DNA of 60,078 nucleotides from an uncultured Eubacteriales bacterium (GTDB taxonomy: Bacteria; Bacillota; Clostridia; Oscillospirales; Oscillospiraceae). The stretch lies in NCBI GenBank assembly GCA_900319465.1, contig ONOL01000008.1:1-60078 (forward strand). The letters run 5' to 3'. The translations under genes were made by a program, and so were the position numbers. Within the stretch, counting starts at the first letter, position 1, and each line of letters opens with the position of its first letter. The notes under the pieces were generated by a model, which saw only the letters and a list, made by a program, of their open reading frames with translations, was not told where the DNA came from and made no database searches. This document shows, piece by piece, positions 1-60,078 of the stretch.

Positions 1-81
1 ATACCGATTTGTCTTTTTGTTTCCAATTATCATCCAGCAGAGCAGAAAGGTTTGGGGCCTCGGCTACTCTGTCATTTTAGC

Positions 82-125
82 ACAAAAAACAAAGCACGGT
101 AATTCTATCAAAATTACCGTGCTTT
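82..125 (-). terminator. Rho-independent terminator of tRNA-Ser
   Basis: A 14-bp perfect inverted repeat (arms at 91-104 and 112-125, AAAGCACGGTAATT on the plus strand) lies immediately 3' of the tRNA on the minus strand and is followed, in that direction, by a run of six T (complement of 84-89). No gene is visible in bases 1-81. Confidence 0.85.
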
Positions 126-127
126 CA

Positions 128-219
128 TGGCGGAGATGGAGAGATTCGAACTCTCGAGGAGCTTTTGACCCCTACACGATTTCCAATCGTGCGCGCTCGA
201 CCAACTACGCGACATCTCC
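128..219 (-). tRNA. tRNA-Ser (anticodon GGA)
   Basis: Read on the minus strand, a 7-bp acceptor stem (GGAGATG with CATCTCC), discriminator G and an encoded CCA end are present. The anticodon stem CACGA/TCGTG closes a TTGGAAA loop with anticodon GGA, which reads UCC/UCU serine codons. A long variable arm follows, as expected for a class II serine tRNA, and the T arm contains GTTCGAATC. Length is 92 nt including CCA. It has its own promoter and terminator, so it is a single-gene transcript. Confidence 0.95.
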
Positions 220-261
220 GTATTGCTCAAGAAAGCGAACTATTCACTTGTCAGCCTGCGT

Positions 262-290
262 ATTATAATATACCTTCTCCCCAAAGTCAA
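262..290 (-). promoter_or_regulatory. Promoter of tRNA-Ser
   Basis: On the minus strand TTGACT (complement of 285-290) and TATAAT (complement of 262-267) are separated by exactly 17 bases, about 40 bases before the tRNA 5' end. This is a near-consensus housekeeping sigma promoter. Confidence 0.85.
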
Positions 291-430
291 GAATATTTTC
301 GCCCTCCGGTGCAAAAACTTGAAGAAAACAGCCGGGCTGCCAACCGGCCCCGCGCGCTGCCGGAAAGCGGGAAGCTTTCGCCGCGACCGCCGGGCGCCGG
401 CGGGCTTCGCACCGGGAGGGAGGAACGCAT

Positions 431-868
431 ATGAACATGCAGAACGACGAATACCGCCGCTACGCCGACCGGCACGCGCCGCGCTCTCAGGTGGGGCGCA
501 ACTGCCTCGGGGCCTTCCTGGTGGGCGGGACGATCTGCTGCCTCGGCCAGCTGCTCTTCACGCTGTTTCAGGCGGCAGGTCTGGACGAACAGGCGGCGGG
601 CACCGCCGAGTCCGTCTCGCTCATCGCGCTCGGCGCGCTGCTGACCGCGCTCGGGGTCTATGACGACCTGGCCGCGATCGGCCGGGCGGGGACGCTGGTG
701 CCCATCACGGGCTTTTCCAACTCCGTCGCGGCCCCGGCGCTGGAATTCAAGACCGAGGGGCTGGTCACGGGGACGGCGGTAAAGATGTTCTCCATCGCCG
801 GGCCGGTCATCGTCTTCGGGCTTGCCGCGAGCACGGTCTACGGTATCCTTCTGGTCCTTTTCGCTTAG
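431..868 (+). CDS. spoVAC: Stage V sporulation protein AC
   Basis: A 145-residue membrane protein matching the SpoVAC family over its whole length. Visible family features are the N-terminal NCLGAFLVGGTICCLGQ segment, the GVYDDL turn, the VPITGFSNSVAAPALEFK segment with EGLVTG, and a final hydrophobic helix. SpoVAC is part of the SpoVA channel in the spore inner membrane that moves Ca-dipicolinate in during sporulation and out in germination; the B. subtilis protein is a mechanosensitive channel. GGGAGG at 415-420 sits before the start ATG at 431. Unlike the usual spoVA operon, no spoVAD or spoVAE follows: the next gene is a convergent LysR regulator whose stop overlaps by 4 bases. No sigma-G promoter could be called with confidence in the 140 bases upstream. 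Confidence 0.9.
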   Translation: MNMQNDEYRRYADRHAPRSQVGRNCLGAFLVGGTICCLGQLLFTLFQAAGLDEQAAGTAESVSLIALGALLTALGVYDDLAAIGRAGTLVPITGFSNSVAAPALEFKTEGLVTGTAVKMFSIAGPVIVFGLAASTVYGILLVLFA

Positions 869-1776
869 GGCAGCGCCGGTCGCTGCGCGCTGAGGACCAG
901 ACGCCCCACCACGCTCTGGGCGCAGCGGATGAAGCGGCGGATGTTCCGGTCGGAGGCGCGCCGTTCGCTCAGGGAGAGGCAGAGGCGGCGCACGGCGGGC
1001 GGCTCCAGCGGCGAGACCTGCACCTTCGCCTGCATATCCCGCATGATGAGCGAGGAGAGGATGCTGACGCCGAGCCCGTGCTCCACCATGGAGACGATGG
1101 CGGCGTCGTCCAGATTCGTGTGCCGTACCCGGGAGGCGAGCTTGTCCAGCCCGCTGTCGAAGAGCGGGTCGATGTCCAGGTTGAAGTCGAAGGAGGGCAT
1201 CAGGAACTCCTTGCCCGCAAAGCCCGAGAGCGGGAAGGGGCTCCCGTCCTCCCGGCTTCCCTCCGGCAGGATCGCGACGAGCGCGTCGTCCGCCAGCGGC
1301 ACCATGTGCAGCCCCTGGCACAGCGACTCCTGATAGCTCACGATGGCGCAGTCCAGCTCGTCGTTTTTCAGCCGGTCGTAGAGATCCACGATCCCGCCCA
1401 CGTCCATGACCACGTCGGTGTCCGGGCTGAGACGGCGGAACTCCGCAAGGATCGAGGGGAGCCACTGCCGCGCAACGCTTGCGTAGGCGCCGAGGCGCAG
1501 CGTGGAGAAGCTGAACTGCCGCAGCCGCTCCGTCTCCTCCTCCATCTCGCGGGAGGCGGCCAGAAGCTTCCGCATGGCGGGGCGGAGCTGTTGCCCGGCG
1601 GGGGAGAGGTGCACGCCGTTCTTGCTGCGCACCAGCAGATTGAGCCCCAGCTCCTCCTCCAGCGCGTTCATCATATGCGTCAGGCCGGACTGGGTATAGC
1701 CCAGCTCCTGCGCCGCGGCGGTCAGACTGCCCCGGTCTACGGCGGTCAGAAGCGCGTTGATCTTCTTCGTGTCCAT
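865..1776 (-). CDS. LysR-family transcriptional regulator
   Basis: A 303-residue protein of normal LysR length. Residues 1-60 form the winged helix-turn-helix (AAAQELGYTQSGLTHMMNAL... EELG..LLVRSKNGVHLSPAG), and residues about 85-300 the periplasmic-binding-protein-like effector domain (LRLGAYASVARQWLPSILAEF onwards). It is transcribed away from the sodium symporter at 2025, with a shared 248-bp AT-rich region containing inverted repeats suited to a LysR dimer. By the usual logic of divergent LysR genes it probably controls that transporter in response to its substrate; the effector cannot be read from sequence. The stop codon overlaps the end of spoVAC. Confidence 0.93.
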   Translation of the reverse strand: MDTKKINALLTAVDRGSLTAAAQELGYTQSGLTHMMNALEEELGLNLLVRSKNGVHLSPAGQQLRPAMRKLLAASREMEEETERLRQFSFSTLRLGAYASVARQWLPSILAEFRRLSPDTDVVMDVGGIVDLYDRLKNDELDCAIVSYQESLCQGLHMVPLADDALVAILPEGSREDGSPFPLSGFAGKEFLMPSFDFNLDIDPLFDSGLDKLASRVRHTNLDDAAIVSMVEHGLGVSILSSLIMRDMQAKVQVSPLEPPAVRRLCLSLSERRASDRNIRRFIRCAQSVVGRLVLSAQRPALP

Positions 1777-1796
1777 ATGTGGTATTTCACTTTCTT

Positions 1797-1832
1797 ATAG
1801 TATAAAACTATCCATGAGAATTTGTAATTACA
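1797..1832. promoter_or_regulatory. Candidate LysR operator between divergent genes
   Basis: Two inverted repeats lie just upstream of the LysR start: ATAG-N7-CTAT at 1797-1811, which fits the dyad T-N11-A type of LysR site, and the perfect palindrome TGTAATTACA at 1823-1832. They precede the transporter -35 element at 1851. Assignment to this LysR protein is inferred from position only. Confidence 0.45.
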
Positions 1833-1850
1833 TACATGATAATGCAGAGT

Positions 1851-1880
1851 TTGGTAAATTGCAAGAAAAAATGCTATACT
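1851..1880 (+). promoter_or_regulatory. Probable promoter of the NSS transporter
   Basis: TTGGTA (1851-1856) and TATACT (1875-1880) are 18 bases apart. A start near 1887 would give a leader of about 138 nt before the transporter ATG, which contains the hairpin described at 1952-1983. Confidence 0.55.
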
Positions 1881-1951
1881 CTTTTTACCGAAGCAAAGGA
1901 TAAAAGTCTGTTCGGTCTCAGACGAGAAGGCAAGCACGCATTTCACGGCGG

Positions 1952-1983
1952 CTGACGTCCGGTGGGACCGGTCAGATATTTTT
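1952..1983 (+). promoter_or_regulatory. Leader hairpin with U-tract (possible attenuator)
   Basis: CTGA (1952-1955) pairs with TCAG (1972-1975) and CCGGT (1959-1963) with ACCGG (1967-1971) around a GGG loop with a 3-nt bulge. A T-rich stretch including six consecutive T follows at once. This looks like an intrinsic terminator placed inside the transporter leader, 40 bases before the ATG, so it may attenuate expression. No complete alternative antiterminator was identified. Confidence 0.4.
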
Positions 1984-2024
1984 TGTTTGGGCAAAATGAG
2001 GAAAATGTAGAGAGGAGAGTTTTT

Positions 2025-3557
2025 ATGGAAAACAATCGCAGTTCCTGGGGCAGCAATCTGGGCTTCCTGCTCGCTGCCATCGGCTCGGCTGTCGGCCTCG
2101 GCAACATCTGGGGCTTCCCCTACAAGATGGGCAAATCCGGCGGCTTTACCTTCCTGATCGTCTACCTGCTGCTTGCTGTGTTCGTGGGTATGATCATCAT
2201 GGTCTCCGAGCTGGCTGTCGGCCGTAAGACCAAGCTGAGCCCCATCGACGCCTATCGGAAGGTGTCCAAGAAGTTCGCGTGGATCGGCTGGCTGGCGACC
2301 ATCGCGCCCTTCCTGATCATGAGCTTCTACACGGTGCTGGGCGGCTACTGCCTGCAGTACATCGCGCTGAACATGACGAAGCTGAGCTTCGGCAACGACG
2401 CGGTCGCCATGAGCGGCGGCGACGTGTTCGGCGCCATGCTGACCACGCCCCTCGGCTGTGTGGTGTTCACGGCTCTGTTCATCATCATCTGCATGCTGAT
2501 CGTGCAGGGCGGCGTCTCCGGCGGCATCGAAAAGTTCAACAAGATCGGCATGCCCGCCCTGTTTGTGATGCTGCTCATCATCATCGTCCGTGCGCTGACG
2601 CTCCCCAACGCCGTGGAAGGCCTGAAGTTCATGTTCGTCCCCGGCTATGCGGTCAAGGCCGGCTTCATTGAGAAGTCCCCCGACCTGATCACCGTTCTCG
2701 GCACCGCCGGCGGCCAGATGTTCTTCTCCCTGTCCCTGGCCATGGGCGCCATCCTGACCTACGGCTCCTACCTCGGCAAGGAAGAGAACCTCGTCAAGAA
2801 CTCCGTCATCATCGTCGCGGCCGATACCCTGATCGCCCTGATGGCCGGTATCGCCGTTATCCCCGCCGCCGTTTCCTACGGCCTCAGCCAGGGCATGGCT
2901 CCCGGCGAGATCACCCTGCGCGGCCCCGGCCTGCTGTTCATCACCCTGCAGGACGTGTTCTCCAACATGGGCAAGCTCGGACCCCTCTTCGGCGTCATCT
3001 TCTACGTACTGGTTCTGATCGCGGCCATTTCCTCCGCCATCTCCCTGATGGAGACCATCGCCGCTCACTGGATCGACAAGGACCTCCTCAAGGGCGAGAA
3101 GGATACCCGTCAGCAGCGCGTGCTGACCGTGTCCCTGCTCATCCTCATCGAGGCTGTCGTCGTCGCCTGGGACGGTCTGGGCTCCAACTTCTCCCCCGCC
3201 AGCCTGCTCGGGCTGTCCACGATGCCCACCTTCCTGGATTGCTTCCTGGACTTCATGGACTGCTGGTCTGAGGGCATCGCGATGCCTCTCGGCGCCATGC
3301 TGATGGCGCTGATGATCGGCTGGGAGAAGGGTCCCGATCTGGTGCTGGACGAGGTCGCCCACGGCGATCCCTCCGATGGCTTCAAGAAGTTCTACCGCCT
3401 GTGCATCAAGTTCATCGTGCCTATCGTCATGGCCTTCGTGCTTGCCGGTCAGATGATCGACTTCTTCGGCGGCGCGCAGATCATTTGGTACGTTGTCGCC
3501 GTGCTGGCTCTGGTGGTGTTCTTCTTCGTCGCCTACGCCAAGCCCAAAGCGGAATAA
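2025..3557 (+). CDS. Sodium-dependent transporter, NSS/SNF family
   Basis: A 510-residue integral membrane protein of the neurotransmitter:sodium symporter family (LeuT fold), which imports amino acids or related solutes with Na+. The diagnostic first helix SAVGLGNIWGFPYK with GSAVGLGN is at residues about 18-33, followed by GGFTFLIVYLL. About 11 to 12 hydrophobic helices are visible, typical of bacterial NSS proteins with a missing or weak TM12. The ATG at 2025 was chosen because AGAGGAG lies 7 bases upstream. Substrate cannot be told from sequence; bacterial relatives carry tryptophan, tyrosine, leucine or alanine. A strong terminator follows, so it is monocistronic. Likely regulated by the divergent LysR protein. 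Confidence 0.93.
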   Translation: MENNRSSWGSNLGFLLAAIGSAVGLGNIWGFPYKMGKSGGFTFLIVYLLLAVFVGMIIMVSELAVGRKTKLSPIDAYRKVSKKFAWIGWLATIAPFLIMSFYTVLGGYCLQYIALNMTKLSFGNDAVAMSGGDVFGAMLTTPLGCVVFTALFIIICMLIVQGGVSGGIEKFNKIGMPALFVMLLIIIVRALTLPNAVEGLKFMFVPGYAVKAGFIEKSPDLITVLGTAGGQMFFSLSLAMGAILTYGSYLGKEENLVKNSVIIVAADTLIALMAGIAVIPAAVSYGLSQGMAPGEITLRGPGLLFITLQDVFSNMGKLGPLFGVIFYVLVLIAAISSAISLMETIAAHWIDKDLLKGEKDTRQQRVLTVSLLILIEAVVVAWDGLGSNFSPASLLGLSTMPTFLDCFLDFMDCWSEGIAMPLGAMLMALMIGWEKGPDLVLDEVAHGDPSDGFKKFYRLCIKFIVPIVMAFVLAGQMIDFFGGAQIIWYVVAVLALVVFFFVAYAKPKAE

Positions 3558-3580
3558 AGCGTCCCTGTTCCCGATTTTTC

Positions 3581-3618
3581 GACCGGCTGCGGTTTTCCGC
3601 AGCCGGTTTCCTTTTTCG
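3581..3618 (+). terminator. Terminator of the NSS transporter
   Basis: CCGGCTGCGG (3583-3592) and CCGCAGCCGG (3597-3606) form a perfect 10-bp stem with a TTTT loop, followed by TTTCCTTTTT. Confidence 0.9.
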
Positions 3619-3684
3619 CGTTTTGCTTGCGGCGCGGCTGCGGATGTGATATGGTAGGCGCAGAAACGACGGGAGGCTGAGCGT

Positions 3685-4341
3685 ATGATCGCCAAGGTAA
3701 ATGGAGTCGAGCTGTACTATGAAAAGACCGGAGCGGGGCGCCCGCTGCTGATGGTGCACGGCAACGGGGAGGATCACAGCATCTTCAACGAGGCCGTGAA
3801 GGAGCTGAAGCGGGATTTCTGCTGCTATACGGTGGATTCCCGGGGCCACGGCCGCAGCAGCCGTGTGCCGACCCTGCACTACGAGGACATGGCGGACGAC
3901 ATGATCGCTTTCATGGAGGCGCTGAATCTGCGCGACGCGGTGTTTTACGGCTTCAGCGACGGCGGCGTGGTCGGCCTGATCGCGGCCTCCCGCTGCGCGC
4001 GGATCACGACGCTGATCGTCAGCGGCGCGAATCTCAGCCCGAAGGGCGTCGCGCGAAAGATCCGGCTGTCGATCTGGGCCTGGAACCTCCTGAAGCCCGA
4101 CGACAAGCTCGCGCTGATGCTGCGCGAGCCGCAGATCTCCGAGGACACGCTGCGGGCCATCCGGGCGGAAACGCTGGTGCTCGCGGGCAGCGGCGATTTG
4201 ATCCTGCCGGAGGAGACGCGGCGCATCGCCGCCGGGATTCCCGGGGCGAAGCTCCAGATCGTACAGGGGGAGGACCACGGCTCCTACATCGTGCACAGCA
4301 CGAGGATCGCCGCGATCATCCGGGAATTCGTGCTGGCGTGA
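3685..4341 (+). CDS. Alpha/beta hydrolase
   Basis: A 218-residue cytoplasmic hydrolase. The oxyanion segment HGNGEDHS (about residues 25-32), DSRGHGRSS (51-59), the nucleophile elbow GFSDGG with Ser at about 91, an acidic residue in GSGDLILPEE near 171 and the catalytic His in GEDHGSY near 198 are all present, so it should be active. The protein is short: the cap or lid domain between the nucleophile and acid is small. RBS GGGAGG is 10 bases before the ATG. Substrate unknown. Flanked by terminators on both sides, thus transcribed alone. Confidence 0.9.
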   Translation: MIAKVNGVELYYEKTGAGRPLLMVHGNGEDHSIFNEAVKELKRDFCCYTVDSRGHGRSSRVPTLHYEDMADDMIAFMEALNLRDAVFYGFSDGGVVGLIAASRCARITTLIVSGANLSPKGVARKIRLSIWAWNLLKPDDKLALMLREPQISEDTLRAIRAETLVLAGSGDLILPEETRRIAAGIPGAKLQIVQGEDHGSYIVHSTRIAAIIREFVLA

Positions 4342-4383
4342 CCCGGCCTGCCGCAGCGAGCGGCTGCGCCTGTTGGACAGCAA

Positions 4384-4413
4384 GCCGCCCGGGGCGTCGC
4401 CCCGGGCGGCTTT
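4384..4413. terminator. Hairpin between convergent genes
   Basis: GCCGCCCGGGG (4384-4394) and CCCCGGGCGGC (4400-4410) form an 11-bp GC-rich stem with a short loop, followed by TTTG on the plus strand. It lies between the hydrolase and the convergent small gene at 4420 and probably ends both transcripts, though the U-tract is poor. Confidence 0.65.
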
Positions 4414-4419
4414 GCCGAA

Positions 4420-4644
4420 TCACGGTTTTTTCACAGGGGAACCGGTCTGTCCCGGCCTGTTTTCCCGCTGCCTTTTTGCCGCAGCGCAGCTCCCGCAGGA
4501 GGCGCAGCGCGCACAGTCGCAGCCGCAGGAGGACTTGCCCGCTTTCCCGGCGCGCACCATACTGCGCACCGCCAGCGCCATCACGAGCGCCAGCGCCGCC
4601 AGGATCACGAGATCTGCGAGATGTGCCGTGAGAAAGCCGGGCAT
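4420..4644 (-). CDS. FeoB-associated Cys-rich membrane protein
   Basis: A 74-residue protein with one N-terminal membrane helix (residues about 10-30), a basic stretch and a Cys cluster SSCGCDCARCASCGSC at about 38-53, the layout of the FeoB-associated Cys-rich membrane family (PF12669), which usually sits beside the ferrous iron transporter FeoB. No feoA or feoB is present in this window, so it is an isolated copy. The start at 4644 is supported by AGGAGGT on the minus strand (complement near 4652-4661) and a near-consensus promoter upstream. Role in iron uptake is inferred from family association only. Confidence 0.8.
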   Translation of the reverse strand: MPGFLTAHLADLVILAALALVMALAVRSMVRAGKAGKSSCGCDCARCASCGSCAAAKRQRENRPGQTGSPVKKP

Positions 4645-4732
4645 AGTCGTTTGACCTCCTTGCGTGCCGTTCCGGGGAGCGAAAACGGAGAAGCAGCCGC
4701 TTCCGGGGCTCCTCCTCGCTTCTGCCATTATG

Positions 4733-4761
4733 ATTATACCGCACGCCGAAGCTCCCGACAA
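4733..4761 (-). promoter_or_regulatory. Promoter of the FeoB-associated gene
   Basis: On the minus strand TTGTCG (complement of 4756-4761) and TATAAT (complement of 4733-4738) are 17 bases apart. Confidence 0.8.
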
Positions 4762-4828
4762 GCAATTTATCCCGCTGCCCGCGCCCGCGGCGAGAGAAAA
4801 AAGGGGGAGGCGCGCGGGAAAGCGCCCC

Positions 4829-4857
4829 TTGGCAGCCGGCGCGCGCTGCGGTATAAT
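4829..4857 (+). promoter_or_regulatory. Promoter of the PLP-enzyme gene
   Basis: TTGGCA (4829-4834) and TATAAT (4852-4857) are 17 bases apart, 78 bases before the ATG at 4936. It is back to back with the minus-strand promoter at 4733-4761. Confidence 0.85.
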
Positions 4858-4935
4858 ATGGGACAGGAGCAAAGCTCCCAACGCGGGACGCGAAAAGCGT
4901 TTTGCCGCAAATTTATTTAGGACGGAGGCGGCTGC

Positions 4936-5880
4936 ATGAAGCATCCGAACGATTTCCACCGGCTGCGGCTGGGGATCTTTCCCACGCCGGTCCATAAGCT
5001 GGAAAACATCAGCCGGCTGCTGGGCGCGGAGATTTGGATCAAGAGGGACGATCTGAGCGGACTCGGCCTCGGCGGCAACAAGGTGCGGAAGCTGGAGTTC
5101 CTGCTGGCGGACGCGAAGGCGCAGGGGGCGGAAGTGGTCTTTACCACGGGCGGCGCGCAGTCCAACCACGCCATGCTCACCGCGGCGGCCGCCAGGCGCC
5201 TGGGCATGACGCCGGTCCTGATCCTCAAAAAGCGCGGCGTGACCGCCTGCCGCGGCAACCAGCTTCTGGAAAAGATCCTGGGCGCGGACGTGCGCTTTGT
5301 GGATACCGACGACTACGCAGATATCTACGCCGAGATGGACCGGGTCGGCGCGGCGCTCGGCAGGCCGTATTACAAAATTCCCTGCGGCGGCTCCAACGCC
5401 CTCGGAAGCCTCGGCTACGCGGCCTGCGCGCGGGAGATCGCCGAGCAGGGACCGCGCTTTGACCACATTATCTGCGCCGAGGGCAGCGGCGGCACCATGG
5501 CGGGGCTTGCGCTGGGCGCGAAGCTGTACCTGCCGGGAACGAAGGTGCACGGCATGATGGTGGACACCGACCCCTTCGACGAGATCACGCCCCGGCTCAT
5601 GCGCGAGGCGGCGGCGCTGCTCGAGGCCCCGGTCGAGGTCACGGACGCGGACTATTCGCTGTGCGACTGCTGCGGCCCCGGCTACGCGATCCCCTCGGAA
5701 GAGGGGAACGCCGCCATGCGCCTGATGGCGGAGAACGAGGGGCTGTTCCTCGACCCGGTGTATACCGGCAAGGCCTTCGCCGGGCTTGTCGCCATGGCGA
5801 GGGAGGGCGCGTTCCGGGAGGGCGGGCGCGTGCTGTTTCTGCACAGCGGCGGCGCGGGCGGCCTCTTCGCGGTGGAATGA
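4936..5880 (+). CDS. dcyD: D-cysteine desulfhydrase family PLP enzyme
   Basis: A 314-residue cytoplasmic fold-type II pyridoxal-phosphate enzyme of the ACC deaminase/D-cysteine desulfhydrase family. The PLP lysine lies in LGGNKVRKLEFLLADA at about residues 50-65, GGAQSNHA at 76-83 binds substrate, and the phosphate-binding loop AEGSGGTMAGL is near 180. The segments fit DcyD, which splits D-cysteine into pyruvate, H2S and ammonia; ACC deaminase-like or D-amino-acid specificities in the same family cannot be excluded, hence the symbol is tentative. RBS GGACGGAGG precedes the ATG. A small conserved gene follows 12 bases downstream and shares the terminator. Confidence 0.85.
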   Translation: MKHPNDFHRLRLGIFPTPVHKLENISRLLGAEIWIKRDDLSGLGLGGNKVRKLEFLLADAKAQGAEVVFTTGGAQSNHAMLTAAAARRLGMTPVLILKKRGVTACRGNQLLEKILGADVRFVDTDDYADIYAEMDRVGAALGRPYYKIPCGGSNALGSLGYAACAREIAEQGPRFDHIICAEGSGGTMAGLALGAKLYLPGTKVHGMMVDTDPFDEITPRLMREAAALLEAPVEVTDADYSLCDCCGPGYAIPSEEGNAAMRLMAENEGLFLDPVYTGKAFAGLVAMAREGAFREGGRVLFLHSGGAGGLFAVE

Positions 5881-5892
5881 GGGAGGCGCACG

Positions 5893-6114
5893 ATGGGACT
5901 GTTTTCCAAAAAGAAAGAGACGCCGCCGCTCTTCCCGCCGGAACAGTATGAGCCGGTGCTGCGCTGCAGCATCTGCACGGGGGAGCAGGTCGCCTGCATG
6001 CGCGAGCGCGCCAGCGGCAGGATGCGCGAGATCATGCTGATCCGGGACGCGGAGGATCTGGAGCGCTTCCGCCGGAGCTACGGCGTGACGGGCGAGATCA
6101 GACGGGTTTATTGA
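5893..6114 (+). CDS. Small conserved protein with CxxC motif
   Basis: A 73-residue soluble protein starting with a Lys-rich segment (MGLFSKKKE) and containing LRCSICTGEQVACMRER, with a Cys-x-x-Cys pair and a third Cys about seven residues on, then a short alpha/beta tail (MLIRDAEDLERFRRSYGV). GGGAGG stands before the ATG. It follows the PLP enzyme by 12 bases and ends at the shared terminator, so the two are co-transcribed. I do not recognise a named function; the Cys residues could bind a metal or take part in sulfur or redox chemistry, which would fit an H2S-producing neighbour, but this is inference. Confidence 0.7.
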   Translation: MGLFSKKKETPPLFPPEQYEPVLRCSICTGEQVACMRERASGRMREIMLIRDAEDLERFRRSYGVTGEIRRVY

Positions 6115-6153
6115 AAAAGGGAATGTGAAAACGGTTTTTCACATTCCTTTTTT
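6114..6153 (+). terminator. Terminator of the dcyD operon
   Basis: GGAATGTGAAAA (about 6120-6131) and TTTTCACATTCC (6136-6147) form a 12-bp stem closed by a short loop and followed by a run of T. The 188 bases between here and 6342 hold nothing I can assign. Confidence 0.9.
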
Positions 6154-6341
6154 ATCCGTATCGAACCATTGCGAAGGATTCCCGCGGCCGTATACCGCCG
6201 GACAAGGCGAAAGCCGCAGAGCGGGATGCACACGGGTTTGCCGATCGCTTTCGTGATTTCGGGAAACCCGGGGGATGCTCCTTGCTTGAAAAAACAGGGA
6301 AACGGGGGAAAAGCATCTGCGAAATGGGTTTCGCGTTTGCC

Positions 6342-6770
6342 TTATTTCCGCCGGGTCTGCAGCTCCCGGCCGGCCAGCACAAAGCTCATGCCCGCCGCGA
6401 TGGCGAGGGCAAACTCCAGGGTCTGCGTGCCGTATTCCCGGGCGCTTGCGAGATCGCGCTGCACCACGCAGCTCATGGCGTAGTACAGGGAACTGCCGGG
6501 CACGAGGGGGATGACGGCGGGAATCACGAAGAGAGTCGCGGGCGTGCGCATGAAACGCGCGAGCAGTTCGGCGTAGACCACGGCCGCGGCCGAGGCGGCG
6601 AGGCAGGCCAGAAACGGCGAGGGGAGGAGACGGCCGAGCAGCAGATATACGCCCCAGCTGAGCAGTCCGCCCAGCCCGGCGGGAAGCAGATAGCGGCGGC
6701 GCAGCCCGAAGAGCAGCGCAAAGCCAAGCGAGCCGCAGAAGGCCGTGACGAGCTGAAGGAAAAGGTTCAT
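6342..6770 (-). CDS. Threonine/serine exporter family, small subunit (ThrE_2/DUF3815)
   Basis: A 142-residue membrane protein with four to five hydrophobic helices (LVTAFCGSLGFALLFGL, GLGGLLSWGVYLLLG, LAASAAAVVYAELLAR, then PAVIPLVPGSSLYYAM and a final helix). The VPGSSLYYAM segment is the hallmark of the ThrE C-terminal half (PF12821). In Corynebacterium ThrE both halves are one chain; in many Firmicutes they are split as here. The start ATG at 6770 has GGGGGT before it; a GTG at 6821 would add 17 residues but without a better ribosome site. It follows the large subunit by 66 bases in the same direction. Confidence 0.85.
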   Translation of the reverse strand: MNLFLQLVTAFCGSLGFALLFGLRRRYLLPAGLGGLLSWGVYLLLGRLLPSPFLACLAASAAAVVYAELLARFMRTPATLFVIPAVIPLVPGSSLYYAMSCVVQRDLASAREYGTQTLEFALAIAAGMSFVLAGRELQTRRK

Positions 6771-6836
6771 CGTTACCCCCAAAAAATGAGAAGAAATAGG
6801 AGCCCGAAGCCTGCGAAGCACAGGCGCGGAGGAATG

Positions 6837-7610
6837 TCAAAACACCGCGCCGACCACCAGCAGCGCGACCATGAAGCCGCCTGCGAGCGCGCCCGCCCAG
6901 ATCAGGCTCTCCGCGAGGCGCACCGCGCCCGAAATGGTGTTGCCGACCAGCATGTTGCGCACGGCGTTCGTCATGGCCAGGCCCGGGATCAGCAGCATGA
7001 TGTCCCCGATGAGGATCTTGTCCATGTGCAGCACGGGCAGAATGGCCGCGAAGACCCCCACGCCCAGACCGATGAGCAGGGATACGAGCAGGTTGAAGGC
7101 CACGGTGTTGAGCTCCGTGCGCCCCAGCCGCTCCTGCAGCAGCACGACCGCCACGGCGAAGACGGCCGAGGCGAGCCCGTCCCAGATGCTGCCGCCGAAA
7201 AAGATCGCAAAGCTGAAGGCCGCCAGCACGCTGCCGCCGAGGATCACGGCGAAGGGCTTGCGCCCTGCGGCCACGTGGTCAAGCTGCGCGCGCAGCTCCG
7301 GCGTGGGCAGCGGCTCGGCGCAGCAGCTCCGGCTCAGGGCGTTGAGCTTCTCGAGCCGGTAGAAATCCGTCAGCCCGTTGGAGTGGATGCGGCGGGTCTG
7401 CGTGGTCGCCTCGCCCTCGACAAACTCCATGCTGATGCTGATGAGGGAGGGGATCACGAACACGTCCGTCCGCAGCGCCCCGTACGCCCGCCCCATGCGG
7501 GAGAGCGTGTCCTCCACGCGGCTGATCTCCGCGCCCGCGTCCAGCAGCAGGTCGCCCATTTCCAGCATACAGTCCAGCAGGACGCTCTGCCCGTCTTTCG
7601 TCAGTTCCAT
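6837..7610 (-). CDS. Threonine/serine exporter family, large subunit (ThrE/DUF1212)
   Basis: A 257-residue protein of the PF06738 family. The N-terminal about 110 residues are a soluble amphipathic domain with the typical LLDAGAEISRVEDTLSRM helix and a PSLISISM strand; from about residue 120 there are five hydrophobic helices (FAVILGGSVLAAFSFAIFFGG onward, LLVSLLIGLGVGVFAA, a PGLAMTNAVRNML loop, and SLIWAGALAGGFMVALLVV). With the small subunit it rebuilds a full ThrE-like exporter that would pump threonine and serine out of the cell. A consensus promoter lies upstream. Threonine biosynthesis genes occur 20 to 27 kb away in this window, which suits the predicted substrate. Confidence 0.88.
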   Translation of the reverse strand: MELTKDGQSVLLDCMLEMGDLLLDAGAEISRVEDTLSRMGRAYGALRTDVFVIPSLISISMEFVEGEATTQTRRIHSNGLTDFYRLEKLNALSRSCCAEPLPTPELRAQLDHVAAGRKPFAVILGGSVLAAFSFAIFFGGSIWDGLASAVFAVAVVLLQERLGRTELNTVAFNLLVSLLIGLGVGVFAAILPVLHMDKILIGDIMLLIPGLAMTNAVRNMLVGNTISGAVRLAESLIWAGALAGGFMVALLVVGAVF

Positions 7611-7673
7611 GTTGCTCTCCTTTACAGCGGACCGCGGCGCTGCCGGGCGGCGCGGCCTTCAGAAGATACCTCC

Positions 7674-7701
7674 ATTATAATGGAAAAGCGCCTCTTGTCA
7701 A
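7674..7701 (-). promoter_or_regulatory. Promoter of the ThrE-like operon
   Basis: On the minus strand a perfect TTGACA (complement of 7696-7701) and a perfect TATAAT (complement of 7674-7679) are 16 bases apart, 64 bases before the start codon. Confidence 0.88.
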
Positions 7702-7751
7702 ACAAAACGGAAAAACGCGCGCAGCGCGCCCGGACGCGCCTGCCCCGGCGC

Positions 7752-7780
7752 TTTACAAATCCGGGCAAGGCGAGTATACT
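7752..7780 (+). promoter_or_regulatory. Promoter of the zinc-ribbon/beta-helix gene
   Basis: TTTACA (7752-7757) and TATACT (7775-7780) are 17 bases apart, 26 bases before the ATG at 7807. Confidence 0.8.
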
Positions 7781-7806
7781 TGAAAAAAACGGCAGGAGGA
7801 CAGGGC

Positions 7807-9057
7807 ATGAAAAAATGCATCCATTGCGGAGCGCAGCTTCCCGATACCGCCGGCTTCTGTCCCTACTGCCGCCGCCGGCAGAAGGAGGAGGACGAGCGCG
7901 CGGCCCGCAGACGTCCCTGGGGCAAGCTGATGGCCATCGGCGCGGTCGTGGTGCTGGCGCTGCTTGTGTGGGGCGCCGCCGCGCTCCTCTCAAGCCTGCG
8001 CTATACGCCGTCCGACTATACGTCCCAGTCCGCCGCGATCAACTACACCGACCGCAGCGGGAGCTACGTGCTGAACCTGCGCTGGGATAACGGCGAGGCC
8101 GGCGACCTCGTGTCCCGGGTCATCTCCGAGGGGCAGGAGGGCAGCGCCGTGAGCCTGCTGTACGCCTATGACGCCGAAACGGGGGAGGACCGTAGGGCGG
8201 CCTTCCTGCGCCGCATGGCGAACGTATCGGTGCAGGCTGTCCCGCGCGCGGGGAGCGAGGGCGTGAGCCTCGGCGAACCGGGGGCGGACGGCGGCGCGGT
8301 GCGCGGCGTCCCGCTCAGCTACACCGCCGCGAGCGGCACCAGCGACGTCATCTGGACGATCTCCATGAAAAACGGCGACACCATCACGCTCCGCCACGCC
8401 CTGCGGGCGGTCAGGCAGCGCACGATGAGCTATTCCTATCGGGATTACGACATGAGCACGCTCGAGAAGCTGGAGGCCTTCCTCGCGCAGGTGCAGAGCG
8501 GCGTCAACGCCGACACGGTGGCGACGGTGTACCTGCCGCCGGTGCAGTATGAGGGCGGCTTGCGGCTGGATACGCGCGCGTTTGTGTTCGTCGGCAGCAC
8601 GGAGGGCGAGCAGTGCACCACCTTTACCGACACGGTATTCGTGGGGGTGCGTACGCCCCAGATCGCGGAGTTCGTGGGCGTCCGTTTCCTCGGCGCGGGC
8701 GGCACCGGCCTCTCGGCCGAGGAGGGCGCGATCCTGCGCGGCTGCAGCTTTGAGGGCTGGGACGTCGGCGTGGACGCGCGGGACGGCTCCTGGGTCGCGG
8801 CCTTTGACTGTGAATTTATCGCAAACGGCGTGGGCTTCCGCTTCAATTCCGGCCGCTCCACGCTCTCCTCACCCACCTATTCGGGCGACCGCTTTGTGGG
8901 CAACGGCATCGGCTTTCAGATCCTCAAGACCCCGAGCCGGGTGGTGCTGAGCTTCCCGGGCTGCACCTTCGAGCGCAACAGCAAGGACATCGACAATCCC
9001 ATCTATCAGGGCGTGAACACCAAGGGCGCCACCTTCGTGAAGGCGGAGGAAAAATAG
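7807..9057 (+). CDS. Zinc-ribbon membrane protein with beta-helix-like extracellular domain
   Basis: A 416-residue protein. Residues 1-30 are a zinc ribbon (CIHCG ... CPYC), then an Arg/Glu-rich linker, one membrane helix at about 44-65 (LMAIGAVVVLALLVWGAAALL), and an approximately 350-residue outer domain. The last 180 residues read as short repeated strands with a Phe/Val/Gly rhythm (TFTDTVFVGVR.., AEFVGVRFLGAGG, AILRGCSFEGWDVGV, AAFDCEFIANGVGF), the pattern of a right-handed parallel beta-helix, ending in CTFERNSKDIDNP. AGGAGGA precedes the ATG. Cytoplasmic zinc ribbon plus outer beta-helix suggests a surface sensor or carbohydrate-binding protein, but no catalytic residues are recognised and function is unknown. 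Confidence 0.75.
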   Translation: MKKCIHCGAQLPDTAGFCPYCRRRQKEEDERAARRRPWGKLMAIGAVVVLALLVWGAAALLSSLRYTPSDYTSQSAAINYTDRSGSYVLNLRWDNGEAGDLVSRVISEGQEGSAVSLLYAYDAETGEDRRAAFLRRMANVSVQAVPRAGSEGVSLGEPGADGGAVRGVPLSYTAASGTSDVIWTISMKNGDTITLRHALRAVRQRTMSYSYRDYDMSTLEKLEAFLAQVQSGVNADTVATVYLPPVQYEGGLRLDTRAFVFVGSTEGEQCTTFTDTVFVGVRTPQIAEFVGVRFLGAGGTGLSAEEGAILRGCSFEGWDVGVDARDGSWVAAFDCEFIANGVGFRFNSGRSTLSSPTYSGDRFVGNGIGFQILKTPSRVVLSFPGCTFERNSKDIDNPIYQGVNTKGATFVKAEEK

Positions 9058-9134
9058 AGGCCTCGGCTTCTGCCGCCCGGAATCCTTTGATCCATGGAGG
9101 ATACCTAAGAACAGTAAGAGAATCGTACATTTAT

Positions 9135-9171
9135 ACGCCCCGAAGCGCAGCGCTTCGGGGCGTCGTTTTTT
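9135..9171 (+). terminator. Terminator of the beta-helix gene
   Basis: A 12-bp or longer GC stem (ACGCCCCGAAGCG with CGCTTCGGGGCGT) is followed by TCG and six T at 9166-9171. It lies between this gene and the convergent galT stop. Confidence 0.9.
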
Positions 9172-9185
9172 CGGATCAGATCGGA

Positions 9186-10673
9186 TCAGAGGGCGTTTAC
9201 CGCGTCGATAAAGCGCAGGAAGGCGGCCTTGCCCGCTTCGTCGCGCTTGTACACGCCCGCGTCGCAGAGCACCTGCAGGAAGACCCTGCCAACCTCCTGC
9301 CGGAGGATCGCCTCGGCGTTCTCGGCGGTGAAGACATACTGCTTTTTCAGCGCCTCAGCCCACGCCGCGTGGGAGGCGAGGCTCGCGGTGTCGCGCAGGT
9401 CGCCGCCCGCGATGAGCGCGGCCCTGAGCTCCTCCAGCTCCGCCTTGAGCCGGGAGGGGAGCACGGCAAGGCCCATGACCTCGATCAGGCCGATATTCTC
9501 CTTCTTGATGTGGTGCAGCGGCGCGTGGGGATGGTAGAGCCCGAGCGGGTGCTCGTCGGTGGTGAGGTTGTTGCGAAGCACGAGATCGAGCTGGTAGCTT
9601 GCGCCGCGGCGGCGGGCGATCGGCGTAATGGTGTTGTGCGGCACGCCGTCGGTCTCCGCGAGGATCACGGCCGCCTCGTCCGTGTAGCCGCGCCAGCAGC
9701 CGAGGATCCTGTCGGCCAGATCCACGATACGCGCGGAATCCGGCCCGGTCAGGCGGAGCACGGACATCGGCCACTTGACGATCCCGGCCTCGACGTCCTC
9801 AAAGCCCTTGAAAACGAGCGGGGTCTCGACCGGGGCCTTGGCCATCGCGAACTCATAGTGTCCGCCCTGGAAGTGGTCGTGGCTCAGGATCGAGCCGCCC
9901 ACGATGGGCAGGTCGGCGTTGGAGCCGACAAAGTAATGGGGCATGAGCGTCACGAAATCGAAGAGCTTGCGGAAGGCCGCCCGGTCCACCTTCATGGGGG
10001 TGTGCTGCGAGTTGAACACGATGCAGTGCTCGTTGTAGTAGACGTAGGGGGAGTACTGCCAGAACCAGGGCGTGCCCGCGATGGTCAGCGGCAGGATGCG
10101 GTGGTTCTGCCTGGCCGGGTGGTTCATGCGCCCGGCGTAGCCCTCGTTCTCGCTGCAGAGCTGGCACTTGGGGTAGCCCGCCTGCGGCGCGAGGCGTGCG
10201 GCCGCGATGGCGCGGGGGTCCTTCTCGGGCTTGGAGAGGTTGATCGTGATGTCGAGCGCGCCGTACTCGCAGGGATAGACCCACTTGACGTCCTTCGCGA
10301 TGCGGTCGCGGCGGATGTAGTTGGTGTCGCAGGAGAATCTGTAATACCAGTCGGTGGCAAGCTGCGGGGAGCTCTCGTACAGCCCCGCGAAGATCGCGCG
10401 CACCTCGTGGGGGAAGGGCGTCACCGCGCCCATGAGCTTCGTGTCGAAGAGGTCGCGGGCGGTGATGTTGTCGTCAAGCAGGCCGCGGCGCACCGCGTCG
10501 TCGGTGAGCGCGCCGAGGATCTCCGGCAGCGCCGCCTCGCCCTCGCCGCCCTCGCCGGGCTCGTCCAGCTCCAGGATCTCAAGGATGCGGTTGAAGGCAT
10601 AGGTCGCGTCGTCCTCCTGAAGGAGGCCCTTGTCCAGCGCGTAGTTTACCAGCGCGTCGATCCAGCCCTTCAT
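9186..10673 (-). CDS. galT: UDP-glucose--hexose-1-phosphate uridylyltransferase (type 2 GalT)
   Basis: A 495-residue cytoplasmic enzyme of the Leloir pathway; it exchanges UMP between UDP-glucose and galactose-1-phosphate. Length and sequence are of the Gram-positive type 2 family (about 490-500 residues) rather than the 350-residue E. coli type. Visible family segments are DWYYRFSCDTNYIRRDRI near 110, WVYPCEYGALDITINLSKPEKDPR near 140, CQLCSENEGYAGR, and the SHDHFQGG histidine region near 280 that carries the catalytic nucleophile. The ATG overlaps the galK stop by 4 bases (ATGA), so the two are translationally coupled. galE is not in this window. Confidence 0.95.
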   Translation of the reverse strand: MKGWIDALVNYALDKGLLQEDDATYAFNRILEILELDEPGEGGEGEAALPEILGALTDDAVRRGLLDDNITARDLFDTKLMGAVTPFPHEVRAIFAGLYESSPQLATDWYYRFSCDTNYIRRDRIAKDVKWVYPCEYGALDITINLSKPEKDPRAIAAARLAPQAGYPKCQLCSENEGYAGRMNHPARQNHRILPLTIAGTPWFWQYSPYVYYNEHCIVFNSQHTPMKVDRAAFRKLFDFVTLMPHYFVGSNADLPIVGGSILSHDHFQGGHYEFAMAKAPVETPLVFKGFEDVEAGIVKWPMSVLRLTGPDSARIVDLADRILGCWRGYTDEAAVILAETDGVPHNTITPIARRRGASYQLDLVLRNNLTTDEHPLGLYHPHAPLHHIKKENIGLIEVMGLAVLPSRLKAELEELRAALIAGGDLRDTASLASHAAWAEALKKQYVFTAENAEAILRQEVGRVFLQVLCDAGVYKRDEAGKAAFLRFIDAVNAL

Positions 10674-11842
10674 GCTTCGACCTCCTCCAGCAGGATCCCG
10701 CCCTCGGGGCGGATGGAGAGCACATGGCAGCTGCCCTCGCCGAGCACCGCCTCCATGCCGCGGCGGAAGCGTTCCAGCAGATCCAGCGGCACGAAGGCCT
10801 GGATCGTACCGGCAAAGCCGCCGCCGTGTACCCGGCAGGCGCCGCGACCCGCCAGAAGATGCCGCGCGAGCGCGAGCGCGGCGGCGAGCTCCTGATGCTG
10901 TGTTGCCCCGGTGGGGGTCACATTCTGCAGATACAGCCACGAGGAGTTGCCGGACTCGTTCACCAGCGCGAGAAAGCGCTCAAAATCGCCCGCGCGCAGC
11001 GCAGCGACCTGCTCGCCCACGCGGCGGTTTTCATCGAAAAAGTGCATCGCGCGCAGCGCCGCGCGGTCACCCGCCGCCTCGCGCACCTCAGGCAGACGCG
11101 CGTAGAAATCCGTAGCCTCCACCTGCCGGAGCACCTGCTTGCCGAACACGGCCGCAACGGCCTTCATCTCCCGCGGGATCGCGGCGTACTCATCGGTCAG
11201 ATCCGCATGGTCGGCCCCGCTGTCGACGATGCACAGGGCGTGGCCGCAGGCGGCGAAGTCGAAGTCCAGCGGCTCCACCAGCGGCCGGCCGGGATCGGCG
11301 AAGTCGATCGTGATGACGCCGCCCACGGAGGAGGCCATCTGATCCATCAGGCCGCAGGGCTTGCCGAAATATTCGTTCTCCACACGCTGGCCGAGCTGCG
11401 CGATCTCCACGGCGTTCAGCCCCGCGCCGCTCAGATGGCTTGCGACGGTGCCGAGCAGCACCTCGAAGGCCGCGGAGGAGGAGAGCCCGCTGCCCGGCAG
11501 CACGGTGGAGCTGACACAGGCGTCAAAGCCCTTTCTGAGCCCGGTCCCGGCGGCGACGCCCCGGATCAGCGCGGCGGTCGTGCCGAATTCCTCCGGGCGG
11601 ATCGAGAGGTCGTCAAGGTCGATCTCGCAGAGGGGATAGCCCTCGGAGAGCACACGGACGACGTTCCCGCCGTTTTCCGCGACGGCCGCCACGGTCTCCA
11701 GACTCACGGCCCCGGCCAGCACCCGTCCGAGCTGATGGTCGGTATGGTTGCCGCCGATCTCCGTGCGCCCCGGTGCGGAGAAAAGATACTGCGCTTGCCT
11801 GCCAAAGGTCTCGAAAAACTTTTCTTTGAGCGCTTCGTACAT
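10670..11842 (-). CDS. galK: Galactokinase
   Basis: A 390-residue GHMP kinase that phosphorylates galactose to galactose-1-phosphate for GalT. The galactose-binding signature is APGRTEIGGNHTDHQ at about residues 27-41 (E. coli form is GRVNLIGEHTDYN), the ATP loop is PGSGLSSSAAFEVLLG near 120-135 and the third GHMP motif is RVHGGGFAGTIQAFV near 335. AGGAGGAAA lies before the ATG at 11842. First gene of a two-gene galKT operon with a housekeeping promoter 33 bases upstream; no regulator gene is adjacent. Confidence 0.95.
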   Translation of the reverse strand: MYEALKEKFFETFGRQAQYLFSAPGRTEIGGNHTDHQLGRVLAGAVSLETVAAVAENGGNVVRVLSEGYPLCEIDLDDLSIRPEEFGTTAALIRGVAAGTGLRKGFDACVSSTVLPGSGLSSSAAFEVLLGTVASHLSGAGLNAVEIAQLGQRVENEYFGKPCGLMDQMASSVGGVITIDFADPGRPLVEPLDFDFAACGHALCIVDSGADHADLTDEYAAIPREMKAVAAVFGKQVLRQVEATDFYARLPEVREAAGDRAALRAMHFFDENRRVGEQVAALRAGDFERFLALVNESGNSSWLYLQNVTPTGATQHQELAAALALARHLLAGRGACRVHGGGFAGTIQAFVPLDLLERFRRGMEAVLGEGSCHVLSIRPEGGILLEEVEA

Positions 11843-11874
11843 ACCGGTTTCCTCCTGTGTGGATTCTCTCTCAC

Positions 11875-11903
11875 AAAATATCATACTTTACCGACCGGGT
11901 CAA
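11875..11903 (-). promoter_or_regulatory. Promoter of galKT
   Basis: On the minus strand TTGACC (complement of 11898-11903) and TATTTT (complement of 11875-11880) are 17 bases apart. TATGAT overlaps the -10 region. Confidence 0.7.
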
Positions 11904-11932
11904 TAATGAGGAGCCCCGGTTTTGCACAGAAA

Positions 11933-11970
11933 AGCGGACGCCCCGCCTGCCGCCGGGAACGTCCGTTTTT
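11933..11970 (-). terminator. Terminator of the VTC/DUF4956/lipoprotein cluster
   Basis: Inverted repeat GCGGACG (11934-11940) / CGTCCGT (11960-11966) with T-rich flanks on both sides; read on the minus strand it lies about 65 bases after the lipoprotein stop and ends in CTTTTC. Read on the plus strand it ends in TTTTT. Confidence 0.55.
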
Positions 11971-12036
11971 CGCTGTCATTCCGCCGCGCCGGCGGCCGAT
12001 GCGGGCTTTTTCCACGGGCGCGGCGCGCAGGCCGCA

Positions 12037-13851
12037 TCACGATTCGGCATCTTGCCCGCCGGACCGGCCATTCGTCTGGTCGCTTCCGAAGCCGCCGGAC
12101 TGCCTGTCTGTCCGGCCTTTTCCGAAACCGCCGGGCCGTCCGTCCGTCTGATCGCTTCCGAAGCCGGGAGGCGTCCCGCCGGGCCGCCCGTCCGTCTGAT
12201 CGCTTCCGAAGCCGGGAGGCGTTCCGCCGGGCCGCCCGTCCGTCTGATCGCTTCCGAAGCCGGGAGGCGTTCCGCCGGGCCGCCCGTCCGTCTGATCGCT
12301 TCCAAAGCCGGGAGGCGTCCCGCCGGGCTGCCCGCCCATCCTGCCGCCCATGCCCATGCCGCTGCCGTAGACGGCGGAAGTGAGGGTGACGGTCTCGCTG
12401 TAAGTGCCCGCGGTGACGGTGTAGCTGCCGCCGACCTCCAGACCCTCCACGGAGACGACCACGGAGCTGAAGGGCTTGGACGGCGTGAAGCTCGCGAGCA
12501 CCCGGCCGCTCTCGTCGCTGACGGAGACGGTGCTGCCGGCCTCCTGCGTCTCGAAGGACAGGAGGATGCTGCCCTGGGTGGAATCGCCGCCGAAGTTTTC
12601 AGCCATACCGGAGGCTCCCGCCGCGATGACGGTGCCGCCGGTGATGGAGGCGCTCGTCCCGTAGTCCAGCGCGCCGTTGCCGTTGTTGGTGGGGCCGCTG
12701 ACGGTGATGACGCCGCCGGAGACGTTCAAACTGCCGTTGGAGTCCAGCCCGTCGCCGCCCGCGTCCACATGGACGCTGCCGCCGGAGATCGTGATCGAGG
12801 CGTTCGCGTCGCTCTGGAAGGGGTCGCCGCCGAAGCGGCCGAAGCCGTTGGAGCCGTCGCTGCCACCCGCCGCGTTGAAGCCGTCGTCGCTCGCGGTCAC
12901 GTCGATCTCGCCGCCGGAGACCTCGATGACCTGCGCCTCCAGCCCCTCGTAGCTCTCAAGCACGGTGATGCTGCCGCCGCTCACTTCGATGCGGTTGCCC
13001 GCATGGATGCCGTCGTCGCCGCTTGAGAGCGTCAGCGTACCGCCCGCGATCTGCACGCGGCCCGCGGCGTGGACGCTGTCGTCGCCGGAGCGGACGGTGA
13101 GGTTCCCGTCGAGGATTTCAATGACGCCGACTTCGTCGCTTTCGTCGTTGGAGGAGACGAGGCCCTTGGTGCCCGCGTCGATGAGGAGCGTGCCGCCCTC
13201 GACCGTGAGGCTGTCCTTGCCCTCAAGGCCCTTCTTCGCGGCGGTGACGGACACGGTGCCGCCCCTGACCTTCAGATCGTCCTTGCTCACGAGGCCATGG
13301 CCGGTCTCGCAGGAGACGAGGATCGTGCCGTCGCCGCCGAGGCTCAGGTCGCACTTGGCGAACACGGCCGCGTCTGTGTTGTCTCCGTCCGTCTGCGCGA
13401 AGTCCCCGGCGGACGCGAGCCTGTTGACGCTGCCCGCGGCGCTTGAGAGGATGAGCTTGTCGGCGCTCAGGGCGCAGATCGCGGCGGAGCCCGTCTTCGT
13501 GATCTCCGCGCCGTCGAGGATGAGCCTGACCTTCGCGTCCTCCGGCGCGCTGACGACGATCTGGCCGTCGGAGAGCGTGCCGCTCAGGCGGTAAGTGCCT
13601 TCGGCCGTGACGGTGACGGTGCCGCCCTCGACGCGCACGGCGTCGGAATCGCAGCTCGTGCCCTCGTCGGAGAGGGTGATGAGGATCTCGCCGGCCGCGG
13701 GCTTTTCGCTGCCGGCTGTGACCGCGCCGGTCAGGTCCGGCAGGACCGAAGCGCCGGCGTCGAGGGCGGCGGCCTGCGCCGCGCCGCATCCGGTCAGCAG
13801 GGAAGCGCAGAGGATCAGAGCGAGCAGTCCGCCCGCGGGATTCTTTTTCAT
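12037..13851 (-). CDS. Beta-helix lipoprotein, carbohydrate-binding domain (DUF4353/Cthe_2159-like)
   Basis: A 604-residue lipoprotein. The signal peptide ends in a lipobox LLTGC, Cys at about residue 21. Residues about 50-450 are strand-turn repeats with runs of Gly, Asp and Ser (SDGQIVVSAPEDAKVRLIL, KLILSSAAGSVNRL, DDLKVRGGTVSVTA, DSLTVEGGTLLIDAG), the pattern of the Cthe_2159 family (PF14262), a right-handed beta-helix reported to bind polygalacturonate and Ca2+. After about residue 510 comes a Gly/Pro-rich tail with four near-identical 16-residue repeats around GGTPPGFGSDQTDGRP. AGGAG precedes the ATG at 13851. It is the last gene behind the VTC and DUF4956 genes; the shared operon suggests a joint envelope role. 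Confidence 0.85.
   Translation of the reverse strand: MKKNPAGGLLALILCASLLTGCGAAQAAALDAGASVLPDLTGAVTAGSEKPAAGEILITLSDEGTSCDSDAVRVEGGTVTVTAEGTYRLSGTLSDGQIVVSAPEDAKVRLILDGAEITKTGSAAICALSADKLILSSAAGSVNRLASAGDFAQTDGDNTDAAVFAKCDLSLGGDGTILVSCETGHGLVSKDDLKVRGGTVSVTAAKKGLEGKDSLTVEGGTLLIDAGTKGLVSSNDESDEVGVIEILDGNLTVRSGDDSVHAAGRVQIAGGTLTLSSGDDGIHAGNRIEVSGGSITVLESYEGLEAQVIEVSGGEIDVTASDDGFNAAGGSDGSNGFGRFGGDPFQSDANASITISGGSVHVDAGGDGLDSNGSLNVSGGVITVSGPTNNGNGALDYGTSASITGGTVIAAGASGMAENFGGDSTQGSILLSFETQEAGSTVSVSDESGRVLASFTPSKPFSSVVVSVEGLEVGGSYTVTAGTYSETVTLTSAVYGSGMGMGGRMGGQPGGTPPGFGSDQTDGRPGGTPPGFGSDQTDGRPGGTPPGFGSDQTDGRPGGTPPGFGSDQTDGRPGGFGKGRTDRQSGGFGSDQTNGRSGGQDAES
12131..12330. repeat. 48-bp tandem repeat (about four copies) in lipoprotein C-terminus
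   Basis: Consecutive 48-bp units containing CCGTCCGTCTGATCGCTTCC followed by a GAAGCCGGGAGGCGT block repeat about four times with only single-base differences (for example cgaagc versus caaagc, gtcccg versus gttccg). Each encodes 16 residues of the Gly/Pro-rich tail. Near identity of the copies at DNA level suggests recent expansion by slippage or recombination. Confidence 0.9.
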
Positions 13852-13907
13852 GGGATTCTCCTTTCTGTGGAAGCTCCGGTCATCCTTCGCCCGGCTCGGG
13901 ATGACGG

Positions 13908-14603
13908 TCATAACTCGTTGGTTTCCGCCGCACGGCAGCCGAGGGAGATCTCCAGATTGCCGTTGCGGCAGCGGATGGCGTCGATCAGGGCCTTTTCGGT
14001 GCCCGGCTCGCGCAGGGTGATCTCGTAGCTGAGGCGGTTAAGGCTGCCGAGGTTCGTGGTCTTGACGCGGGTCATCTTCGCCTCGGTCGTATACGCGGCG
14101 AACAGGTCGTCGAAGATGCCGCTGTATTCCAGACTCTCGGGGACGGTGACGGACAGGGTCTTGCGGGCTTCAAAGGGGTCCCGGCCGAAGCCGACCCTGC
14201 TGTAAAGAAGCTCCGCGCCGCACATGATCAGCGTGAACAGGGCGGCGAGACCCGGGCAGCCCATGCCGCAGGCAAGGCCGATGGCCATTGCAATGAACAC
14301 GGCGGCGATCTCCTTGGCGGAGCCGGGCGCGGAGCGGAAGCGCACCAGCGAGAAGGTGCCCGCCACGGCGACGCCCGCGCCGATGCTGCCGCTGACCATC
14401 AGAATGATGACGCTGACGACGGCGGGGAGCATCGCGAGCGTAACGGCGAAGCTGCGCGTGCAGGGGTTGTTCCTGCGGTAGACGAAGGCCTCCAGCGCGC
14501 CGAGCAGCAGGGCCGAGGCCATGATGATCAGGAACAGGGGAACGGTGATTTCGGCGGAACTATTATATAAGGTTGAGAAGACGGAATCAAGCACAGAGAA
14601 CAC
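13908..14603 (-). CDS. DUF4956 membrane protein
   Basis: A 231-residue protein. The first 150 residues hold four hydrophobic helices (PLFLIIMASALLLGALEAFV, FAVTLAMLPAVVSVIILMV, GVAVAGTFSLVRFRSAPGSA, AVFIAMAIGLACGMG then ALFTLIMCGAELLY), with the conserved FSLVRFRSAPGSAKEI loop typical of DUF4956 (PF16316). The C-terminal 80 residues are a soluble alpha/beta domain ending in GNLEISLGCRA that resembles an ACT-like or MgtC C-terminal fold by eye. Its start overlaps the VTC gene end by 17 bases, so translation is coupled. DUF4956 genes are commonly next to VTC-domain genes; the biochemical role is not known. Confidence 0.85.
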   Translation of the reverse strand: MFSVLDSVFSTLYNSSAEITVPLFLIIMASALLLGALEAFVYRRNNPCTRSFAVTLAMLPAVVSVIILMVSGSIGAGVAVAGTFSLVRFRSAPGSAKEIAAVFIAMAIGLACGMGCPGLAALFTLIMCGAELLYSRVGFGRDPFEARKTLSVTVPESLEYSGIFDDLFAAYTTEAKMTRVKTTNLGSLNRLSYEITLREPGTEKALIDAIRCRNGNLEISLGCRAAETNEL

Positions 14604-15297
14604 CTGACCTTTCTTTTAATATCGTTTTATAGGCTTCGCCGTATTTGGAGAAGCTCGCCTGCCTCACGCCGCCGGCCTCGAGGGCCTCCACCAGCCAGAG
14701 GGGGACGGCGTCCGCGGTCTTGACCTCGAACAGGCTCTGCTGCGGCAGCAGCAGATGCTGTCCGCCGGGCGCCGCCGTCAGCGTCATATCCTCCGTCCGG
14801 AAGCGGATGCGCTTGTCGAAGGTCGCCCGGAAATCGGGGTCGTCGGCCGCGTACCAGGGGCTGCGGTCGTAGCAGAGGTAGACGGCGGGGCGGATGTTCG
14901 CGTAAAAGTGCCTGAAGTAATCGATCTCCCGGCCGATCTGGCTGTCGCCGGGCAGGCCGGCGAGCCCCTCCATATAGTCCATGGCCTCGCGCTCGCTCAG
15001 GGCGATGCGGCGCTTGTAAACGACGCCTTTGTATTTCTTCTTGAGCTCCAGAAACACGCTGCCCTCGGGGGACACGCGGCCGTAGGAGCGCATGCGCAGC
15101 TTCTCCTTGTAGACCGGCTTTTCCATGGACGCGCGCACCAGCCGGTAATCGGGGGTGTCGAAGTAGACGTTGCAGATCGTGCTCTCCCCGTGCGGGTCCG
15201 GGACCATGCGGCCGCGGAAGGCCTGCTCGAGGATCGCGCGCTGGCGGCTGTCCACCAGGAACTTGATCTCCCGGCGCTGAAAAATTCCGTGATCCAT
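14587..15297 (-). CDS. VTC-domain protein (polyphosphate polymerase-like)
   Basis: A 236-residue protein of the VTC domain family (PF09359), the catalytic tunnel domain of the eukaryotic vacuolar polyphosphate polymerase. Charged residues that line the tunnel in this family are visible: RREIKFLVD at about 7-15, VYFDTPDY near 46, KEKLRMRSYGR near 65, ELKKKYKGVVYKRR near 85, RATFDKRIRFR near 170 and LFEVKT near 200. No membrane helix or SPX domain is present, so it should be cytosolic, perhaps docked on the DUF4956 partner. AAGGAGG precedes the ATG at 15297. First gene of the three-gene minus-strand cluster. No clear promoter was found just upstream. Bacterial members have not, to my knowledge, been well characterised. 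Confidence 0.87.
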   Translation of the reverse strand: MDHGIFQRREIKFLVDSRQRAILEQAFRGRMVPDPHGESTICNVYFDTPDYRLVRASMEKPVYKEKLRMRSYGRVSPEGSVFLELKKKYKGVVYKRRIALSEREAMDYMEGLAGLPGDSQIGREIDYFRHFYANIRPAVYLCYDRSPWYAADDPDFRATFDKRIRFRTEDMTLTAAPGGQHLLLPQQSLFEVKTADAVPLWLVEALEAGGVRQASFSKYGEAYKTILKERSGVLCA

Positions 15298-15413
15298 TTC
15301 TGTATCCTCCTTCCTTTGCTGTGCCCCCATGATAAACCGGCAAGCTTAGAGCAAACTTAGGAAAGGGCGGCGGAGAAAAAATTTTCGGCGGCGGCCGAGC
15401 GGGCGCCGGCGGC

Positions 15414-15442
15414 TTGCAAAAAACCGAGGCTTGCGCTATACT
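15414..15442 (+). promoter_or_regulatory. Promoter of the flavoprotein-hypA operon
   Basis: TTGCAA (15414-15419) and TATACT (15437-15442) are 17 bases apart, 71 bases before the ATG at 15514. Confidence 0.82.
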
Positions 15443-15513
15443 GAAAAATAGCAGGATATACGATCGAAAAGAAGAGTATCCCCACAGAAATAACGTTGAA
15501 GGAGAGAGAACGA

Positions 15514-18195
15514 ATGGCAGAACTCAGACCCAAAATCGTCAAGCTGTGTCAGGTCGTCGGCGGTTTGACCGGCGTTGTGAACAAGATCGACGAGAACGCT
15601 CCCGAGTATTACAGTCTGGCCGGCATCGTCACCGACGATGAGGCCGACGTCGCCATCGCCGCGGGCCTGCGCAAGGTCCGCACCGCCGCGTGGCTGGCCA
15701 AAAAGGTCGGCAAGCCCGTGGAGGAGGTGGAGAAGCTCGCCAAGCACCTCGCGTGGATCGGCGTCTTCCGCTGCACCTACAACAAGGAGCTCGGCGTGGA
15801 CGAATACTTCATGCAGATCTTTGCCCCCGGCATCATGGAGATGCTGGTTAACAACCAGGAGCTGCTCGATACACACCCCGAGGTCGGCCGCGCCTTCGAG
15901 GAGTACACCCGCATCCGCATGCAGACCATGTCCCCGCTGATCCCCGACGGCTACGGCCTGATGCGCGTCGTGCCCGTCGAGAGCGCGATCAAGGATCTGC
16001 CCGGCGTCAGCGATTACGAAAAGCTCAGCTACTATCTCAACAAATACGACACCTTCTGCGTTTCCCCCTGCTCCTGCCGCGCCTCCCGCAGCTCCATCAA
16101 CGACGGCTGCGGCCACCTGGCCGAGGAGATGTGCGTGCAGATGGGCAAGGGCGCGGAGCACTACATCCGCACCGGCCGCGCCCGTCAGATCACGCGCGAG
16201 GAGGCGCTGGAGATCATCACCCGCGCCGAGGAAAACGGCCTGATGCACGACATCCCCAACATCGAGGAGGCCGGCGAGAGCGCCGCCATCTGCAACTGCT
16301 GCGCCTGCGCCTGCTTCGGCCTGCGCGTCGGCCTGATGTTCGGCGCGCGCGACGCGATCCGCTCCAACTTCCAGGCGGAGGTCGACGAGGCGAAATGCGT
16401 GGCCTGCGCCCAGTGCGTCGAGGTCTGCCCCGCCAACGCCCTGAAGCTCGGCCAGAAGCTCTGCTCCACCGTGAACATCGCCCCGGCCAGCTACGTCAAG
16501 CTCTCCGAGCACATCGTCTCCAAGGCGGCCTGGAACCCCGACTACCGCGAAAACCGCGAGGACGTGCTGCCCTCCGGCACCGCGCCGTGCAAGGTGGCCT
16601 GCCCGGCCCACATCCCCGTGCAGGGCTATCTCAAGCTTGCCGCCCAGGGCCGCTATGAGGACGCGCTCGAGCTGATCCGCACCGAGAACCCGCTGCCCGC
16701 CGTCTGCGGCCGCATCTGCAACAAGAAGTGCGAGCAGGAATGCACCCGCGGCGGCGTGGACGAGGCCGTCGCCATCGACGAGGTCAAGCGCTTCATCGCC
16801 GACCACGACCTCAACAGCGAAAACCGCCGCATCCCCAAGATGGTCAACCAGACCGGCAAGCCCTTCACCGAGAAGATCGCCGTCATCGGCGCCGGCCCCG
16901 CGGGCCTGAGCTGCGCCTACTTCCTGGCAAAGAAGGGCTATCCCGTCACGGTCTTCGACCGCAACCCGGTCCCCGGCGGCATGCTCACGATGGGCATCCC
17001 CAACTTCCGCCTCGAAAAGGACGTGCTCAACGCCGAGATCGACGTGATCCGCCAGATGGGCGTGGAGTTCAAGTGCGGCGTCGAGGTTGGGAAGGACGTG
17101 ACGCTCGCGCAGCTGCGCGAGCAGGGCTACAAGGGCTTCTACCTCGCCATCGGCGCGCAGAAGTCCGCCCCGATGAACCTGCCCGGCGAAGAGCTCGAGG
17201 GCGTGTTCGGCGGCGTGGATTTCCTGCGCGAGGTCAACCTCGGCAAGACGCCCGGGATCGGCAAGCGCTGCGCCGTCGTCGGCGCGGGCAACGTCGCGAT
17301 GGACGTCTGCCGCACCGCCGTGCGCCTCGGCGCGGAGGAAACATATATCGTCTACCGCCGTTCGCAGGCCGAGATGCCCGCCGACCCCGAGGAAGCCGAA
17401 GAGGCCATGGAGGAGGGCGTGCAGTTCCGCTTCCTCAACGCCCCCGTCGAGATCCTCGGCGAAAACGGCAAAGTCACCGGACTCAAGGTGGAGATCATGG
17501 CGCTCGGCGAGCCCGACGAAAAGGGCCGCCGCAAGCCCGTCGGCACCGGGAAATTCGAGACGATCGAGGTCGATTCCGTCATCGGCGCGATCGGCCAGAA
17601 GGTCGATCTCGGCGCGCTCGATCTCGGCCATGCGGTCACGACGAAGAAGGGGACCGTCGAGGCCGACGCCCTCACCTACCAGAGCGGCGAGAGCGATATC
17701 TTCGTCGGCGGCGACGTGTACACCGGCCCGAGCTTTGCCATCAACGCCATCGCGGCCGGCAAGGAGGCCGCCATCTCCCTGCACCGCTACGTCCACCCCG
17801 GCCAGACCCTGACCATGGGCCGCGACCGCCGCGTCTACCGCGCGCTGGACAAGGAGCATGTGCAGCTCGACGTGGCCGGCTTCGACAGCGGGCACCGTCA
17901 GGTGCGCGGCTACAACGCAGAGAAGGCCAAAACCTTCTCCGACGCCCGCGTCACCTTCACCGAGGAGCAGGTGCGCAAGGAGTGCTCCCGCTGCCTGGGC
18001 TGCGGCGCGACGAAGGTCGATCCCTACCTCTGCATCGGCTGCGGCATCTGCACCACCCGCTGCAAGTTCGACGCCATCCACCTCAAGAAGGTGCGCGACT
18101 GGCACGCCGGCACCTTCGAGACGATGCCGATCAAGGCGGCCGCCAACATCGTGCGCAAGACCGGCGGCATCATCAAGAGGGCGGTCAAGAAGTAA
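15514..18195 (+). CDS. Multi-cluster Fe-S/FAD/NAD(P) oxidoreductase (GltD-like core)
   Basis: An 893-residue soluble redox protein. Residues 1-100 look like a helical or winged-helix region (TAAWLAKKVGKPVEEVEKLAK). Residues about 180-310 hold Cys clusters (CVSPCSCRASR, CNCCACACFG, then a 4Fe-4S motif CVACAQCVEVCP). Residues about 355-440 are a GltD-type N-terminal Fe-S domain (CKVACPAHIPVQGYL ... CGRICNKKCEQECTRG). FAD binding is at about 458 (GAGPAGLSCAY) and NAD(P)H binding at about 587 (GAGNVAMD). The C-terminus adds two more clusters (CSRCLGCGAT, CIGCGICTTRC, 824-850). Relatives move electrons from NAD(P)H to ferredoxin-like clusters; the partner substrate is unknown. AAGGAG precedes the ATG; the stop overlaps the hypA start by 1 base. 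Confidence 0.85.
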   Translation: MAELRPKIVKLCQVVGGLTGVVNKIDENAPEYYSLAGIVTDDEADVAIAAGLRKVRTAAWLAKKVGKPVEEVEKLAKHLAWIGVFRCTYNKELGVDEYFMQIFAPGIMEMLVNNQELLDTHPEVGRAFEEYTRIRMQTMSPLIPDGYGLMRVVPVESAIKDLPGVSDYEKLSYYLNKYDTFCVSPCSCRASRSSINDGCGHLAEEMCVQMGKGAEHYIRTGRARQITREEALEIITRAEENGLMHDIPNIEEAGESAAICNCCACACFGLRVGLMFGARDAIRSNFQAEVDEAKCVACAQCVEVCPANALKLGQKLCSTVNIAPASYVKLSEHIVSKAAWNPDYRENREDVLPSGTAPCKVACPAHIPVQGYLKLAAQGRYEDALELIRTENPLPAVCGRICNKKCEQECTRGGVDEAVAIDEVKRFIADHDLNSENRRIPKMVNQTGKPFTEKIAVIGAGPAGLSCAYFLAKKGYPVTVFDRNPVPGGMLTMGIPNFRLEKDVLNAEIDVIRQMGVEFKCGVEVGKDVTLAQLREQGYKGFYLAIGAQKSAPMNLPGEELEGVFGGVDFLREVNLGKTPGIGKRCAVVGAGNVAMDVCRTAVRLGAEETYIVYRRSQAEMPADPEEAEEAMEEGVQFRFLNAPVEILGENGKVTGLKVEIMALGEPDEKGRRKPVGTGKFETIEVDSVIGAIGQKVDLGALDLGHAVTTKKGTVEADALTYQSGESDIFVGGDVYTGPSFAINAIAAGKEAAISLHRYVHPGQTLTMGRDRRVYRALDKEHVQLDVAGFDSGHRQVRGYNAEKAKTFSDARVTFTEEQVRKECSRCLGCGATKVDPYLCIGCGICTTRCKFDAIHLKKVRDWHAGTFETMPIKAAANIVRKTGGIIKRAVKK

Positions 18196-18536
18196 TGCAC
18201 GAGCTGGGGATCTGCGACGCGCTGCTGAAAATGGTGCGCGGCATCATGAAGGACGAGGAGCTGACGGAGATTGAGAGCATCACCGTCGAGGTCGGCTCGC
18301 TCAGCGGGGTCATGCCGAGCTTCCTGGCCGACTGCTGGGTCGCCGTCGCCGACGGCACCGAGCTGCAGGAGACGGAGTTCGTGATCGAGGAGCTCGCCGG
18401 CACCGCCTCCTGCATGGACTGCGGCGCGGAGTTCACCGCCGACCTCAACGACCTCCGGTGCCCGAAATGCCGCGGGAACAAGCTCATGCCGCTCACGGGC
18501 CGGGATCTGACGCTCAAGGAGATCCTGGCGCCATAG
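18195..18536 (+). CDS. hypA: HypA/HybF hydrogenase nickel-incorporation protein
   Basis: A 113-residue metallochaperone. It begins MHELGI, with His2 the Ni ligand in HypA; GLU-rich EIESITVEVGSLSGV follows, and the zinc site is CMDCG ... CPKC at about residues 74-94. HypA hands Ni2+ to [NiFe] hydrogenase or urease maturation factors. Here no hypB-F or hydrogenase gene is present; the gene is coupled (TAATG) to the multi-cluster flavoprotein. Either it serves a hydrogenase encoded elsewhere or it has a role tied to the flavoprotein. Length and metal residues are normal. Confidence 0.92.
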   Translation: MHELGICDALLKMVRGIMKDEELTEIESITVEVGSLSGVMPSFLADCWVAVADGTELQETEFVIEELAGTASCMDCGAEFTADLNDLRCPKCRGNKLMPLTGRDLTLKEILAP

Positions 18537-18580
18537 CCGCGGAAGCGGTCAAACACGCCGGAAGAGGATACGGTATCAGG

Positions 18581-18615
18581 AAAGCGGGAGGAGCTGTGCT
18601 TCTCCCGCTTTCGTT
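18581..18615 (+). terminator. Terminator after hypA
   Basis: AAAGCGGGAG (18581-18590) and CTCCCGCTTT (18602-18611) form a 10-bp stem followed by CGTTGGTTTT. The 349 bases between hypA and the binding-protein gene hold only this hairpin, the promoter at 18695 and a leader. Confidence 0.8.
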
Positions 18616-18694
18616 GGTTTTCCACAAAAAAATTTTGCAAAAGCCCGGAAATTTGCGGAATTGATGTAATTTCGATTTAGTCCGGTAAAAGGGC

Positions 18695-18723
18695 TTGCAC
18701 TTTCAAAAACGGTATGATAAAAT
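18695..18723 (+). promoter_or_regulatory. Promoter of the peptide transporter operon
   Basis: TTGCAC (18695-18700) and TAAAAT (18718-18723) are 17 bases apart; TATGAT overlaps just before. The leader of about 155 nt contains the inverted repeat GGAAAGC-N3-GCTTTCC but no recognised riboswitch. Confidence 0.65.
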
Positions 18724-18885
18724 CTAAGCTATCCAATAGAGACGATGGGGTAATATTGCATAAATTTCGGGCTTTCATTTTATGGAAAAGCACGATGACT
18801 GCGCGGAAAGCCGCGCTTTCCGACCTGTGAACTCCGCCCCCGAGGGGCCTGTTCAAAATACACAATCCAACAAGGAGGAAACAAA

Positions 18886-20979
18886 ATGAAGAAGTTCATC
18901 GCATTGCTGATGGCTGTTGCCATGGTTCTGAGCCTGGCCGCCTGCGGCAGTAGCAATGAAACCAGCGCCCCTGCTGCGGAAGCTCCCGCGACCGAGGCTC
19001 CCGCCGCTGAGGCTCCCGCTGCGGAAGAGCCCGATGCCGAGGCCTCCGCTGCCGAGGAAGCCGCTCCCGCTGAGGAAACCGCTGCGGAAGAGACCAGAAA
19101 TGAAGTTGACACGTATAACATGCTTTATGCGTTCAACATCACCACGCTGGACTATCTGTACGACAACCACAGCACCAACGGCGACTTCACCGCGAACTTC
19201 ACCGAAGGCCTGCTGACCCAGGACAACCACGGCGTTCTCGTTCCGGGCATGGCCATCGAGTGGGCCCCCAATGATGACGCTTCCGAGTGGACCTTCACCA
19301 TCCGCGACGACGCGGTGTGGTCCACCAGCGACGGCGAAGTGTACGACTACGTCACCGCGGAAGACTTCGTCACCGGCCTCAAGCACGCCGCTGACTCCAA
19401 CAGCCTGGTGCTTGGCCTTGTCAAGAACCTGATCGTCGGCCTGGCTGATTACGCCGACGGCACCGGCAGCTGGGACGACGTCGGCATCAAGGCTGACGGC
19501 AACAAGCTGACCTACACCCTGACCGCCCCCTGCGGCTACTTCGACGGCCTGACCACCTACAACGTCCTCAGACCCGTGAACGCTGAGTTCCTCGAATCCC
19601 AGGGCGAGAACTTCGGCGCTGTCGATCCTTCCTCCATCCTGTACAACGGCTGCTACATCCTCACCTCCGTCGTTCCCGGCCAGGAAGTCAGGTTCGACGC
19701 CAACCCCAACTACTATGACAAGGACAACGTCCATGTCCAGCACGTCAACGTCACCTACACCGACGGCAAGGACCCGATGCAGAACTTCAACATGTTCGTC
19801 AACGGCGAAGTGACCACCACCGCCATCCAGCTCGGCCAGCCCGAGATGGTCGCGAAGGCCAACGAGCTCTTCCCGAACAACCAGTTCAAGGGCATGACCA
19901 CCTCCACCTCCTTCTGGGGCGCCTTCAACTGGGACAGACAGTCCTTCGCCCTGTGGACCGACGAGAACGTCAGCACCACTGCCAAGACCTCTGACGAGCA
20001 GAAGGCCGACGCCCATGCCGCCATCCTCAACAAGAACTTCCGTCTCGGCGTCTACGCCGCGTTCTCCATGCAGGCCTACTACGAAGTGGTCCTGGGCGAC
20101 ATCGCGATCGACAGATGCAGAAACACCCTGACTCCTTACACCTTCGCCGCTCTGAGCACCGGCGAGTCCTACGGTTCCCTCGTCACCAAGTACCTCGAGC
20201 AGGAGAACGAAGCCTTTGCCGGCATCGACCTGAACGACGGCCAGGACGCCTGGTACAATCCTGAGAGAGCTGTCGCCTTCATGGAGAAGGCCAAGGAAGA
20301 GCTCGGCGACTCCGTCTCCTCTTGGCCCGTGCACCTCGACATGGTCGAGAACGGCACCGACGAGCAGACCAAGAACATGGCTATTGCCATGCAGAACTGC
20401 ATTGAGAGCGCGATCGGCGATTACGTCAAGATCGACCTCATCTTCCTCGATAACGACGAGCAGGTCAACGACGCTTTCTACACCAACGTGCGCGGCGAAG
20501 ACAACTCCGTCGACCTCGCCTTCGCGGCCGGCTGGGGCCCCGACTACGGCGATCCCTACACCTACATCCACTGCTTCGATCCGGTTGACGGCGACATGAT
20601 GCTCTACTCCGGCATTACCCCGATCATCACCGCCGACACCGAGCGTCCCGAGTCCCAGACCGAGGCCCTCGAGGCCATCGGCCTTGCCGACCTCAAGGCG
20701 CTCATGGATGAGGCCAACGCCTCCACCGGCGACAAGCGCATCGACCTCTTCGCGCAGGTCGAGGCCAAGCTGCTTGCCAACGGCATCCTCAGACCCTTCG
20801 CCACCCGCGGCGCCGGCCTCGGCGTCTCCAAGGTCAAGCCCTTCTCCGCCGGCTACGGCCTCTACGGTCAGGCTTCGACCAACATCGTTCCTTACTTCAA
20901 GTACATGGTCGTGTACGATCAGCCCATTACCGCTGACGAGTACTACGCCGCCAAGGAAGCCTGGCTCGCCGGCGAATAA
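18886..20979 (+). CDS. Peptide ABC transporter substrate-binding lipoprotein (family 5)
   Basis: A 697-residue lipoprotein, longer than most DppA/OppA proteins (about 540), with a lipobox LAAC at residue 20 and an Ala/Glu/Pro-rich flexible spacer to about residue 70. The fold of solute-binding family 5 (SBP_bac_5) follows: TDFTANFTEGLL-type start, GMAIEWAPNDDASEWTFTIRDDAVW near 125-150, and DYVTAEDFVTGLKHA near 160. The extra length is spread through the central lobe. It would capture peptides outside the membrane and hand them to the two permeases encoded just downstream. AGGAGG precedes the ATG. First and, judging by the hairpin after it, most abundant product of the operon. Confidence 0.93.
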   Translation: MKKFIALLMAVAMVLSLAACGSSNETSAPAAEAPATEAPAAEAPAAEEPDAEASAAEEAAPAEETAAEETRNEVDTYNMLYAFNITTLDYLYDNHSTNGDFTANFTEGLLTQDNHGVLVPGMAIEWAPNDDASEWTFTIRDDAVWSTSDGEVYDYVTAEDFVTGLKHAADSNSLVLGLVKNLIVGLADYADGTGSWDDVGIKADGNKLTYTLTAPCGYFDGLTTYNVLRPVNAEFLESQGENFGAVDPSSILYNGCYILTSVVPGQEVRFDANPNYYDKDNVHVQHVNVTYTDGKDPMQNFNMFVNGEVTTTAIQLGQPEMVAKANELFPNNQFKGMTTSTSFWGAFNWDRQSFALWTDENVSTTAKTSDEQKADAHAAILNKNFRLGVYAAFSMQAYYEVVLGDIAIDRCRNTLTPYTFAALSTGESYGSLVTKYLEQENEAFAGIDLNDGQDAWYNPERAVAFMEKAKEELGDSVSSWPVHLDMVENGTDEQTKNMAIAMQNCIESAIGDYVKIDLIFLDNDEQVNDAFYTNVRGEDNSVDLAFAAGWGPDYGDPYTYIHCFDPVDGDMMLYSGITPIITADTERPESQTEALEAIGLADLKALMDEANASTGDKRIDLFAQVEAKLLANGILRPFATRGAGLGVSKVKPFSAGYGLYGQASTNIVPYFKYMVVYDQPITADEYYAAKEAWLAGE

Positions 20980-21030
20980 TCGCCTCGAAGCCTCTTCCCG
21001 GTAAAGAACCCGCATAAGAAATCAGAAATT

Positions 21031-21062
21031 AAGAGCTAGAAGAGCTCGCTCCTCTAGCTCTT
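21031..21062 (+). terminator. Intercistronic stem-loop after the binding-protein gene
   Basis: AAGAGCTAGA (21031-21040) pairs with TCTAGCTCTT (21053-21062), with further inner GAG/CTC pairing. There is no long U-tract, so it is more likely a partial terminator or 3' stabiliser that keeps binding-protein mRNA in excess over the permease genes. Confidence 0.65.
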
Positions 21063-21088
21063 AGTTTCTCTTGTTAGGAGTTGTTCCC

Positions 21089-22588
21089 ATGAGTAAGGGT
21101 TATATCCGTAATAGACTGCTCAGATCAGTCATCTCCATCCTGATCATCATGCTGATCGTCTTTACCCTGGTCTATTCGCTCGTCCCGCGCAACAGCATTT
21201 TCTCCGGCGACGACGGATACAGGAAGCTGGCCGCAAAGCCGGACGACAAGACCGACTACGTATACAATATCTGGCAGAAGCTCGGATATCTGACGTTTGT
21301 CCGCTCTTCCGACTACTTCCAGACGCTCTATGCCGTCGATTCTCCGGAAATGGCGGAAGCGCTGCAGCCCGGATCGGAAGCGGCCGAGCAGTTCAAGGCC
21401 AAGTACGAGGCGGATGGCTATACGGTCGAAGCGTACACCAAAAGCGGCCGCTACTACGCCTATAAGGACGTTCCGATCATCAAGCATGTTGCGATTTGGT
21501 TTGCGAACCTGATCAAGATCGACACGCCGTGGTCCGTCAAGGATGAAAACAATCCCGATCTGAAGCGCGGCCTCTCCTTCGGCCTGACTGAATCCGGCGG
21601 CGTTGCGCTCATCGGCAGCGGTACGACTCATAAGTATCTGCTTTATACCGACAGCCACTTCCCCTGGCTGCACCAGAACATCATCAAGCTCAACTTCGGT
21701 GATTCCTATCCCACCTATCAGGGCCTTGACGTGATGACCGTCCTGTTCCAGACACAGGGGACAGAGGTCAAGCGGCCCGTTACTTATGCTACCGGCAAAG
21801 AGGGCGAGTCCGGCATCATCTTCGGTACCCTCACCTACAAGACGATCCTCGACCGCATGGACAGGCAGAAGTTCACCGACAACTACGCTACCTTCCGTAC
21901 GGCGAAGAATCAACCCTCCATGATCGGCACTTCCTTTATCATCGGCGTTTTCTCCTTGCTCATCGCTTACGGCCTCGGCCTTCCCATCGGCGTTCTGATG
22001 GCGAGACAGAAGGACAAGCTTGCCGACAAGCTCGGCATGGTCTATATCATCTTTATTATCGCGGTACCTTCCCTTGCATACATCTACCTCTTCAGGTATT
22101 TAGCCACTGCGGCCTTCGATCTGCCGAGCGTGTTCACAACCTACGGCGCCTCGGACATCAGATCGTGGATACTGCCTACCGTTTCCCTTGCGCTTCCGTC
22201 CATTGCCGGTCTCATGCTTTGGACGAGAAGATACGTTGTCGATCAGATGAGTCAGGACTATGTGAAATTCGCCAAGGCGAAGGGCCTGAACCAGAGAGAG
22301 ATCTTCAACGGCCATATCTTTAAAAACGCGATCATCCCGATCGCGCAGGGCATCCCGGCGTCTCTTGCGGGGTGCATCGCCGGCGCGATCATTACCGAAT
22401 CCATCTACGCCGTCGGCGGCATGGGCAAGATGCTTCCCGACGCCATCCAGCAGCACAACAACGTGATGGTCGTGGCGCTGGCGTTCCTGTTCGCCACCAT
22501 TTCGGTGCTGTCCGTGTTGGCCGGCGACATCATCCTGACGAAAGTCGATCCGCGTATTTCGCTCACAGAAAAGGCAGGGAGATCATAA
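21089..22588 (+). CDS. Peptide ABC transporter permease, DppB/OppB type
   Basis: A 499-residue permease. After TM1 (ISILIIMLIVFTLVYSL, about 13-30) comes a long extracytoplasmic insertion of about 240 residues before the five C-terminal helices that begin at FIIGVFSLLIAYGLG; this long form is common in Clostridia OppB. The cytoplasmic EAA-type coupling loop is around RRYVVDQMSQDYVKFAKAKG with GLNQREIFNGHIFKNA, and the family end GDIILTKVDPRI is present. TTAGGAG precedes the ATG at 21089. Stop and next start overlap (TAATG), so translation is coupled. Confidence 0.92.
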   Translation: MSKGYIRNRLLRSVISILIIMLIVFTLVYSLVPRNSIFSGDDGYRKLAAKPDDKTDYVYNIWQKLGYLTFVRSSDYFQTLYAVDSPEMAEALQPGSEAAEQFKAKYEADGYTVEAYTKSGRYYAYKDVPIIKHVAIWFANLIKIDTPWSVKDENNPDLKRGLSFGLTESGGVALIGSGTTHKYLLYTDSHFPWLHQNIIKLNFGDSYPTYQGLDVMTVLFQTQGTEVKRPVTYATGKEGESGIIFGTLTYKTILDRMDRQKFTDNYATFRTAKNQPSMIGTSFIIGVFSLLIAYGLGLPIGVLMARQKDKLADKLGMVYIIFIIAVPSLAYIYLFRYLATAAFDLPSVFTTYGASDIRSWILPTVSLALPSIAGLMLWTRRYVVDQMSQDYVKFAKAKGLNQREIFNGHIFKNAIIPIAQGIPASLAGCIAGAIITESIYAVGGMGKMLPDAIQQHNNVMVVALAFLFATISVLSVLAGDIILTKVDPRISLTEKAGRS

Positions 22589-23526
22589 TGGAAGAGAATA
22601 GTGTGAAATACGACAGCGATCTCTTCGAGTTTGCTTCCTACGACAAAGACGAATCCGAACATATCGCCGCCCCGAAGTACTCCTACTGGAAGTCGGTCTG
22701 GCGCACCTTCGTGAAGGATAAGTTTACGGTTGGTGTCGCCATCCTGCTGCTGATCCTGATCCTCTTCGCGCTGATCCAGCCGTCCGTTTCCGGTTACGAT
22801 CCGCTCATCGCCCCGAACATCAACAATTCGGAGATGAGGTTCATCAAGCCCTGCGCCGAGCATATCTTCGGTACCGACAACGTCGGCAACGAGGTGTTCG
22901 ACGTGGTGTGGGCCGGCGCGAAAAACTCCATCATCATCAGCTTCGTCTGCACTTTCATCACGATGGTCCTCGGCGTTGTCATCGGCGCGGTCTGGGGCTT
23001 TTCCAAGAAGATAGACAAGTGGATGCTTGAGGTCTACAATGTCGTGGCCAACGTCCCGTTCCTGCTTCTGGCGATGATCCTTTCCTACGTTCTCGGTGCC
23101 GGCATGGGCACGCTGATCTTTGTCATGTGCGTAACTGAGTGGGTGTTCGTCGCCTTCTTTATCCGCACGCAGGTCATGATCATCCGCGACAGGGAGTACA
23201 ACCTTGCCTCCAAGTGCCTCGGCACAAGCAACTGGACCATGATCAAGAACAATATCCTTCCGTATCTGATCTCCGTCATTATGACCTATGTCTCCAGAAT
23301 GGTTCCGTCCCTCATCTCTTATGAGGTGTTCCTTTCGTATATGGGACTCGGTCTGGGTGTTACCAAAGCGTCTCTCGGCAGGATGATCTCGATCTACACC
23401 TCGTACATGAACGGCTATCCGCATCTGTTCTGGATCCCGGTCACCGTGCTCGCTATTCTGTCCATTTCGCTCTATATCGTCGGCCAGAAGCTCGCGGACG
23501 CCGCTGACCCGCGGACGCATATGTAA
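22588..23526 (+). CDS. Peptide ABC transporter permease, DppC/OppC type
   Basis: A 312-residue permease with the OppC N-terminal cytoplasmic stretch, TM1 at about 50-68 (VGVAILLLILILFALIQP), the family segment HIFGTDNVGNEVFDVVWAGAKNSI near 90, and the coupling loop EYNLASKCLGTSNWTMIKNNILP near 210. It ends GQKLADAADPRTHM as expected. Forms the channel with the preceding permease. The ATG overlaps the previous stop by 1 base. Confidence 0.93.
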   Translation: MEENSVKYDSDLFEFASYDKDESEHIAAPKYSYWKSVWRTFVKDKFTVGVAILLLILILFALIQPSVSGYDPLIAPNINNSEMRFIKPCAEHIFGTDNVGNEVFDVVWAGAKNSIIISFVCTFITMVLGVVIGAVWGFSKKIDKWMLEVYNVVANVPFLLLAMILSYVLGAGMGTLIFVMCVTEWVFVAFFIRTQVMIIRDREYNLASKCLGTSNWTMIKNNILPYLISVIMTYVSRMVPSLISYEVFLSYMGLGLGVTKASLGRMISIYTSYMNGYPHLFWIPVTVLAILSISLYIVGQKLADAADPRTHM

Positions 23527-23538
23527 GGGGGCGGAACA

Positions 23539-24612
23539 ATGGACGAAAACAGAAATATTATCATCTCTGCGAAGGATGTGGAGGTCAAATTCCGCGTTCG
23601 CGACAGATATCTGACGGCGATCCGCAATGTTTCCCTCGATCTGTACGAGGGCGAGACCTTTGCCATCGTCGGCGAGTCCGGCTCGGGCAAGTCTGTATTT
23701 ACCAAGACCTTTACCGGCATGCTCGAATCCAACGGCACGATCTCCAACGGCTCCGTCATGTTCCACGGCAAGGATCTGACCAAGCTTAAAACCGACAAGG
23801 ACTGGGAGGGCATCCGCGGCGCGAAGATCTCCACGATCTTCCAGGACCCGATGACCTCGCTCAACCCGATCCGCACGATCGGCTCCCAGATCACCGAGGT
23901 CATTGAAAAGCATCAGGGCGTCTCCGCGTCCGAGGCCAAGAAGCAGGCGATCGAGATGATGGAGCGCGTCGGCATCAAGAACGCGGCCGACCGCTTTGAC
24001 GAGTATCCCTTCCAGTATTCCGGCGGCATGCGCCAGCGCATCGTCATCGCGATCGCGCTCTCCTGCCACCCGGAGATCCTGATCTGCGACGAGCCGACCA
24101 CTGCGCTGGACGTGACGATCCAGGCGCAGATCATCTCGCTGATCCGCGATCTGCAGAAGGAACTCAAGTTCACCACGCTCTACATCACGCACGACCTCGG
24201 TGTCGTGGCCAATGTGGCCGACCGCGTCGGCGTCATGTACGGCGGCCAGATCATCGAATACGGTAACGTGGAGGAGGTCTTTTTCGATCCCCGCCATCCC
24301 TATACCTGGGCGCTGCTCAGCTCGCTGCCGCAGCTCGGCGTCAAGGGTGAGGATCTGTTCTTTATTGCAGGCACACCGCCTTCTCTGTTCAATGAGATCA
24401 AGGGCGATGCATTCGCGCCCCGCAACGAGCATGCCCTCAAGATCGACTTTGTGCAGGAGCCGCCCTTCTACCGGGTCAGTGATACGCACTACGCCAAGAC
24501 TTGGCTGCTGGACCCGCGCGCGCCGAAGCTCGAGAAGCCGGAGGTTATTCAAAACCTGCATGAGAAGATCCAGAAGATGACAGACAAGGGAGGAGCCTTC
24601 CATGTCGAATGA
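23539..24612 (+). CDS. Peptide ABC transporter ATP-binding protein, DppD/OppD type
   Basis: A 357-residue ATPase with Walker A GESGSGKS near residue 48, Q-loop [15 protein letters not shown], signature SGGMRQR near 163 and Walker [13 protein letters not shown] near 180, followed by H-loop [10 protein letters not shown]. The C-terminal 100 residues are the oligopeptide/dipeptide extension ([16 protein letters not shown]-type), which in relatives carries an Fe-S cluster, but here few Cys are seen in that part. GGGGGCGG precedes the ATG, 12 bases after the dppC-like stop. Confidence 0.94.
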
Positions 24613-25549
24613 AAACAGAGAAGTGATCCTGTCCATCAAGCATGTGGACATCACCTTCGAAACAGGCAATAAAAAGAAATTAGTCGCCGTAAAAGACGCT
24701 AATTTCGACATCTATAAGGGTGAGACCTTCGCGCTGGTGGGCGAATCCGGCTCCGGCAAGACCACGCTGGGCCGCGCGATCCTTCGCATCAACCCCTGCA
24801 GCGCCGGCGAGATCCTCTTCGAGGGAAAGCGCATCTCCGGCAAGATCTCCCGCGAGGAGGACCGCAACGTGGTCCGGAATATCCAGATGATCTTCCAGGA
24901 CCCTGCCGCCTCCCTCAACGAGCGTGCCACCATTGAATACTGTGTCTCCGAGGGCCTGTACAACTTCCATCTGTATGAAAACGAAGAGGACAGAGTCGCC
25001 AAGGTCGACAAGGCCCTGAAGGACGTGGGCCTGCTCCCCGAACACAAGTCCCGCTACCCGCATGAGTTCTCTGGCGGTCAGCGTCAGCGCGTCGGCATCG
25101 CCCGCGCCATGATCATGGACCCGAAGTTCATCGTGGCGGACGAGCCGATCTCCGCACTGGATGTGTCGATCCGCGCGCAGGTGCTGAACCTGATGAACAA
25201 GCTCAAGGCGGAGAAGGATCTGACCTACCTGTTCATCGCGCATGACCTGTCCGTGGTGCGCTTCATTGCGGACCGTATCGCGGTCATCCATCTGGGTGAG
25301 ATCGTGGAGATTGCGGATTCGGAGACGCTGTTCCGCTATCCTCTGCACCCCTACACGATCTCGCTGCTCTCCTCGGTCCCCATGCCGGACCCGATCGTGG
25401 AGCGCACACGGCGGCATATCGACTACGATCCGTCTGTGCTGGATCAATCGGGCGAGAAGCGCGAGCTGCGGGAGATCCGCCCCGGCCACTTCATCCTGGC
25501 CACAAGCAGGGAATACGCGGACTACGAGTACAAGCTCCAGAGTATGTGA
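24602..25549 (+). CDS. Peptide ABC transporter ATP-binding protein, DppF/OppF type
   Basis: A 315-residue ATPase, last gene of the transporter operon, overlapping the previous gene by 11 bases. Walker [10 protein letters not shown] near residue 45, Q-loop [16 protein letters not shown], signature SGGQRQR near 160, Walker [13 protein letters not shown] near 178 and H-loop LFIAHDLSV are intact. It pairs with the preceding ATPase to drive uptake. The C-terminal oligopeptide extension includes [16 protein letters not shown]. Confidence 0.94.
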
Positions 25550-25573
25550 TCCTCTGAAGTGTCAGAGGATCGT
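25550..25573. terminator. Convergent stem-loop at transporter operon end
   Basis: GATCCTCTGA (25550-25559) and TCAGAGGATC (25564-25573) form a perfect 10-bp stem with an AGTG loop directly after the dppF-like stop; it also contains the stop codon of the convergent gene. No U-tract follows on either strand, so strength is uncertain. Confidence 0.6.
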
Positions 25574-25951
25574 GTAAGCAAGAAATATCGCCGCGAGAAG
25601 ATATACGATCCCGAGGAAGAGAGGATAGTTGAAGGCATCCTCTCTTTCGCATTTTTTGTCCTCCATGTACGCATGGAAGCTTTTGGGCGCTTCCCGTCGG
25701 CTTATACTGCGTCTGAGCAGAAAGCCGGAGATATCAAAGTCCCCGTGCAGGTAGAGACTGTAAAAGATACCTGCGATCAGAAGAAGAAATGCGATGATCG
25801 TCATGGCGTCCGTAAAGATCAGCAGCCGGTTGAAGGAAGAGATCATTGCCTTTGCAGCCGGATAAGTCAGAGTGATGATGATCTGAACGATCAGTACTCG
25901 CGGATTGATCCTTTGAAAGCGGTTTTTTATTTTGTTCCATTTGTTCTTCAT
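25562..25951 (-). CDS. Small membrane protein (possibly DUF3899)
   Basis: A 129-residue protein with a basic N-terminus (MKNKWNKIKNRFQ), a first helix near 19-35 (VLIVQIIITLTYPAAKAMI), a second near 45-66 (FTDAMTIIAFLLLIAGIFYSL), a charged cytoplasmic part, and a C-terminal helix (YPLFLGIVYLLAAIFLAYTIL). The layout and the GIFYSLYLHGDFD segment resemble DUF3899 proteins, but the match is weak. Lower GC than its neighbours is visible. A promoter on the minus strand (26014-26043) supports expression. Function unknown. Confidence 0.65.
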   Translation of the reverse strand: MKNKWNKIKNRFQRINPRVLIVQIIITLTYPAAKAMISSFNRLLIFTDAMTIIAFLLLIAGIFYSLYLHGDFDISGFLLRRSISRREAPKSFHAYMEDKKCEREDAFNYPLFLGIVYLLAAIFLAYTIL

Positions 25952-26013
25952 GGCAGTTTGTTTAAGGACGACGATTCGTCCGGCCTTTCCCGTTTGTATG
26001 TTTGAATGCTTCT

Positions 26014-26043
26014 ATCTTAGCAGACGGCATTCCGGTTCGTCAA
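26014..26043 (-). promoter_or_regulatory. Promoter of the small membrane protein gene
   Basis: On the minus strand TTGACG (complement of 26038-26043) and TAAGAT (complement of 26014-26019) are 18 bases apart. Confidence 0.6.
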
Positions 26044-26068
26044 CACAGTTCGGAAGGAGAGCGATCGA

Positions 26069-26524
26069 ATGCAGCAATATAAACGACTCAATGAGAAGCT
26101 GGAGAGCCTGATCGCGGGCGTTCCGCACGAGATCGCGAACCTCGCCAACGCCTCCGCCCTCCTCTGGGAGAGCCTGGAGGGGATCAACTGGGCGGGCTTC
26201 TACCTGCTCGAGGGCGATACGCTGGTGCTGGGACCCTTTCAGGGCAAGCCCGCCTGCATCGAGATCCCGGTGGGCCGGGGCGTCTGCGGCACGGCGGTCC
26301 GGGAGGATTGCACACAGCTTGTTTATGACGTGCACGCCTTTCCGGGGCATATCGCCTGCGACAGCGCCTCCCGTTCCGAGATCGTGGTGCCCCTGCGCCG
26401 GGGCGGCAGGCCGGCCGCCGTGCTGGACGTCGACAGCCCGCGGATCGGGCGGTTTACCGGGGACGACCGGGCGGGGCTGGAGGCCTTTGCCGCGATCCTG
26501 GAAAAGCACTTGTACGGGGATTGA
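26069..26524 (+). CDS. msrC: Free methionine-(R)-sulfoxide reductase (GAF domain)
   Basis: A 151-residue GAF-domain enzyme that reduces free Met-R-sulfoxide. Family segments are INWAGFYLLEGDTLVLGPFQGKPACIEIPVGRGVCGTAV and HIACDSASRSEIVVPL; the three cysteines (about residues 71, 81 and 105) occupy the positions of the catalytic and resolving Cys of E. coli fRMsr. AAGGAGAG precedes the ATG. A rhodanese gene begins 4 bases after its stop, so the pair forms a small sulfur/oxidative-stress operon. Confidence 0.92.
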   Translation: MQQYKRLNEKLESLIAGVPHEIANLANASALLWESLEGINWAGFYLLEGDTLVLGPFQGKPACIEIPVGRGVCGTAVREDCTQLVYDVHAFPGHIACDSASRSEIVVPLRRGGRPAAVLDVDSPRIGRFTGDDRAGLEAFAAILEKHLYGD

Positions 26525-26528
26525 TACG

Positions 26529-26837
26529 ATGGTGAAAAAAATATCCTTCGCCGAAGCGAAGGCACTGATGGACCGCGAGCCCTCCTGCGTGATGCTCGAC
26601 GTGCGGGAGGAGGAAGAGTACATTACCGGCCACGCGGCGGACGCGGTGCTGCTGCCGGTGGACGAGCTGACGGACGAGACGGCGCTGGACGCGATCCCCT
26701 CGCTCGACACGCCGGTGCTCTGCTACTGCCGCTCCGGCATCCGCAGCTGCGCGGCGGCGCACAGGCTGGAGAGCCTCGGCTACACGCGCGTGTACGATCT
26801 CGGCAGCCTCGTCGGTTGGCCGTACGGCCTGGAGTAA
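26529..26837 (+). CDS. Single-domain rhodanese-like protein
   Basis: A 102-residue rhodanese domain. It keeps the DVREEEEYITGHAADAVLLPV strand-turn and the active-site loop CYCRSGIRS, in which the second Cys is the persulfide-forming nucleophile. Single-domain rhodaneses carry sulfur as a persulfide or act in thiol relay. The ATG at 26529 follows the fRMsr stop by 4 bases, so translation is probably coupled; no separate ribosome site is strong. Confidence 0.9.
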   Translation: MVKKISFAEAKALMDREPSCVMLDVREEEEYITGHAADAVLLPVDELTDETALDAIPSLDTPVLCYCRSGIRSCAAAHRLESLGYTRVYDLGSLVGWPYGLE

Positions 26838-26842
26838 AGGGA

Positions 26843-26869
26843 AAGAGCCGGGGCGGCGCCCCGGCTCTT
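26843..26869 (+). terminator. Hairpin after the rhodanese gene
   Basis: AAGAGCCGGGGC and GCCCCGGCTCTT form a 12-bp stem between the rhodanese stop and the convergent thrH stop. The following bases (CGGTGTT) are a poor U-tract, so it may work mainly as a bidirectional barrier. Confidence 0.65.
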
Positions 26870-26875
26870 CGGTGT

Positions 26876-27475
26876 TCACAGATTCTCTTTGATGATCCGC
26901 AGCAGATCGTCGAACTCCTCCACGGCGGGCAGGTCGGGATTGTCGGCCTTGATGGCCTCGGTGGAGCGGAAGAGGATGCCCGCCTTGCTCGCGCGGATCA
27001 TGGCCAGGTCGTTGAAGCTGTCGCCCGCGGCGATGGTGTCGAAGCCGACGGACTGGAAAGCCTTCACGGTGGAGAGCTTCGTGTTCCTGCAGCGGAGCTT
27101 GTAGTCGACGATTTCCCCGTCGGGGGCGACGACCAGCTCGTTGCACAGCAGGGTCGGCCAGCCGAGCTTTTTCATCAGCGGCTGGGCGAACTGGCTGAAG
27201 GTGTCGCTGAGGATGACGGCCTGCGTGATCGAGCGAAGCTCGTCCATAAATTCCTTCGCGCCGGGCAGGGGATCGATCGCCGCGATGGTATCCTGGATCT
27301 CCTTCAGGCCGAGCCCGTGTTCCCTGAGGATGCCGAGGCGCCAGCGCATGAGCTTGTCGTAATCCGGCTCGTCCCGTGTGGTGCGGCGCAGCTCCGGGAT
27401 GCCGCTCGCTTCCGAGAAGGCGATCCAGATCTCGGGAACCAGCACGCCCTCCATATCCAAACAGACAATATTCAT
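26876..27475 (-). CDS. thrH: Phosphoserine phosphatase/homoserine phosphotransferase ThrH
   Basis: A 199-residue HAD-superfamily enzyme matching Pseudomonas aeruginosa ThrH along its whole length: CLDMEGVLVPEIWIAF with the nucleophilic Asp, RTTRDEPDYDKLM.RL, ILSDTFSQFAQPLMKKLGWPTLLC, and AAGDSFNDLAM near 165. ThrH dephosphorylates phosphoserine and can pass the phosphate to homoserine, giving O-phosphohomoserine, the substrate of threonine synthase. It lies 1.7 kb from thrC/hom/lysC/asd, where no thrB homoserine kinase is found, so it may fill that step. ATG at 27475 is preferred over TTG at 27481 because GCGAGGG fits it. Confidence 0.92.
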   Translation of the reverse strand: MNIVCLDMEGVLVPEIWIAFSEASGIPELRRTTRDEPDYDKLMRWRLGILREHGLGLKEIQDTIAAIDPLPGAKEFMDELRSITQAVILSDTFSQFAQPLMKKLGWPTLLCNELVVAPDGEIVDYKLRCRNTKLSTVKAFQSVGFDTIAAGDSFNDLAMIRASKAGILFRSTEAIKADNPDLPAVEEFDDLLRIIKENL

Positions 27476-27555
27476 AGTCAACCCTCGCTTTGCAGAATCA
27501 TGGACAAACGCTTGTTCACAGTTAACAACATACCGGGGATTTTGTCAAGCACCCC

Positions 27556-27583
27556 TTGCAATTTCATGAAATCTTGCTATAGT
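27556..27583 (+). promoter_or_regulatory. Promoter of the GtrII-like gene
   Basis: TTGCAA (27556-27561) and TATAGT (27578-27583) are 16 bases apart, 31 bases before the ATG at 27615. On the opposite strand TTGACA (complement near 27541-27546) may serve thrH, but no good -10 follows it. Confidence 0.7.
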
Positions 27584-27614
27584 TTGTAGGGAAAACCTGA
27601 CAGGAGAGAACAAA

Positions 27615-29126
27615 ATGGAACGAGAAGAATACGGCCTGGCGGAGCGCCTCCTGCACCGCTGCGCCGCGCTGCTGAGAGAATACAGGGTCCCGCTGCTGGC
27701 GGGGCTTGCCGCGGGGCTTCTGGCTCACGGCTTCGTCTATACCAACAAGCTGGTCTGCGCCGATGAGCTCACGGCGCTGTTCAGCAAGGGAGGGGACTTC
27801 ATCTTCGGCCGCTGGCTGATCGGCTTTACGGGCCTGCTTTTCCCCGACGCCAGTATGCCGTGGATCTACGGCCTCCTGAGCCTGTTCGGCTATACCGTCG
27901 CCGCCTGTCTGACGATCCGGCTCTTCTCCGTCCGGAACCCCTTCCTCCAGGGGCTGCTGGCCGCGCTGTTCGTCAGCTTCCCCTCGGTCACGAGCCTCTA
28001 CTGTTATTTCTTTACCTGCATCCCCTATGTGCTCGCCCTGCTGCTGGCGGTCGGCTCCGTGTGCGTCGGGCGGCGGAAGGGCTGGCTGCCGGCGGCGGTC
28101 AGCGTTGTGCTGCTGGTGATGAGCCTCGGGATCTACCAGGCCTACGTCGCGGTCGCCTCCACCTACTATCTGCTGCTGATGATCCGCTCCCTGCTTCGCG
28201 GGGAGGAGGAAAAGGGCGTGTTCCTCTTCGGCCTGCGCGCGATCGGGCTCCTCGCGGCGGCGGTGCTGCTCTATTACGGCATCGACCGGCTTGTGCTCTT
28301 CGCCACGGGGCTGAGCACCGTGGAATACACGGTGAGCGACTACGGCCTGCTCTACAAGGCGGCGCTGGCCTACAACGGCCTGTTCAAGGCGATCGTGAAG
28401 GGCTATTTCGGCTTCGCGCCGCGGCCGCTGTCCCGGCTGGTGCATATCCTCGGCGCGGCGGCGGTGCTGCTGTATTTCATCTGCTGGTTCGTCAAAAACC
28501 GGGACCTGCGCCGCGGCCTGCTGCTGGCTCTGTGCCTGCTCCTGCTGCCGCTGAGCATGAACGGGATCTTCCTTGCGGCGAGCGTAGAGGTGATCCACAG
28601 CATCTCCCTGTTCAGCTTTGTGTGCGTCTACGTGCTGGCGGTCCTCGTCGCGGAGCGCCTGGAGGGAAAGGCGGGCCGGATCGCCCGGGACGCTGCGGTC
28701 ACCGGGATGCTGCTGCTCGTGATCGTAAACGTCTACTTTGCCAACGAGGTCTATCTCAAGCTCTATCTGGAATATGAAAACGCGTTCGCGACCTGGTCCG
28801 AGACGGTCGCGCAGATCCGGCAGACCGAGGGCTTTGACGAAAACTGCAGGATCGCGATCGTCGGCAAGAGCGACACGCTCCTGTACCGGCCGGACGAGCT
28901 GGATACCGGCGGGCTCCTCGGCCCGACCGGGGATCTCGTGAACATCTATTCCCGGGAATACCTGATCCGCTACTATCTGGGCTTTGACGCGGAGTTCCTG
29001 AGCTGGGAGGAGGCCTGGGAGCTGAGCTTCGATCCCCGCGTACAGGCGATGCCCTGCTGCCCCTACTACGGTTCGGTGCAGAGGGTGGACGACGTGATCG
29101 TGGTCAAGCTCGGCGGATACGAATAG
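27615..29126 (+). CDS. GtrII-type membrane glucosyltransferase domain protein
   Basis: A 503-residue polytopic membrane protein with about 10 to 12 helices and a C-terminal soluble part of about 120 residues (from EVYLKLYLEYENAFATW). The N-terminal pattern VPLLAGLAAGLLAHGFVYTNKLVCADELTALF followed by FGRWLIGF and the run of helices fit the glucosyltransferase II family (PF14264) of integral-membrane transferases that decorate surface glycans using lipid-linked sugars; the acidic DEL just after TM1 is where such enzymes keep their catalytic Asp/Glu. CAGGAG precedes the ATG. Single gene flanked by its own promoter and terminator; no partner gtrA or gtrB is seen here. Confidence 0.8.
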   Translation: MEREEYGLAERLLHRCAALLREYRVPLLAGLAAGLLAHGFVYTNKLVCADELTALFSKGGDFIFGRWLIGFTGLLFPDASMPWIYGLLSLFGYTVAACLTIRLFSVRNPFLQGLLAALFVSFPSVTSLYCYFFTCIPYVLALLLAVGSVCVGRRKGWLPAAVSVVLLVMSLGIYQAYVAVASTYYLLLMIRSLLRGEEEKGVFLFGLRAIGLLAAAVLLYYGIDRLVLFATGLSTVEYTVSDYGLLYKAALAYNGLFKAIVKGYFGFAPRPLSRLVHILGAAAVLLYFICWFVKNRDLRRGLLLALCLLLLPLSMNGIFLAASVEVIHSISLFSFVCVYVLAVLVAERLEGKAGRIARDAAVTGMLLLVIVNVYFANEVYLKLYLEYENAFATWSETVAQIRQTEGFDENCRIAIVGKSDTLLYRPDELDTGGLLGPTGDLVNIYSREYLIRYYLGFDAEFLSWEEAWELSFDPRVQAMPCCPYYGSVQRVDDVIVVKLGGYE

Positions 29127-29136
29127 ACCGCAGAGG

Positions 29137-29176
29137 AAAAAAGACGGGGCTGTGCGTGCACAGCCCCGCCTTTTCC
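29137..29176. terminator. Bidirectional terminator
   Basis: CGGGGCTGTG and CACAGCCCCG form a 10-bp stem flanked by AAAAAAG on the left and CCTTTT on the right, between the GtrII-like gene and the convergent thrC stop, so it can end both transcripts. Confidence 0.88.
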
Positions 29177-29188
29177 GTCAGGCTCCGA

Positions 29189-30652
29189 TCATCCGAGCTG
29201 ACGGGCGACGTAGTCCACCAGCTCGTCGGCGCCGATGACGTCCGTATGCAGGACGGGGCGCTCCCGGAGGCCCTGCAGACCGCGGGGGACAGGCACCTTC
29301 GCGATCGCGGCGAGGCGTTCCATCTGTTCAAACTCGTCGCCGCTCAGATCGCCGCCGATGGCCTTCAGCACCGCCGCGGGGAACTTGTAGGGCGAGGCGG
29401 TCGAGAGCACGACGGTCTTTCTTCCCTCCGGCCGCGCGGCCTTGTATTCCTGCGCGACCTGCATGGCCACGGCGGTGTGCGTGTCGCAGAGATAGCCCTG
29501 CTCCCGCCAGACGCGCCCGATGGTCCTAAGGCAGTCCTCCTCGCCGCAGCAGCCTGCCGCGAAGTCCTCGCGGATACGCGCCATGGCCTCCTCCGGGAAG
29601 CGGTAGACGCCCTCGCTGCCGAGCTTCTTCATGCAGTCGGCCACGAGCGCCGTGTCGCCGCCGGAGGCGAGGAACAGCAGCCGCTCCAGATTCGAGGACA
29701 CGAGGATGTCCATCGAGGGAGAGGCGGTTTTCAGAAAGTCGCGGCGCTTGTCGTAGACGCCGGTCTCAAGGAAATCGGTCAGCACGCGGTTGGCGTTGCT
29801 CGCGCAAACGAGCGTCCCGACGGGCAGACCCATGAGCTTGGCGAAGTATCCGGCCAGAATGTCGCCGAAGTTGCCGGTGGGCACCACGTAATCGACCGCC
29901 TCGCCCATCCGGATCGCGCCGCGGCGCAGGAGCGCGGCGTAGGCGATAAAATAGTACACGACCTGCGGGGCGAGCCTGCCGATGTTGATGGAGTTTGCCG
30001 AGGAGAGGCGGCAGCCGGCGGGCAGCGCATCCCCCTTCAGGGCGGCGAAGGCGCGCTTGACGCCGGTCTGGCAGTCGTCAAAATTGCCGCGCACGGCGCA
30101 GACCTTCACGTTCGCGCCGACCTGCGTCACCATCTGCGCCTTCTGCACCGGCGAGACGCCCGCGTCCGGGTAAAAGACGAGGATGCCGGTGCCCTCCACG
30201 TCGTGGAAGCCCTCAAGCGCGGCCTTGCCGGTGTCGCCCGAGGTCGCGGTGAGGATCACGATTTTATCCTTCACGCCCTCCTGCACCCTCGCGGCGGTAA
30301 CGAGCTGCGGCAGCATCGAGAGCGCCACGTCCTTGAACGCGGCGGTGGGGCCGTGAAACAGCTCCAGCACATAGTCGTCCCCGACCTGCATGAGGGGCGT
30401 CAGCTCATCGCTGTCAAATTTTCCGTCGTAGGCGCGGCGCACGAGCCCGCCCATGTCCGCGAAGCCGGGCAGCAGGTGGGAGAGGATCGCCTCCGCCATC
30501 CCCAGCGGGGAGAGGGCGAGGCAGCCTTTCCAGTCGAAGGGACGGTCGGAGAGGGAGGGGTCGATGTACAGCCCTCCGTCGGGTGCGATGCCCTCAAGGA
30601 TGGCGGCGGTGTCGGTCACGCGGCGGTCGCTGCGGGTGCTCTGATAAAACAT
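29189..30652 (-). CDS. thrC: Threonine synthase
   Basis: A 487-residue PLP enzyme converting O-phosphohomoserine to threonine. It has the family start MFYQSTRS, GLYIDPSL near 25-35, the PLP lysine in FHGPTAAFKDVALSMLPQL near 110 and the phosphate-binding loop TATSGDTGKAAL near 140; SANSINIGRLAPQVVYYF near 225 is also diagnostic. Length fits the long clostridial type. AAGGAGAA precedes the ATG. Downstream of the ACT-domain gene in the same direction with 27 bases between them, hence one operon, divergent from hom-lysC-asd. Confidence 0.95.
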   Translation of the reverse strand: MFYQSTRSDRRVTDTAAILEGIAPDGGLYIDPSLSDRPFDWKGCLALSPLGMAEAILSHLLPGFADMGGLVRRAYDGKFDSDELTPLMQVGDDYVLELFHGPTAAFKDVALSMLPQLVTAARVQEGVKDKIVILTATSGDTGKAALEGFHDVEGTGILVFYPDAGVSPVQKAQMVTQVGANVKVCAVRGNFDDCQTGVKRAFAALKGDALPAGCRLSSANSINIGRLAPQVVYYFIAYAALLRRGAIRMGEAVDYVVPTGNFGDILAGYFAKLMGLPVGTLVCASNANRVLTDFLETGVYDKRRDFLKTASPSMDILVSSNLERLLFLASGGDTALVADCMKKLGSEGVYRFPEEAMARIREDFAAGCCGEEDCLRTIGRVWREQGYLCDTHTAVAMQVAQEYKAARPEGRKTVVLSTASPYKFPAAVLKAIGGDLSGDEFEQMERLAAIAKVPVPRGLQGLRERPVLHTDVIGADELVDYVARQLG

Positions 30653-30679
30653 GGCTTGTTCTCCTTTTCTTATGGGGGG

Positions 30680-31117
30680 TTACTCGATGGCGATCAGGCG
30701 GACGTTCTCAACGCCGTTCACGGCCTCGATCCCGTCCGTCAGCTTCTGCAGGGGCACGGTCATGCTGCCCAGATCCAGCGCCAGCGTGACGCTGGCCTTT
30801 TCGTGGATGGGCAGGCTCTGGTCGATGGTCAGGACGCTCGCCCCGGCTGCGGACACGCACTGCAGCAGGGCGCTGAGCACGCCCGGCTCGTGTTCCAGCA
30901 GCATGGACAGCACGGCCCTTCGGCCTCCCTCCACGTCCGAGGGTTCAAAGATGAAGTCTTTGTATTTGTAATAGGTGCTGCGGGAGATGCCCGCCTCCCG
31001 GCAGGCCTGGCTCACGTCCTTCCCCTGCCCGCTCTCGAGCCGGCGGCGCACGGCCAGCACGGTCTCATAGTAATCCGGCAGGATGCTCTTGTGGACGATC
31101 AAATAGTTTTCCAGCAT
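30680..31117 (-). CDS. ACT domain-containing protein (UPF0735/PheB type)
   Basis: A 145-residue protein: an N-terminal helix-turn-helix-like stretch (LAVRRRLESGQGKDVSQACREAGISRSTYYKYKD, about residues 21-54) and a C-terminal ACT domain (RRAVLSMLLEHEPGVLSALLQCVSAAGASVLTIDQSLP, ending VENVRLIAIE). ACT domains bind amino acids, so it is likely an amino-acid-responsive regulator; the HTH-like start makes DNA binding plausible. In many Firmicutes this family is encoded beside hom or thr genes, as here between thrC and hom. GAGGAGAGG precedes the ATG. Confidence 0.9.
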   Translation of the reverse strand: MLENYLIVHKSILPDYYETVLAVRRRLESGQGKDVSQACREAGISRSTYYKYKDFIFEPSDVEGGRRAVLSMLLEHEPGVLSALLQCVSAAGASVLTIDQSLPIHEKASVTLALDLGSMTVPLQKLTDGIEAVNGVENVRLIAIE

Positions 31118-31160
31118 CTCGCAGCTTCCTCTCCTCGGAAGATTTTCACAAAAAAGGGGC

Positions 31161-31189
31161 TTGCAATTTGTGCACCTCTATGATACACT
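31161..31189 (+). promoter_or_regulatory. Promoter of hom-lysC-asd
   Basis: TTGCAA (31161-31166) and TACACT (31184-31189) are 17 bases apart; TATGAT overlaps the -10. It lies 70 bases before hom in the divergent region shared with the ACT-domain gene, which may act here. Confidence 0.7.
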
Positions 31190-31258
31190 GTCTCCATCAA
31201 AAAAACAAGTGTTTTTATTTCGCGGACACATAAAATTTTTCAGAAGGAAAGTGAAAGC

Positions 31259-32404
31259 ATGAAAGTTGCGGTATTGGGATTCGGGACCGTCGGCGTCGGC
31301 GTATATGAGATGCTGGCGAAGGCCGGGGGACTCGAGCAGGGGCCGGTGCTGGTGCGCCCCGGGAAGAACGACAAGCCCTTCAAGGTGACGAGCATCGAGG
31401 AGATCGTGGACGATCCCTCCGTGGGCGCGGTGGCGGAGGTCATGGGCGGCGTGGAGCCTGCCTTTACCTACGCGGCGGCGGCCCTGCGCGCGGGGAAGCA
31501 CTTCGTCACCTCCAACAAGGCACTGGTGGCGGCCAAGGGCCCGGAGCTGGACGCGATCGCCCGCGAAAAGGGCGTGGCCTTCCTGTTCAGCGCGGCCTGC
31601 GGCGGCGGCGTGCCCTTCCTGCACAACCTCGCCATCGCCCGCCGGAGCGACGTCATCCGTTCCCTGGGCGGCATCCTCAACGGCACCACCAACTACATGC
31701 TTGACGCGATGCAGCGCCTGCATCTGGATTATGCCGACGTACTGGCCGACGCCCAGCGCCTCGGCTATGCCGAGGCCGACCCCACGGCGGACGTGTCGGG
31801 TCTTGACGCGCTCAGAAAGATCATGCTGGCCTGCGCGGTGGCCTACGGGACGCTGCCGACGGACGGGCTTCTGAACGAGGGCATCGAGTCGGTCACCGCG
31901 GCCGACGTGGCGCATTTCCAGGGCCGCGGCTACACCTGCCGCCTGATCGCAAGCGGCGGCAGCACCGAGGACGGGGTCTACGCCTACGTGGAGCCCGTCC
32001 TGGTGCGGGACGGCGCGGCGGAGTGCTCCGTGCAGCAGAATTTCAACATGGCCCGCTATGAGGGCGCCTGCGCCGGCCCCATCGTGCTGATGGGCCAGGG
32101 CGCCGGCCGCTGGCCGACCGCCTCCGCGGTGCTGCGCGACCTGAGCGGCATCCTGCGCGGCGAGCGGGATATGTTCCCCGAAGGGGTACGGCGCGGCGAA
32201 GTGGACAACAGCGTCTGCCGCCACAGCTATTACGTGCGCCTCCCCGCGGCGCTGGCGGGCGAGCTGCCCACGGTCTCCGCGGAGCTTGAGGGCGAGATCG
32301 CCCGCGTGATCACGGAGCCCCTGTCCGTCTCCCAGATGCACTTTGCGGCCGAGCGCCTGCGCGAGAGCGGCGCGGAAGTGTTCTTCGCGGCGCTGAGGGA
32401 ATGA
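31259..32404 (+). CDS. hom: Homoserine dehydrogenase
   Basis: A 381-residue enzyme reducing aspartate semialdehyde to homoserine. The NAD(P) motif GFGTVGVGVY is at residues 7-16, HFVTSNKALVA near 82, and the catalytic region GGILNGTTNYMLDAM ... GYAEADPTADVSGLDALRKIM near 140-190. At 381 residues it is shorter than the common 400-450-residue form; the C-terminal about 80 residues give only a weak ACT-like pattern, so feedback sensing may be reduced or left to the separate ACT protein. GAAGGAAAG precedes the ATG. lysC starts 53 bases downstream of the stop. Confidence 0.93.
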   Translation: MKVAVLGFGTVGVGVYEMLAKAGGLEQGPVLVRPGKNDKPFKVTSIEEIVDDPSVGAVAEVMGGVEPAFTYAAAALRAGKHFVTSNKALVAAKGPELDAIAREKGVAFLFSAACGGGVPFLHNLAIARRSDVIRSLGGILNGTTNYMLDAMQRLHLDYADVLADAQRLGYAEADPTADVSGLDALRKIMLACAVAYGTLPTDGLLNEGIESVTAADVAHFQGRGYTCRLIASGGSTEDGVYAYVEPVLVRDGAAECSVQQNFNMARYEGACAGPIVLMGQGAGRWPTASAVLRDLSGILRGERDMFPEGVRRGEVDNSVCRHSYYVRLPAALAGELPTVSAELEGEIARVITEPLSVSQMHFAAERLRESGAEVFFAALRE

Positions 32405-32416
32405 AAGGGGAGGGAT

Positions 32417-32440
32417 CGGCTCCCCTGCGCAGGGGAGCCG
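32417..32440. repeat. Palindrome between hom and lysC
   Basis: Arms CGGCTCCCCTG and CAGGGGAGCCG form a perfect inverted repeat without a U-tract. The arms also occur upstream of asd (33893-33911), so this is a partial copy of the same intergenic repeat family. Confidence 0.7.
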
Positions 32441-32457
32441 ACAAGGAAAGGAATTGT

Positions 32458-33771
32458 ATGTTAAAGGTAGCCAAATTCGGCGGCTCCTCCGTGGCGGGAG
32501 CCGAACAGTTCAGGAAAGTCAAGGCCATCGTGGATGCGGACCCGACAAGGCGGGTCGTGGTCTCCTCTGCCGCCGGCAAACGCGGAGGGGACGACCACAA
32601 GATGACGGATCTCCTTTATCTCTGCCACGCGCATCTGACCTACGGGGTATCCTGCGATGAGATCTGGCATACGATAGAAGAGCGGCTGATCGGCATCCGG
32701 GACGAGCTGGGGCTGAAGCTCCCCATCGAGGAGGAGCTGCGCGCCTACCGCAAACGGCTGACGAAGGAGCTCTCCGTCGACGAGCTGGTGAGCCGGGGCG
32801 AGTATTTCACCTCGAAGCTGCTGGCCGAGTATCTGGGCTTCACCTTCGTGGACGCTGCGGGCTGCGTGTTTTTCGGGATGGACGGCCAGGTAGACCGGGA
32901 AAAGACCTATCCCGCCATCGCCTCCGCGCTGAAGGCCAACGGCAGGATCCTGATCCCCGGCTTTTACGGGCGGCTCCCGACCGGGCGCGTCAAGGTCATG
33001 AGCCGGGGCGGCAGCGACATCTCCGGCGCGCTCGCCGCGGCGGCGGTGGACGCCGACGTGTACGAGAACTGGACGGACGTCTCCGGCATCCTGATGGCGG
33101 ATCCCCGCATCGTCAAGGACCCGAAGCCCATTACCAGCATCACCTTCGGCGAGCTGCGGGAGCTGGCCTTCATGGGCGCCTCGGTGCTGCATGAGGAGTC
33201 GATCCAGCCGGTCAAGGACAAGGGGATCCCCCTCAACATCCGCAACACCAACCGCCCCGAGGATCCCGGCACCATGATCGTCGACAGCATCACCGAGGAG
33301 GAAGAGCAGGAGCGCTTCATCACCGGCATCGCCGGGCGGAAGAACTTCAGCATCCTGACGCTCGTGAAGCACAACATGAAGCTCTCGAGCACGCTGCGAA
33401 ACGCGCTGGAGATCTTCGACCGCTACGGCGTCGCCGTGGAGCACATCACCCTCGGCCTCGACTCCTTCGCGCTGGTGGCCTCCACCGCGGCGCTGGGGGA
33501 CAGCGTGTACGACGTGATCGCCGACCTGCGCAAGACCTGCCGTCCCGACGACGTGCAGCTGCAGGAGGGGATCTCGCTGGTGGCCGCGGTAGGGCGCAAG
33601 ATGTCGTCCCGCCCCGGCGTATCCGGCCGCCTCTTCGCGGCGCTGGGCAAAAACGGCGTCAACATCCGCACCATCGCCCAGGGCGCGGATGAGCTGGCGA
33701 TCATCGTGGGCGTGGAGAACGAGAAATTTGAGACCGCGATCCGCGTCATGTACGACGGATTCGCAGGCTAA
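32458..33771 (+). CDS. lysC: Aspartate kinase
   Basis: A 437-residue enzyme phosphorylating aspartate, the first step to lysine, threonine and methionine. KFGGSSVA at residues 4-11, a GRVKVMSRGGSDISGALAAAA nucleotide/substrate region near 180-200, and two C-terminal ACT domains (FSILTLVKHNMKLSSTLRNAL near 300, SSRPGVSGRLFAALGKNGVNIRTIAQG near 385) for end-product control. This is the monofunctional class with an insertion after the KFGGSS loop (GKRGGDDHKMTDLLYLC). ATG at 32458 has AAGGAAAGG before it. Confidence 0.94.
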   Translation: MLKVAKFGGSSVAGAEQFRKVKAIVDADPTRRVVVSSAAGKRGGDDHKMTDLLYLCHAHLTYGVSCDEIWHTIEERLIGIRDELGLKLPIEEELRAYRKRLTKELSVDELVSRGEYFTSKLLAEYLGFTFVDAAGCVFFGMDGQVDREKTYPAIASALKANGRILIPGFYGRLPTGRVKVMSRGGSDISGALAAAAVDADVYENWTDVSGILMADPRIVKDPKPITSITFGELRELAFMGASVLHEESIQPVKDKGIPLNIRNTNRPEDPGTMIVDSITEEEEQERFITGIAGRKNFSILTLVKHNMKLSSTLRNALEIFDRYGVAVEHITLGLDSFALVASTAALGDSVYDVIADLRKTCRPDDVQLQEGISLVAAVGRKMSSRPGVSGRLFAALGKNGVNIRTIAQGADELAIIVGVENEKFETAIRVMYDGFAG

Positions 33772-33789
33772 CATCAAAAGAAGCTTGCT

Positions 33790-33911
33790 CCGCTCCGTTT
33801 CCGCGGTTTCCGAAGGAGCTGCGGAAACAACAGCTTGCGGAGAGACGAACAGACCCCTCAGTCATCCGCCTTGCGTGAGACGGCGGATGCCAGCTCCCCT
33901 TACAGGGGAGC
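33790..33911. repeat. Composite intergenic repeat with three hairpins
   Basis: The lysC-asd gap holds three inverted repeats in a row: GTTTCCGC (33797-33804)/GCGGAAAC (33821-33828), CATCCGCC (33863-33870)/GGCGGATG (33882-33889) and GCTCCCCT (33893-33900)/AGGGGAGC (33904-33911). The last is shared with the hom-lysC gap. The phrase CCTCAGTCATCCGCC followed by CTCCCCT arms resembles dispersed palindromic repeats common in gut Clostridia genomes. A non-coding mobile-repeat remnant is likely. Confidence 0.65.
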
Positions 33912-33932
33912 CCATATGGAAAGGAGATCAAA

Positions 33933-34937
33933 ATGAAAAAGGTCAATATTGCGATCCTGGGCGCCACGGGCGCCGTCGGCTGTGAAATGCGCAAGGTGCT
34001 CGAGGAGTACAACATTCCCGTCGGCGAACTGAGACTGCTCGCGAGCGCCAGAAGCGCCGGGACCAAGGTGCCCTTCCAGGGGCGCGAGGTCGCCATTCAG
34101 GAGACCACCGAGGACAGCTTCGAGGGCATGGACTTCGTTCTCGGCGCGGTGGAGGGCGAGATGTCCCGCCGCTTTGCCCCGGCCATCAAGAAGAGCGGCG
34201 CCGTATACATCGACAACAGCTCGGCCTTCCGCCTCGAGCCCGACGTACCGCTCGTCGTGCCCGAGATCAACGGCGCGGACGCATTCGAGAATCACGGCAT
34301 CATCGCCAACCCCAACTGCTGCACGATCATCGCGCTGATGGCGGTGGCGGGCATCGCGAAGCTCAGCCCCATCCAGAGCATGGTGGTCTGCACCTACCAG
34401 GCCGTCTCCGGCGCGGGGCAGGCGGGCATCGCGGAGCTGGAGAGCCAGATGGCTTCCCTTGCCGCCGGCGAGAAGCCCGTGGTCAAGACCTTCGCCACCC
34501 AGATCGCCATGAACGTGATCCCCTTCATCGACGCGCCCTACGGCAACGACTACACCAAGGAAGAGATGAAGATGCAGAACGAGGGCCGCCGCATCCTGCA
34601 CGCGCCCGAGCTCAAGGTCAACTGCACCTGCGTGCGCGTGCCCGTCATGCGCTCCCACTCCATCGCCGTGACGCTGCGCACCGAGCGCAAGGTCAGCGTT
34701 GAGGAGGCCAAGGCCGCGGTGGCCGCCTACCCCGGCGTGCGGCTCATCGAGGACTACGAGGGACGCTGCTATCCCACGCCGCTGGACACCTCCGACCAGG
34801 ATCTCGTGTGGGTCGGCCGTATCCGCGACGATCTGACCGACGACAAGGGGCTGACGCTCTGGTGCTGCGGCGACCAGATCCGCAAGGGCGCGGCCAGCAA
34901 CGCCGTGCAGATCCTGATGAGCATGATCCAGGATTGA
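33933..34937 (+). CDS. asd: Aspartate-semialdehyde dehydrogenase
   Basis: A 334-residue enzyme making aspartate semialdehyde from aspartyl phosphate. NADP motif GATGAVGCEMRKVLE at 9-23, DNSSAFRLEPDVPLVVPEIN near 91-110, the catalytic Cys in NPNCCTIIALM near 128 and the QAVSGAGQAG loop near 152. GGAAAGGAG precedes the ATG. It completes lysC-asd-hom for homoserine. Whether it is transcribed from the hom promoter or has its own start within the repeat region upstream is unclear. Confidence 0.95.
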   Translation: MKKVNIAILGATGAVGCEMRKVLEEYNIPVGELRLLASARSAGTKVPFQGREVAIQETTEDSFEGMDFVLGAVEGEMSRRFAPAIKKSGAVYIDNSSAFRLEPDVPLVVPEINGADAFENHGIIANPNCCTIIALMAVAGIAKLSPIQSMVVCTYQAVSGAGQAGIAELESQMASLAAGEKPVVKTFATQIAMNVIPFIDAPYGNDYTKEEMKMQNEGRRILHAPELKVNCTCVRVPVMRSHSIAVTLRTERKVSVEEAKAAVAAYPGVRLIEDYEGRCYPTPLDTSDQDLVWVGRIRDDLTDDKGLTLWCCGDQIRKGAASNAVQILMSMIQD

Positions 34938-34957
34938 CAAGGATCGGAGTCCGTACC

Positions 34958-35001
34958 AAAGGGGCTGTGGAAAAACACGGTTTTTTCACAGCCCCTTTTC
35001 T
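34958..35001 (+). terminator. Terminator of asd
   Basis: GGGGCTGTGGAAAAA and TTTTTTCACAGCCCC pair around an ACACGG loop, followed by TTTTCTTTTT. Confidence 0.9.
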
Positions 35002-35057
35002 TTTTGGCATTTCTATGGTAGAATCCTTTGCACACAACTGTTTTGAGGAACGCCCCC

Positions 35058-36944
35058 ATGGAAAACAACAAGATCCCAAAAGAATACAAGCGGCAGCTGA
35101 TCCGGCGCTTTCTGAAGGGCAGCAAGGCGCTGTTTGTGCTGAGCATGGTCTGCGCCGCGCTCTCGGCGCTGGCGGACCTGCTCTCGCCCCAGATCATTCG
35201 CGTCGCGGTGGACAACGTGCTGGGCGGCAAGGACGCGCAGCTTCCCGCCTTCGTCCTGCGCGCCATCGAGCGCGCGGGCGGTTTTTCCTATCTGGCGGAG
35301 CATATCTGGATCATGGTGCTCGCGCTGCTCGCGGTTGCGCTGCTGAAGGCGGTCTCCGTCTTCGGCTACAACGTTTCCAAGACCAAGGCCGCCGAGACAC
35401 TGGTCAAGACCATGCGGGACAGCCTTTTTTCCCACATCGAGCGCCTGCCCTTCGCCTGGCACATGAAGCACCACACCGGCGACATCATCCAGCGCTGCAC
35501 CTCGGACATCGACACGATGAAGAACTTTGTGGCCGAGCAGATGACCAACATCATCCGCATCGTGATCCTGCTGGCTCTGTCGCTGGGCTTCATGCTCTCC
35601 ATGAGCTGGAAGCTGACGCTGATCGCCGTGCTGCCCGTGCCCTACATCATCGTGCGCTCCTTCCATTTCTACCGCAAGATCGGCGAAGCCTTCCTCAAGG
35701 CCGACGAAAACGAGGGCATCCTCTCCTCCATGGCGCAGGAGAACCTGACCGGCGTGCGGGTCGTGCGCGCCTTCGGGGCCGAGCGCAGCGAGCGGGACCG
35801 CTTCTTTCGGCAGAACGAGTATTACACCGGCCTCTGGATGAAGCTCGCCCAGCCGCTGGCCCAGTTCTGGAGCGTGAGCGACGTGCTCTCCGGTGTGCAG
35901 ATCCTGCTCATGGTCGTGTTCGGCTCGGTCTACTGCATCCGGGGGGAGATGCTCCCCGGCGCCTACATCGCTTTCCTGTCCTACGGCGCGATGATGACCT
36001 GGCCTGTGCGCATGCTCGGCCGCATGATCTCGGAGATGAGCAAGGCGGGCGTGTCGGTGGACCGCATCGCCTATATCATGCGCTGCGAGGAGGAGCAGGA
36101 GAAGGGCTTGGCCCTGCGTCCCGCCATGGACGGGGATATTCGCTTCGAGCACGTGAGCTTTGCCTACGACGGCGGTCCGGAGATCCTGCGCGACGTCAGC
36201 TTTACCATGAAAGCCGGCACGACGCTCGGCATCCTCGGCGGCACCGGCAGCGGCAAATCCACGATGATGCTGCTGCTCGACAAGCTCTATGAGCTTCCCG
36301 AGGGTTGCGGGAGCATCCTCGTCGGCGGCACCGATATCCGCGACATCGAGACCGCGTGGCTGCGGCAGAATATCGGCATGGTCCTGCAGGAGCCCTATCT
36401 CTTCTCCCGTACCCTGCGGGAAAACATCGCCATCACGAACGAGCAGATGCCCATGGAGGCGATCCGGGAGGCCGCCCGCGCCGCCTGCCTCGACGAGACG
36501 ATCGAGGGCTTTTCCAAGGGCTACGACACCTTTGTGGGCGAGCGGGGCGTGACGCTCTCCGGCGGGCAGAAGCAGCGGGCCGCGATTGCCCGGATGCTGA
36601 CGCAGAACACGCCCATCATGATTTTTGACGATTCGCTCTCCGCCGTCGACACCGAGACGGACGCGAAGATCCGCGCCGCGCTGGAGCGCCGCTTCGGTTC
36701 GGCGAGCATTCTCCTCATCTCTCACCGCATCACCACGCTCTCCAAGGCCGATCAGATCCTCGTGCTCGACAAGGGGCGCATCGTGGAACAGGGGAGCCAC
36801 GAGGAGCTTCGCCGCGGCGGCGGGATCTACCAGCAGATCTGCGATATTCAATCGTCCTCGGCGGAAGAAGAGGGGGCGCCAGAAGAAGCCGTCTCCACGC
36901 CGCTCCCGCAGGAGCGCTCTTCCTCTCAAACACGAAGCCTCTGA
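35058..36944 (+). CDS. ABC exporter subunit with degenerate ATP site (TM287/BmrC-like half)
   Basis: A 628-residue half-transporter: six TM helices in about residues 20-320, then an ATPase domain with Walker A GILGGTGSGKS near 400, Q-loop MVLQEPYLFS, signature LSGGQKQR near 505 and Walker B IMIFDDSLSAVD, where the catalytic Glu is Asp. In heterodimeric type IV exporters one subunit carries exactly this change. Its partner is the next gene, 26 bases downstream. GAGGAA precedes the ATG at 35058. Probably a multidrug or lipid exporter; substrate unknown. Confidence 0.92.
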   Translation: MENNKIPKEYKRQLIRRFLKGSKALFVLSMVCAALSALADLLSPQIIRVAVDNVLGGKDAQLPAFVLRAIERAGGFSYLAEHIWIMVLALLAVALLKAVSVFGYNVSKTKAAETLVKTMRDSLFSHIERLPFAWHMKHHTGDIIQRCTSDIDTMKNFVAEQMTNIIRIVILLALSLGFMLSMSWKLTLIAVLPVPYIIVRSFHFYRKIGEAFLKADENEGILSSMAQENLTGVRVVRAFGAERSERDRFFRQNEYYTGLWMKLAQPLAQFWSVSDVLSGVQILLMVVFGSVYCIRGEMLPGAYIAFLSYGAMMTWPVRMLGRMISEMSKAGVSVDRIAYIMRCEEEQEKGLALRPAMDGDIRFEHVSFAYDGGPEILRDVSFTMKAGTTLGILGGTGSGKSTMMLLLDKLYELPEGCGSILVGGTDIRDIETAWLRQNIGMVLQEPYLFSRTLRENIAITNEQMPMEAIREAARAACLDETIEGFSKGYDTFVGERGVTLSGGQKQRAAIARMLTQNTPIMIFDDSLSAVDTETDAKIRAALERRFGSASILLISHRITTLSKADQILVLDKGRIVEQGSHEELRRGGGIYQQICDIQSSSAEEEGAPEEAVSTPLPQERSSSQTRSL

Positions 36945-36970
36945 CACCGGGCTTCGTAAGGTGCTTTGAT

Positions 36971-38785
36971 ATGAACAAGAAAAACGATTCCCGGATCCCA
37001 AAGCTGCCCTTTTTCGGCATCGGCAAGGTCCTGCCGTATCTGAAAAAGTATAAAAAGGTCATGGCCGTCATGATCCTCGGCGGCGCTGTGGGCAGCGTTT
37101 ACGACGTCGTCATCCCCGTATTCCAGCGCTACGCCCTCGACCACTTCATCACGCCGGGCACGCTGGAGGGGCTGCCGCTCTACATTGTCCTCTATTTCGC
37201 CGCGATCGTGCTCGCGGCGCTGGCCAACTACGCCGCCGCCCTCATGGGCACGAGGATCGAGGTGAGCGTGGACAAGGATCTGCGAAACGAGGCCTTCGCC
37301 CATATGCAGACCCTGAGCTTCTCCTATTTCAACCAGAACAGCGTGGGCTACATCCACTCCCGCGTCATGTCCGATACCGGGCGCATCGGCCAGCTCGTGA
37401 GCTGGACGGTGCTGGGCAGCATCTGGCAGCTCGGCTACGTGATCGGCGCGGTGGTGGTCATGTTCGCCATCAACGCCCGCCTTGCGCTGCTGGTGGTGGC
37501 GGTGCTGCCGCTGGCCGTGCTGTTCTACGCGATTTTCCAGGGCAGGCTCACCCGCGTCAACCGCGAGATCCGGGAGCTCAACTCCCAGATCACCGGGGAT
37601 TTCAACGAGGGCATCACCGGCGCGCGCACGGTCAAGACGCTGGTTATCGAGAACACGATGGCGCGCGCCTTCGTCTCCGACACGGCGCAGATGCGCCGCA
37701 AGGCCGTGCAGGGCGCGCGGCTGCGCGGCTTCTTTGCCGTGACGATGAACTTGGCCTCCTCGCTCGCGCTCGCGCTGGTGCTCTGGAAGGGCGGCTATAT
37801 CGCCAGGACCCAGATCGGTACCTTCTCGCTGTTCATGTCCTACGCGCAGGGCATGATGGAACCGGTGCGCTGGATCGTGGACGCGATCTCCGACCTCATT
37901 ACGACCCAGGTCAACATCGAGCGCCTGACCCGCCTGCTCGAGACCGAGCCGGACGTGAAGGATTCCGACGAGGTCACGGCAATCTACGGCGACAGCTTCG
38001 AGCCCAAAAAGGAAAACTGGGAGGAGCTGCACGGCGACATCGCGTTCGAGGACGTGAGCTTCCGCTACCCCGACGGGGATGAGACGATCCTCGAGCACTT
38101 CAACCTCAAGATCCCCTTCGGCACCAACGTGGCCATCGTGGGGGAGACCGGCGCGGGCAAATCGACGCTGGCCAACCTCATCTGCCGCTTCTACGAGCCG
38201 ACAGCGGGCCGTGTGCTGATCGACGGGCGGGACGCGCGCGAGCGCTCCCAGCTCTGGCTGCACGCCGCGATCGGCTACGTGCTGCAGACGCCGCATCTGT
38301 TCTCCGGCTCCGTACGCGACAACCTGCTCTACGGCAAGCCCGACGCGACGGACGCGGACATCGACCGCGCGCTCGCGCTTGTGAGCGCGAAGAGCGTGAT
38401 CGAGAAGCTCGAAAAGGGGCTGGATACCGACGTGGGCGAGGGGGGCGACATGCTCTCCACCGGTGAAAAGCAGCTTCTGAGCTTTGCGCGCGCGATCCTT
38501 GCCGAGCCGAAGATCCTCGTGCTGGACGAGGCCACCGCCTCCGTGGACACGATCACCGAGCAGAAGATCCAGGCCGCCATCGACACGATCATCCGCGGCC
38601 GCACCTCCATCGTCATCGCCCACCGGCTCTCCACCGTGAAAAACGCCGACGTGATCCTGGTCGTGCGGGACGGCAAGATCGTCGAGCAGGGACGGCACGA
38701 GGAGCTCATGCGCCTGCGCGGCCACTACTACCGGCTTTACACCCGCCAGTATGAGGACGAGGCGACAAGCGCGCTGCTGGCATAA
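36971..38785 (+). CDS. ABC exporter subunit with active ATPase (TM288/BmrD-like half)
   Basis: A 604-residue half-transporter: six TM helices within about 25-310 and an ATPase domain with Walker A GETGAGKST near 395, Q-loop YVLQTPHLFS, Walker B ILVLDEATASVD with the normal Glu, and H-loop IVIAHRLS. Its signature is LSTGEKQ rather than LSGGQ. Paired with the Asp Walker B of the preceding subunit this makes one degenerate and one active composite site, the hallmark of heterodimeric exporters. The C-terminus RLRGHYYRLYTRQYEDEA is typical. Confidence 0.92.
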   Translation: MNKKNDSRIPKLPFFGIGKVLPYLKKYKKVMAVMILGGAVGSVYDVVIPVFQRYALDHFITPGTLEGLPLYIVLYFAAIVLAALANYAAALMGTRIEVSVDKDLRNEAFAHMQTLSFSYFNQNSVGYIHSRVMSDTGRIGQLVSWTVLGSIWQLGYVIGAVVVMFAINARLALLVVAVLPLAVLFYAIFQGRLTRVNREIRELNSQITGDFNEGITGARTVKTLVIENTMARAFVSDTAQMRRKAVQGARLRGFFAVTMNLASSLALALVLWKGGYIARTQIGTFSLFMSYAQGMMEPVRWIVDAISDLITTQVNIERLTRLLETEPDVKDSDEVTAIYGDSFEPKKENWEELHGDIAFEDVSFRYPDGDETILEHFNLKIPFGTNVAIVGETGAGKSTLANLICRFYEPTAGRVLIDGRDARERSQLWLHAAIGYVLQTPHLFSGSVRDNLLYGKPDATDADIDRALALVSAKSVIEKLEKGLDTDVGEGGDMLSTGEKQLLSFARAILAEPKILVLDEATASVDTITEQKIQAAIDTIIRGRTSIVIAHRLSTVKNADVILVVRDGKIVEQGRHEELMRLRGHYYRLYTRQYEDEATSALLA

Positions 38786-38798
38786 CAAGAAGGATGAA

Positions 38799-38846
38799 GG
38801 AAGAATAACGGCGCCCGCCGGAGGCGGACGCCGTTATTCTTCCTTG
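38799..38846. terminator. Bidirectional terminator overlapping tadA end
   Basis: GGAAGAATAACGGCG and CGCCGTTATTCTTCC form a stem of about 14 bp with an inner CCGCC/GGCGG helix, followed by TTGTTTT. It covers the last codons of the convergent tadA gene. Confidence 0.85.
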
Positions 38847-39301
38847 TTTTGCTCCTGCCGTCTGCTTTGGAAAAACGCTTGCATCAAGGCGGCGCTCTCC
38901 GCGGCAAGGACACGGGGATAGACCCTCGGGTGGTGGCCGTACCGCTCCATAAACAGGTCGATCACGCTGCCGCAGGAACCGGAGACTGCCTCGCGCGCGC
39001 CGTAGACGACGACGGGGACGCGGCTGTTGATGATGGCCCCGGCGCACATCGGGCAGGGCTCGAGCGTGACAAAAATCGTGCAGCCCTCGAGCCGCCAGTC
39101 GCCGAGCGCCGCGCAGGCCTGCCGGATGGCTTCGATCTCGGCGTGGGCGGTGGCGTCATGCGCCTCCTGCCGCCGGTTGCGGCCGCGGCCGAGGATGCTC
39201 CCGTCCGGCCCGACGACGACGCAGCCCACGGGCACCTCGCCCGCGCCGGCGGCCTCTTCCGCGAGAGACAGCGCCTCGCGCATATAGGGTTCAAAGTCCA
39301 T
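38834..39301 (-). CDS. tadA: tRNA-specific adenosine deaminase
   Basis: A 155-residue zinc deaminase that turns the wobble adenosine of tRNA-Arg(ACG) into inosine. The HAEIEAIRQA motif (about residues 52-61) and the PCPMCAGAI motif (about 82-90) are intact, with VPVGCVVVG and NRRQEAHDATAHAE in the right order. Length fits TadA. The last residues overlap the terminator hairpin. No RBS is obvious beyond GGGGAA before the ATG, and no other gene shares its transcript. Confidence 0.93.
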   Translation of the reverse strand: MDFEPYMREALSLAEEAAGAGEVPVGCVVVGPDGSILGRGRNRRQEAHDATAHAEIEAIRQACAALGDWRLEGCTIFVTLEPCPMCAGAIINSRVPVVVYGAREAVSGSCGSVIDLFMERYGHHPRVYPRVLAAESAALMQAFFQSRRQEQNKEE

Positions 39302-39344
39302 AGATGTTCCCCTTTCGCAGCGCCGACCCCTGGTCGGCGAAATG

Positions 39345-39440
39345 CAAAATCGAGGCCCGGCGAAGCGGGCCCGATTTTGAAAGGAAGAAGGAGCCTGAGG
39401 ATAGGAAGCTTCCCCGGCTCTTTACGGAAACCGGGGAAGC
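39345..39440. terminator. Two hairpins between pta and tadA
   Basis: GCTTCCCCGG (39408-39417)/CCGGGGAAGC (39431-39440) lies 25 bases after the pta stop on the minus strand and is the likely pta terminator, with a weak U-tract. A second long stem, CAAAATCG (39345-39352)/CGATTTTG (39372-39379) with inner GGCCCG/CGGGCC, follows and may back it up. Confidence 0.55.
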
Positions 39441-39465
39441 GGAAGGGATCAGGTTTCTTCTGCCG

Positions 39466-40473
39466 TCAGGCCAGCGCCGCGGTGATGATGGACATCTGGT
39501 AGACCTCTTCGGCGTCGCAGCCGCGGCTGAGGTCGTTGATCGGCGCGTTCAGACCCTGCAGGATGGGGCCGTACGCGGCGTAGCCGCCGAGACGCTGGGC
39601 GATCTTGTAGCCGATGTTGCCGGACTGGATCTCCGGGAAGATGAAGGTGTTGGCATAGCCGGCGACCTTGCTGCCGGGGAACTTGAGCTGGCCGACGACG
39701 GGGGAAACAGCGGCGTCGAACTGCATCTCGCCGTCGATGTTCAGCTCGGGCGCGGCCTCCTTGGCGATCGCGGTGGCGTTGCGCACGAGATCGACGTTCG
39801 CGCCCTTGCCGGAGCCCTTGGTGGAGTAGCTCAGCATGGCGACCTTCGGATCCATGCCGAAGACCTTGGCGGTGTGCGCGGTGGCGACGGCGACCTCAGC
39901 AAGCTGCTGGGCGGCGGAGAGGACGACGTTGCCCTCCTTGTCGAGGCGGTCCTGGTAGTCGATGTTGATGGCGCAGTCGCCCATGCAGAGCATGTCCGCG
40001 CCCTCTTTGACCAGAATAAAGCAGGAGGAAACGAGGTTTGCGCCCTTCTTCGTCTTGACGAGCTGCAGCGCGGGACGCACGGTGTCGGCCGTGGAGTAGG
40101 TCGCGCCGCCGAGCAGCGCGTCGGCCACGCCCATCTTCACGAGCATGGTGCCGAAGTAGTTGCCCTTCTGCAGCGCGGCGCGGCAGTCCTCCGCGCTCAT
40201 CTTGCCCTTGCGCAGGGCGACCATGGTGTCGACCATCTCGTCCATCTTGTCATAGGTCAGAGGATCGAGGATCTCCAGCCCGTCGATGTCGAAGCCGCCC
40301 TTGGCGGCCGCGGCCTTGACCTCGTCCACGTTGCCGACCAGCACGGGCGTGAGGAAGCCTTCCTTCTTCAGACGGGCGGCGGCGGAGAGGATGCGGGCGT
40401 CGGGGCCTTCGGTAAAGACGATCTTGCGGGGATTGGCCTTCAGGATCTCGATCAGATTTTCAAACATTTTCAA
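39466..40473 (-). CDS. pta: Phosphate acetyltransferase
   Basis: A 335-residue enzyme interconverting acetyl-CoA and acetyl phosphate, short class I form without the N-terminal regulatory DRTGG part. Diagnostic stretches are KIVFTEGPDARILSAA near 17-32, DALLGGATYSTADTVRPALQLV near 120-140, FGMDPKVAMLSYSTKGSGKG near 205, DAAVSPVVGQLKFPGSKVAGYANTFIFPE near 240 and NIGYKIAQRLGGYAAYGPILQGL near 290. AcK is not adjacent. GGAGGG precedes the ATG. Central to acetate formation in fermenting Clostridia. Confidence 0.95.
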   Translation of the reverse strand: MKMFENLIEILKANPRKIVFTEGPDARILSAAARLKKEGFLTPVLVGNVDEVKAAAAKGGFDIDGLEILDPLTYDKMDEMVDTMVALRKGKMSAEDCRAALQKGNYFGTMLVKMGVADALLGGATYSTADTVRPALQLVKTKKGANLVSSCFILVKEGADMLCMGDCAINIDYQDRLDKEGNVVLSAAQQLAEVAVATAHTAKVFGMDPKVAMLSYSTKGSGKGANVDLVRNATAIAKEAAPELNIDGEMQFDAAVSPVVGQLKFPGSKVAGYANTFIFPEIQSGNIGYKIAQRLGGYAAYGPILQGLNAPINDLSRGCDAEEVYQMSIITAALA

Positions 40474-40580
40474 AACCCTCCAAATCGTATTATGATCTCT
40501 GTTTTCCCAGATGTTGTGTCCAACAGCTATACTCTAACACTACTCGCCGCATTTTTCAAGGACAAGCGCAGGATTTCTTC

Positions 40581-40609
40581 TTTACAAAAGCAAAAATGCT
40601 CTGTATAAT
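40581..40609 (+). promoter_or_regulatory. Promoter of the XRE-lepA operon
   Basis: TTTACA (40581-40586) and TATAAT (40604-40609) are 17 bases apart. Transcription from about 40616 excludes in-frame starts upstream and supports the regulator ATG at 40653. Confidence 0.85.
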
Positions 40610-40652
40610 ACAGCCTGTTATCACGATCGAATGGGGAGAAGAAGCGATCACC

Positions 40653-40963
40653 ATGGACAGAAGCTTTGCGGAAACCCTGCTGGCCCTGCGTCAGGGCCGC
40701 AATCTGAGCCAGCGTGCGGCGGCGGCGGATCTGGGGATCAGCCAGCCCCTGCTGAGCCATTATGAGAAGGGCACCCGGGAACCGGGGCTGCATTTCGTCT
40801 GCCGCGCCTGCGACTATTACGGGGTCACGGCGGACTACCTGCTGGGCCGGGCCTCCCATCCCGGAGACGTGAGCCTGCGCGAGTCCCGCGCCTTTCTGGC
40901 GGGGCTGCGCGGCGCGCTGGACCGGGCGGAGGCGGCGCTCAACAGCATCGAGGGGGAAAAACC

Positions 40964-40967
<4 letters not shown>
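40653..40967 (+). CDS. XRE-family transcriptional regulator
   Basis: A 104-residue DNA-binding protein: helix-turn-helix at about residues 6-62 ([40 protein letters not shown], then [11 protein letters not shown]), the common SinR/XRE layout, and a short helical C-terminus of about 40 residues. GGGGAGAAG precedes the ATG. Its stop overlaps the start of lepA by 4 bases (ATGA), an unusual partner, suggesting coupled translation. Target genes unknown. Confidence 0.9.
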
Positions 40968-42769
<1,802 letters not shown>

Positions 42770-42778
42770 ACGCCGCCC

Positions 42779-42807
42779 TTGACAGGGCGGAGCGAGAAGG
42801 ATATACT
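42779..42807 (+). promoter_or_regulatory. Promoter of the small lipoprotein gene
   Basis: Perfect TTGACA (42779-42784) and TATACT (42802-42807) are 17 bases apart, 45 bases before the ATG at 42853, just after the lepA stop. Confidence 0.88.
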
Positions 42808-42852
42808 TGGCATAGCATTTCCCCAAATATTGAATAAAGTGAGGACAAACGG

Positions 42853-43563
42853 ATGAAAAAATGGATCGCGCTCCTGCTGGCGCTCGTTCTGCTGAGCATG
42901 ACGGCCTGCGGCGCGCAGGCGGCGACGGAGACTGCCGTTGAGAGCGCTGTGGAAGCCCCTGCCGCGGAGGAAGCGGCCGAAGCCCCTGCCGCGCAGGAAG
43001 AAGCGGAGGTCTCCGCGGAGGATGCGCTCGGCACCAAGGTCGATAACGTCTATGCCAGCGGGATGCTGGGCATCCGCGCCGACTTCGGCGACGACTGGAC
43101 CATTCTCAGCGACGAAGAGGTCGCCCAGGTGATGGGCTACACCGCGGACAGCATCAGCGACAAGGATCTTGCCGAGCTTCTGCGCAACAGCGGCTCCACC
43201 TGCGACCTGTACGCGATGGCGAACGACCAGAGCGGCGACAACGTGAACATTCAGCTTGAGGATCTGGGCATCATCTACGGCATCGCGCTCAACGAGCAGA
43301 AGTACGCGGAGCTCGCCGCGCCCCAGCTGGAGAAGGCCTTTGGGCAGATGGGCGTGAGCAACATAAAGATCGAGACCGGCACCTATTCCTTTGCGGGCAA
43401 GGACCGCGTCTCCCTGCAGATCACGGGCGAGACGAACGGCATGACGATCTATGAGCGCATGGTGCTGATCAAGTCCGGCAAGTACATGGCCACGATCACC
43501 GCCTTCTCCCTGCAGGAAAGCAGCATCGACACCGTGCTGAACCGCTTCGAGGCTGCCGCCTGA
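42853..43563 (+). CDS. Predicted lipoprotein with Ala/Glu-rich spacer
   Basis: A 236-residue lipoprotein. Signal peptide with lipobox SMTAC, Cys at about residue 19, then an Ala/Glu/Pro spacer to about 55 like that of the peptide-binding lipoprotein at 18886. The rest (GMLGIRADFGDDWTILSDEEVAQVMGY onward, ending ESSIDTVLNRFEAAA) has a compact alpha/beta pattern resembling PsbP/LpqN-type or DUF-type surface domains, but I do not recognise a family. Own promoter and terminator. Function unknown. Confidence 0.8.
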   Translation: MKKWIALLLALVLLSMTACGAQAATETAVESAVEAPAAEEAAEAPAAQEEAEVSAEDALGTKVDNVYASGMLGIRADFGDDWTILSDEEVAQVMGYTADSISDKDLAELLRNSGSTCDLYAMANDQSGDNVNIQLEDLGIIYGIALNEQKYAELAAPQLEKAFGQMGVSNIKIETGTYSFAGKDRVSLQITGETNGMTIYERMVLIKSGKYMATITAFSLQESSIDTVLNRFEAAA

Positions 43564-43587
43564 GCGCGAACTTAAACAAAGCTTACC

Positions 43588-43628
43588 GATACCCTCTTGG
43601 TTCTTAAGAACCGGGAGGGTATCTTTTT
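43588..43628 (+). terminator. Terminator of the small lipoprotein gene
   Basis: GATACCCTC (43588-43596) pairs with GAGGGTATC (43615-43623); inside, GGTTCTTAAGAACC is a second palindrome. TTTTT follows. Confidence 0.9.
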
Positions 43629-43682
43629 GCGGCGGGAAGGGGCTTTGCCGCACAGGGGAGCCGGCCGAAGCGGGGCAGGCAA

Positions 43683-43742
43683 GCGAGGCACGCGGGGCAC
43701 GAGAGGCAGCACGAGAGGCACGAGAGGCAGCGAGAGGCAGGC
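43683..43742. repeat. Degenerate tandem octamer array upstream of adhesin promoter
   Basis: Seven to eight imperfect copies of a unit close to CGAGAGGCA (spaced 8-11 bases) lie just before the adhesin -35 box at 43751. Copies near 43699-43742 (cgagaggcag, cacgagaggca, cgagaggcag, cgagaggcag) are the most alike. Otherwise bases 43629-43682 hold no feature. Confidence 0.7.
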
Positions 43743-43750
43743 ATTTTTCC

Positions 43751-43779
43751 TTGACAAAAGCGGCCAGAAATCATACAAT
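43751..43779 (+). promoter_or_regulatory. Promoter of the large surface protein
   Basis: Perfect TTGACA (43751-43756) and TACAAT (43774-43779) are 17 bases apart. The leader to the GTG start at 43965 is about 180 nt, with no assigned structure. Confidence 0.82.
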
Positions 43780-43964
43780 TATAATGTATTTTTATATATG
43801 TGAAACAGAATCGGGATCACACAGGGACAGACCGGTTTGCCGCTGCGCCGGATTCCGGGGCGCAGGAGCGGGATCGCTTTGCGGTTGGGGAAGGGAACCG
43901 ATCAGAAGGGAAGAAGGTTTTTTGCGGTCGGGCACACGCCTGACAAGACAGGGAGGAACTCAGC

Positions 43965-46900
43965 GTGCGGAATGGGAAGATCAGACTTTTGGCATTGCTG
44001 CTGACGGCGGCGGTGCTGTTCAGCTTTGCGCCGGGGGTTTACGCCATGAATGAGACGGCGGCGCAGGAGACGGAGCAGGCGGCGGAGGAAGCCGCGCTCT
44101 CTTCTCCTGGGCTTGCCGGCCCGGAGCGGGAGGACGAAACGGAAGCGCTTTCGGACGGGAACGGAGCTGATCCTGTCCCGGCGGAGGAAGGCGGAGCGGC
44201 AGCGCCGATCAAAGCCGCCGCGCTGCCGGAAGAGGTGAAAGAGGAAGCCACGACGGGCGTATTCCTGTCCGCCGATAGCGGCGCATCGGAGAGAGGAGCG
44301 CCCTCCGACGAGAACGGAAAAGCCGAAAGCGGAAAAGCAGACGGCGGGGAAAAGGGCGGGAGCCTTACCGTTGCGGAAAAGGCCGCGCCCGTCGTCCTGA
44401 ACGAGGGCGGAGAGGACGAGATCCGCATCTCCGTCGACGGCGGGACTGAGGGCCGGGAACTCCTGGCGGAGCAGATCCCGGACGGCGAGGCATACACGGC
44501 CGCCGTCGAGGCGGCGGAGGCTGCCGGCGGCGCGAAGGTCGCGGAGGTCCTGCTGGCGCTGGCGCTCCGGCTCAGCCCGGAGAGCGAGGGCGCGCTCGCC
44601 GTCACGGTCGAGAGCGGGCTTCTGCGCGATCCGCAGCCCTCCTCACAGCCCGTCCTCTTCCGAATCCGGGGCGGCACGGCGACAAAGCTGGATTCCGCGC
44701 TGGATCAGAGCGAGGGCAGGCTCAGCTTCCGAACGGAAGAGCTGGCGCAATTTATCCTGGTCCGTTTTGCGCCTGCGGCGGAGGCTGCCGACGGGACGCG
44801 GGAAGACGCCGCCCTGCTGCGTGAGACCCCGCAGCGGACTTCGGGCGGGCTGACGAACGACAGCTACGGCGAACTGTATTATTCCTGGAATATCCGCTGG
44901 AATACCGTCGCGGACGGCACCAACTATACCTATGACGCGGACGGCTGCCTGCTGCTCCATCCCTACGACCGTTCCTCGCTCAACGCCTCCATCTCCGTGG
45001 AGCTGGACGTGTCCGCGGGTGATTCCGAGACGCAGGAGACGATCCCTGCCGGGGCGGTGGAGTTCCGCATCCCCGCGCATCTGTTCTACGGCTGGAACGA
45101 CAATGCGGCGGACGTCCTGTCCACGCAGGTTCCCACGGATCCGGCCGCGGCCGCGAACAACAAGGTCTCCTTTATCTACCGCATCGAGGGCGAGGAGATC
45201 GTGATCAGCAACTTTGAGCCGCTGGAGGGCGGTACCTACTTCACGGCCGACTTTGCCTATATCGCCAATCCTCTCGACGTGGACGGCGGCTATCCGGACG
45301 ACAGCAAGGAACACACGAACTGGTGGGACAACTATCTGGGAGGCTATCGCAAGACCTTTGAGGCCGCCTTTTCCATCACGGACGGCAACGAGAGCAAGGG
45401 CGGGACAAAGCCCTTCTCCCTCCGCCTCATGACGCGTGTTATTTCCCAGGCCAACTGCGTCGTGATGCCGGACGCCAACAAGGGTGTCTATCTTGCCTGG
45501 CAGAGCGTCTGGGGAGAGCGGCCCGACGACGCCGATCAATTCTTCTATATCCTGTGGAACGTGGAATACGGCAAAGATTCCGCAAGACGTGTCACCCAGC
45601 CGATGCAGAGCGTGCTTTTTGTTGATGATGAGGAAAACGCGATCACGATCAACGGTCAGCGCTTTGTTCCCAGCGTCGTCGGCACGCTGAAAACCGGCGA
45701 CAATGTGCATGGCGCAATGGAGTACTCCCGGGGCACATTCACGTATTACAGACACAAAGGCGCGCCGGCGGGCATTGCCGGGGTTACCGCTCCGGGATGT
45801 CGGCTCGTCTTCTCTTCCTATAACAATCTGGGTTATGAATGCTCTGTCTCCCAGGAACTGAGAGCGACGCATTACGCCGTGCTCCTGCGCTATCCCTGGG
45901 CGGCGCTTGATGCCGCAAGGGAGGCGGGGATCAATCTCGCGGAAGCAGGGCTCCCCGTCACCGGCAAATTCCACACAAAGGAGACCTGGGACAGCGGATA
46001 TCAGCGAGATTTACCCTCGCAGGATTCCACGCTCGTTTTTCTGAAAGACGGCGGCAGCGGCAGCACCTTTTCCAAGACGGGCGGCCTCCAGATCGACGGC
46101 GGCCAGACCCTGCTGCTCAACGGCGAGTATGTGGACGGAACCCAGTACTGGATCTTCAGTCTGAATTACAACGGCTACTCCCGCCGCCAGGGAGACCGGC
46201 TGCTCGGGCAGAAAATCGTGATAAGCGACGAGTCCATGTGGGCCTCCTCAAGCAAGGCGGACAACTGCAACACCTGGTCTCCCTCGGATAAAATAGATCT
46301 GGAACCGAGCGACTACCGGTTCCGGGGCTTCTGGATCAATAACCTGGCCGAGATCGGCGGACAGTATACCCACGGCTACTGGGTTGAGGATGCGGCGGTA
46401 AGCAAGGATTATGACGCCTACGAGCCGCTCTACCTCTACATCAAGACGGTCAGCGAGAATGTGACTTCGGATTATGTACCGTACTGCGCGGTGAAGCGCA
46501 CCGGAGACAGCAGCTATGAGGTGCGCCTTTGGGACGGGGAAAACCTGGGAGACGTGATTCCGGCGTCGCTGCCCTCCTCCGGCTATCCGCTGCCGGAAAA
46601 CACGGTGGCGCTCAAGCCGGTCCATACCAGTGCGTTCTTCCGCTGCGCCGTGAACATCCTCCTTGGCGTCCGCCTGATGCCGACCGCCAATTTTCAGCAG
46701 ATCGTGCAGACGCACGTGGACAATGACGCCTCAACTTTCGTATGGAACTATGCGACCTGCGAGGTTTCAGAGCCCGGAGGCACAGTCTATTTTACAACCG
46801 ATAACAAGGACACATTGTACCGCATCGTCTTGACGCCGTTGATTGCCAACCTCGGCGTTCAGGTGACGAGCCTGACCCCCGACGACACGGATGAGCGGCA

Positions 46901-49373
46901 GAAAGCCGCCGCCGCACAGGATAAGGAGATCTCCCATGTGATGCTCACCGGCTCCATGGTCGTCAACCTGACTCCGGAGGACGCCAGGCACACCTCGGCG
47001 GAGGAGCCCTACAAGATCCTCGAAGGGACCTTCCATGCGCTGCTGCCGAAGGGCACGACGGTCCAGGAGGGTTCGATCATCGGTTATTACGACCGCTATC
47101 GGCAGGGCTTCCCTACCACGATCAATGACTATGTCGCCAGAGGATGCAGATTCTACAACACCAGCTCCAGCACCATCATTTCGCCGGACAACATCGACTG
47201 CTCCAGCTATGTCGACGAAGCGACGGGGCAGACCATGCTGGCTATCCACTATAAGTTTGCCGATCCGGACCTGTGGCAGTATGACGGATGCTGGTTTAAC
47301 CGGATGCACATAGTCCTCACACTGGAAAACAGCTTTGACAACGTCCAGGACCGCGGCACCCAGACGCCGCTTGCGGCGTCCTTCGAGATCCCGACCAAGC
47401 CGGCAAGCGTCAAGATCGCCCCGTCCAACGAGTTTGAAGCCGCGGAAATGGGCGAGCGGGCGAGCGCGTTTGCGGACGTCCACAGCTCCGGCAGGTACGC
47501 GGCCTATACGCAGGCCAACATCAACTGGAACGCGGTGCGCGTGCTGGAGGCGGGCTTCAAGAAAGCGGTCGGCAATCAGGAGAGCCTGAACGGCCTTCCC
47601 GCGGACAACGCTTACAGCTCCGAGACCCGCGTCACGACCGGCAACGCGTACTCCTACCGGCTGAAGATCTCCAACAATCCCAAGACGAAGGCGGACCACA
47701 TCGTCTTCTATGACGTTCTGGAACGGGGGACGGTCGACCGGCCTGAATCGGCATGGCGCGGCGTTCTCCGCGGCGTGGATCTGAGCACGATCCGGCAGAC
47801 TCCGACCGACGGCGGCACGGCCGTCTGCGATCCGGTGGTGTACTACTCGACCGCAGTCGTCACGCCGGTCGAGCCCGAAGCCGATTTCGGCGACCTCACG
47901 GATCCCTCCCTGTGGTCGACGACCATGCCCGAGGACAGGAGCCGGATCACCGCGATCGCGATCGACTGCAGCAGGGCGAGCGACGGCAGCAGCTTTATCC
48001 TGGGGCGCGAACAGACGCTCACCGCCTATCTGCTCATGGATTCTCCCAAGACCTACGTGGAGGGGAAGACGGTGAACGGCGCGGTGGCCCGGGCAAGAGC
48101 CTTTGAAAACGAAGTGCCGCTGGAATACAACGGGCCGAACGCGAAAATGATGTCGGATTCCGCTGTGACGCTCTGCCCGCTGGTGCTGGCGATCCACAAG
48201 CAGTCCGATCCCGCCTCGGGTACCGATGAGGCGCCCTGCCTCGTGCGCGGCGGCGGGACGATCGACTATACCGTCAGCGTCGAGAACAAGGGAAGCTACG
48301 ACGCGCGCGAGGTCACGGTGACGGATACCATTCCGGAAGGATTGACGATCACCGGGATCAAGGTCTCCCTCAACGGCGCGGAGCCGGGGGAGATCGGGAG
48401 CGTCTCCGGCGTCACGATGACGAGAGACGGCAACGCGCTCCGCTTCGTGATCGCGCAGCAGCACCCCGGCGAGGACAAACAGACCCGCTTTTTCATCAGC
48501 ACGAGCGTCGATGCGCTGCAGCAGCCGGGAGAGCGCCGCTATGTGAACACCGCGTATCTCACTTCCGCAAACGGCATCCCGCAGGATCTGCAGAGCGAGA
48601 CTACCTACCATCTCGCCGCCGTGGTGAACGTCGAGGTGGAGAAAAAGTGGTTCGGTACCCCGAAGAACAGCATCAGCGTCGTCCTTCTGCGCAACGGCGA
48701 GGAATGCGAAACCGTGCAGCTTGACGCGGCCTGCGGCTGGAAGCACTGCTTCGCGCTTCTTGAAAAATACGGCGCGGACGTCGGCAGCCCCTTCGACTAC
48801 CGCCCGGAGGAGACCGACCTCGGGGACGTGCACTACGTTTCCGATCTGAACGGCAGCATGGAGGACGGCTTCGTGATCTCGAACCGGGAGCTGCTGTCGC
48901 TGACGATCCGGAAGGCGGTCACGGGCAATATGGGAAGCCGCGCGGCAAGCTTTGACTTCACGGTTCAGATCGACGCCATGAGCGGGAAAAGCTTTCCCGG
49001 TGCGGACGGCAGCCCCGTGACGTTTGACGGCAGCGGCCTTGCCCGCTTCTCCCTCCGCGACGGCGAGTCCGTGACGATCCCCGGCGTGCCCGGCGGTGTC
49101 GCGGTGACGGTCCGGGAGCTGACGGGCGTTTCCTACACGACGGGCTGGACGCTCACCGCCGCCCCCGATACGGCGGCCGCCTCCGGCAGCGGCAAGGAGG
49201 CGAGCTTCACCATGCCGAACACAGACGGCACGCTGAAGGTCACCAACAGGCTTGGCATCGTGATCCCCACCGGCGTTGAGACCGGCGCCGCCGCGGCGCT
49301 GGCGCTGTCGGCGCTCGCTGCGGGCTGCCTGACGGTTCTGGCCGCCTCCCGCCGCAGACGCAGACGCGCCTGA
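43965..49373 (+). CDS. Giant secreted surface protein with DUF11/Cna_B-like domains
   Basis: An 1802-residue exported protein. Signal peptide at 1-34 (KIRLLALLLTAAVLFSFAPGVYA), an acidic Ala/Glu/Ser-rich linker to about 250, a long beta-rich unknown region to about 1420 with many Trp, Tyr and Asp residues, a DUF11-type repeat near 1425-1545 (IDYTVSVENKGSYDAREVTV), a Cna_B-like domain near 1550-1640 (NVEVEKKWFG), a pilin-like FctA/Cna_B domain near 1643-1760 (LSLTIRKAVTGNMGSRAASF), then IPTGVETG, a hydrophobic helix and RRRRRRA. That end is a wall-anchor pattern like the PTGV type of clostridial pilin-like proteins. Start is GTG with AGGGAGGA 8 bases before it. Probably an adhesin; no sortase gene is in the window. 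Confidence 0.88.
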   Translation: MRNGKIRLLALLLTAAVLFSFAPGVYAMNETAAQETEQAAEEAALSSPGLAGPEREDETEALSDGNGADPVPAEEGGAAAPIKAAALPEEVKEEATTGVFLSADSGASERGAPSDENGKAESGKADGGEKGGSLTVAEKAAPVVLNEGGEDEIRISVDGGTEGRELLAEQIPDGEAYTAAVEAAEAAGGAKVAEVLLALALRLSPESEGALAVTVESGLLRDPQPSSQPVLFRIRGGTATKLDSALDQSEGRLSFRTEELAQFILVRFAPAAEAADGTREDAALLRETPQRTSGGLTNDSYGELYYSWNIRWNTVADGTNYTYDADGCLLLHPYDRSSLNASISVELDVSAGDSETQETIPAGAVEFRIPAHLFYGWNDNAADVLSTQVPTDPAAAANNKVSFIYRIEGEEIVISNFEPLEGGTYFTADFAYIANPLDVDGGYPDDSKEHTNWWDNYLGGYRKTFEAAFSITDGNESKGGTKPFSLRLMTRVISQANCVVMPDANKGVYLAWQSVWGERPDDADQFFYILWNVEYGKDSARRVTQPMQSVLFVDDEENAITINGQRFVPSVVGTLKTGDNVHGAMEYSRGTFTYYRHKGAPAGIAGVTAPGCRLVFSSYNNLGYECSVSQELRATHYAVLLRYPWAALDAAREAGINLAEAGLPVTGKFHTKETWDSGYQRDLPSQDSTLVFLKDGGSGSTFSKTGGLQIDGGQTLLLNGEYVDGTQYWIFSLNYNGYSRRQGDRLLGQKIVISDESMWASSSKADNCNTWSPSDKIDLEPSDYRFRGFWINNLAEIGGQYTHGYWVEDAAVSKDYDAYEPLYLYIKTVSENVTSDYVPYCAVKRTGDSSYEVRLWDGENLGDVIPASLPSSGYPLPENTVALKPVHTSAFFRCAVNILLGVRLMPTANFQQIVQTHVDNDASTFVWNYATCEVSEPGGTVYFTTDNKDTLYRIVLTPLIANLGVQVTSLTPDDTDERQKAAAAQDKEISHVMLTGSMVVNLTPEDARHTSAEEPYKILEGTFHALLPKGTTVQEGSIIGYYDRYRQGFPTTINDYVARGCRFYNTSSSTIISPDNIDCSSYVDEATGQTMLAIHYKFADPDLWQYDGCWFNRMHIVLTLENSFDNVQDRGTQTPLAASFEIPTKPASVKIAPSNEFEAAEMGERASAFADVHSSGRYAAYTQANINWNAVRVLEAGFKKAVGNQESLNGLPADNAYSSETRVTTGNAYSYRLKISNNPKTKADHIVFYDVLERGTVDRPESAWRGVLRGVDLSTIRQTPTDGGTAVCDPVVYYSTAVVTPVEPEADFGDLTDPSLWSTTMPEDRSRITAIAIDCSRASDGSSFILGREQTLTAYLLMDSPKTYVEGKTVNGAVARARAFENEVPLEYNGPNAKMMSDSAVTLCPLVLAIHKQSDPASGTDEAPCLVRGGGTIDYTVSVENKGSYDAREVTVTDTIPEGLTITGIKVSLNGAEPGEIGSVSGVTMTRDGNALRFVIAQQHPGEDKQTRFFISTSVDALQQPGERRYVNTAYLTSANGIPQDLQSETTYHLAAVVNVEVEKKWFGTPKNSISVVLLRNGEECETVQLDAACGWKHCFALLEKYGADVGSPFDYRPEETDLGDVHYVSDLNGSMEDGFVISNRELLSLTIRKAVTGNMGSRAASFDFTVQIDAMSGKSFPGADGSPVTFDGSGLARFSLRDGESVTIPGVPGGVAVTVRELTGVSYTTGWTLTAAPDTAAASGSGKEASFTMPNTDGTLKVTNRLGIVIPTGVETGAAAALALSALAAGCLTVLAASRRRRRRA

Positions 49374-49426
49374 GCGCACTCCCGCGGCTCAGGGCCGATA
49401 CAAAAGAGAAGGGATCGGAATGACAG

Positions 49427-49460
49427 ACACGCTCCGGGCTGCTGCCCGGGGCGTGTTTTG
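49427..49460 (+). terminator. Terminator of the large surface protein
   Basis: ACACGCTCCGGGC and GCCCGGGGCGTGT form a stem with one mismatch and a TGCT loop, followed by TTTTG. Confidence 0.85.
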
Positions 49461-49522
49461 CCTCTCCCGCAGGGCGCAGTACGGAAAAGCCCGAAAAAGG
49501 GGAGCGGGCCGGGCGCCCCGCC

Positions 49523-49551
49523 TTGACAAGCAGGGGGAAGAATGATAGATT
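49523..49551 (+). promoter_or_regulatory. Promoter of the phosphodiester-glycosidase operon
   Basis: Perfect TTGACA (49523-49528) and TAGATT (49546-49551) are 17 bases apart, 37 bases before the ATG at 49588. Confidence 0.65.
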
Positions 49552-49587
49552 GAATAAGTTATGAAATGCTATTTCACAGGAGCCGCC

Positions 49588-50652
49588 ATGGAAACGGAAA
49601 ACCTCCCGGTCGCAGAGACCAAAGCGAAAAAGAGAATGCCGAAGCCGCTTGCGCGCACCCTCAGCTTTCTGGGTGTGACGCTTCTGTGCGCGCTTGTGAC
49701 CCTGCTGGGCGTGATCTGGGTGCTGGAAAAGGGCCCCTCGCCCACCGCGACCGAGATCTTTACCCGCTCCGTCCGCGAGACCAGCGCGCTGCGCTGGGTG
49801 TCCCGCATCTTCCTGAGCGAGGAGGAGCTGGAGCGGTACAAGTCCGTCAGCTCTCCCATCGAGGAGGGACAGAGCATCAACACCTCGCTCATCCACATGG
49901 CGGAGAGCGTGGAGGAGGCGGAGGACGACGGCCCCGGCTTTGAGATCCTCGACATCTCCGAGGGCACCTGCAAGGGCAAGCTCCTGATCGTGGACGATCC
50001 GAAGCGGGTCATCCTCGGCACCTCCGACGACTTCGGGCAGGCGCCCGGCTGGGAGCTGACCGAGATGGTGGAGCGCTACGGCGCCGTTGCGGGCATCAAC
50101 GCCGGCGGCTTCAACGACGAGGGCGGCCGCGGCAACGGCAGCACGCCCCAGGGACTCGTCATCGACGACGGCAAGGTCACCTGGGGCGCCAACCACGTCG
50201 GCGGCTTCCACGTGGTCGGCCTCGATGAGGACGGCATCCTGCACGTGGGCTTCATGACCGTACAGCAGGCGCTGGACGCGCATATGCGCTGGGCGGTCAG
50301 CTTTGAGACCTACGACGGGCTGGCCTCCGCGCTGATCCTCAACGGCGAGGTTCAGAAGAACAACCTCGGCGGCGGCGTGAATCCCCGCACGGCCATCGGC
50401 CAGCGGGAGGACGGCGCGCTGCTGCTGCTCGTGCTGGACGGGCGCAGCATCAGCACCCTCGGCGCCACCATGCAGGATCTCTGCGACATCATGCTGGAGT
50501 ACGGCGCGGTGAACGCCGGCAATCTGGACGGCGGCTCCTCGTCCGTCATGGTCTACGAGGGCAAGATCATCAACAACTGCGCCTCCGTAGTGGGGCCGCG
50601 CCGCATCCCCACGGCGTTTTTACTGATGAAAGAGGGTGACGTGGATGGCTGA
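49588..50652 (+). CDS. Membrane-anchored phosphodiester glycosidase (NAGPA domain)
   Basis: A 354-residue protein: basic start, one TM helix at about 26-48 (LSFLGVTLLCALVTLLGVIWVL), a linker, and from about residue 110 a NAGPA/PF09992 catalytic domain outside the membrane. Family motifs are GAVAGINAGGFNDEGGRGNG (near 165), PQGLVIDDGKV, NPRTAIGQREDG and GAVNAGNLDGGSSSVMV (near 310), ending with PRRIPTAFLLM. Relatives cleave the GlcNAc phosphodiester on mannose-6-phosphate or sugar-phosphodiester links in exopolysaccharides. ATG at 49588 has CAGGAG before it and removes a 9-residue upstream extension. First gene of a three-gene operon. Confidence 0.85.
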   Translation: METENLPVAETKAKKRMPKPLARTLSFLGVTLLCALVTLLGVIWVLEKGPSPTATEIFTRSVRETSALRWVSRIFLSEEELERYKSVSSPIEEGQSINTSLIHMAESVEEAEDDGPGFEILDISEGTCKGKLLIVDDPKRVILGTSDDFGQAPGWELTEMVERYGAVAGINAGGFNDEGGRGNGSTPQGLVIDDGKVTWGANHVGGFHVVGLDEDGILHVGFMTVQQALDAHMRWAVSFETYDGLASALILNGEVQKNNLGGGVNPRTAIGQREDGALLLLVLDGRSISTLGATMQDLCDIMLEYGAVNAGNLDGGSSSVMVYEGKIINNCASVVGPRRIPTAFLLMKEGDVDG

Positions 50653-52081
50653 GGGAAAGAAAACGACCGCATCCGTCACCGGAGAGACGCCGGAAAAGAA
50701 AAAAGTCTGGCCGCTGTTTCTCACCTGCTGGGCGCTCGTGCTGCTGGCCGCCGGCCTGATCGGCTGCTTCCTGTTTTATCAGTATCTGGGCTTTTTCGAG
50801 GTCACCCGGCCCGAGACGCGCATGGACGAGCTGATGGAGCTGATGAGCGCGCAGGACTGGCTGGACCGGGCGGCGGAAAATCTGGACTTTGAACTGAGCG
50901 AGTTTGAGGACGCGCAGGCGCTCTACGCCGGATACCGCAGCTCGCTGACGACCGACCTGCCGTTGAGCTACCGCAGCGAGAAGAGCGGCACCGACAGGGA
51001 CCACGCGGTCTTTTACGTGCGCAGCGGCCCCTCCAACCTCTGCCGGGTGGAGCTGGTGAGCAACGGGCAGAAGCTGCCCTTCGGCCGCCACGGCTGGAAG
51101 CTGGAGCGGATCAGCAGCGGCGATGTGACGAAGAATCTGAAGACCGCCGAGGTCGAGATCACCGCCCTGGCCGGACAGACGATCTGCCTGAACGGCAGGG
51201 AGGTCGGCGCGGCCTACGCGGTCGACAAGGCGGTGCCCATTGAGAACCTGAGCGAGCTGGAGAGCCGGATGGACGTGGTGCCGAAGCTGACGCGCTACCG
51301 CGTCGGCCCCGTATACGGGGAGATCCACGTCACCGCCGACGGGCGCGAGCTCGCCGCCGAGAAGAAGGGGAAGACCCTGCGCTACACCGCCGTTTCCGAC
51401 GGCGCCGGCAGCCTCACGATCATCGCACCGGAGGATATCCGCGTGACGGTCGGCGGCGCGGAGCTGGGGAAGAAGGACGTGAGCGAGAGCTCCCCCGGCC
51501 TGCTCGCGGGCCTGGAGGAGTATACCGGGGACGCGGCCTATCTGACCAACGTCTACCGCATTTCCGGCCTCTACTCCGAGCCCGAGGTGCTGGCCTACGA
51601 CGCGAAGGGCGGCAAGCTGACGCCGATCATGAGCGGCGAGAACGTGTATCACTTCTTCCATCCGTCAGACACGGCGGCGGACGAGGAGGACAGGAAGCAG
51701 CTCGACCATCTGTGGGAGCTGGCTGACGGCTATTTCCGGGCCTACGTGGACTACACCACCAAGCCCTTCGACGGCGGCATCTATTACAAGCTGCTGACCG
51801 CGACGCTGAGCGGCACCCAGCTTCAGGTCTACATCGCCCAGTCCAACGCCGCCATGAAGTGGGCGGCCAGCAGCACGGTGGAGAACATGGAGCTTCGCTG
51901 CGACAACCTGCACCGCATCGGCGAGAGCTGCTACACCTGCACGGTGGAGTTTGCGCTGGACAAGACCGCGAGCACCTGGGTCGAGGACGTGAGCTCCAGC
52001 GAACGCAACGCCGAGCAGCTGGTCTTCGTACGCCGCGGCCAGTACTGGTACGCCGCCGCGATGTCCATGATCGGCGCGTAA
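50645..52081 (+). CDS. Single-pass membrane protein of unknown function
   Basis: A 478-residue protein: cytoplasmic Lys-rich start, one TM helix at about 25-47 (FLTCWALVLLAAGLIGCFLFYQ), and a 430-residue extracellular part. By eye it holds two ordered pieces: residues about 60-320 with beta-rich, TcaA/YvbJ-like pattern (YRVGPVYGEIHVTADGRELA), and a C-terminal 120 residues (LDHLWELADGYFRAYVDYTTKPFDGG onward) resembling an NTF2-like domain ending RRGQYWYAAAMSMIG. The start overlaps the previous gene's stop by 8 bases. No catalytic residues are recognised. Likely an envelope partner of the phosphodiester glycosidase. Confidence 0.75.
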   Translation: MAEGKKTTASVTGETPEKKKVWPLFLTCWALVLLAAGLIGCFLFYQYLGFFEVTRPETRMDELMELMSAQDWLDRAAENLDFELSEFEDAQALYAGYRSSLTTDLPLSYRSEKSGTDRDHAVFYVRSGPSNLCRVELVSNGQKLPFGRHGWKLERISSGDVTKNLKTAEVEITALAGQTICLNGREVGAAYAVDKAVPIENLSELESRMDVVPKLTRYRVGPVYGEIHVTADGRELAAEKKGKTLRYTAVSDGAGSLTIIAPEDIRVTVGGAELGKKDVSESSPGLLAGLEEYTGDAAYLTNVYRISGLYSEPEVLAYDAKGGKLTPIMSGENVYHFFHPSDTAADEEDRKQLDHLWELADGYFRAYVDYTTKPFDGGIYYKLLTATLSGTQLQVYIAQSNAAMKWAASSTVENMELRCDNLHRIGESCYTCTVEFALDKTASTWVEDVSSSERNAEQLVFVRRGQYWYAAAMSMIGA

Positions 52082-52097
52082 TACGAAAAAAGATCAC

Positions 52098-52119
52098 GCC
52101 GGGCGGTCACGCCCGGCGT
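52098..52119 (+). terminator. Stem-loop between the membrane protein and PK-like genes
   Basis: CGCCGGGCG and CGCCCGGCG form a 9-bp stem with a GTCA loop, followed by TTGCC. The U-tract is poor; partial termination or processing is more likely than a full stop, leaving the PK-like gene in the operon. Confidence 0.5.
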
Positions 52120-52137
52120 TGCCTTAAGGAGAAAGCT

Positions 52138-53112
52138 ATGATCGACATTTACGGCACCCTTGGTCCCGCCTGCGCGGAAAGCGGGACGCTCGAGGAGATG
52201 TTCCGCCTCGGCATGACGGGACTGCGGCTGAACCTGAGCCATGTGACGCTGCCGGAGGCGGCGCCGCTGGTGGAGGCGCTGCACAGCGCGGCGGCGCGGG
52301 CGGGCGTCTCGCCCCGGCTGCTGATCGATATGCAGGGGCCGGAAGTGCGCGTAGGGAAGCTCCCGGAGCCTCTCGCGCTGCGGACAGGCGACACGGTCCG
52401 GCTCGACCGGCTCTGCCTGCCGGAGGCCGTGCGGCAGGCGCTGGAGCCGGGGCAGGAGCTGCTGCTGGACGACGGGAAGCTGCTGCTCTGCTGCGAAACG
52501 GCGGCGCGCGCAAAGGTCCTTCGCGGCGGCGTGCTGCACAGCCGCAAGAGCGCGGCCCTGCCGGGCAAGGAGATCCGGCTCCCCGCCCTGACCGGGGCCG
52601 ACCGGGCCAATCTCGCGCTGGCGAGGGACTACGGCGTGACGGGGGTCATGCAGCCCTTCGTGCGCGGCCGGGCGGATCTGGAGGCGGTGCGCGAAGCGCT
52701 GCCCGCAGGGATCCGCCTGTTTGCCAAGGTCGAGAGCCTGGCGGGGGTCGAGCGTCTGGAGGAGCTCATGGACGAGGCCGACGAGATCGTCATCGCCCGC
52801 GGGGATCTGGGCAACGCCGTTCCTCTCTGGGAGCTGCCGGTGCTGCAGAAGCGCATCAGCGCCGCCTGCCGGGCAAGGGGCGTGCCCTTCATGGTTGTCA
52901 CACAGATGCTCGCCTCGATGGAGCACAGCCCCGTCCCCACGCGGGCGGAGGTCAGCGATATCTGCAACGCGGTGCTCGACGGCGCGGCCTCCGTCATGGT
53001 GACGGGGGAGACCGCCGTGGGCGAGTACCCGACGGAGGTCATGCGCTTCCTGTGCAATACCGTCCGCGCGGCGGAGCCATATCATGATACCTTGACGGCG
53101 AAGGGCCGATAA
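52138..53112 (+). CDS. Short pyruvate kinase-like protein (barrel only)
   Basis: A 324-residue protein with the pyruvate kinase barrel and inserted B domain but without the C-terminal allosteric domain (full-length enzymes are about 470-580 residues). Kept motifs: TLGPACAES and GLRLNLSHV with the catalytic Arg, DMQGPEVRVG, FAKVES with the catalytic Lys and Mg-binding Glu, ARGDLGNAVPLWELPVLQKR with the second Mg ligand, TQMLASMEHSPVPTRAEVSDICNAVLDGA and TGETAVGEYP. So the active site may be intact though effector control is lost. AAGGAGAAAG precedes the ATG. It is a second PK-type protein or a phosphoenolpyruvate-using paralog. Confidence 0.85.
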   Translation: MIDIYGTLGPACAESGTLEEMFRLGMTGLRLNLSHVTLPEAAPLVEALHSAAARAGVSPRLLIDMQGPEVRVGKLPEPLALRTGDTVRLDRLCLPEAVRQALEPGQELLLDDGKLLLCCETAARAKVLRGGVLHSRKSAALPGKEIRLPALTGADRANLALARDYGVTGVMQPFVRGRADLEAVREALPAGIRLFAKVESLAGVERLEELMDEADEIVIARGDLGNAVPLWELPVLQKRISAACRARGVPFMVVTQMLASMEHSPVPTRAEVSDICNAVLDGAASVMVTGETAVGEYPTEVMRFLCNTVRAAEPYHDTLTAKGR

Positions 53113-53161
53113 GCGTTTCACCGTGTTTTCCCGGCCGCCCTCGCCCCGGCGAAGGCCGGAA

Positions 53162-53193
53162 AAAAACTCCCGCCGCGGGCGGGAGTTTTTTTC
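53162..53193. terminator. Bidirectional terminator
   Basis: AAAAACTCCCGCC and GGCGGGAGTTTTT pair around GCG and end in seven T on the plus strand and six A before the stem, so it can end the PK-like transcript and the convergent ATPase-like gene. Confidence 0.92.
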
Positions 53194-53206
53194 GTCCTGT
53201 CCCAAA

Positions 53207-56200
53207 TCAGAATTTCAGAAACAGGCTTGCGGCCGCGACGGGCAGGGCCCAGAGCACCAGGAACGCGAACAGGAAGGGCACGCCGACCTGCCCCACAGTG
53301 AGGAAGCGGATGAAGACCGTGAACACACCCGCGACCGCCGCGATCAGCGTCACGATCAGATTCAGGCGCGTGGCCAGATACATGCTCCGACCGGTATCCG
53401 CCATCAGCGACAGGGGGCCGAGCCCCTCGCGGCAGATCACGGCGGCGATGGGCGCCTCCGAATCCGCCGGCGCCTCGGAGAGCTTGAAGCGCTCCATATA
53501 GGGCGGGAAGTCGTAGCCGTCGGTGGCGACCTCGAACAGCTCCCGCAGCATTTCGGGATTGACGTTGAAATCGCGCACGGCGAAGACCGGATGGCGGCTG
53601 GAACGGATCAGACCGATCAGCGCCTTGCGCACCTGCGGCTGGGGCAGATACTTCATGTTGAAGATGCCGTAGAGCACGCCGTCCACCGCGAGCAGCACCG
53701 TGGTCTTGTCCACCAGGCGGTAGGGGATGCGGACGTTCATCAGCCGCATCAGCTCCGTGCCGCCGCAGAGCACCGTGCTGCCGTCGATGACGCCCTTCAT
53801 GCCGCCGCCGGGGAGGAACTCGAAGTTGTCCACATGGCGCATGGTGCCGCCGTTGCGGTTCATCAGCTCGGCAAAGCAGGGGGCGATGCCGGAGCCGGAG
53901 GCAAGGATCATGGTGCCGGCGTAGGAGAGGATCTTCTCGGGCTCGGCGTCGGCAAAGATACGCACCGTGTCGACCTCCACGCTGCCCTCGGGGAAGAGAT
54001 CCCGGTCGGTGATGATGAGGTTCTGGCTCCGGCCGACGTCGCTCAGGCCGGACCATCCGGCCACGGCGGCGCCGCTGTAAAAGATGCGGTTGGAGCCGAG
54101 AAAATAGGGGAGCGAGAAGCAGAGCAGGGCCGTTACCGGGACGGCGGGGCTCAGCAGCGCGGTGAGGATATACAGGAAGTCGCCCCCCGCGTGCCGCGCG
54201 GCGGCGATGACGACGGCGAAGATGAGGCTCAGGATCAGCAGCGCCGGGGCGGCCCGCAGGAAAGCGGTCTCGTCCGGCCCGGCCTCCTCCGTGCGGCGCA
54301 CAAAGCCCACGATGGGCCGGTCGGTCTTGAGCAGGGTGATCCCCTTGCCCTTGAGCTCGCTCTCCCCGGTCACGCTGTAACAGCGCTTGGCGATGGAGGG
54401 CACCCGCAGGGCCTTGCGCAGGCCGCGGGCGGCGAGCAGCGAGGAATACAGCACGCCCAGGAGCGACAGGCTCGAGAGCAGGCAGAGAGGCATATGCGGC
54501 GTACCGAAGGCGTCCAGCGCGACGGCCAGCGCGTCAAAGCTTGTGAGCACGCAGGTCAGCGCCGCGAGCGAATCCGCCCCGAAGCGGAGCCGCGCCATGT
54601 TGACGGCGGCGGTCGTGATCACATCGAGGCTCAGCAGCATGATGACGAGCTGCAGCGCAAGGCACATCCCGGCCGCGACCTTCACCGTGCGCAGCATGCC
54701 GGAGACGGGAAGGCCCAGACTGATCCACGCGAGGATCGCCAGCAGGCCGAGCCCGATGCGGAAGCGCATCCGCAGCGAAGGCACGGCGGAGCCATAGTAT
54801 TTCGAGGCGGCGGCGGGCGCGACCTCCGGCCCCAGGTCCTCCCCGTCGGTATCCATGGTGACGGAGTTGGGGTTCGAGGAGAAGCCGCGCAGGCGGTAGA
54901 GCGTGCCGGTAATGAGGCTGGAGACGTACTGGGCAAAGCTCGGGAACTCCCCGTTCTCGTCCAGCGGCAGCGCTTCCTCCAAACGGCGGCGGGCCTTTTC
55001 CGGCCTTTGTGCCGCGGCGGGGGCGTCCTCCTCCGCGTCCTCCGTCGTCCCGTCGCGCTCCTCCGCGTCTTCCGGGGGGGCGTAGTCCTTCCCGGGAGCG
55101 TAGGCGGCAGGCGCGGCGGCGCTGTCGTCAAAGGTAAAATCGAAGCTGAAATCGTCCGCGGCGGGGGCGTCGGCCTTTTCAGCGGGCACGGCGAAAACCA
55201 CCGTGTCGTCGGCGTCGGCCTCCTTCCCACCGGAGGAATCCTGCGCCCCGGCAGGCACGGCGTCCTGCTCGGCCTCGGTCAGCGTGGTGGGATAGGCGCT
55301 GCGGGAGCGCCTGGCCGGGGCATTGAGCGGGCGCTTCTTCTCGCCGCGGCGGCTGCCGTTGAAGCTCATGATCCGCTGGAGCAGACCGGGCTTCTCCGTC
55401 GGCGCGTCGGGCAGATCCTCCTCCCCGGCGGTCCAGTGGTAGATCGGCTCGCTCTTCTGCACGGGCGGCACATAGCTCTCGTCCGCGCTCAGGTCCAGCT
55501 CCTTATCGCCGAAGACCATCTTCTCCTCGTGGCCGCTGAGATTGTAGCGCTCGACCCCGGCGTCCCGCTTCGCGGGGGCGGCGGGCTTCGGCGCGGCGGC
55601 CATCCGGTCGTAATCCTCGTCCGTCAGGGAGTTCATATAGCGCATGGCCTCGTCCGCCATGGCGGAGAGGGCGCTGATCTTTTCCTTTGAGGAGGCGACG
55701 GCGCTGGTCCCGGCGGCAAAGGCCGCGTAATCCTCGGCGCTGGCCCTGGGCGCGGCGTCCCGGTCGGGCTTCTTCGGCGTGAAGAACTGCGTCTTCTCAG
55801 GATCGGCTTTCGCGGCAGCCTCCACGGGCTTCTCGGCGAAAACCTTGTCGTATTCCTTTAAAATATCCTCCAGGGAGAGGCTGACCGCCTCCTCCGCCGG
55901 CTGGGACGGAAGCCCGTCGGCAGGCGTTTCAAGCGGGGAGAGTTCCTCCGGCGCGCTCCGGAAGAGATCGCCGAAGACGTCGAGCCCGTCCTTGCCCTCG
56001 CCGGCGCCTGTCTGCTGTTTTTCCGATTCAAAATCCATAGGTTTCTCCGTCTCCGCGCGCGCGGCGCGGCTGTTGTTTGCGGGGCTTTCGCGGGAAGGGA
56101 TGCGCGAGCGCAGAGACGCAATGGGGGAGCGCGGCGTTTCGCGCTTCTTTGCCGTCGCGTCGCTCCGGCGCTGCGGCGGGGCGCTGTGACGCGGCGGCGC

Positions 56201-56353
56201 CGACCGCTCCCGGCGGGACTGCGGCGGGCGCTCCGCGCGCCGTACCTCCGGCCCCGGCGCTGCGGCGCCCTCCTCCTGCGCGTAAAATTCCCGCAGGATG
56301 TCATCCACACTCATGGACGAGGGCTCTATTCCCTTGTAGAAATCCTGATCCAT
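53207..56353 (-). CDS. P-type-ATPase-like membrane protein lacking catalytic motifs
   Basis: A 1048-residue protein. Residues 1 to about 525 are acidic, Pro/Ala/Glu-rich and mostly disordered, with two similar helices SVDDILREFYAQE (14-27) and SLEDILKEYDKVF (near 160). From about 528 come six TM helices, a soluble block of about 250 residues, and two more helices (VTLIAAVAGVFTVFI, FLFAFLVLWALPVAAASLFL): the 8-TM layout of P1B ATPases. The membrane SPAVP stands where CPC/SPC lies in ion pumps. The phosphorylation loop expected as DKTGT is ITDRDLFPEG (near 781), TGDN is replaced by VRDFNV (near 926) and no GDGxND is found, so ATPase activity is very unlikely. RBS AAAGGGG precedes the ATG. It follows rlmB by 37 bases. 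Confidence 0.75.
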   Translation of the reverse strand: MDQDFYKGIEPSSMSVDDILREFYAQEEGAAAPGPEVRRAERPPQSRRERSAPPRHSAPPQRRSDATAKKRETPRSPIASLRSRIPSRESPANNSRAARAETEKPMDFESEKQQTGAGEGKDGLDVFGDLFRSAPEELSPLETPADGLPSQPAEEAVSLSLEDILKEYDKVFAEKPVEAAAKADPEKTQFFTPKKPDRDAAPRASAEDYAAFAAGTSAVASSKEKISALSAMADEAMRYMNSLTDEDYDRMAAAPKPAAPAKRDAGVERYNLSGHEEKMVFGDKELDLSADESYVPPVQKSEPIYHWTAGEEDLPDAPTEKPGLLQRIMSFNGSRRGEKKRPLNAPARRSRSAYPTTLTEAEQDAVPAGAQDSSGGKEADADDTVVFAVPAEKADAPAADDFSFDFTFDDSAAAPAAYAPGKDYAPPEDAEERDGTTEDAEEDAPAAAQRPEKARRRLEEALPLDENGEFPSFAQYVSSLITGTLYRLRGFSSNPNSVTMDTDGEDLGPEVAPAAASKYYGSAVPSLRMRFRIGLGLLAILAWISLGLPVSGMLRTVKVAAGMCLALQLVIMLLSLDVITTAAVNMARLRFGADSLAALTCVLTSFDALAVALDAFGTPHMPLCLLSSLSLLGVLYSSLLAARGLRKALRVPSIAKRCYSVTGESELKGKGITLLKTDRPIVGFVRRTEEAGPDETAFLRAAPALLILSLIFAVVIAAARHAGGDFLYILTALLSPAVPVTALLCFSLPYFLGSNRIFYSGAAVAGWSGLSDVGRSQNLIITDRDLFPEGSVEVDTVRIFADAEPEKILSYAGTMILASGSGIAPCFAELMNRNGGTMRHVDNFEFLPGGGMKGVIDGSTVLCGGTELMRLMNVRIPYRLVDKTTVLLAVDGVLYGIFNMKYLPQPQVRKALIGLIRSSRHPVFAVRDFNVNPEMLRELFEVATDGYDFPPYMERFKLSEAPADSEAPIAAVICREGLGPLSLMADTGRSMYLATRLNLIVTLIAAVAGVFTVFIRFLTVGQVGVPFLFAFLVLWALPVAAASLFLKF

Positions 56354-56390
56354 GCGAATACCCCTTTATCTCGTTCGGGTGCGTGCGCCT

Positions 56391-57152
56391 TCAGCTTCCG
56401 CTTCTCTGGCGCAGGATCTCGTACATCGTGATGGCGGCTGCGGCGGAGGCGTTGAGGGAGCTGACCTGCCCCTTCATGGGTAGGCTCACGATAAAGTCGC
56501 AGCTCTCGGAAACCAGACGGCCCATCCCGTCCCCCTCGGAGCCGATCACCAGCGCGAGCGGCCCGGTGAAGTCGGTGTGCCAGAGGTCGGACTGCCCGTC
56601 GGCGGCGGTGCCGTAGATCCACAGGCCCCGCTCCTTCAGCTCCCGGATCACCGCCGGGAGGTTGGGGACCCTCGCAATGGCCATGTGCTCGGCGGCGCCG
56701 GCGCTGGCCTTGTCCACGATGGCGGTCAGCCCCGCGCTGCGGCGCTTGGGGATGATGATCCCGTGGGCGCCGGCACATTCGGCGGAGCGGATGATGGCGC
56801 CGAGGTTGTGCCCGTCGCTGATCTCGTCGCAGACGATGACGAAGGGCGTCTCGCCCCGGCCCTCGGCGATGGCGAAGATGTCGTCCACCGTGCAGTATTC
56901 CCGCACGGCGCACACGGCGATCACGCCCTGGTGGGCGTGGGTCTGGCTCATGAAGTCCAGCTTGCGCCGGTCGCACTCCACCACGACGACGCCCTTGTCC
57001 CGGGCGGCGGAGGCGATGTGCCCCAGCGTTTTGTCGACCTCGCCCTTGTTGATGAAAAGCTTGTCAATGGCGCGTCCGGCGCGCAGCGCCTCCATGACGG
57101 CGTTGCGCCCTTCGATGATCTCATTTTGAATGCCCTGCTTGTTGTACTCCAC
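56391..57152 (-). CDS. rlmB: 23S rRNA (guanosine-2'-O)-methyltransferase RlmB (SpoU family)
   Basis: A 253-residue SAM-dependent methyltransferase of the SPOUT class acting on 23S rRNA G2251. N-terminal L30e-like domain with EGRNAVMEALRAGRAIDKLFI, then the SPOUT knot: DEISDGHNLGAIIRSAECAGAHGIIIPKRRSAGLTA (motif 1), LALVIGSEGDGMGRLV (motif 2) and VSLPMKGQVSSLNASAAAAITMYE (motif 3). ATG at 57152. It is followed on the same strand by the large P-type-like gene after 37 bases, so the two probably share a transcript though their jobs appear unrelated. Confidence 0.95.
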   Translation of the reverse strand: MEYNKQGIQNEIIEGRNAVMEALRAGRAIDKLFINKGEVDKTLGHIASAARDKGVVVVECDRRKLDFMSQTHAHQGVIAVCAVREYCTVDDIFAIAEGRGETPFVIVCDEISDGHNLGAIIRSAECAGAHGIIIPKRRSAGLTAIVDKASAGAAEHMAIARVPNLPAVIRELKERGLWIYGTAADGQSDLWHTDFTGPLALVIGSEGDGMGRLVSESCDFIVSLPMKGQVSSLNASAAAAITMYEILRQRSGS

Positions 57153-57291
57153 GGCCCTATTACTCCATTTTATAATAATTCAAAATAATCATAGCACAAC
57201 CGAGCGCAAAAAGAAAGCCTCGCGGCCGGAAAAAACGCATTTTTCGTCCCGGCCTTTTTCGTCCCGGACGCCGCCTTTGTTCGTTACCGTA

Positions 57292-57320
57292 TTGTAATTT
57301 ACGGAAAACTGTGATAAAGT
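57292..57320 (+). promoter_or_regulatory. Promoter of the lipoprotein/transglutaminase operon
   Basis: TTGTAA (57292-57297) and TAAAGT (57315-57320) are 17 bases apart, 34 bases before the ATG at 57355. Confidence 0.6.
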
Positions 57321-57354
57321 ATAAGGGATTTTGAGAGAGAAGGGGATTCCCGTC

Positions 57355-57747
57355 ATGAAACGAGTCATCAGTCTGCTGGTTTTGCTTGCGCTTGCGCTGA
57401 CGCTCTGCGCCTGCGGGTCCGCGCCTGCGAAGGAGAGCGAGAAGCCTGCCAATATGCAGTCCAGTCTGCCCGGCACTTCCTCCGCCGCGGAGGAACCGGA
57501 AGAGAGCGCCGAGCCTGCCGCCGAGGGCGACAGCGCGGCGGAGGAAGCGGTGCTGGCTGCCCGCAAGCTGAAGGATCGCCCGGTGTCTGAGCTCTTCGCC
57601 GTGATCGGCGAGCCTGTTTCCGAGGATGCCGCGCCGAGCTGCATGGGTCCCGGCGAGGACGTCAATCTGTATTACGACGGCTTTACGGTCTACACCTATA
57701 AGGATGGAGACTCCCAGATCGTAGTCGACGCGGAGGTGAGCAAATGA
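57355..57747 (+). CDS. Small predicted lipoprotein
   Basis: A 130-residue lipoprotein. Signal peptide with lipobox LCAC, Cys at about residue 19, an Ala/Glu/Ser-rich spacer to about 65, then a short domain (LKDRPVSELFAVIGEPVSEDAAPSCMGPGEDVNLYYDGFTVYTYKDGDSQIVVDAEV) of the BamE/SmpA-like or DUF type by pattern; family uncertain. AGAAGGGG precedes the ATG at 57355. Its stop overlaps the next gene by 4 bases (ATGA), so the pair is translationally coupled and likely acts together at the cell surface. Confidence 0.82.
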   Translation: MKRVISLLVLLALALTLCACGSAPAKESEKPANMQSSLPGTSSAAEEPEESAEPAAEGDSAAEEAVLAARKLKDRPVSELFAVIGEPVSEDAAPSCMGPGEDVNLYYDGFTVYTYKDGDSQIVVDAEVSK

Positions 57748-58760
57748 GCCGCCCGAAGAGAAAGCGCCGTTCCCTCTGGCAGATCGTGGTATTCCTGCTG
57801 CTGGCGCTGCTGCTGGCGGGGATCCTGCTGCTTGCGAAAATCCGCCTGAACCGCCAGATGCAGGCGGCTGAACCCACGGCCGCGCCCGAGGTTACCGCCG
57901 AGCCCACACCGGAGCCGACCCCAACCCCGTCTCCGACGCCCGCCCCGACCCCGACCCCGACGCCGGAGCCTACGCCCGACGGACTCTACCACACGGGCGA
58001 TGCGGAGTTGGACCAGCTCCTGTACGCCGTGATTGCCGAGAAGACGGACGAGAGCATGAGCGACGAGGAGAAGCTCCACGCGCTCTACGAGTACGTCTCC
58101 GGGAGCTTCGGCTATCTGCGCCGGAATTACTACGAGCCCGGCGAGCATGACTGGCTCAATGAGGAAGCCAAGACCATGCTGACCGAGCGCAACGGCAACT
58201 GCTACAACTTTGCCGCCACCTTCTGCCTGCTGGCACGCTGCATCGGCTACGATGCGGAGGCATACAGCGGCACGATCTACGGCCGCGCGGAGCCGGGGCA
58301 GACCCGCCCGCCCGATCGTCCCCACGGCTGGGTAGAGATCGAGATCGACGGCCAGACCTATATTTTCGACCCGGACATGCAGGCTGTCGTGGCTTACTGG
58401 TACCAGGATGACAGCTTCTATATGCAGGACGACGGCATCCGCAACCAGTACGGCTACACGAAGGCCGAGAGCGATCAGAAGCCCGAGCCGACGCCGGAGC
58501 CGACCAAGGCGCCCGCCGAGAACGCCGGCAGCACGACGCAGAACTATACGCCCGCGCAGAATTACACGCCGGCCCAGAACAATACCCCGGCCACACCTGC
58601 ACCGGCTACGCCTGCGCCTTCTACACCCGCACCTTCTACGCCCGCCCCGGCTACTCCTGCACCGGCCACGCCTGCGCCGGCCACGCCTGCGCCCACCGAC
58701 CCGCCTCCTCCCGATCCCGGCCCCGAGGAGGACGAGGGGGAAGTCGTGATTGCCGGATGA
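57744..58760 (+). CDS. Membrane-anchored transglutaminase-like protein
   Basis: A 338-residue protein: basic start, a TM helix at about 12-32 (IVVFLLLALLLAGILLLA), a Pro/Thr-rich spacer (residues about 45-75), a transglutaminase-like domain at about 80-235 with catalytic-type Cys in NGNCYNFAATF (near 153), His in PHGWVEIEI (near 193) and Asp in FDPD (near 208), and a long Pro/Thr/Ala-rich tail with TPAP repeats (about 250-330). Cys, His and Asp are in the order of the papain-like triad, so hydrolase or cross-linking activity outside the membrane is plausible. Coupled to the preceding lipoprotein gene. Confidence 0.85.
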   Translation: MSRPKRKRRSLWQIVVFLLLALLLAGILLLAKIRLNRQMQAAEPTAAPEVTAEPTPEPTPTPSPTPAPTPTPTPEPTPDGLYHTGDAELDQLLYAVIAEKTDESMSDEEKLHALYEYVSGSFGYLRRNYYEPGEHDWLNEEAKTMLTERNGNCYNFAATFCLLARCIGYDAEAYSGTIYGRAEPGQTRPPDRPHGWVEIEIDGQTYIFDPDMQAVVAYWYQDDSFYMQDDGIRNQYGYTKAESDQKPEPTPEPTKAPAENAGSTTQNYTPAQNYTPAQNNTPATPAPATPAPSTPAPSTPAPATPAPATPAPATPAPTDPPPPDPGPEEDEGEVVIAG

Positions 58761-58967
58761 TCGGCGCAGAAGTTACAAAAAAGCCATGATTTTGCCGCCC
58801 GCATCGGGTATGATAAGCCAAAAGCGCTTATCCCGTGACGCATGAGCCCGCGCCGCCCTTCGGGCCGCCGGGGGCGTGACGGATCATTCCGCGGCCGCGA
58901 AAGCGTCCGGGATGAGAGACCCGGCGGGCGGTTCCGTCCCGCGCAACGATACTGGAGGAAGCTCCCT

Positions 58968-59798
58968 ATGAAAGATCCGAGAAAAGCAATCGAACGCTTC
59001 TGCTACCGACATCCCGGCTTCGGCGTCTCGCGCCTGATGCTGTATGTTTCCCTTGCCAACGTGGCGATGTGGATCCTGGGCGCGGTGAACAGCCGTATCC
59101 TCGGCTACCTGACCTTCAATCCCTATCTCGTGCTGCACGGGCAGGTCTGGCGGCTCGTTACCTTTGCGCTCTATCCGCCCGACGGAGGGCTTTTCGCCTT
59201 CCTTATGTTCTATTTCTACTACTGGATCGGGACCACGCTTGAGCAGTACTGGGGTACGCCGCAGTTCAACATCTTCTTTTTCTCCGGCCTGCTCCTGACG
59301 CTGCTGTACGGTTTTTTGGTCTATTTCATCACGGGCGTCAGCGTGCAGCTCACGGCGCAGTACGTGTACCTGTCCATGTTCTTCGCCTTTGCCACGCTTT
59401 TCCCCGATATGCAGGTGCTGCTGTTTTTCATCATCCCGGTCAAAATGAAGTGGCTGGCGCTGCTTAACGCGGCGTTTTTCCTCGCCGGGGTGCTGACCTC
59501 GCCTTTCCCGGTGAACCTGCTGCCGATCGTTGCGATCCTGAACTTCTTCCTCTTCTGCGGCGGGGAGCTCTGGCACATGATCCCGAGGCGCGCGAGCGCG
59601 AACACCGTCAACTTCCGGCGCGAATCCCGGCGCATCCGCCGCGAGCAGCGCGACCAGCTCTACCACCACAAGTGCGCCGTCTGCGGCCGCACGGACGTGA
59701 CGAATCCGGAGCTGGAGTTCCGTTACTGCTCCCGCTGCGCGGGTTACCACTGCTTCTGCCCGGAGCACATCAACAACCATATCCACTTTACCGAGTAA
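58968..59798 (+). CDS. Rhomboid-fold membrane protein with C-terminal zinc-binding domain
   Basis: A 276-residue membrane protein. Residues about 15-205 carry the rhomboid-type pattern: SRLMLYVSLANVAMWIL (TM1), GQVWRLVTFALYP, YYWIGTTLEQYWGTPQF, then several helices and PVKMKWLALLNAAFFLAGVL. The catalytic GxSG serine motif and the His dyad partner of rhomboid proteases are not seen, so it is a pseudo-rhomboid by eye. The C-terminal about 55 residues hold CAVCGRTDVTNPELEFRYCSRC and a HCFCPEHINNHIHF segment, a likely zinc-binding fold on the cytoplasmic side. GGAGGA precedes the ATG at 58968. Single gene with a hairpin downstream. Confidence 0.82.
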   Translation: MKDPRKAIERFCYRHPGFGVSRLMLYVSLANVAMWILGAVNSRILGYLTFNPYLVLHGQVWRLVTFALYPPDGGLFAFLMFYFYYWIGTTLEQYWGTPQFNIFFFSGLLLTLLYGFLVYFITGVSVQLTAQYVYLSMFFAFATLFPDMQVLLFFIIPVKMKWLALLNAAFFLAGVLTSPFPVNLLPIVAILNFFLFCGGELWHMIPRRASANTVNFRRESRRIRREQRDQLYHHKCAVCGRTDVTNPELEFRYCSRCAGYHCFCPEHINNHIHFTE

Positions 59799-59803
59799 AC
59801 ACG

Positions 59804-59840
59804 CCGCGCAGCGGCGGTCGGACAGACCCCTGCTGCGCGG
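59804..59840 (+). terminator. Hairpin after the rhomboid-fold gene
   Basis: CCGCGCAGC (59804-59812) and GCTGCGCGG (59832-59840) form a 9-bp stem followed by ATTTCTC; the U-tract is weak. Confidence 0.6.
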
Positions 59841-59895
59841 ATTTCTCAGCCAAACAGCGAAAACTGCGAAAAAAGCGAAAAAAGAAAAATTAGTC

Positions 59896-59924
59896 TTGAC
59901 CTCGGAACATCTTTGTGCTAATAT
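59896..59924 (+). promoter_or_regulatory. Promoter of tRNA-Pro
   Basis: TTGACC (59896-59901) and TAATAT (59919-59924) are 17 bases apart, about 70 bases before the tRNA. Confidence 0.8.
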
Positions 59925-60000
59925 AGTCAAGCGCCAAGGCGAAAGGCTTTGGCTTTTGATACAGAGGAGACGCCGAAACGGTCGTTTCTTCTGAGTATGA

Positions 60001-60076
60001 CCGGGTGTAGCGCAGATGGTAGCGCGCTTGAATGGGGTTCAAGAGGCCGCTGGTTCAAATCCAGTCACTCGGACCA
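60001..60076 (+). tRNA. tRNA-Pro (anticodon GGG)
   Basis: 76 nt including encoded CCA at 60074-60076. Acceptor stem CCGGGTG pairs with CACTCGG (one G-U), discriminator A; D arm GCGCAGATGGTAGCGC; anticodon stem CTTGA/TCAAG with loop ATGGGGT and anticodon GGG; T arm GCTGGTTCAAATCCAGT. It reads CCC/CCU proline codons. Confidence 0.94.
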
Positions 60077-60078
60077 AA

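Follow-up and report, generated by a model that had tools for sequence, protein, structure and literature searches.

The gene examined here, on the minus strand of the window (the whole stretch of 60,078 nucleotides that was analysed), belongs to a family that is, judging from its sequences, an order-wide relative of ion pumps without the pumping parts, missed as a P-type ATPase by Pfam. With a probability of roughly one in two, we read its product as a transport-dead descendant of a P1B (CopA-like) pump that has been kept as a membrane-anchored docking platform. Four observations favour this reading: a homologous sequence and fold from which the catalytic and metal-site motifs, and most of the actuator (A) domain, have gone; widespread presence of the gene across the order, with purifying selection acting on it; the clustering of strongly conserved positions in the cytosolic headpiece; and an N-terminal helix motif that many members share with the tails of signal peptidase II (LspA).

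Layout of the gene and its product

The gene is a single open frame running from ATG to stop, encodes 1048 amino acids and occupies exactly the interval listed first in Table 1; 37 bases separate it from rlmB. Another frame of 855 amino acids lies antisense over the gene (53123–55690, plus strand) and stays open in loci L078 and L141. It was rejected as a real gene on account of five stops in L073 and nine in L099, and is taken as an artefact of codon bias.

Table 1 Features of the pump-derived gene and its upstream neighbour in the window.
Feature	Residues	Position	Strand	Remark
Whole gene: disordered N-terminal arm plus eight-helix P1B-derived membrane and headpiece part	1–1048	53207–56353	−	
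N-terminal arm, mostly disordered, acidic overall, no Cys	1–512	54818–56353	−	Composition (residues 1–525); pLDDT mostly <50
Short linear motif, copy 1, SVDDILREF	15–23	56285–56311	−	Helix 16–30 in full-length model, block pLDDT 65–76
Short linear motif, copy 2, SLEDILKEY	160–168	55850–55876	−	Helix 161–173, block pLDDT 67
Membrane helices 1–4	513–654	54392–54817	−	
A-domain remnant	655–692	54278–54391	−	
TGES letters inside A-domain remnant	662–665	54359–54370	−	Outside aligned TGES columns
Helices 5 and 6	693–758	54080–54277	−	
CPC position, V738-P739-V740	738–740	54134–54142	−	
Cytosolic headpiece (P and N domains)	759–977	53423–54079	−	
Motif I, TDRDLFP replacing DKTGT	782–788	53990–54010	−	
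Motif II, VRDFNV	926–931	53561–53578	−	Asp of TGD retained, new D-x-N
Last two helices, including Trp1035	978–1048	53210–53422	−	
rlmB (23S rRNA 2'-O-methyltransferase)		56391–57152	−	Directly upstream, same strand; TIGR00186

A hydropathy scan of the window protein gave ten windows that merge into eight helices in the order typical of P1B pumps, in agreement with the original prediction. That prediction had also described a disordered, acidic N-terminus of 525 residues, a description that holds for the arm as a whole: residues 1–525 have a pI of 4.62, with 101 Asp plus Glu against 66 Lys plus Arg, and in the full-length AlphaFold2 model, where pLDDT is below 50 at 399 of the 1048 residues, the low-confidence segments listed all lie within residues 1–504. 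The first 100 residues, however, are basic (pI 10.7) despite the overall acidity of the arm. Apart from the motif-bearing helices, the arm is modelled as helical at residues 223–253 and 473–489 (pLDDT 71–75). Segment 941–970 has pLDDT values of 34–49 in a model of the C-terminal part and 67–82 in the full-length model, a rise that hints that the arm may touch the headpiece, in a comparison that is uncontrolled as the alignments of the two models differ. The suggestion that the arm serves as a metal buffer was rejected because residues 1–525 contain no Cys and only three His and matched no metal-binding domain; Pfam likewise gave no N-terminal metal-binding domain.

Several other genes of the window lie on the plus strand. 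They encode an 1802-residue, surface-protein-like product in which DUF11, Cna_B and DUF7601 domains lie close to the C-terminus (43965–49373), a NAGPA phosphodiester glycosidase that is without the arm motif (49561–50652), a transglutaminase-like protein with a repetitive tail rich in TPAP (57744–58760), and a membrane protein that matches the Der1 family below threshold (58842–59798; E 7e-4). There was also a plasmid match in Subdoligranulum, with 38% covered, and PADLOC gave no match to anti-phage defence.

P-type fold and descent

When a profile of the family was compared with known structures it matched CopA at E 4e-32, which for a comparison of this kind exceeds chance, and a single-sequence search of the PDB with the window protein returned CopB at E 0.006. 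The window protein has no match in Pfam, and its only acceptable matches in NCBIfam are sub-threshold ones to heavy-metal ATPases (E 1.4e-4 and 1.2e-4), a weak match to PTPDL_fam (E 0.09) having been disregarded. The original prediction had proposed a search with PF00122 and PF00702 as well as structure prediction. The search found neither domain in any of 27 members at E 0.01, the sole Pfam row among them being DUF4079 in one member (E 0.0064). The M, P and N domains nevertheless have the P-type fold. We then have a fold that is inherited, catalytic motifs that are lost and a sequence under purifying selection, the marks of a pseudoenzyme, with inactivity deduced from sequence; the idea of a pump fold put to another use thus stands. 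The comparisons below draw on an alignment in which 113 members (the window and 112 order-level loci) are joined by 16 CopA proteins from genomes of the order; in the FastTree tree these 16 form a single clade (support 1.0).

Missing catalytic and metal-site motifs

The strings on which the original prediction was built are all present in the window protein, namely SPAVP at the CPC position, GGGMKGVIDGSTVLCGG, TDRDLFPEG in place of DKTGT and VRDFNV in place of TGDN, and GDGxND is missing from it as claimed. Motif loss is common to the orthologs: DKTGT, CPC and TGES are each found in their columns in 0 of 113 members and in 16 of 16 CopA proteins, and GDGxND, present in all 16 CopA proteins, occurs nowhere in the aligned region of the 113 members, one of which ends at a contig end before that region. 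SEHP, the adenine-site motif in the N domain of CopA, is found in 14 of the 16 CopA proteins and in none of the members. At the CPC columns four members have Cys in the first position and two in the third, and the CPC, YN and MxxSS columns are substituted in most or all members. The TGES columns are all gap in 109 members and hold other letters in four, and the A-domain region has shrunk to 46–81 residues, compared with 129 in the CopA controls. The letters TGES that do occur in the window protein are found in none of the 112 other order-level members; TGES or TGET occurs in 8 of 29 loci of the genus, possibly as a shifted remnant of the actuator loop.

The aspartate D783 of motif I lies one column past the phospho-Asp in both MAFFT alignments. 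That column holds Asp in 89 of the 113 members and Ala, Glu or Ser in the other 24, the phospho-Asp column itself holds Asp in 21, and it is possible that the alignment of motif I slides by one column. Since an Asp still stands in motif I, if one column off, the case for a dead pump rests on the set of lost motifs and not on that residue. The Asp of TGD is kept in 110 of the 113 members, inside a new D-x-N (Asn in 78%). Without a phosphorylation loop, GDGxND or a metal site, and with its actuator mostly gone, the protein probably does not go through the known P-type cycle.

Two other readings centre on this remodelled site. In the HAD superfamily, D-x-D marks a first motif of phosphatase type, and 67 of the 113 members have a motif I of the form xDx[DE]h[FY]P, as would suit an unusual active enzyme, a HAD-type phosphatase. 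We consider such an activity very improbable, given the 24 members with Ala, Glu or Ser in the D783 column and the absence from all members of the fourth HAD motif region with its acidic pair. The nearest rival of the docking platform is a ligand sensor, in which the headpiece would bind a nucleotide or a divalent ion at a putative site made up of motif I (D-x-[DE]) and motif II (D-x-N), and would signal to partners. The conserved headpiece described below suits a sensor equally well; against a sensor speaks the absence of SEHP and GDGxND from every member. We regard the sensor as possible, though somewhat unlikely.

Conservation and selection

Between the window gene and its five nearest relatives, dN/dS (NG86) is 0.15–0.25 for the domain and 0.31–0.48 for the arm; with YN00, four arms gave 0.15–0.25. 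New near-invariant residues have appeared, among them Y902 and W1035, the latter being Trp in 107 of the 113 members and Ser in 15 of the 16 CopA proteins at the same column. These findings bear on whether the gene is a decaying pseudogene, for which the lost catalytic motifs, a single internal stop in each of three order matches out of 112 (G057, G102 and G103) and the broken copy carried by G016, a genome of the genus, might speak. We give that reading almost no credence in view of the frames open throughout the order, the low dN/dS and the new near-invariant residues, and a pseudogene local to the window was rejected on the first two grounds.

Thirty-four positions are at least 60% identical among the 113 members, and 25 of these lie in the headpiece, which makes up 219 of the roughly 530 positions counted. 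The mean majority frequency of the headpiece (0.35) is nevertheless barely above that of the CPC helix and the last helices (0.34 each), the other regions having 0.27–0.30; the shift towards the headpiece lies in the strongly conserved positions and not in average conservation, which counts somewhat against a docking platform. In CopA it is the CPC helix that shows the greatest conservation (0.82). In the membrane part of the present family only Pro, Gly and Trp1035 are among the 34 positions, and no polar or charged residue is.

The regulated channel of the original prediction finds no support in this last result, given that across the order none of the polar or charged residues of the membrane part is conserved to 60%. 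A regulated or passive channel, or a carrier that is not driven by ATP, would fit with the retention of the eight helices and of two prolines in the CPC helix (P739 in 72%, P749 in 71%). We find it improbable, for besides the lack of conserved polar residues the CPC, YN and MxxSS columns are replaced and the actuator domain, which drives gating in P-type pumps, has mostly gone. It is mainly this loss of a conserved membrane path that makes a channel less attractive to us than a scaffold, receptor or sensor.

Distribution and the rlmB neighbourhood

In the genus, 29 of 37 genomes match the protein at E 1e-123 or better (60 relatives were searched), and in the order 112 of 117 genomes match the family profile at E 6.9e-78 or better, including one whose gene runs into a contig end (G106) and another whose gene is split over two contigs (G109; second piece 2e-46). 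The next order matches start at 2e-37 and cover about positions 198–475; L047 and 15 fetched loci of this tier are true CopA. With a cut-off of 1e-38, at which weaker relatives outside the order would not be separated from pumps, 6 of 147 genomes matched in a sample of the class, all six within the window's order, and 2 of 149 in a sample of the phylum, both of the same family and one of them the window's own genome.

The gene rlmB lies upstream on the same strand in 103 of the 112 distinct order-level loci. The first possible start of the present gene falls between −32 and +182 bases from the rlmB stop in 102 of these, mostly between −4 and +60, and at 1106 bases in one outlier; in 15 of the 103 a start codon could lie at −4, counted from the end of the stop codon. 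Eight of the nine remaining loci are truncated, where either the contig or the fetched flank ends, and in the ninth (L031, from G037) the upstream gene appears, by sequence reading, to be Obg-like. The present gene is missing from 13 genomes (eight of the genus, five of the order). In ten of these rlmB, too, goes unmatched at E ≤ 1e-30. In the remaining three the contig stops 315–422 bases past the rlmB match, and one of them (G062) still shows the beginning of the gene before its contig breaks off. The absences thus coincide with a missing rlmB match or with the end of a contig. Four order genomes that are 95–99% complete (G092, G150, G115 and G127) have neither the gene nor an rlmB match at 1e-30, through either joint loss or a joint assembly gap.

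This linkage might mean that the protein is carried along as a passenger in the rlmB operon and has a role tied to the ribosome or to translation, its membrane part being a mere anchor: rlmB is directly upstream nearly throughout, at times with a possible start at −4, and the two genes are absent together. All of this is evidence of neighbourhood, the shared absence may be an assembly gap, and L031 has the Obg-like gene instead; we judge the passenger reading to be distinctly improbable, slightly more so than a channel.

A helix motif shared by the arm and by LspA tails

The arm varies in length and sequence among members and is absent from 9 of 112 at the order level, all of family f10 (frames of 541–554 residues; L043, L290, L298, L299, L301–L303, L306 and L313), which consist of the membrane and headpiece part alone. 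Many members carry S-[LIV]-[DE]-[DE]-I-L-x-E-[FY] near the start of the arm. In the full-length model of the window protein both copies are helical, in an arm that is otherwise mostly below pLDDT 50.

A codon pattern of the motif found, in the window's genome (88.5% complete), the two arm sites and LspA only. The motif pattern had 44 matches in 36 genomes, compared with none for the reversed pattern, and the 30 loci that were read comprise 10 of the present family, seven LspA, one NAGPA protein, 11 unrelated and one left unassigned. The 11 unrelated loci, in which the motif was judged coincidental, mostly encode what is, by sequence reading, a CBS/CorC-like protein. The NAGPA (phosphodiester glycosidase) protein (L181, 157–1551, minus strand, in G014) has FSLDDILSEF near its N-terminus. 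A related pattern gave 19 matches against one for its reverse in 59 genomes, 13 in the present family, one in LspA and five in other proteins (by sequence reading EF-Ts-like, UbiB-like and others) where it was judged coincidental. Among the 101 arms of at least 60 residues scanned outside the genus, one of which is the CopA L047, 28 match the strict pattern and none the reversed; one of the 28, far from the start (position 299), is probably due to chance. Many arms outside the genus have looser variants (for example FSLESILAEF) or none. In 1.71 Mb of sequence biased to these genes there were 92 distinct forward matches and one reversed, and 80 of the 92 fall, by homology, in the present family or LspA. 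A literature search found no paper on the motif.

LspA of the window's genome (model TIGR00077) is 349 residues long, and as the lspA model covers residues 2–149 it has a tail of about 200. By reading, 25 of 27 complete LspA C-termini in the genus end in [FY]xL[DE][DES]ILxEF[KR], which forms the last residues in twenty-four and lies two residues earlier in one; the two without it look frameshifted, and three further C-termini are cut. A strict script pattern recognises 15 of the 27. A sample of the family with 61 genomes yielded LspA loci for 30, of which 11 hold the motif, all among the 13 best matches and nine of them outside the genus; the remaining two of the 13 have a variant motif (L348) and an apparent frameshift (L349), and the other 17 loci have no motif. 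In other families, LspA corresponds to open frames of 160–226 residues in 16 of 23 rows. The tails seen in the genus and in some neighbouring genera (L051, L214–L242 and L342–L353) are long, of low complexity and end in a motif of the FSLDDILAEFK type. Two genomes, G030 and G032, have a motif-tailed LspA and show no platform gene, rlmB being missing or the contig cut there. A literature search on LspA tails returned one paper, which is unrelated.

Discussion

The original prediction offered a sensor or scaffold with the arm as an interaction region. This is likely, as a short helix motif is common to the arm and the tails of LspA, although the 9 armless members among 112 show that it does not apply throughout. 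The shared motif suggests that the present protein and LspA may bind the same kind of site, whether on the headpiece or on a third protein. In a docking platform, the eight helices would anchor the protein in the membrane, the P/N headpiece would offer a binding surface just below the membrane at its inner face, and the long flexible arm, where present, would extend one or two acidic amphipathic helices to a common cytosolic site. As tailed LspA carries the same motif, it probably shares a partner with the platform or else docks on the platform itself, either of which would give a lead to the task, the organisation of lipoprotein maturation.

Several findings sit less easily with a docking platform. 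The models gave no readable contact between motif and headpiece; arm and motif are not needed everywhere, as family f10 indicates; the strict motif is found in only 28 of about 100 arms outside the genus; and motif-bearing LspA was seen in the genus and in nine other rows of the family, whereas the gene is order-wide and is not seen in two genomes with such an LspA. A more far-reaching version, which we consider rather unlikely and put forward as speculation, is that the stand-alone pseudo-P-type ATPase is a core membrane receptor of the order, that its headpiece or a recruited partner recognises an acidic amphipathic helix as a tag, often as the internal ligand of its own arm, and that the C-terminus of LspA has acquired this tag in some genera, so that lipoprotein maturation would be gathered on a former ion pump.

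If a docking platform is what the protein is, a P-type fold can be retained for a task other than transport, and the tag on LspA is a concrete handle for finding that task. Pseudoenzymes are well known among kinases and proteases. Our literature search found no paper that combines the terms 'P-type ATPase' and 'pseudoenzyme', and a search on order-specific genes found none either.

Among known systems, the present family is most like the P1B-1 copper ATPases (CopA; Legionella CopA, 3rfu and 4bbj), with which it has in common the eight-helix order, the fold of the P and N domains, the conserved glycines of the N domain and the Asp of TGD. Unlike CopA it is without DKTGT, GDGxND, CPC, or TGES at its place, its A domain is only a remnant, and where CopA has metal-binding domains it usually has a long disordered N-terminal arm with the helix motif. 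LspA of the genus ends in this short motif or carries it a few residues before its C-terminus, but it is an unrelated enzyme, with the motif alone in common. The one annotated record of the family that we found, WP_212820792.1 of Vescimonas fastidiosa MM35, lies 10 bases downstream of rlmB; it is shorter (718 residues, with a shorter arm) and is entered without a function, as 'hypothetical protein'. The closest precedent is guanylyl cyclase beta of P. falciparum with its degenerated P4-ATPase domain (PMC6592433), which is eukaryotic, of P4 type and fused to a cyclase, whereas the protein described here would be a stand-alone bacterial derivative of a P1B pump.
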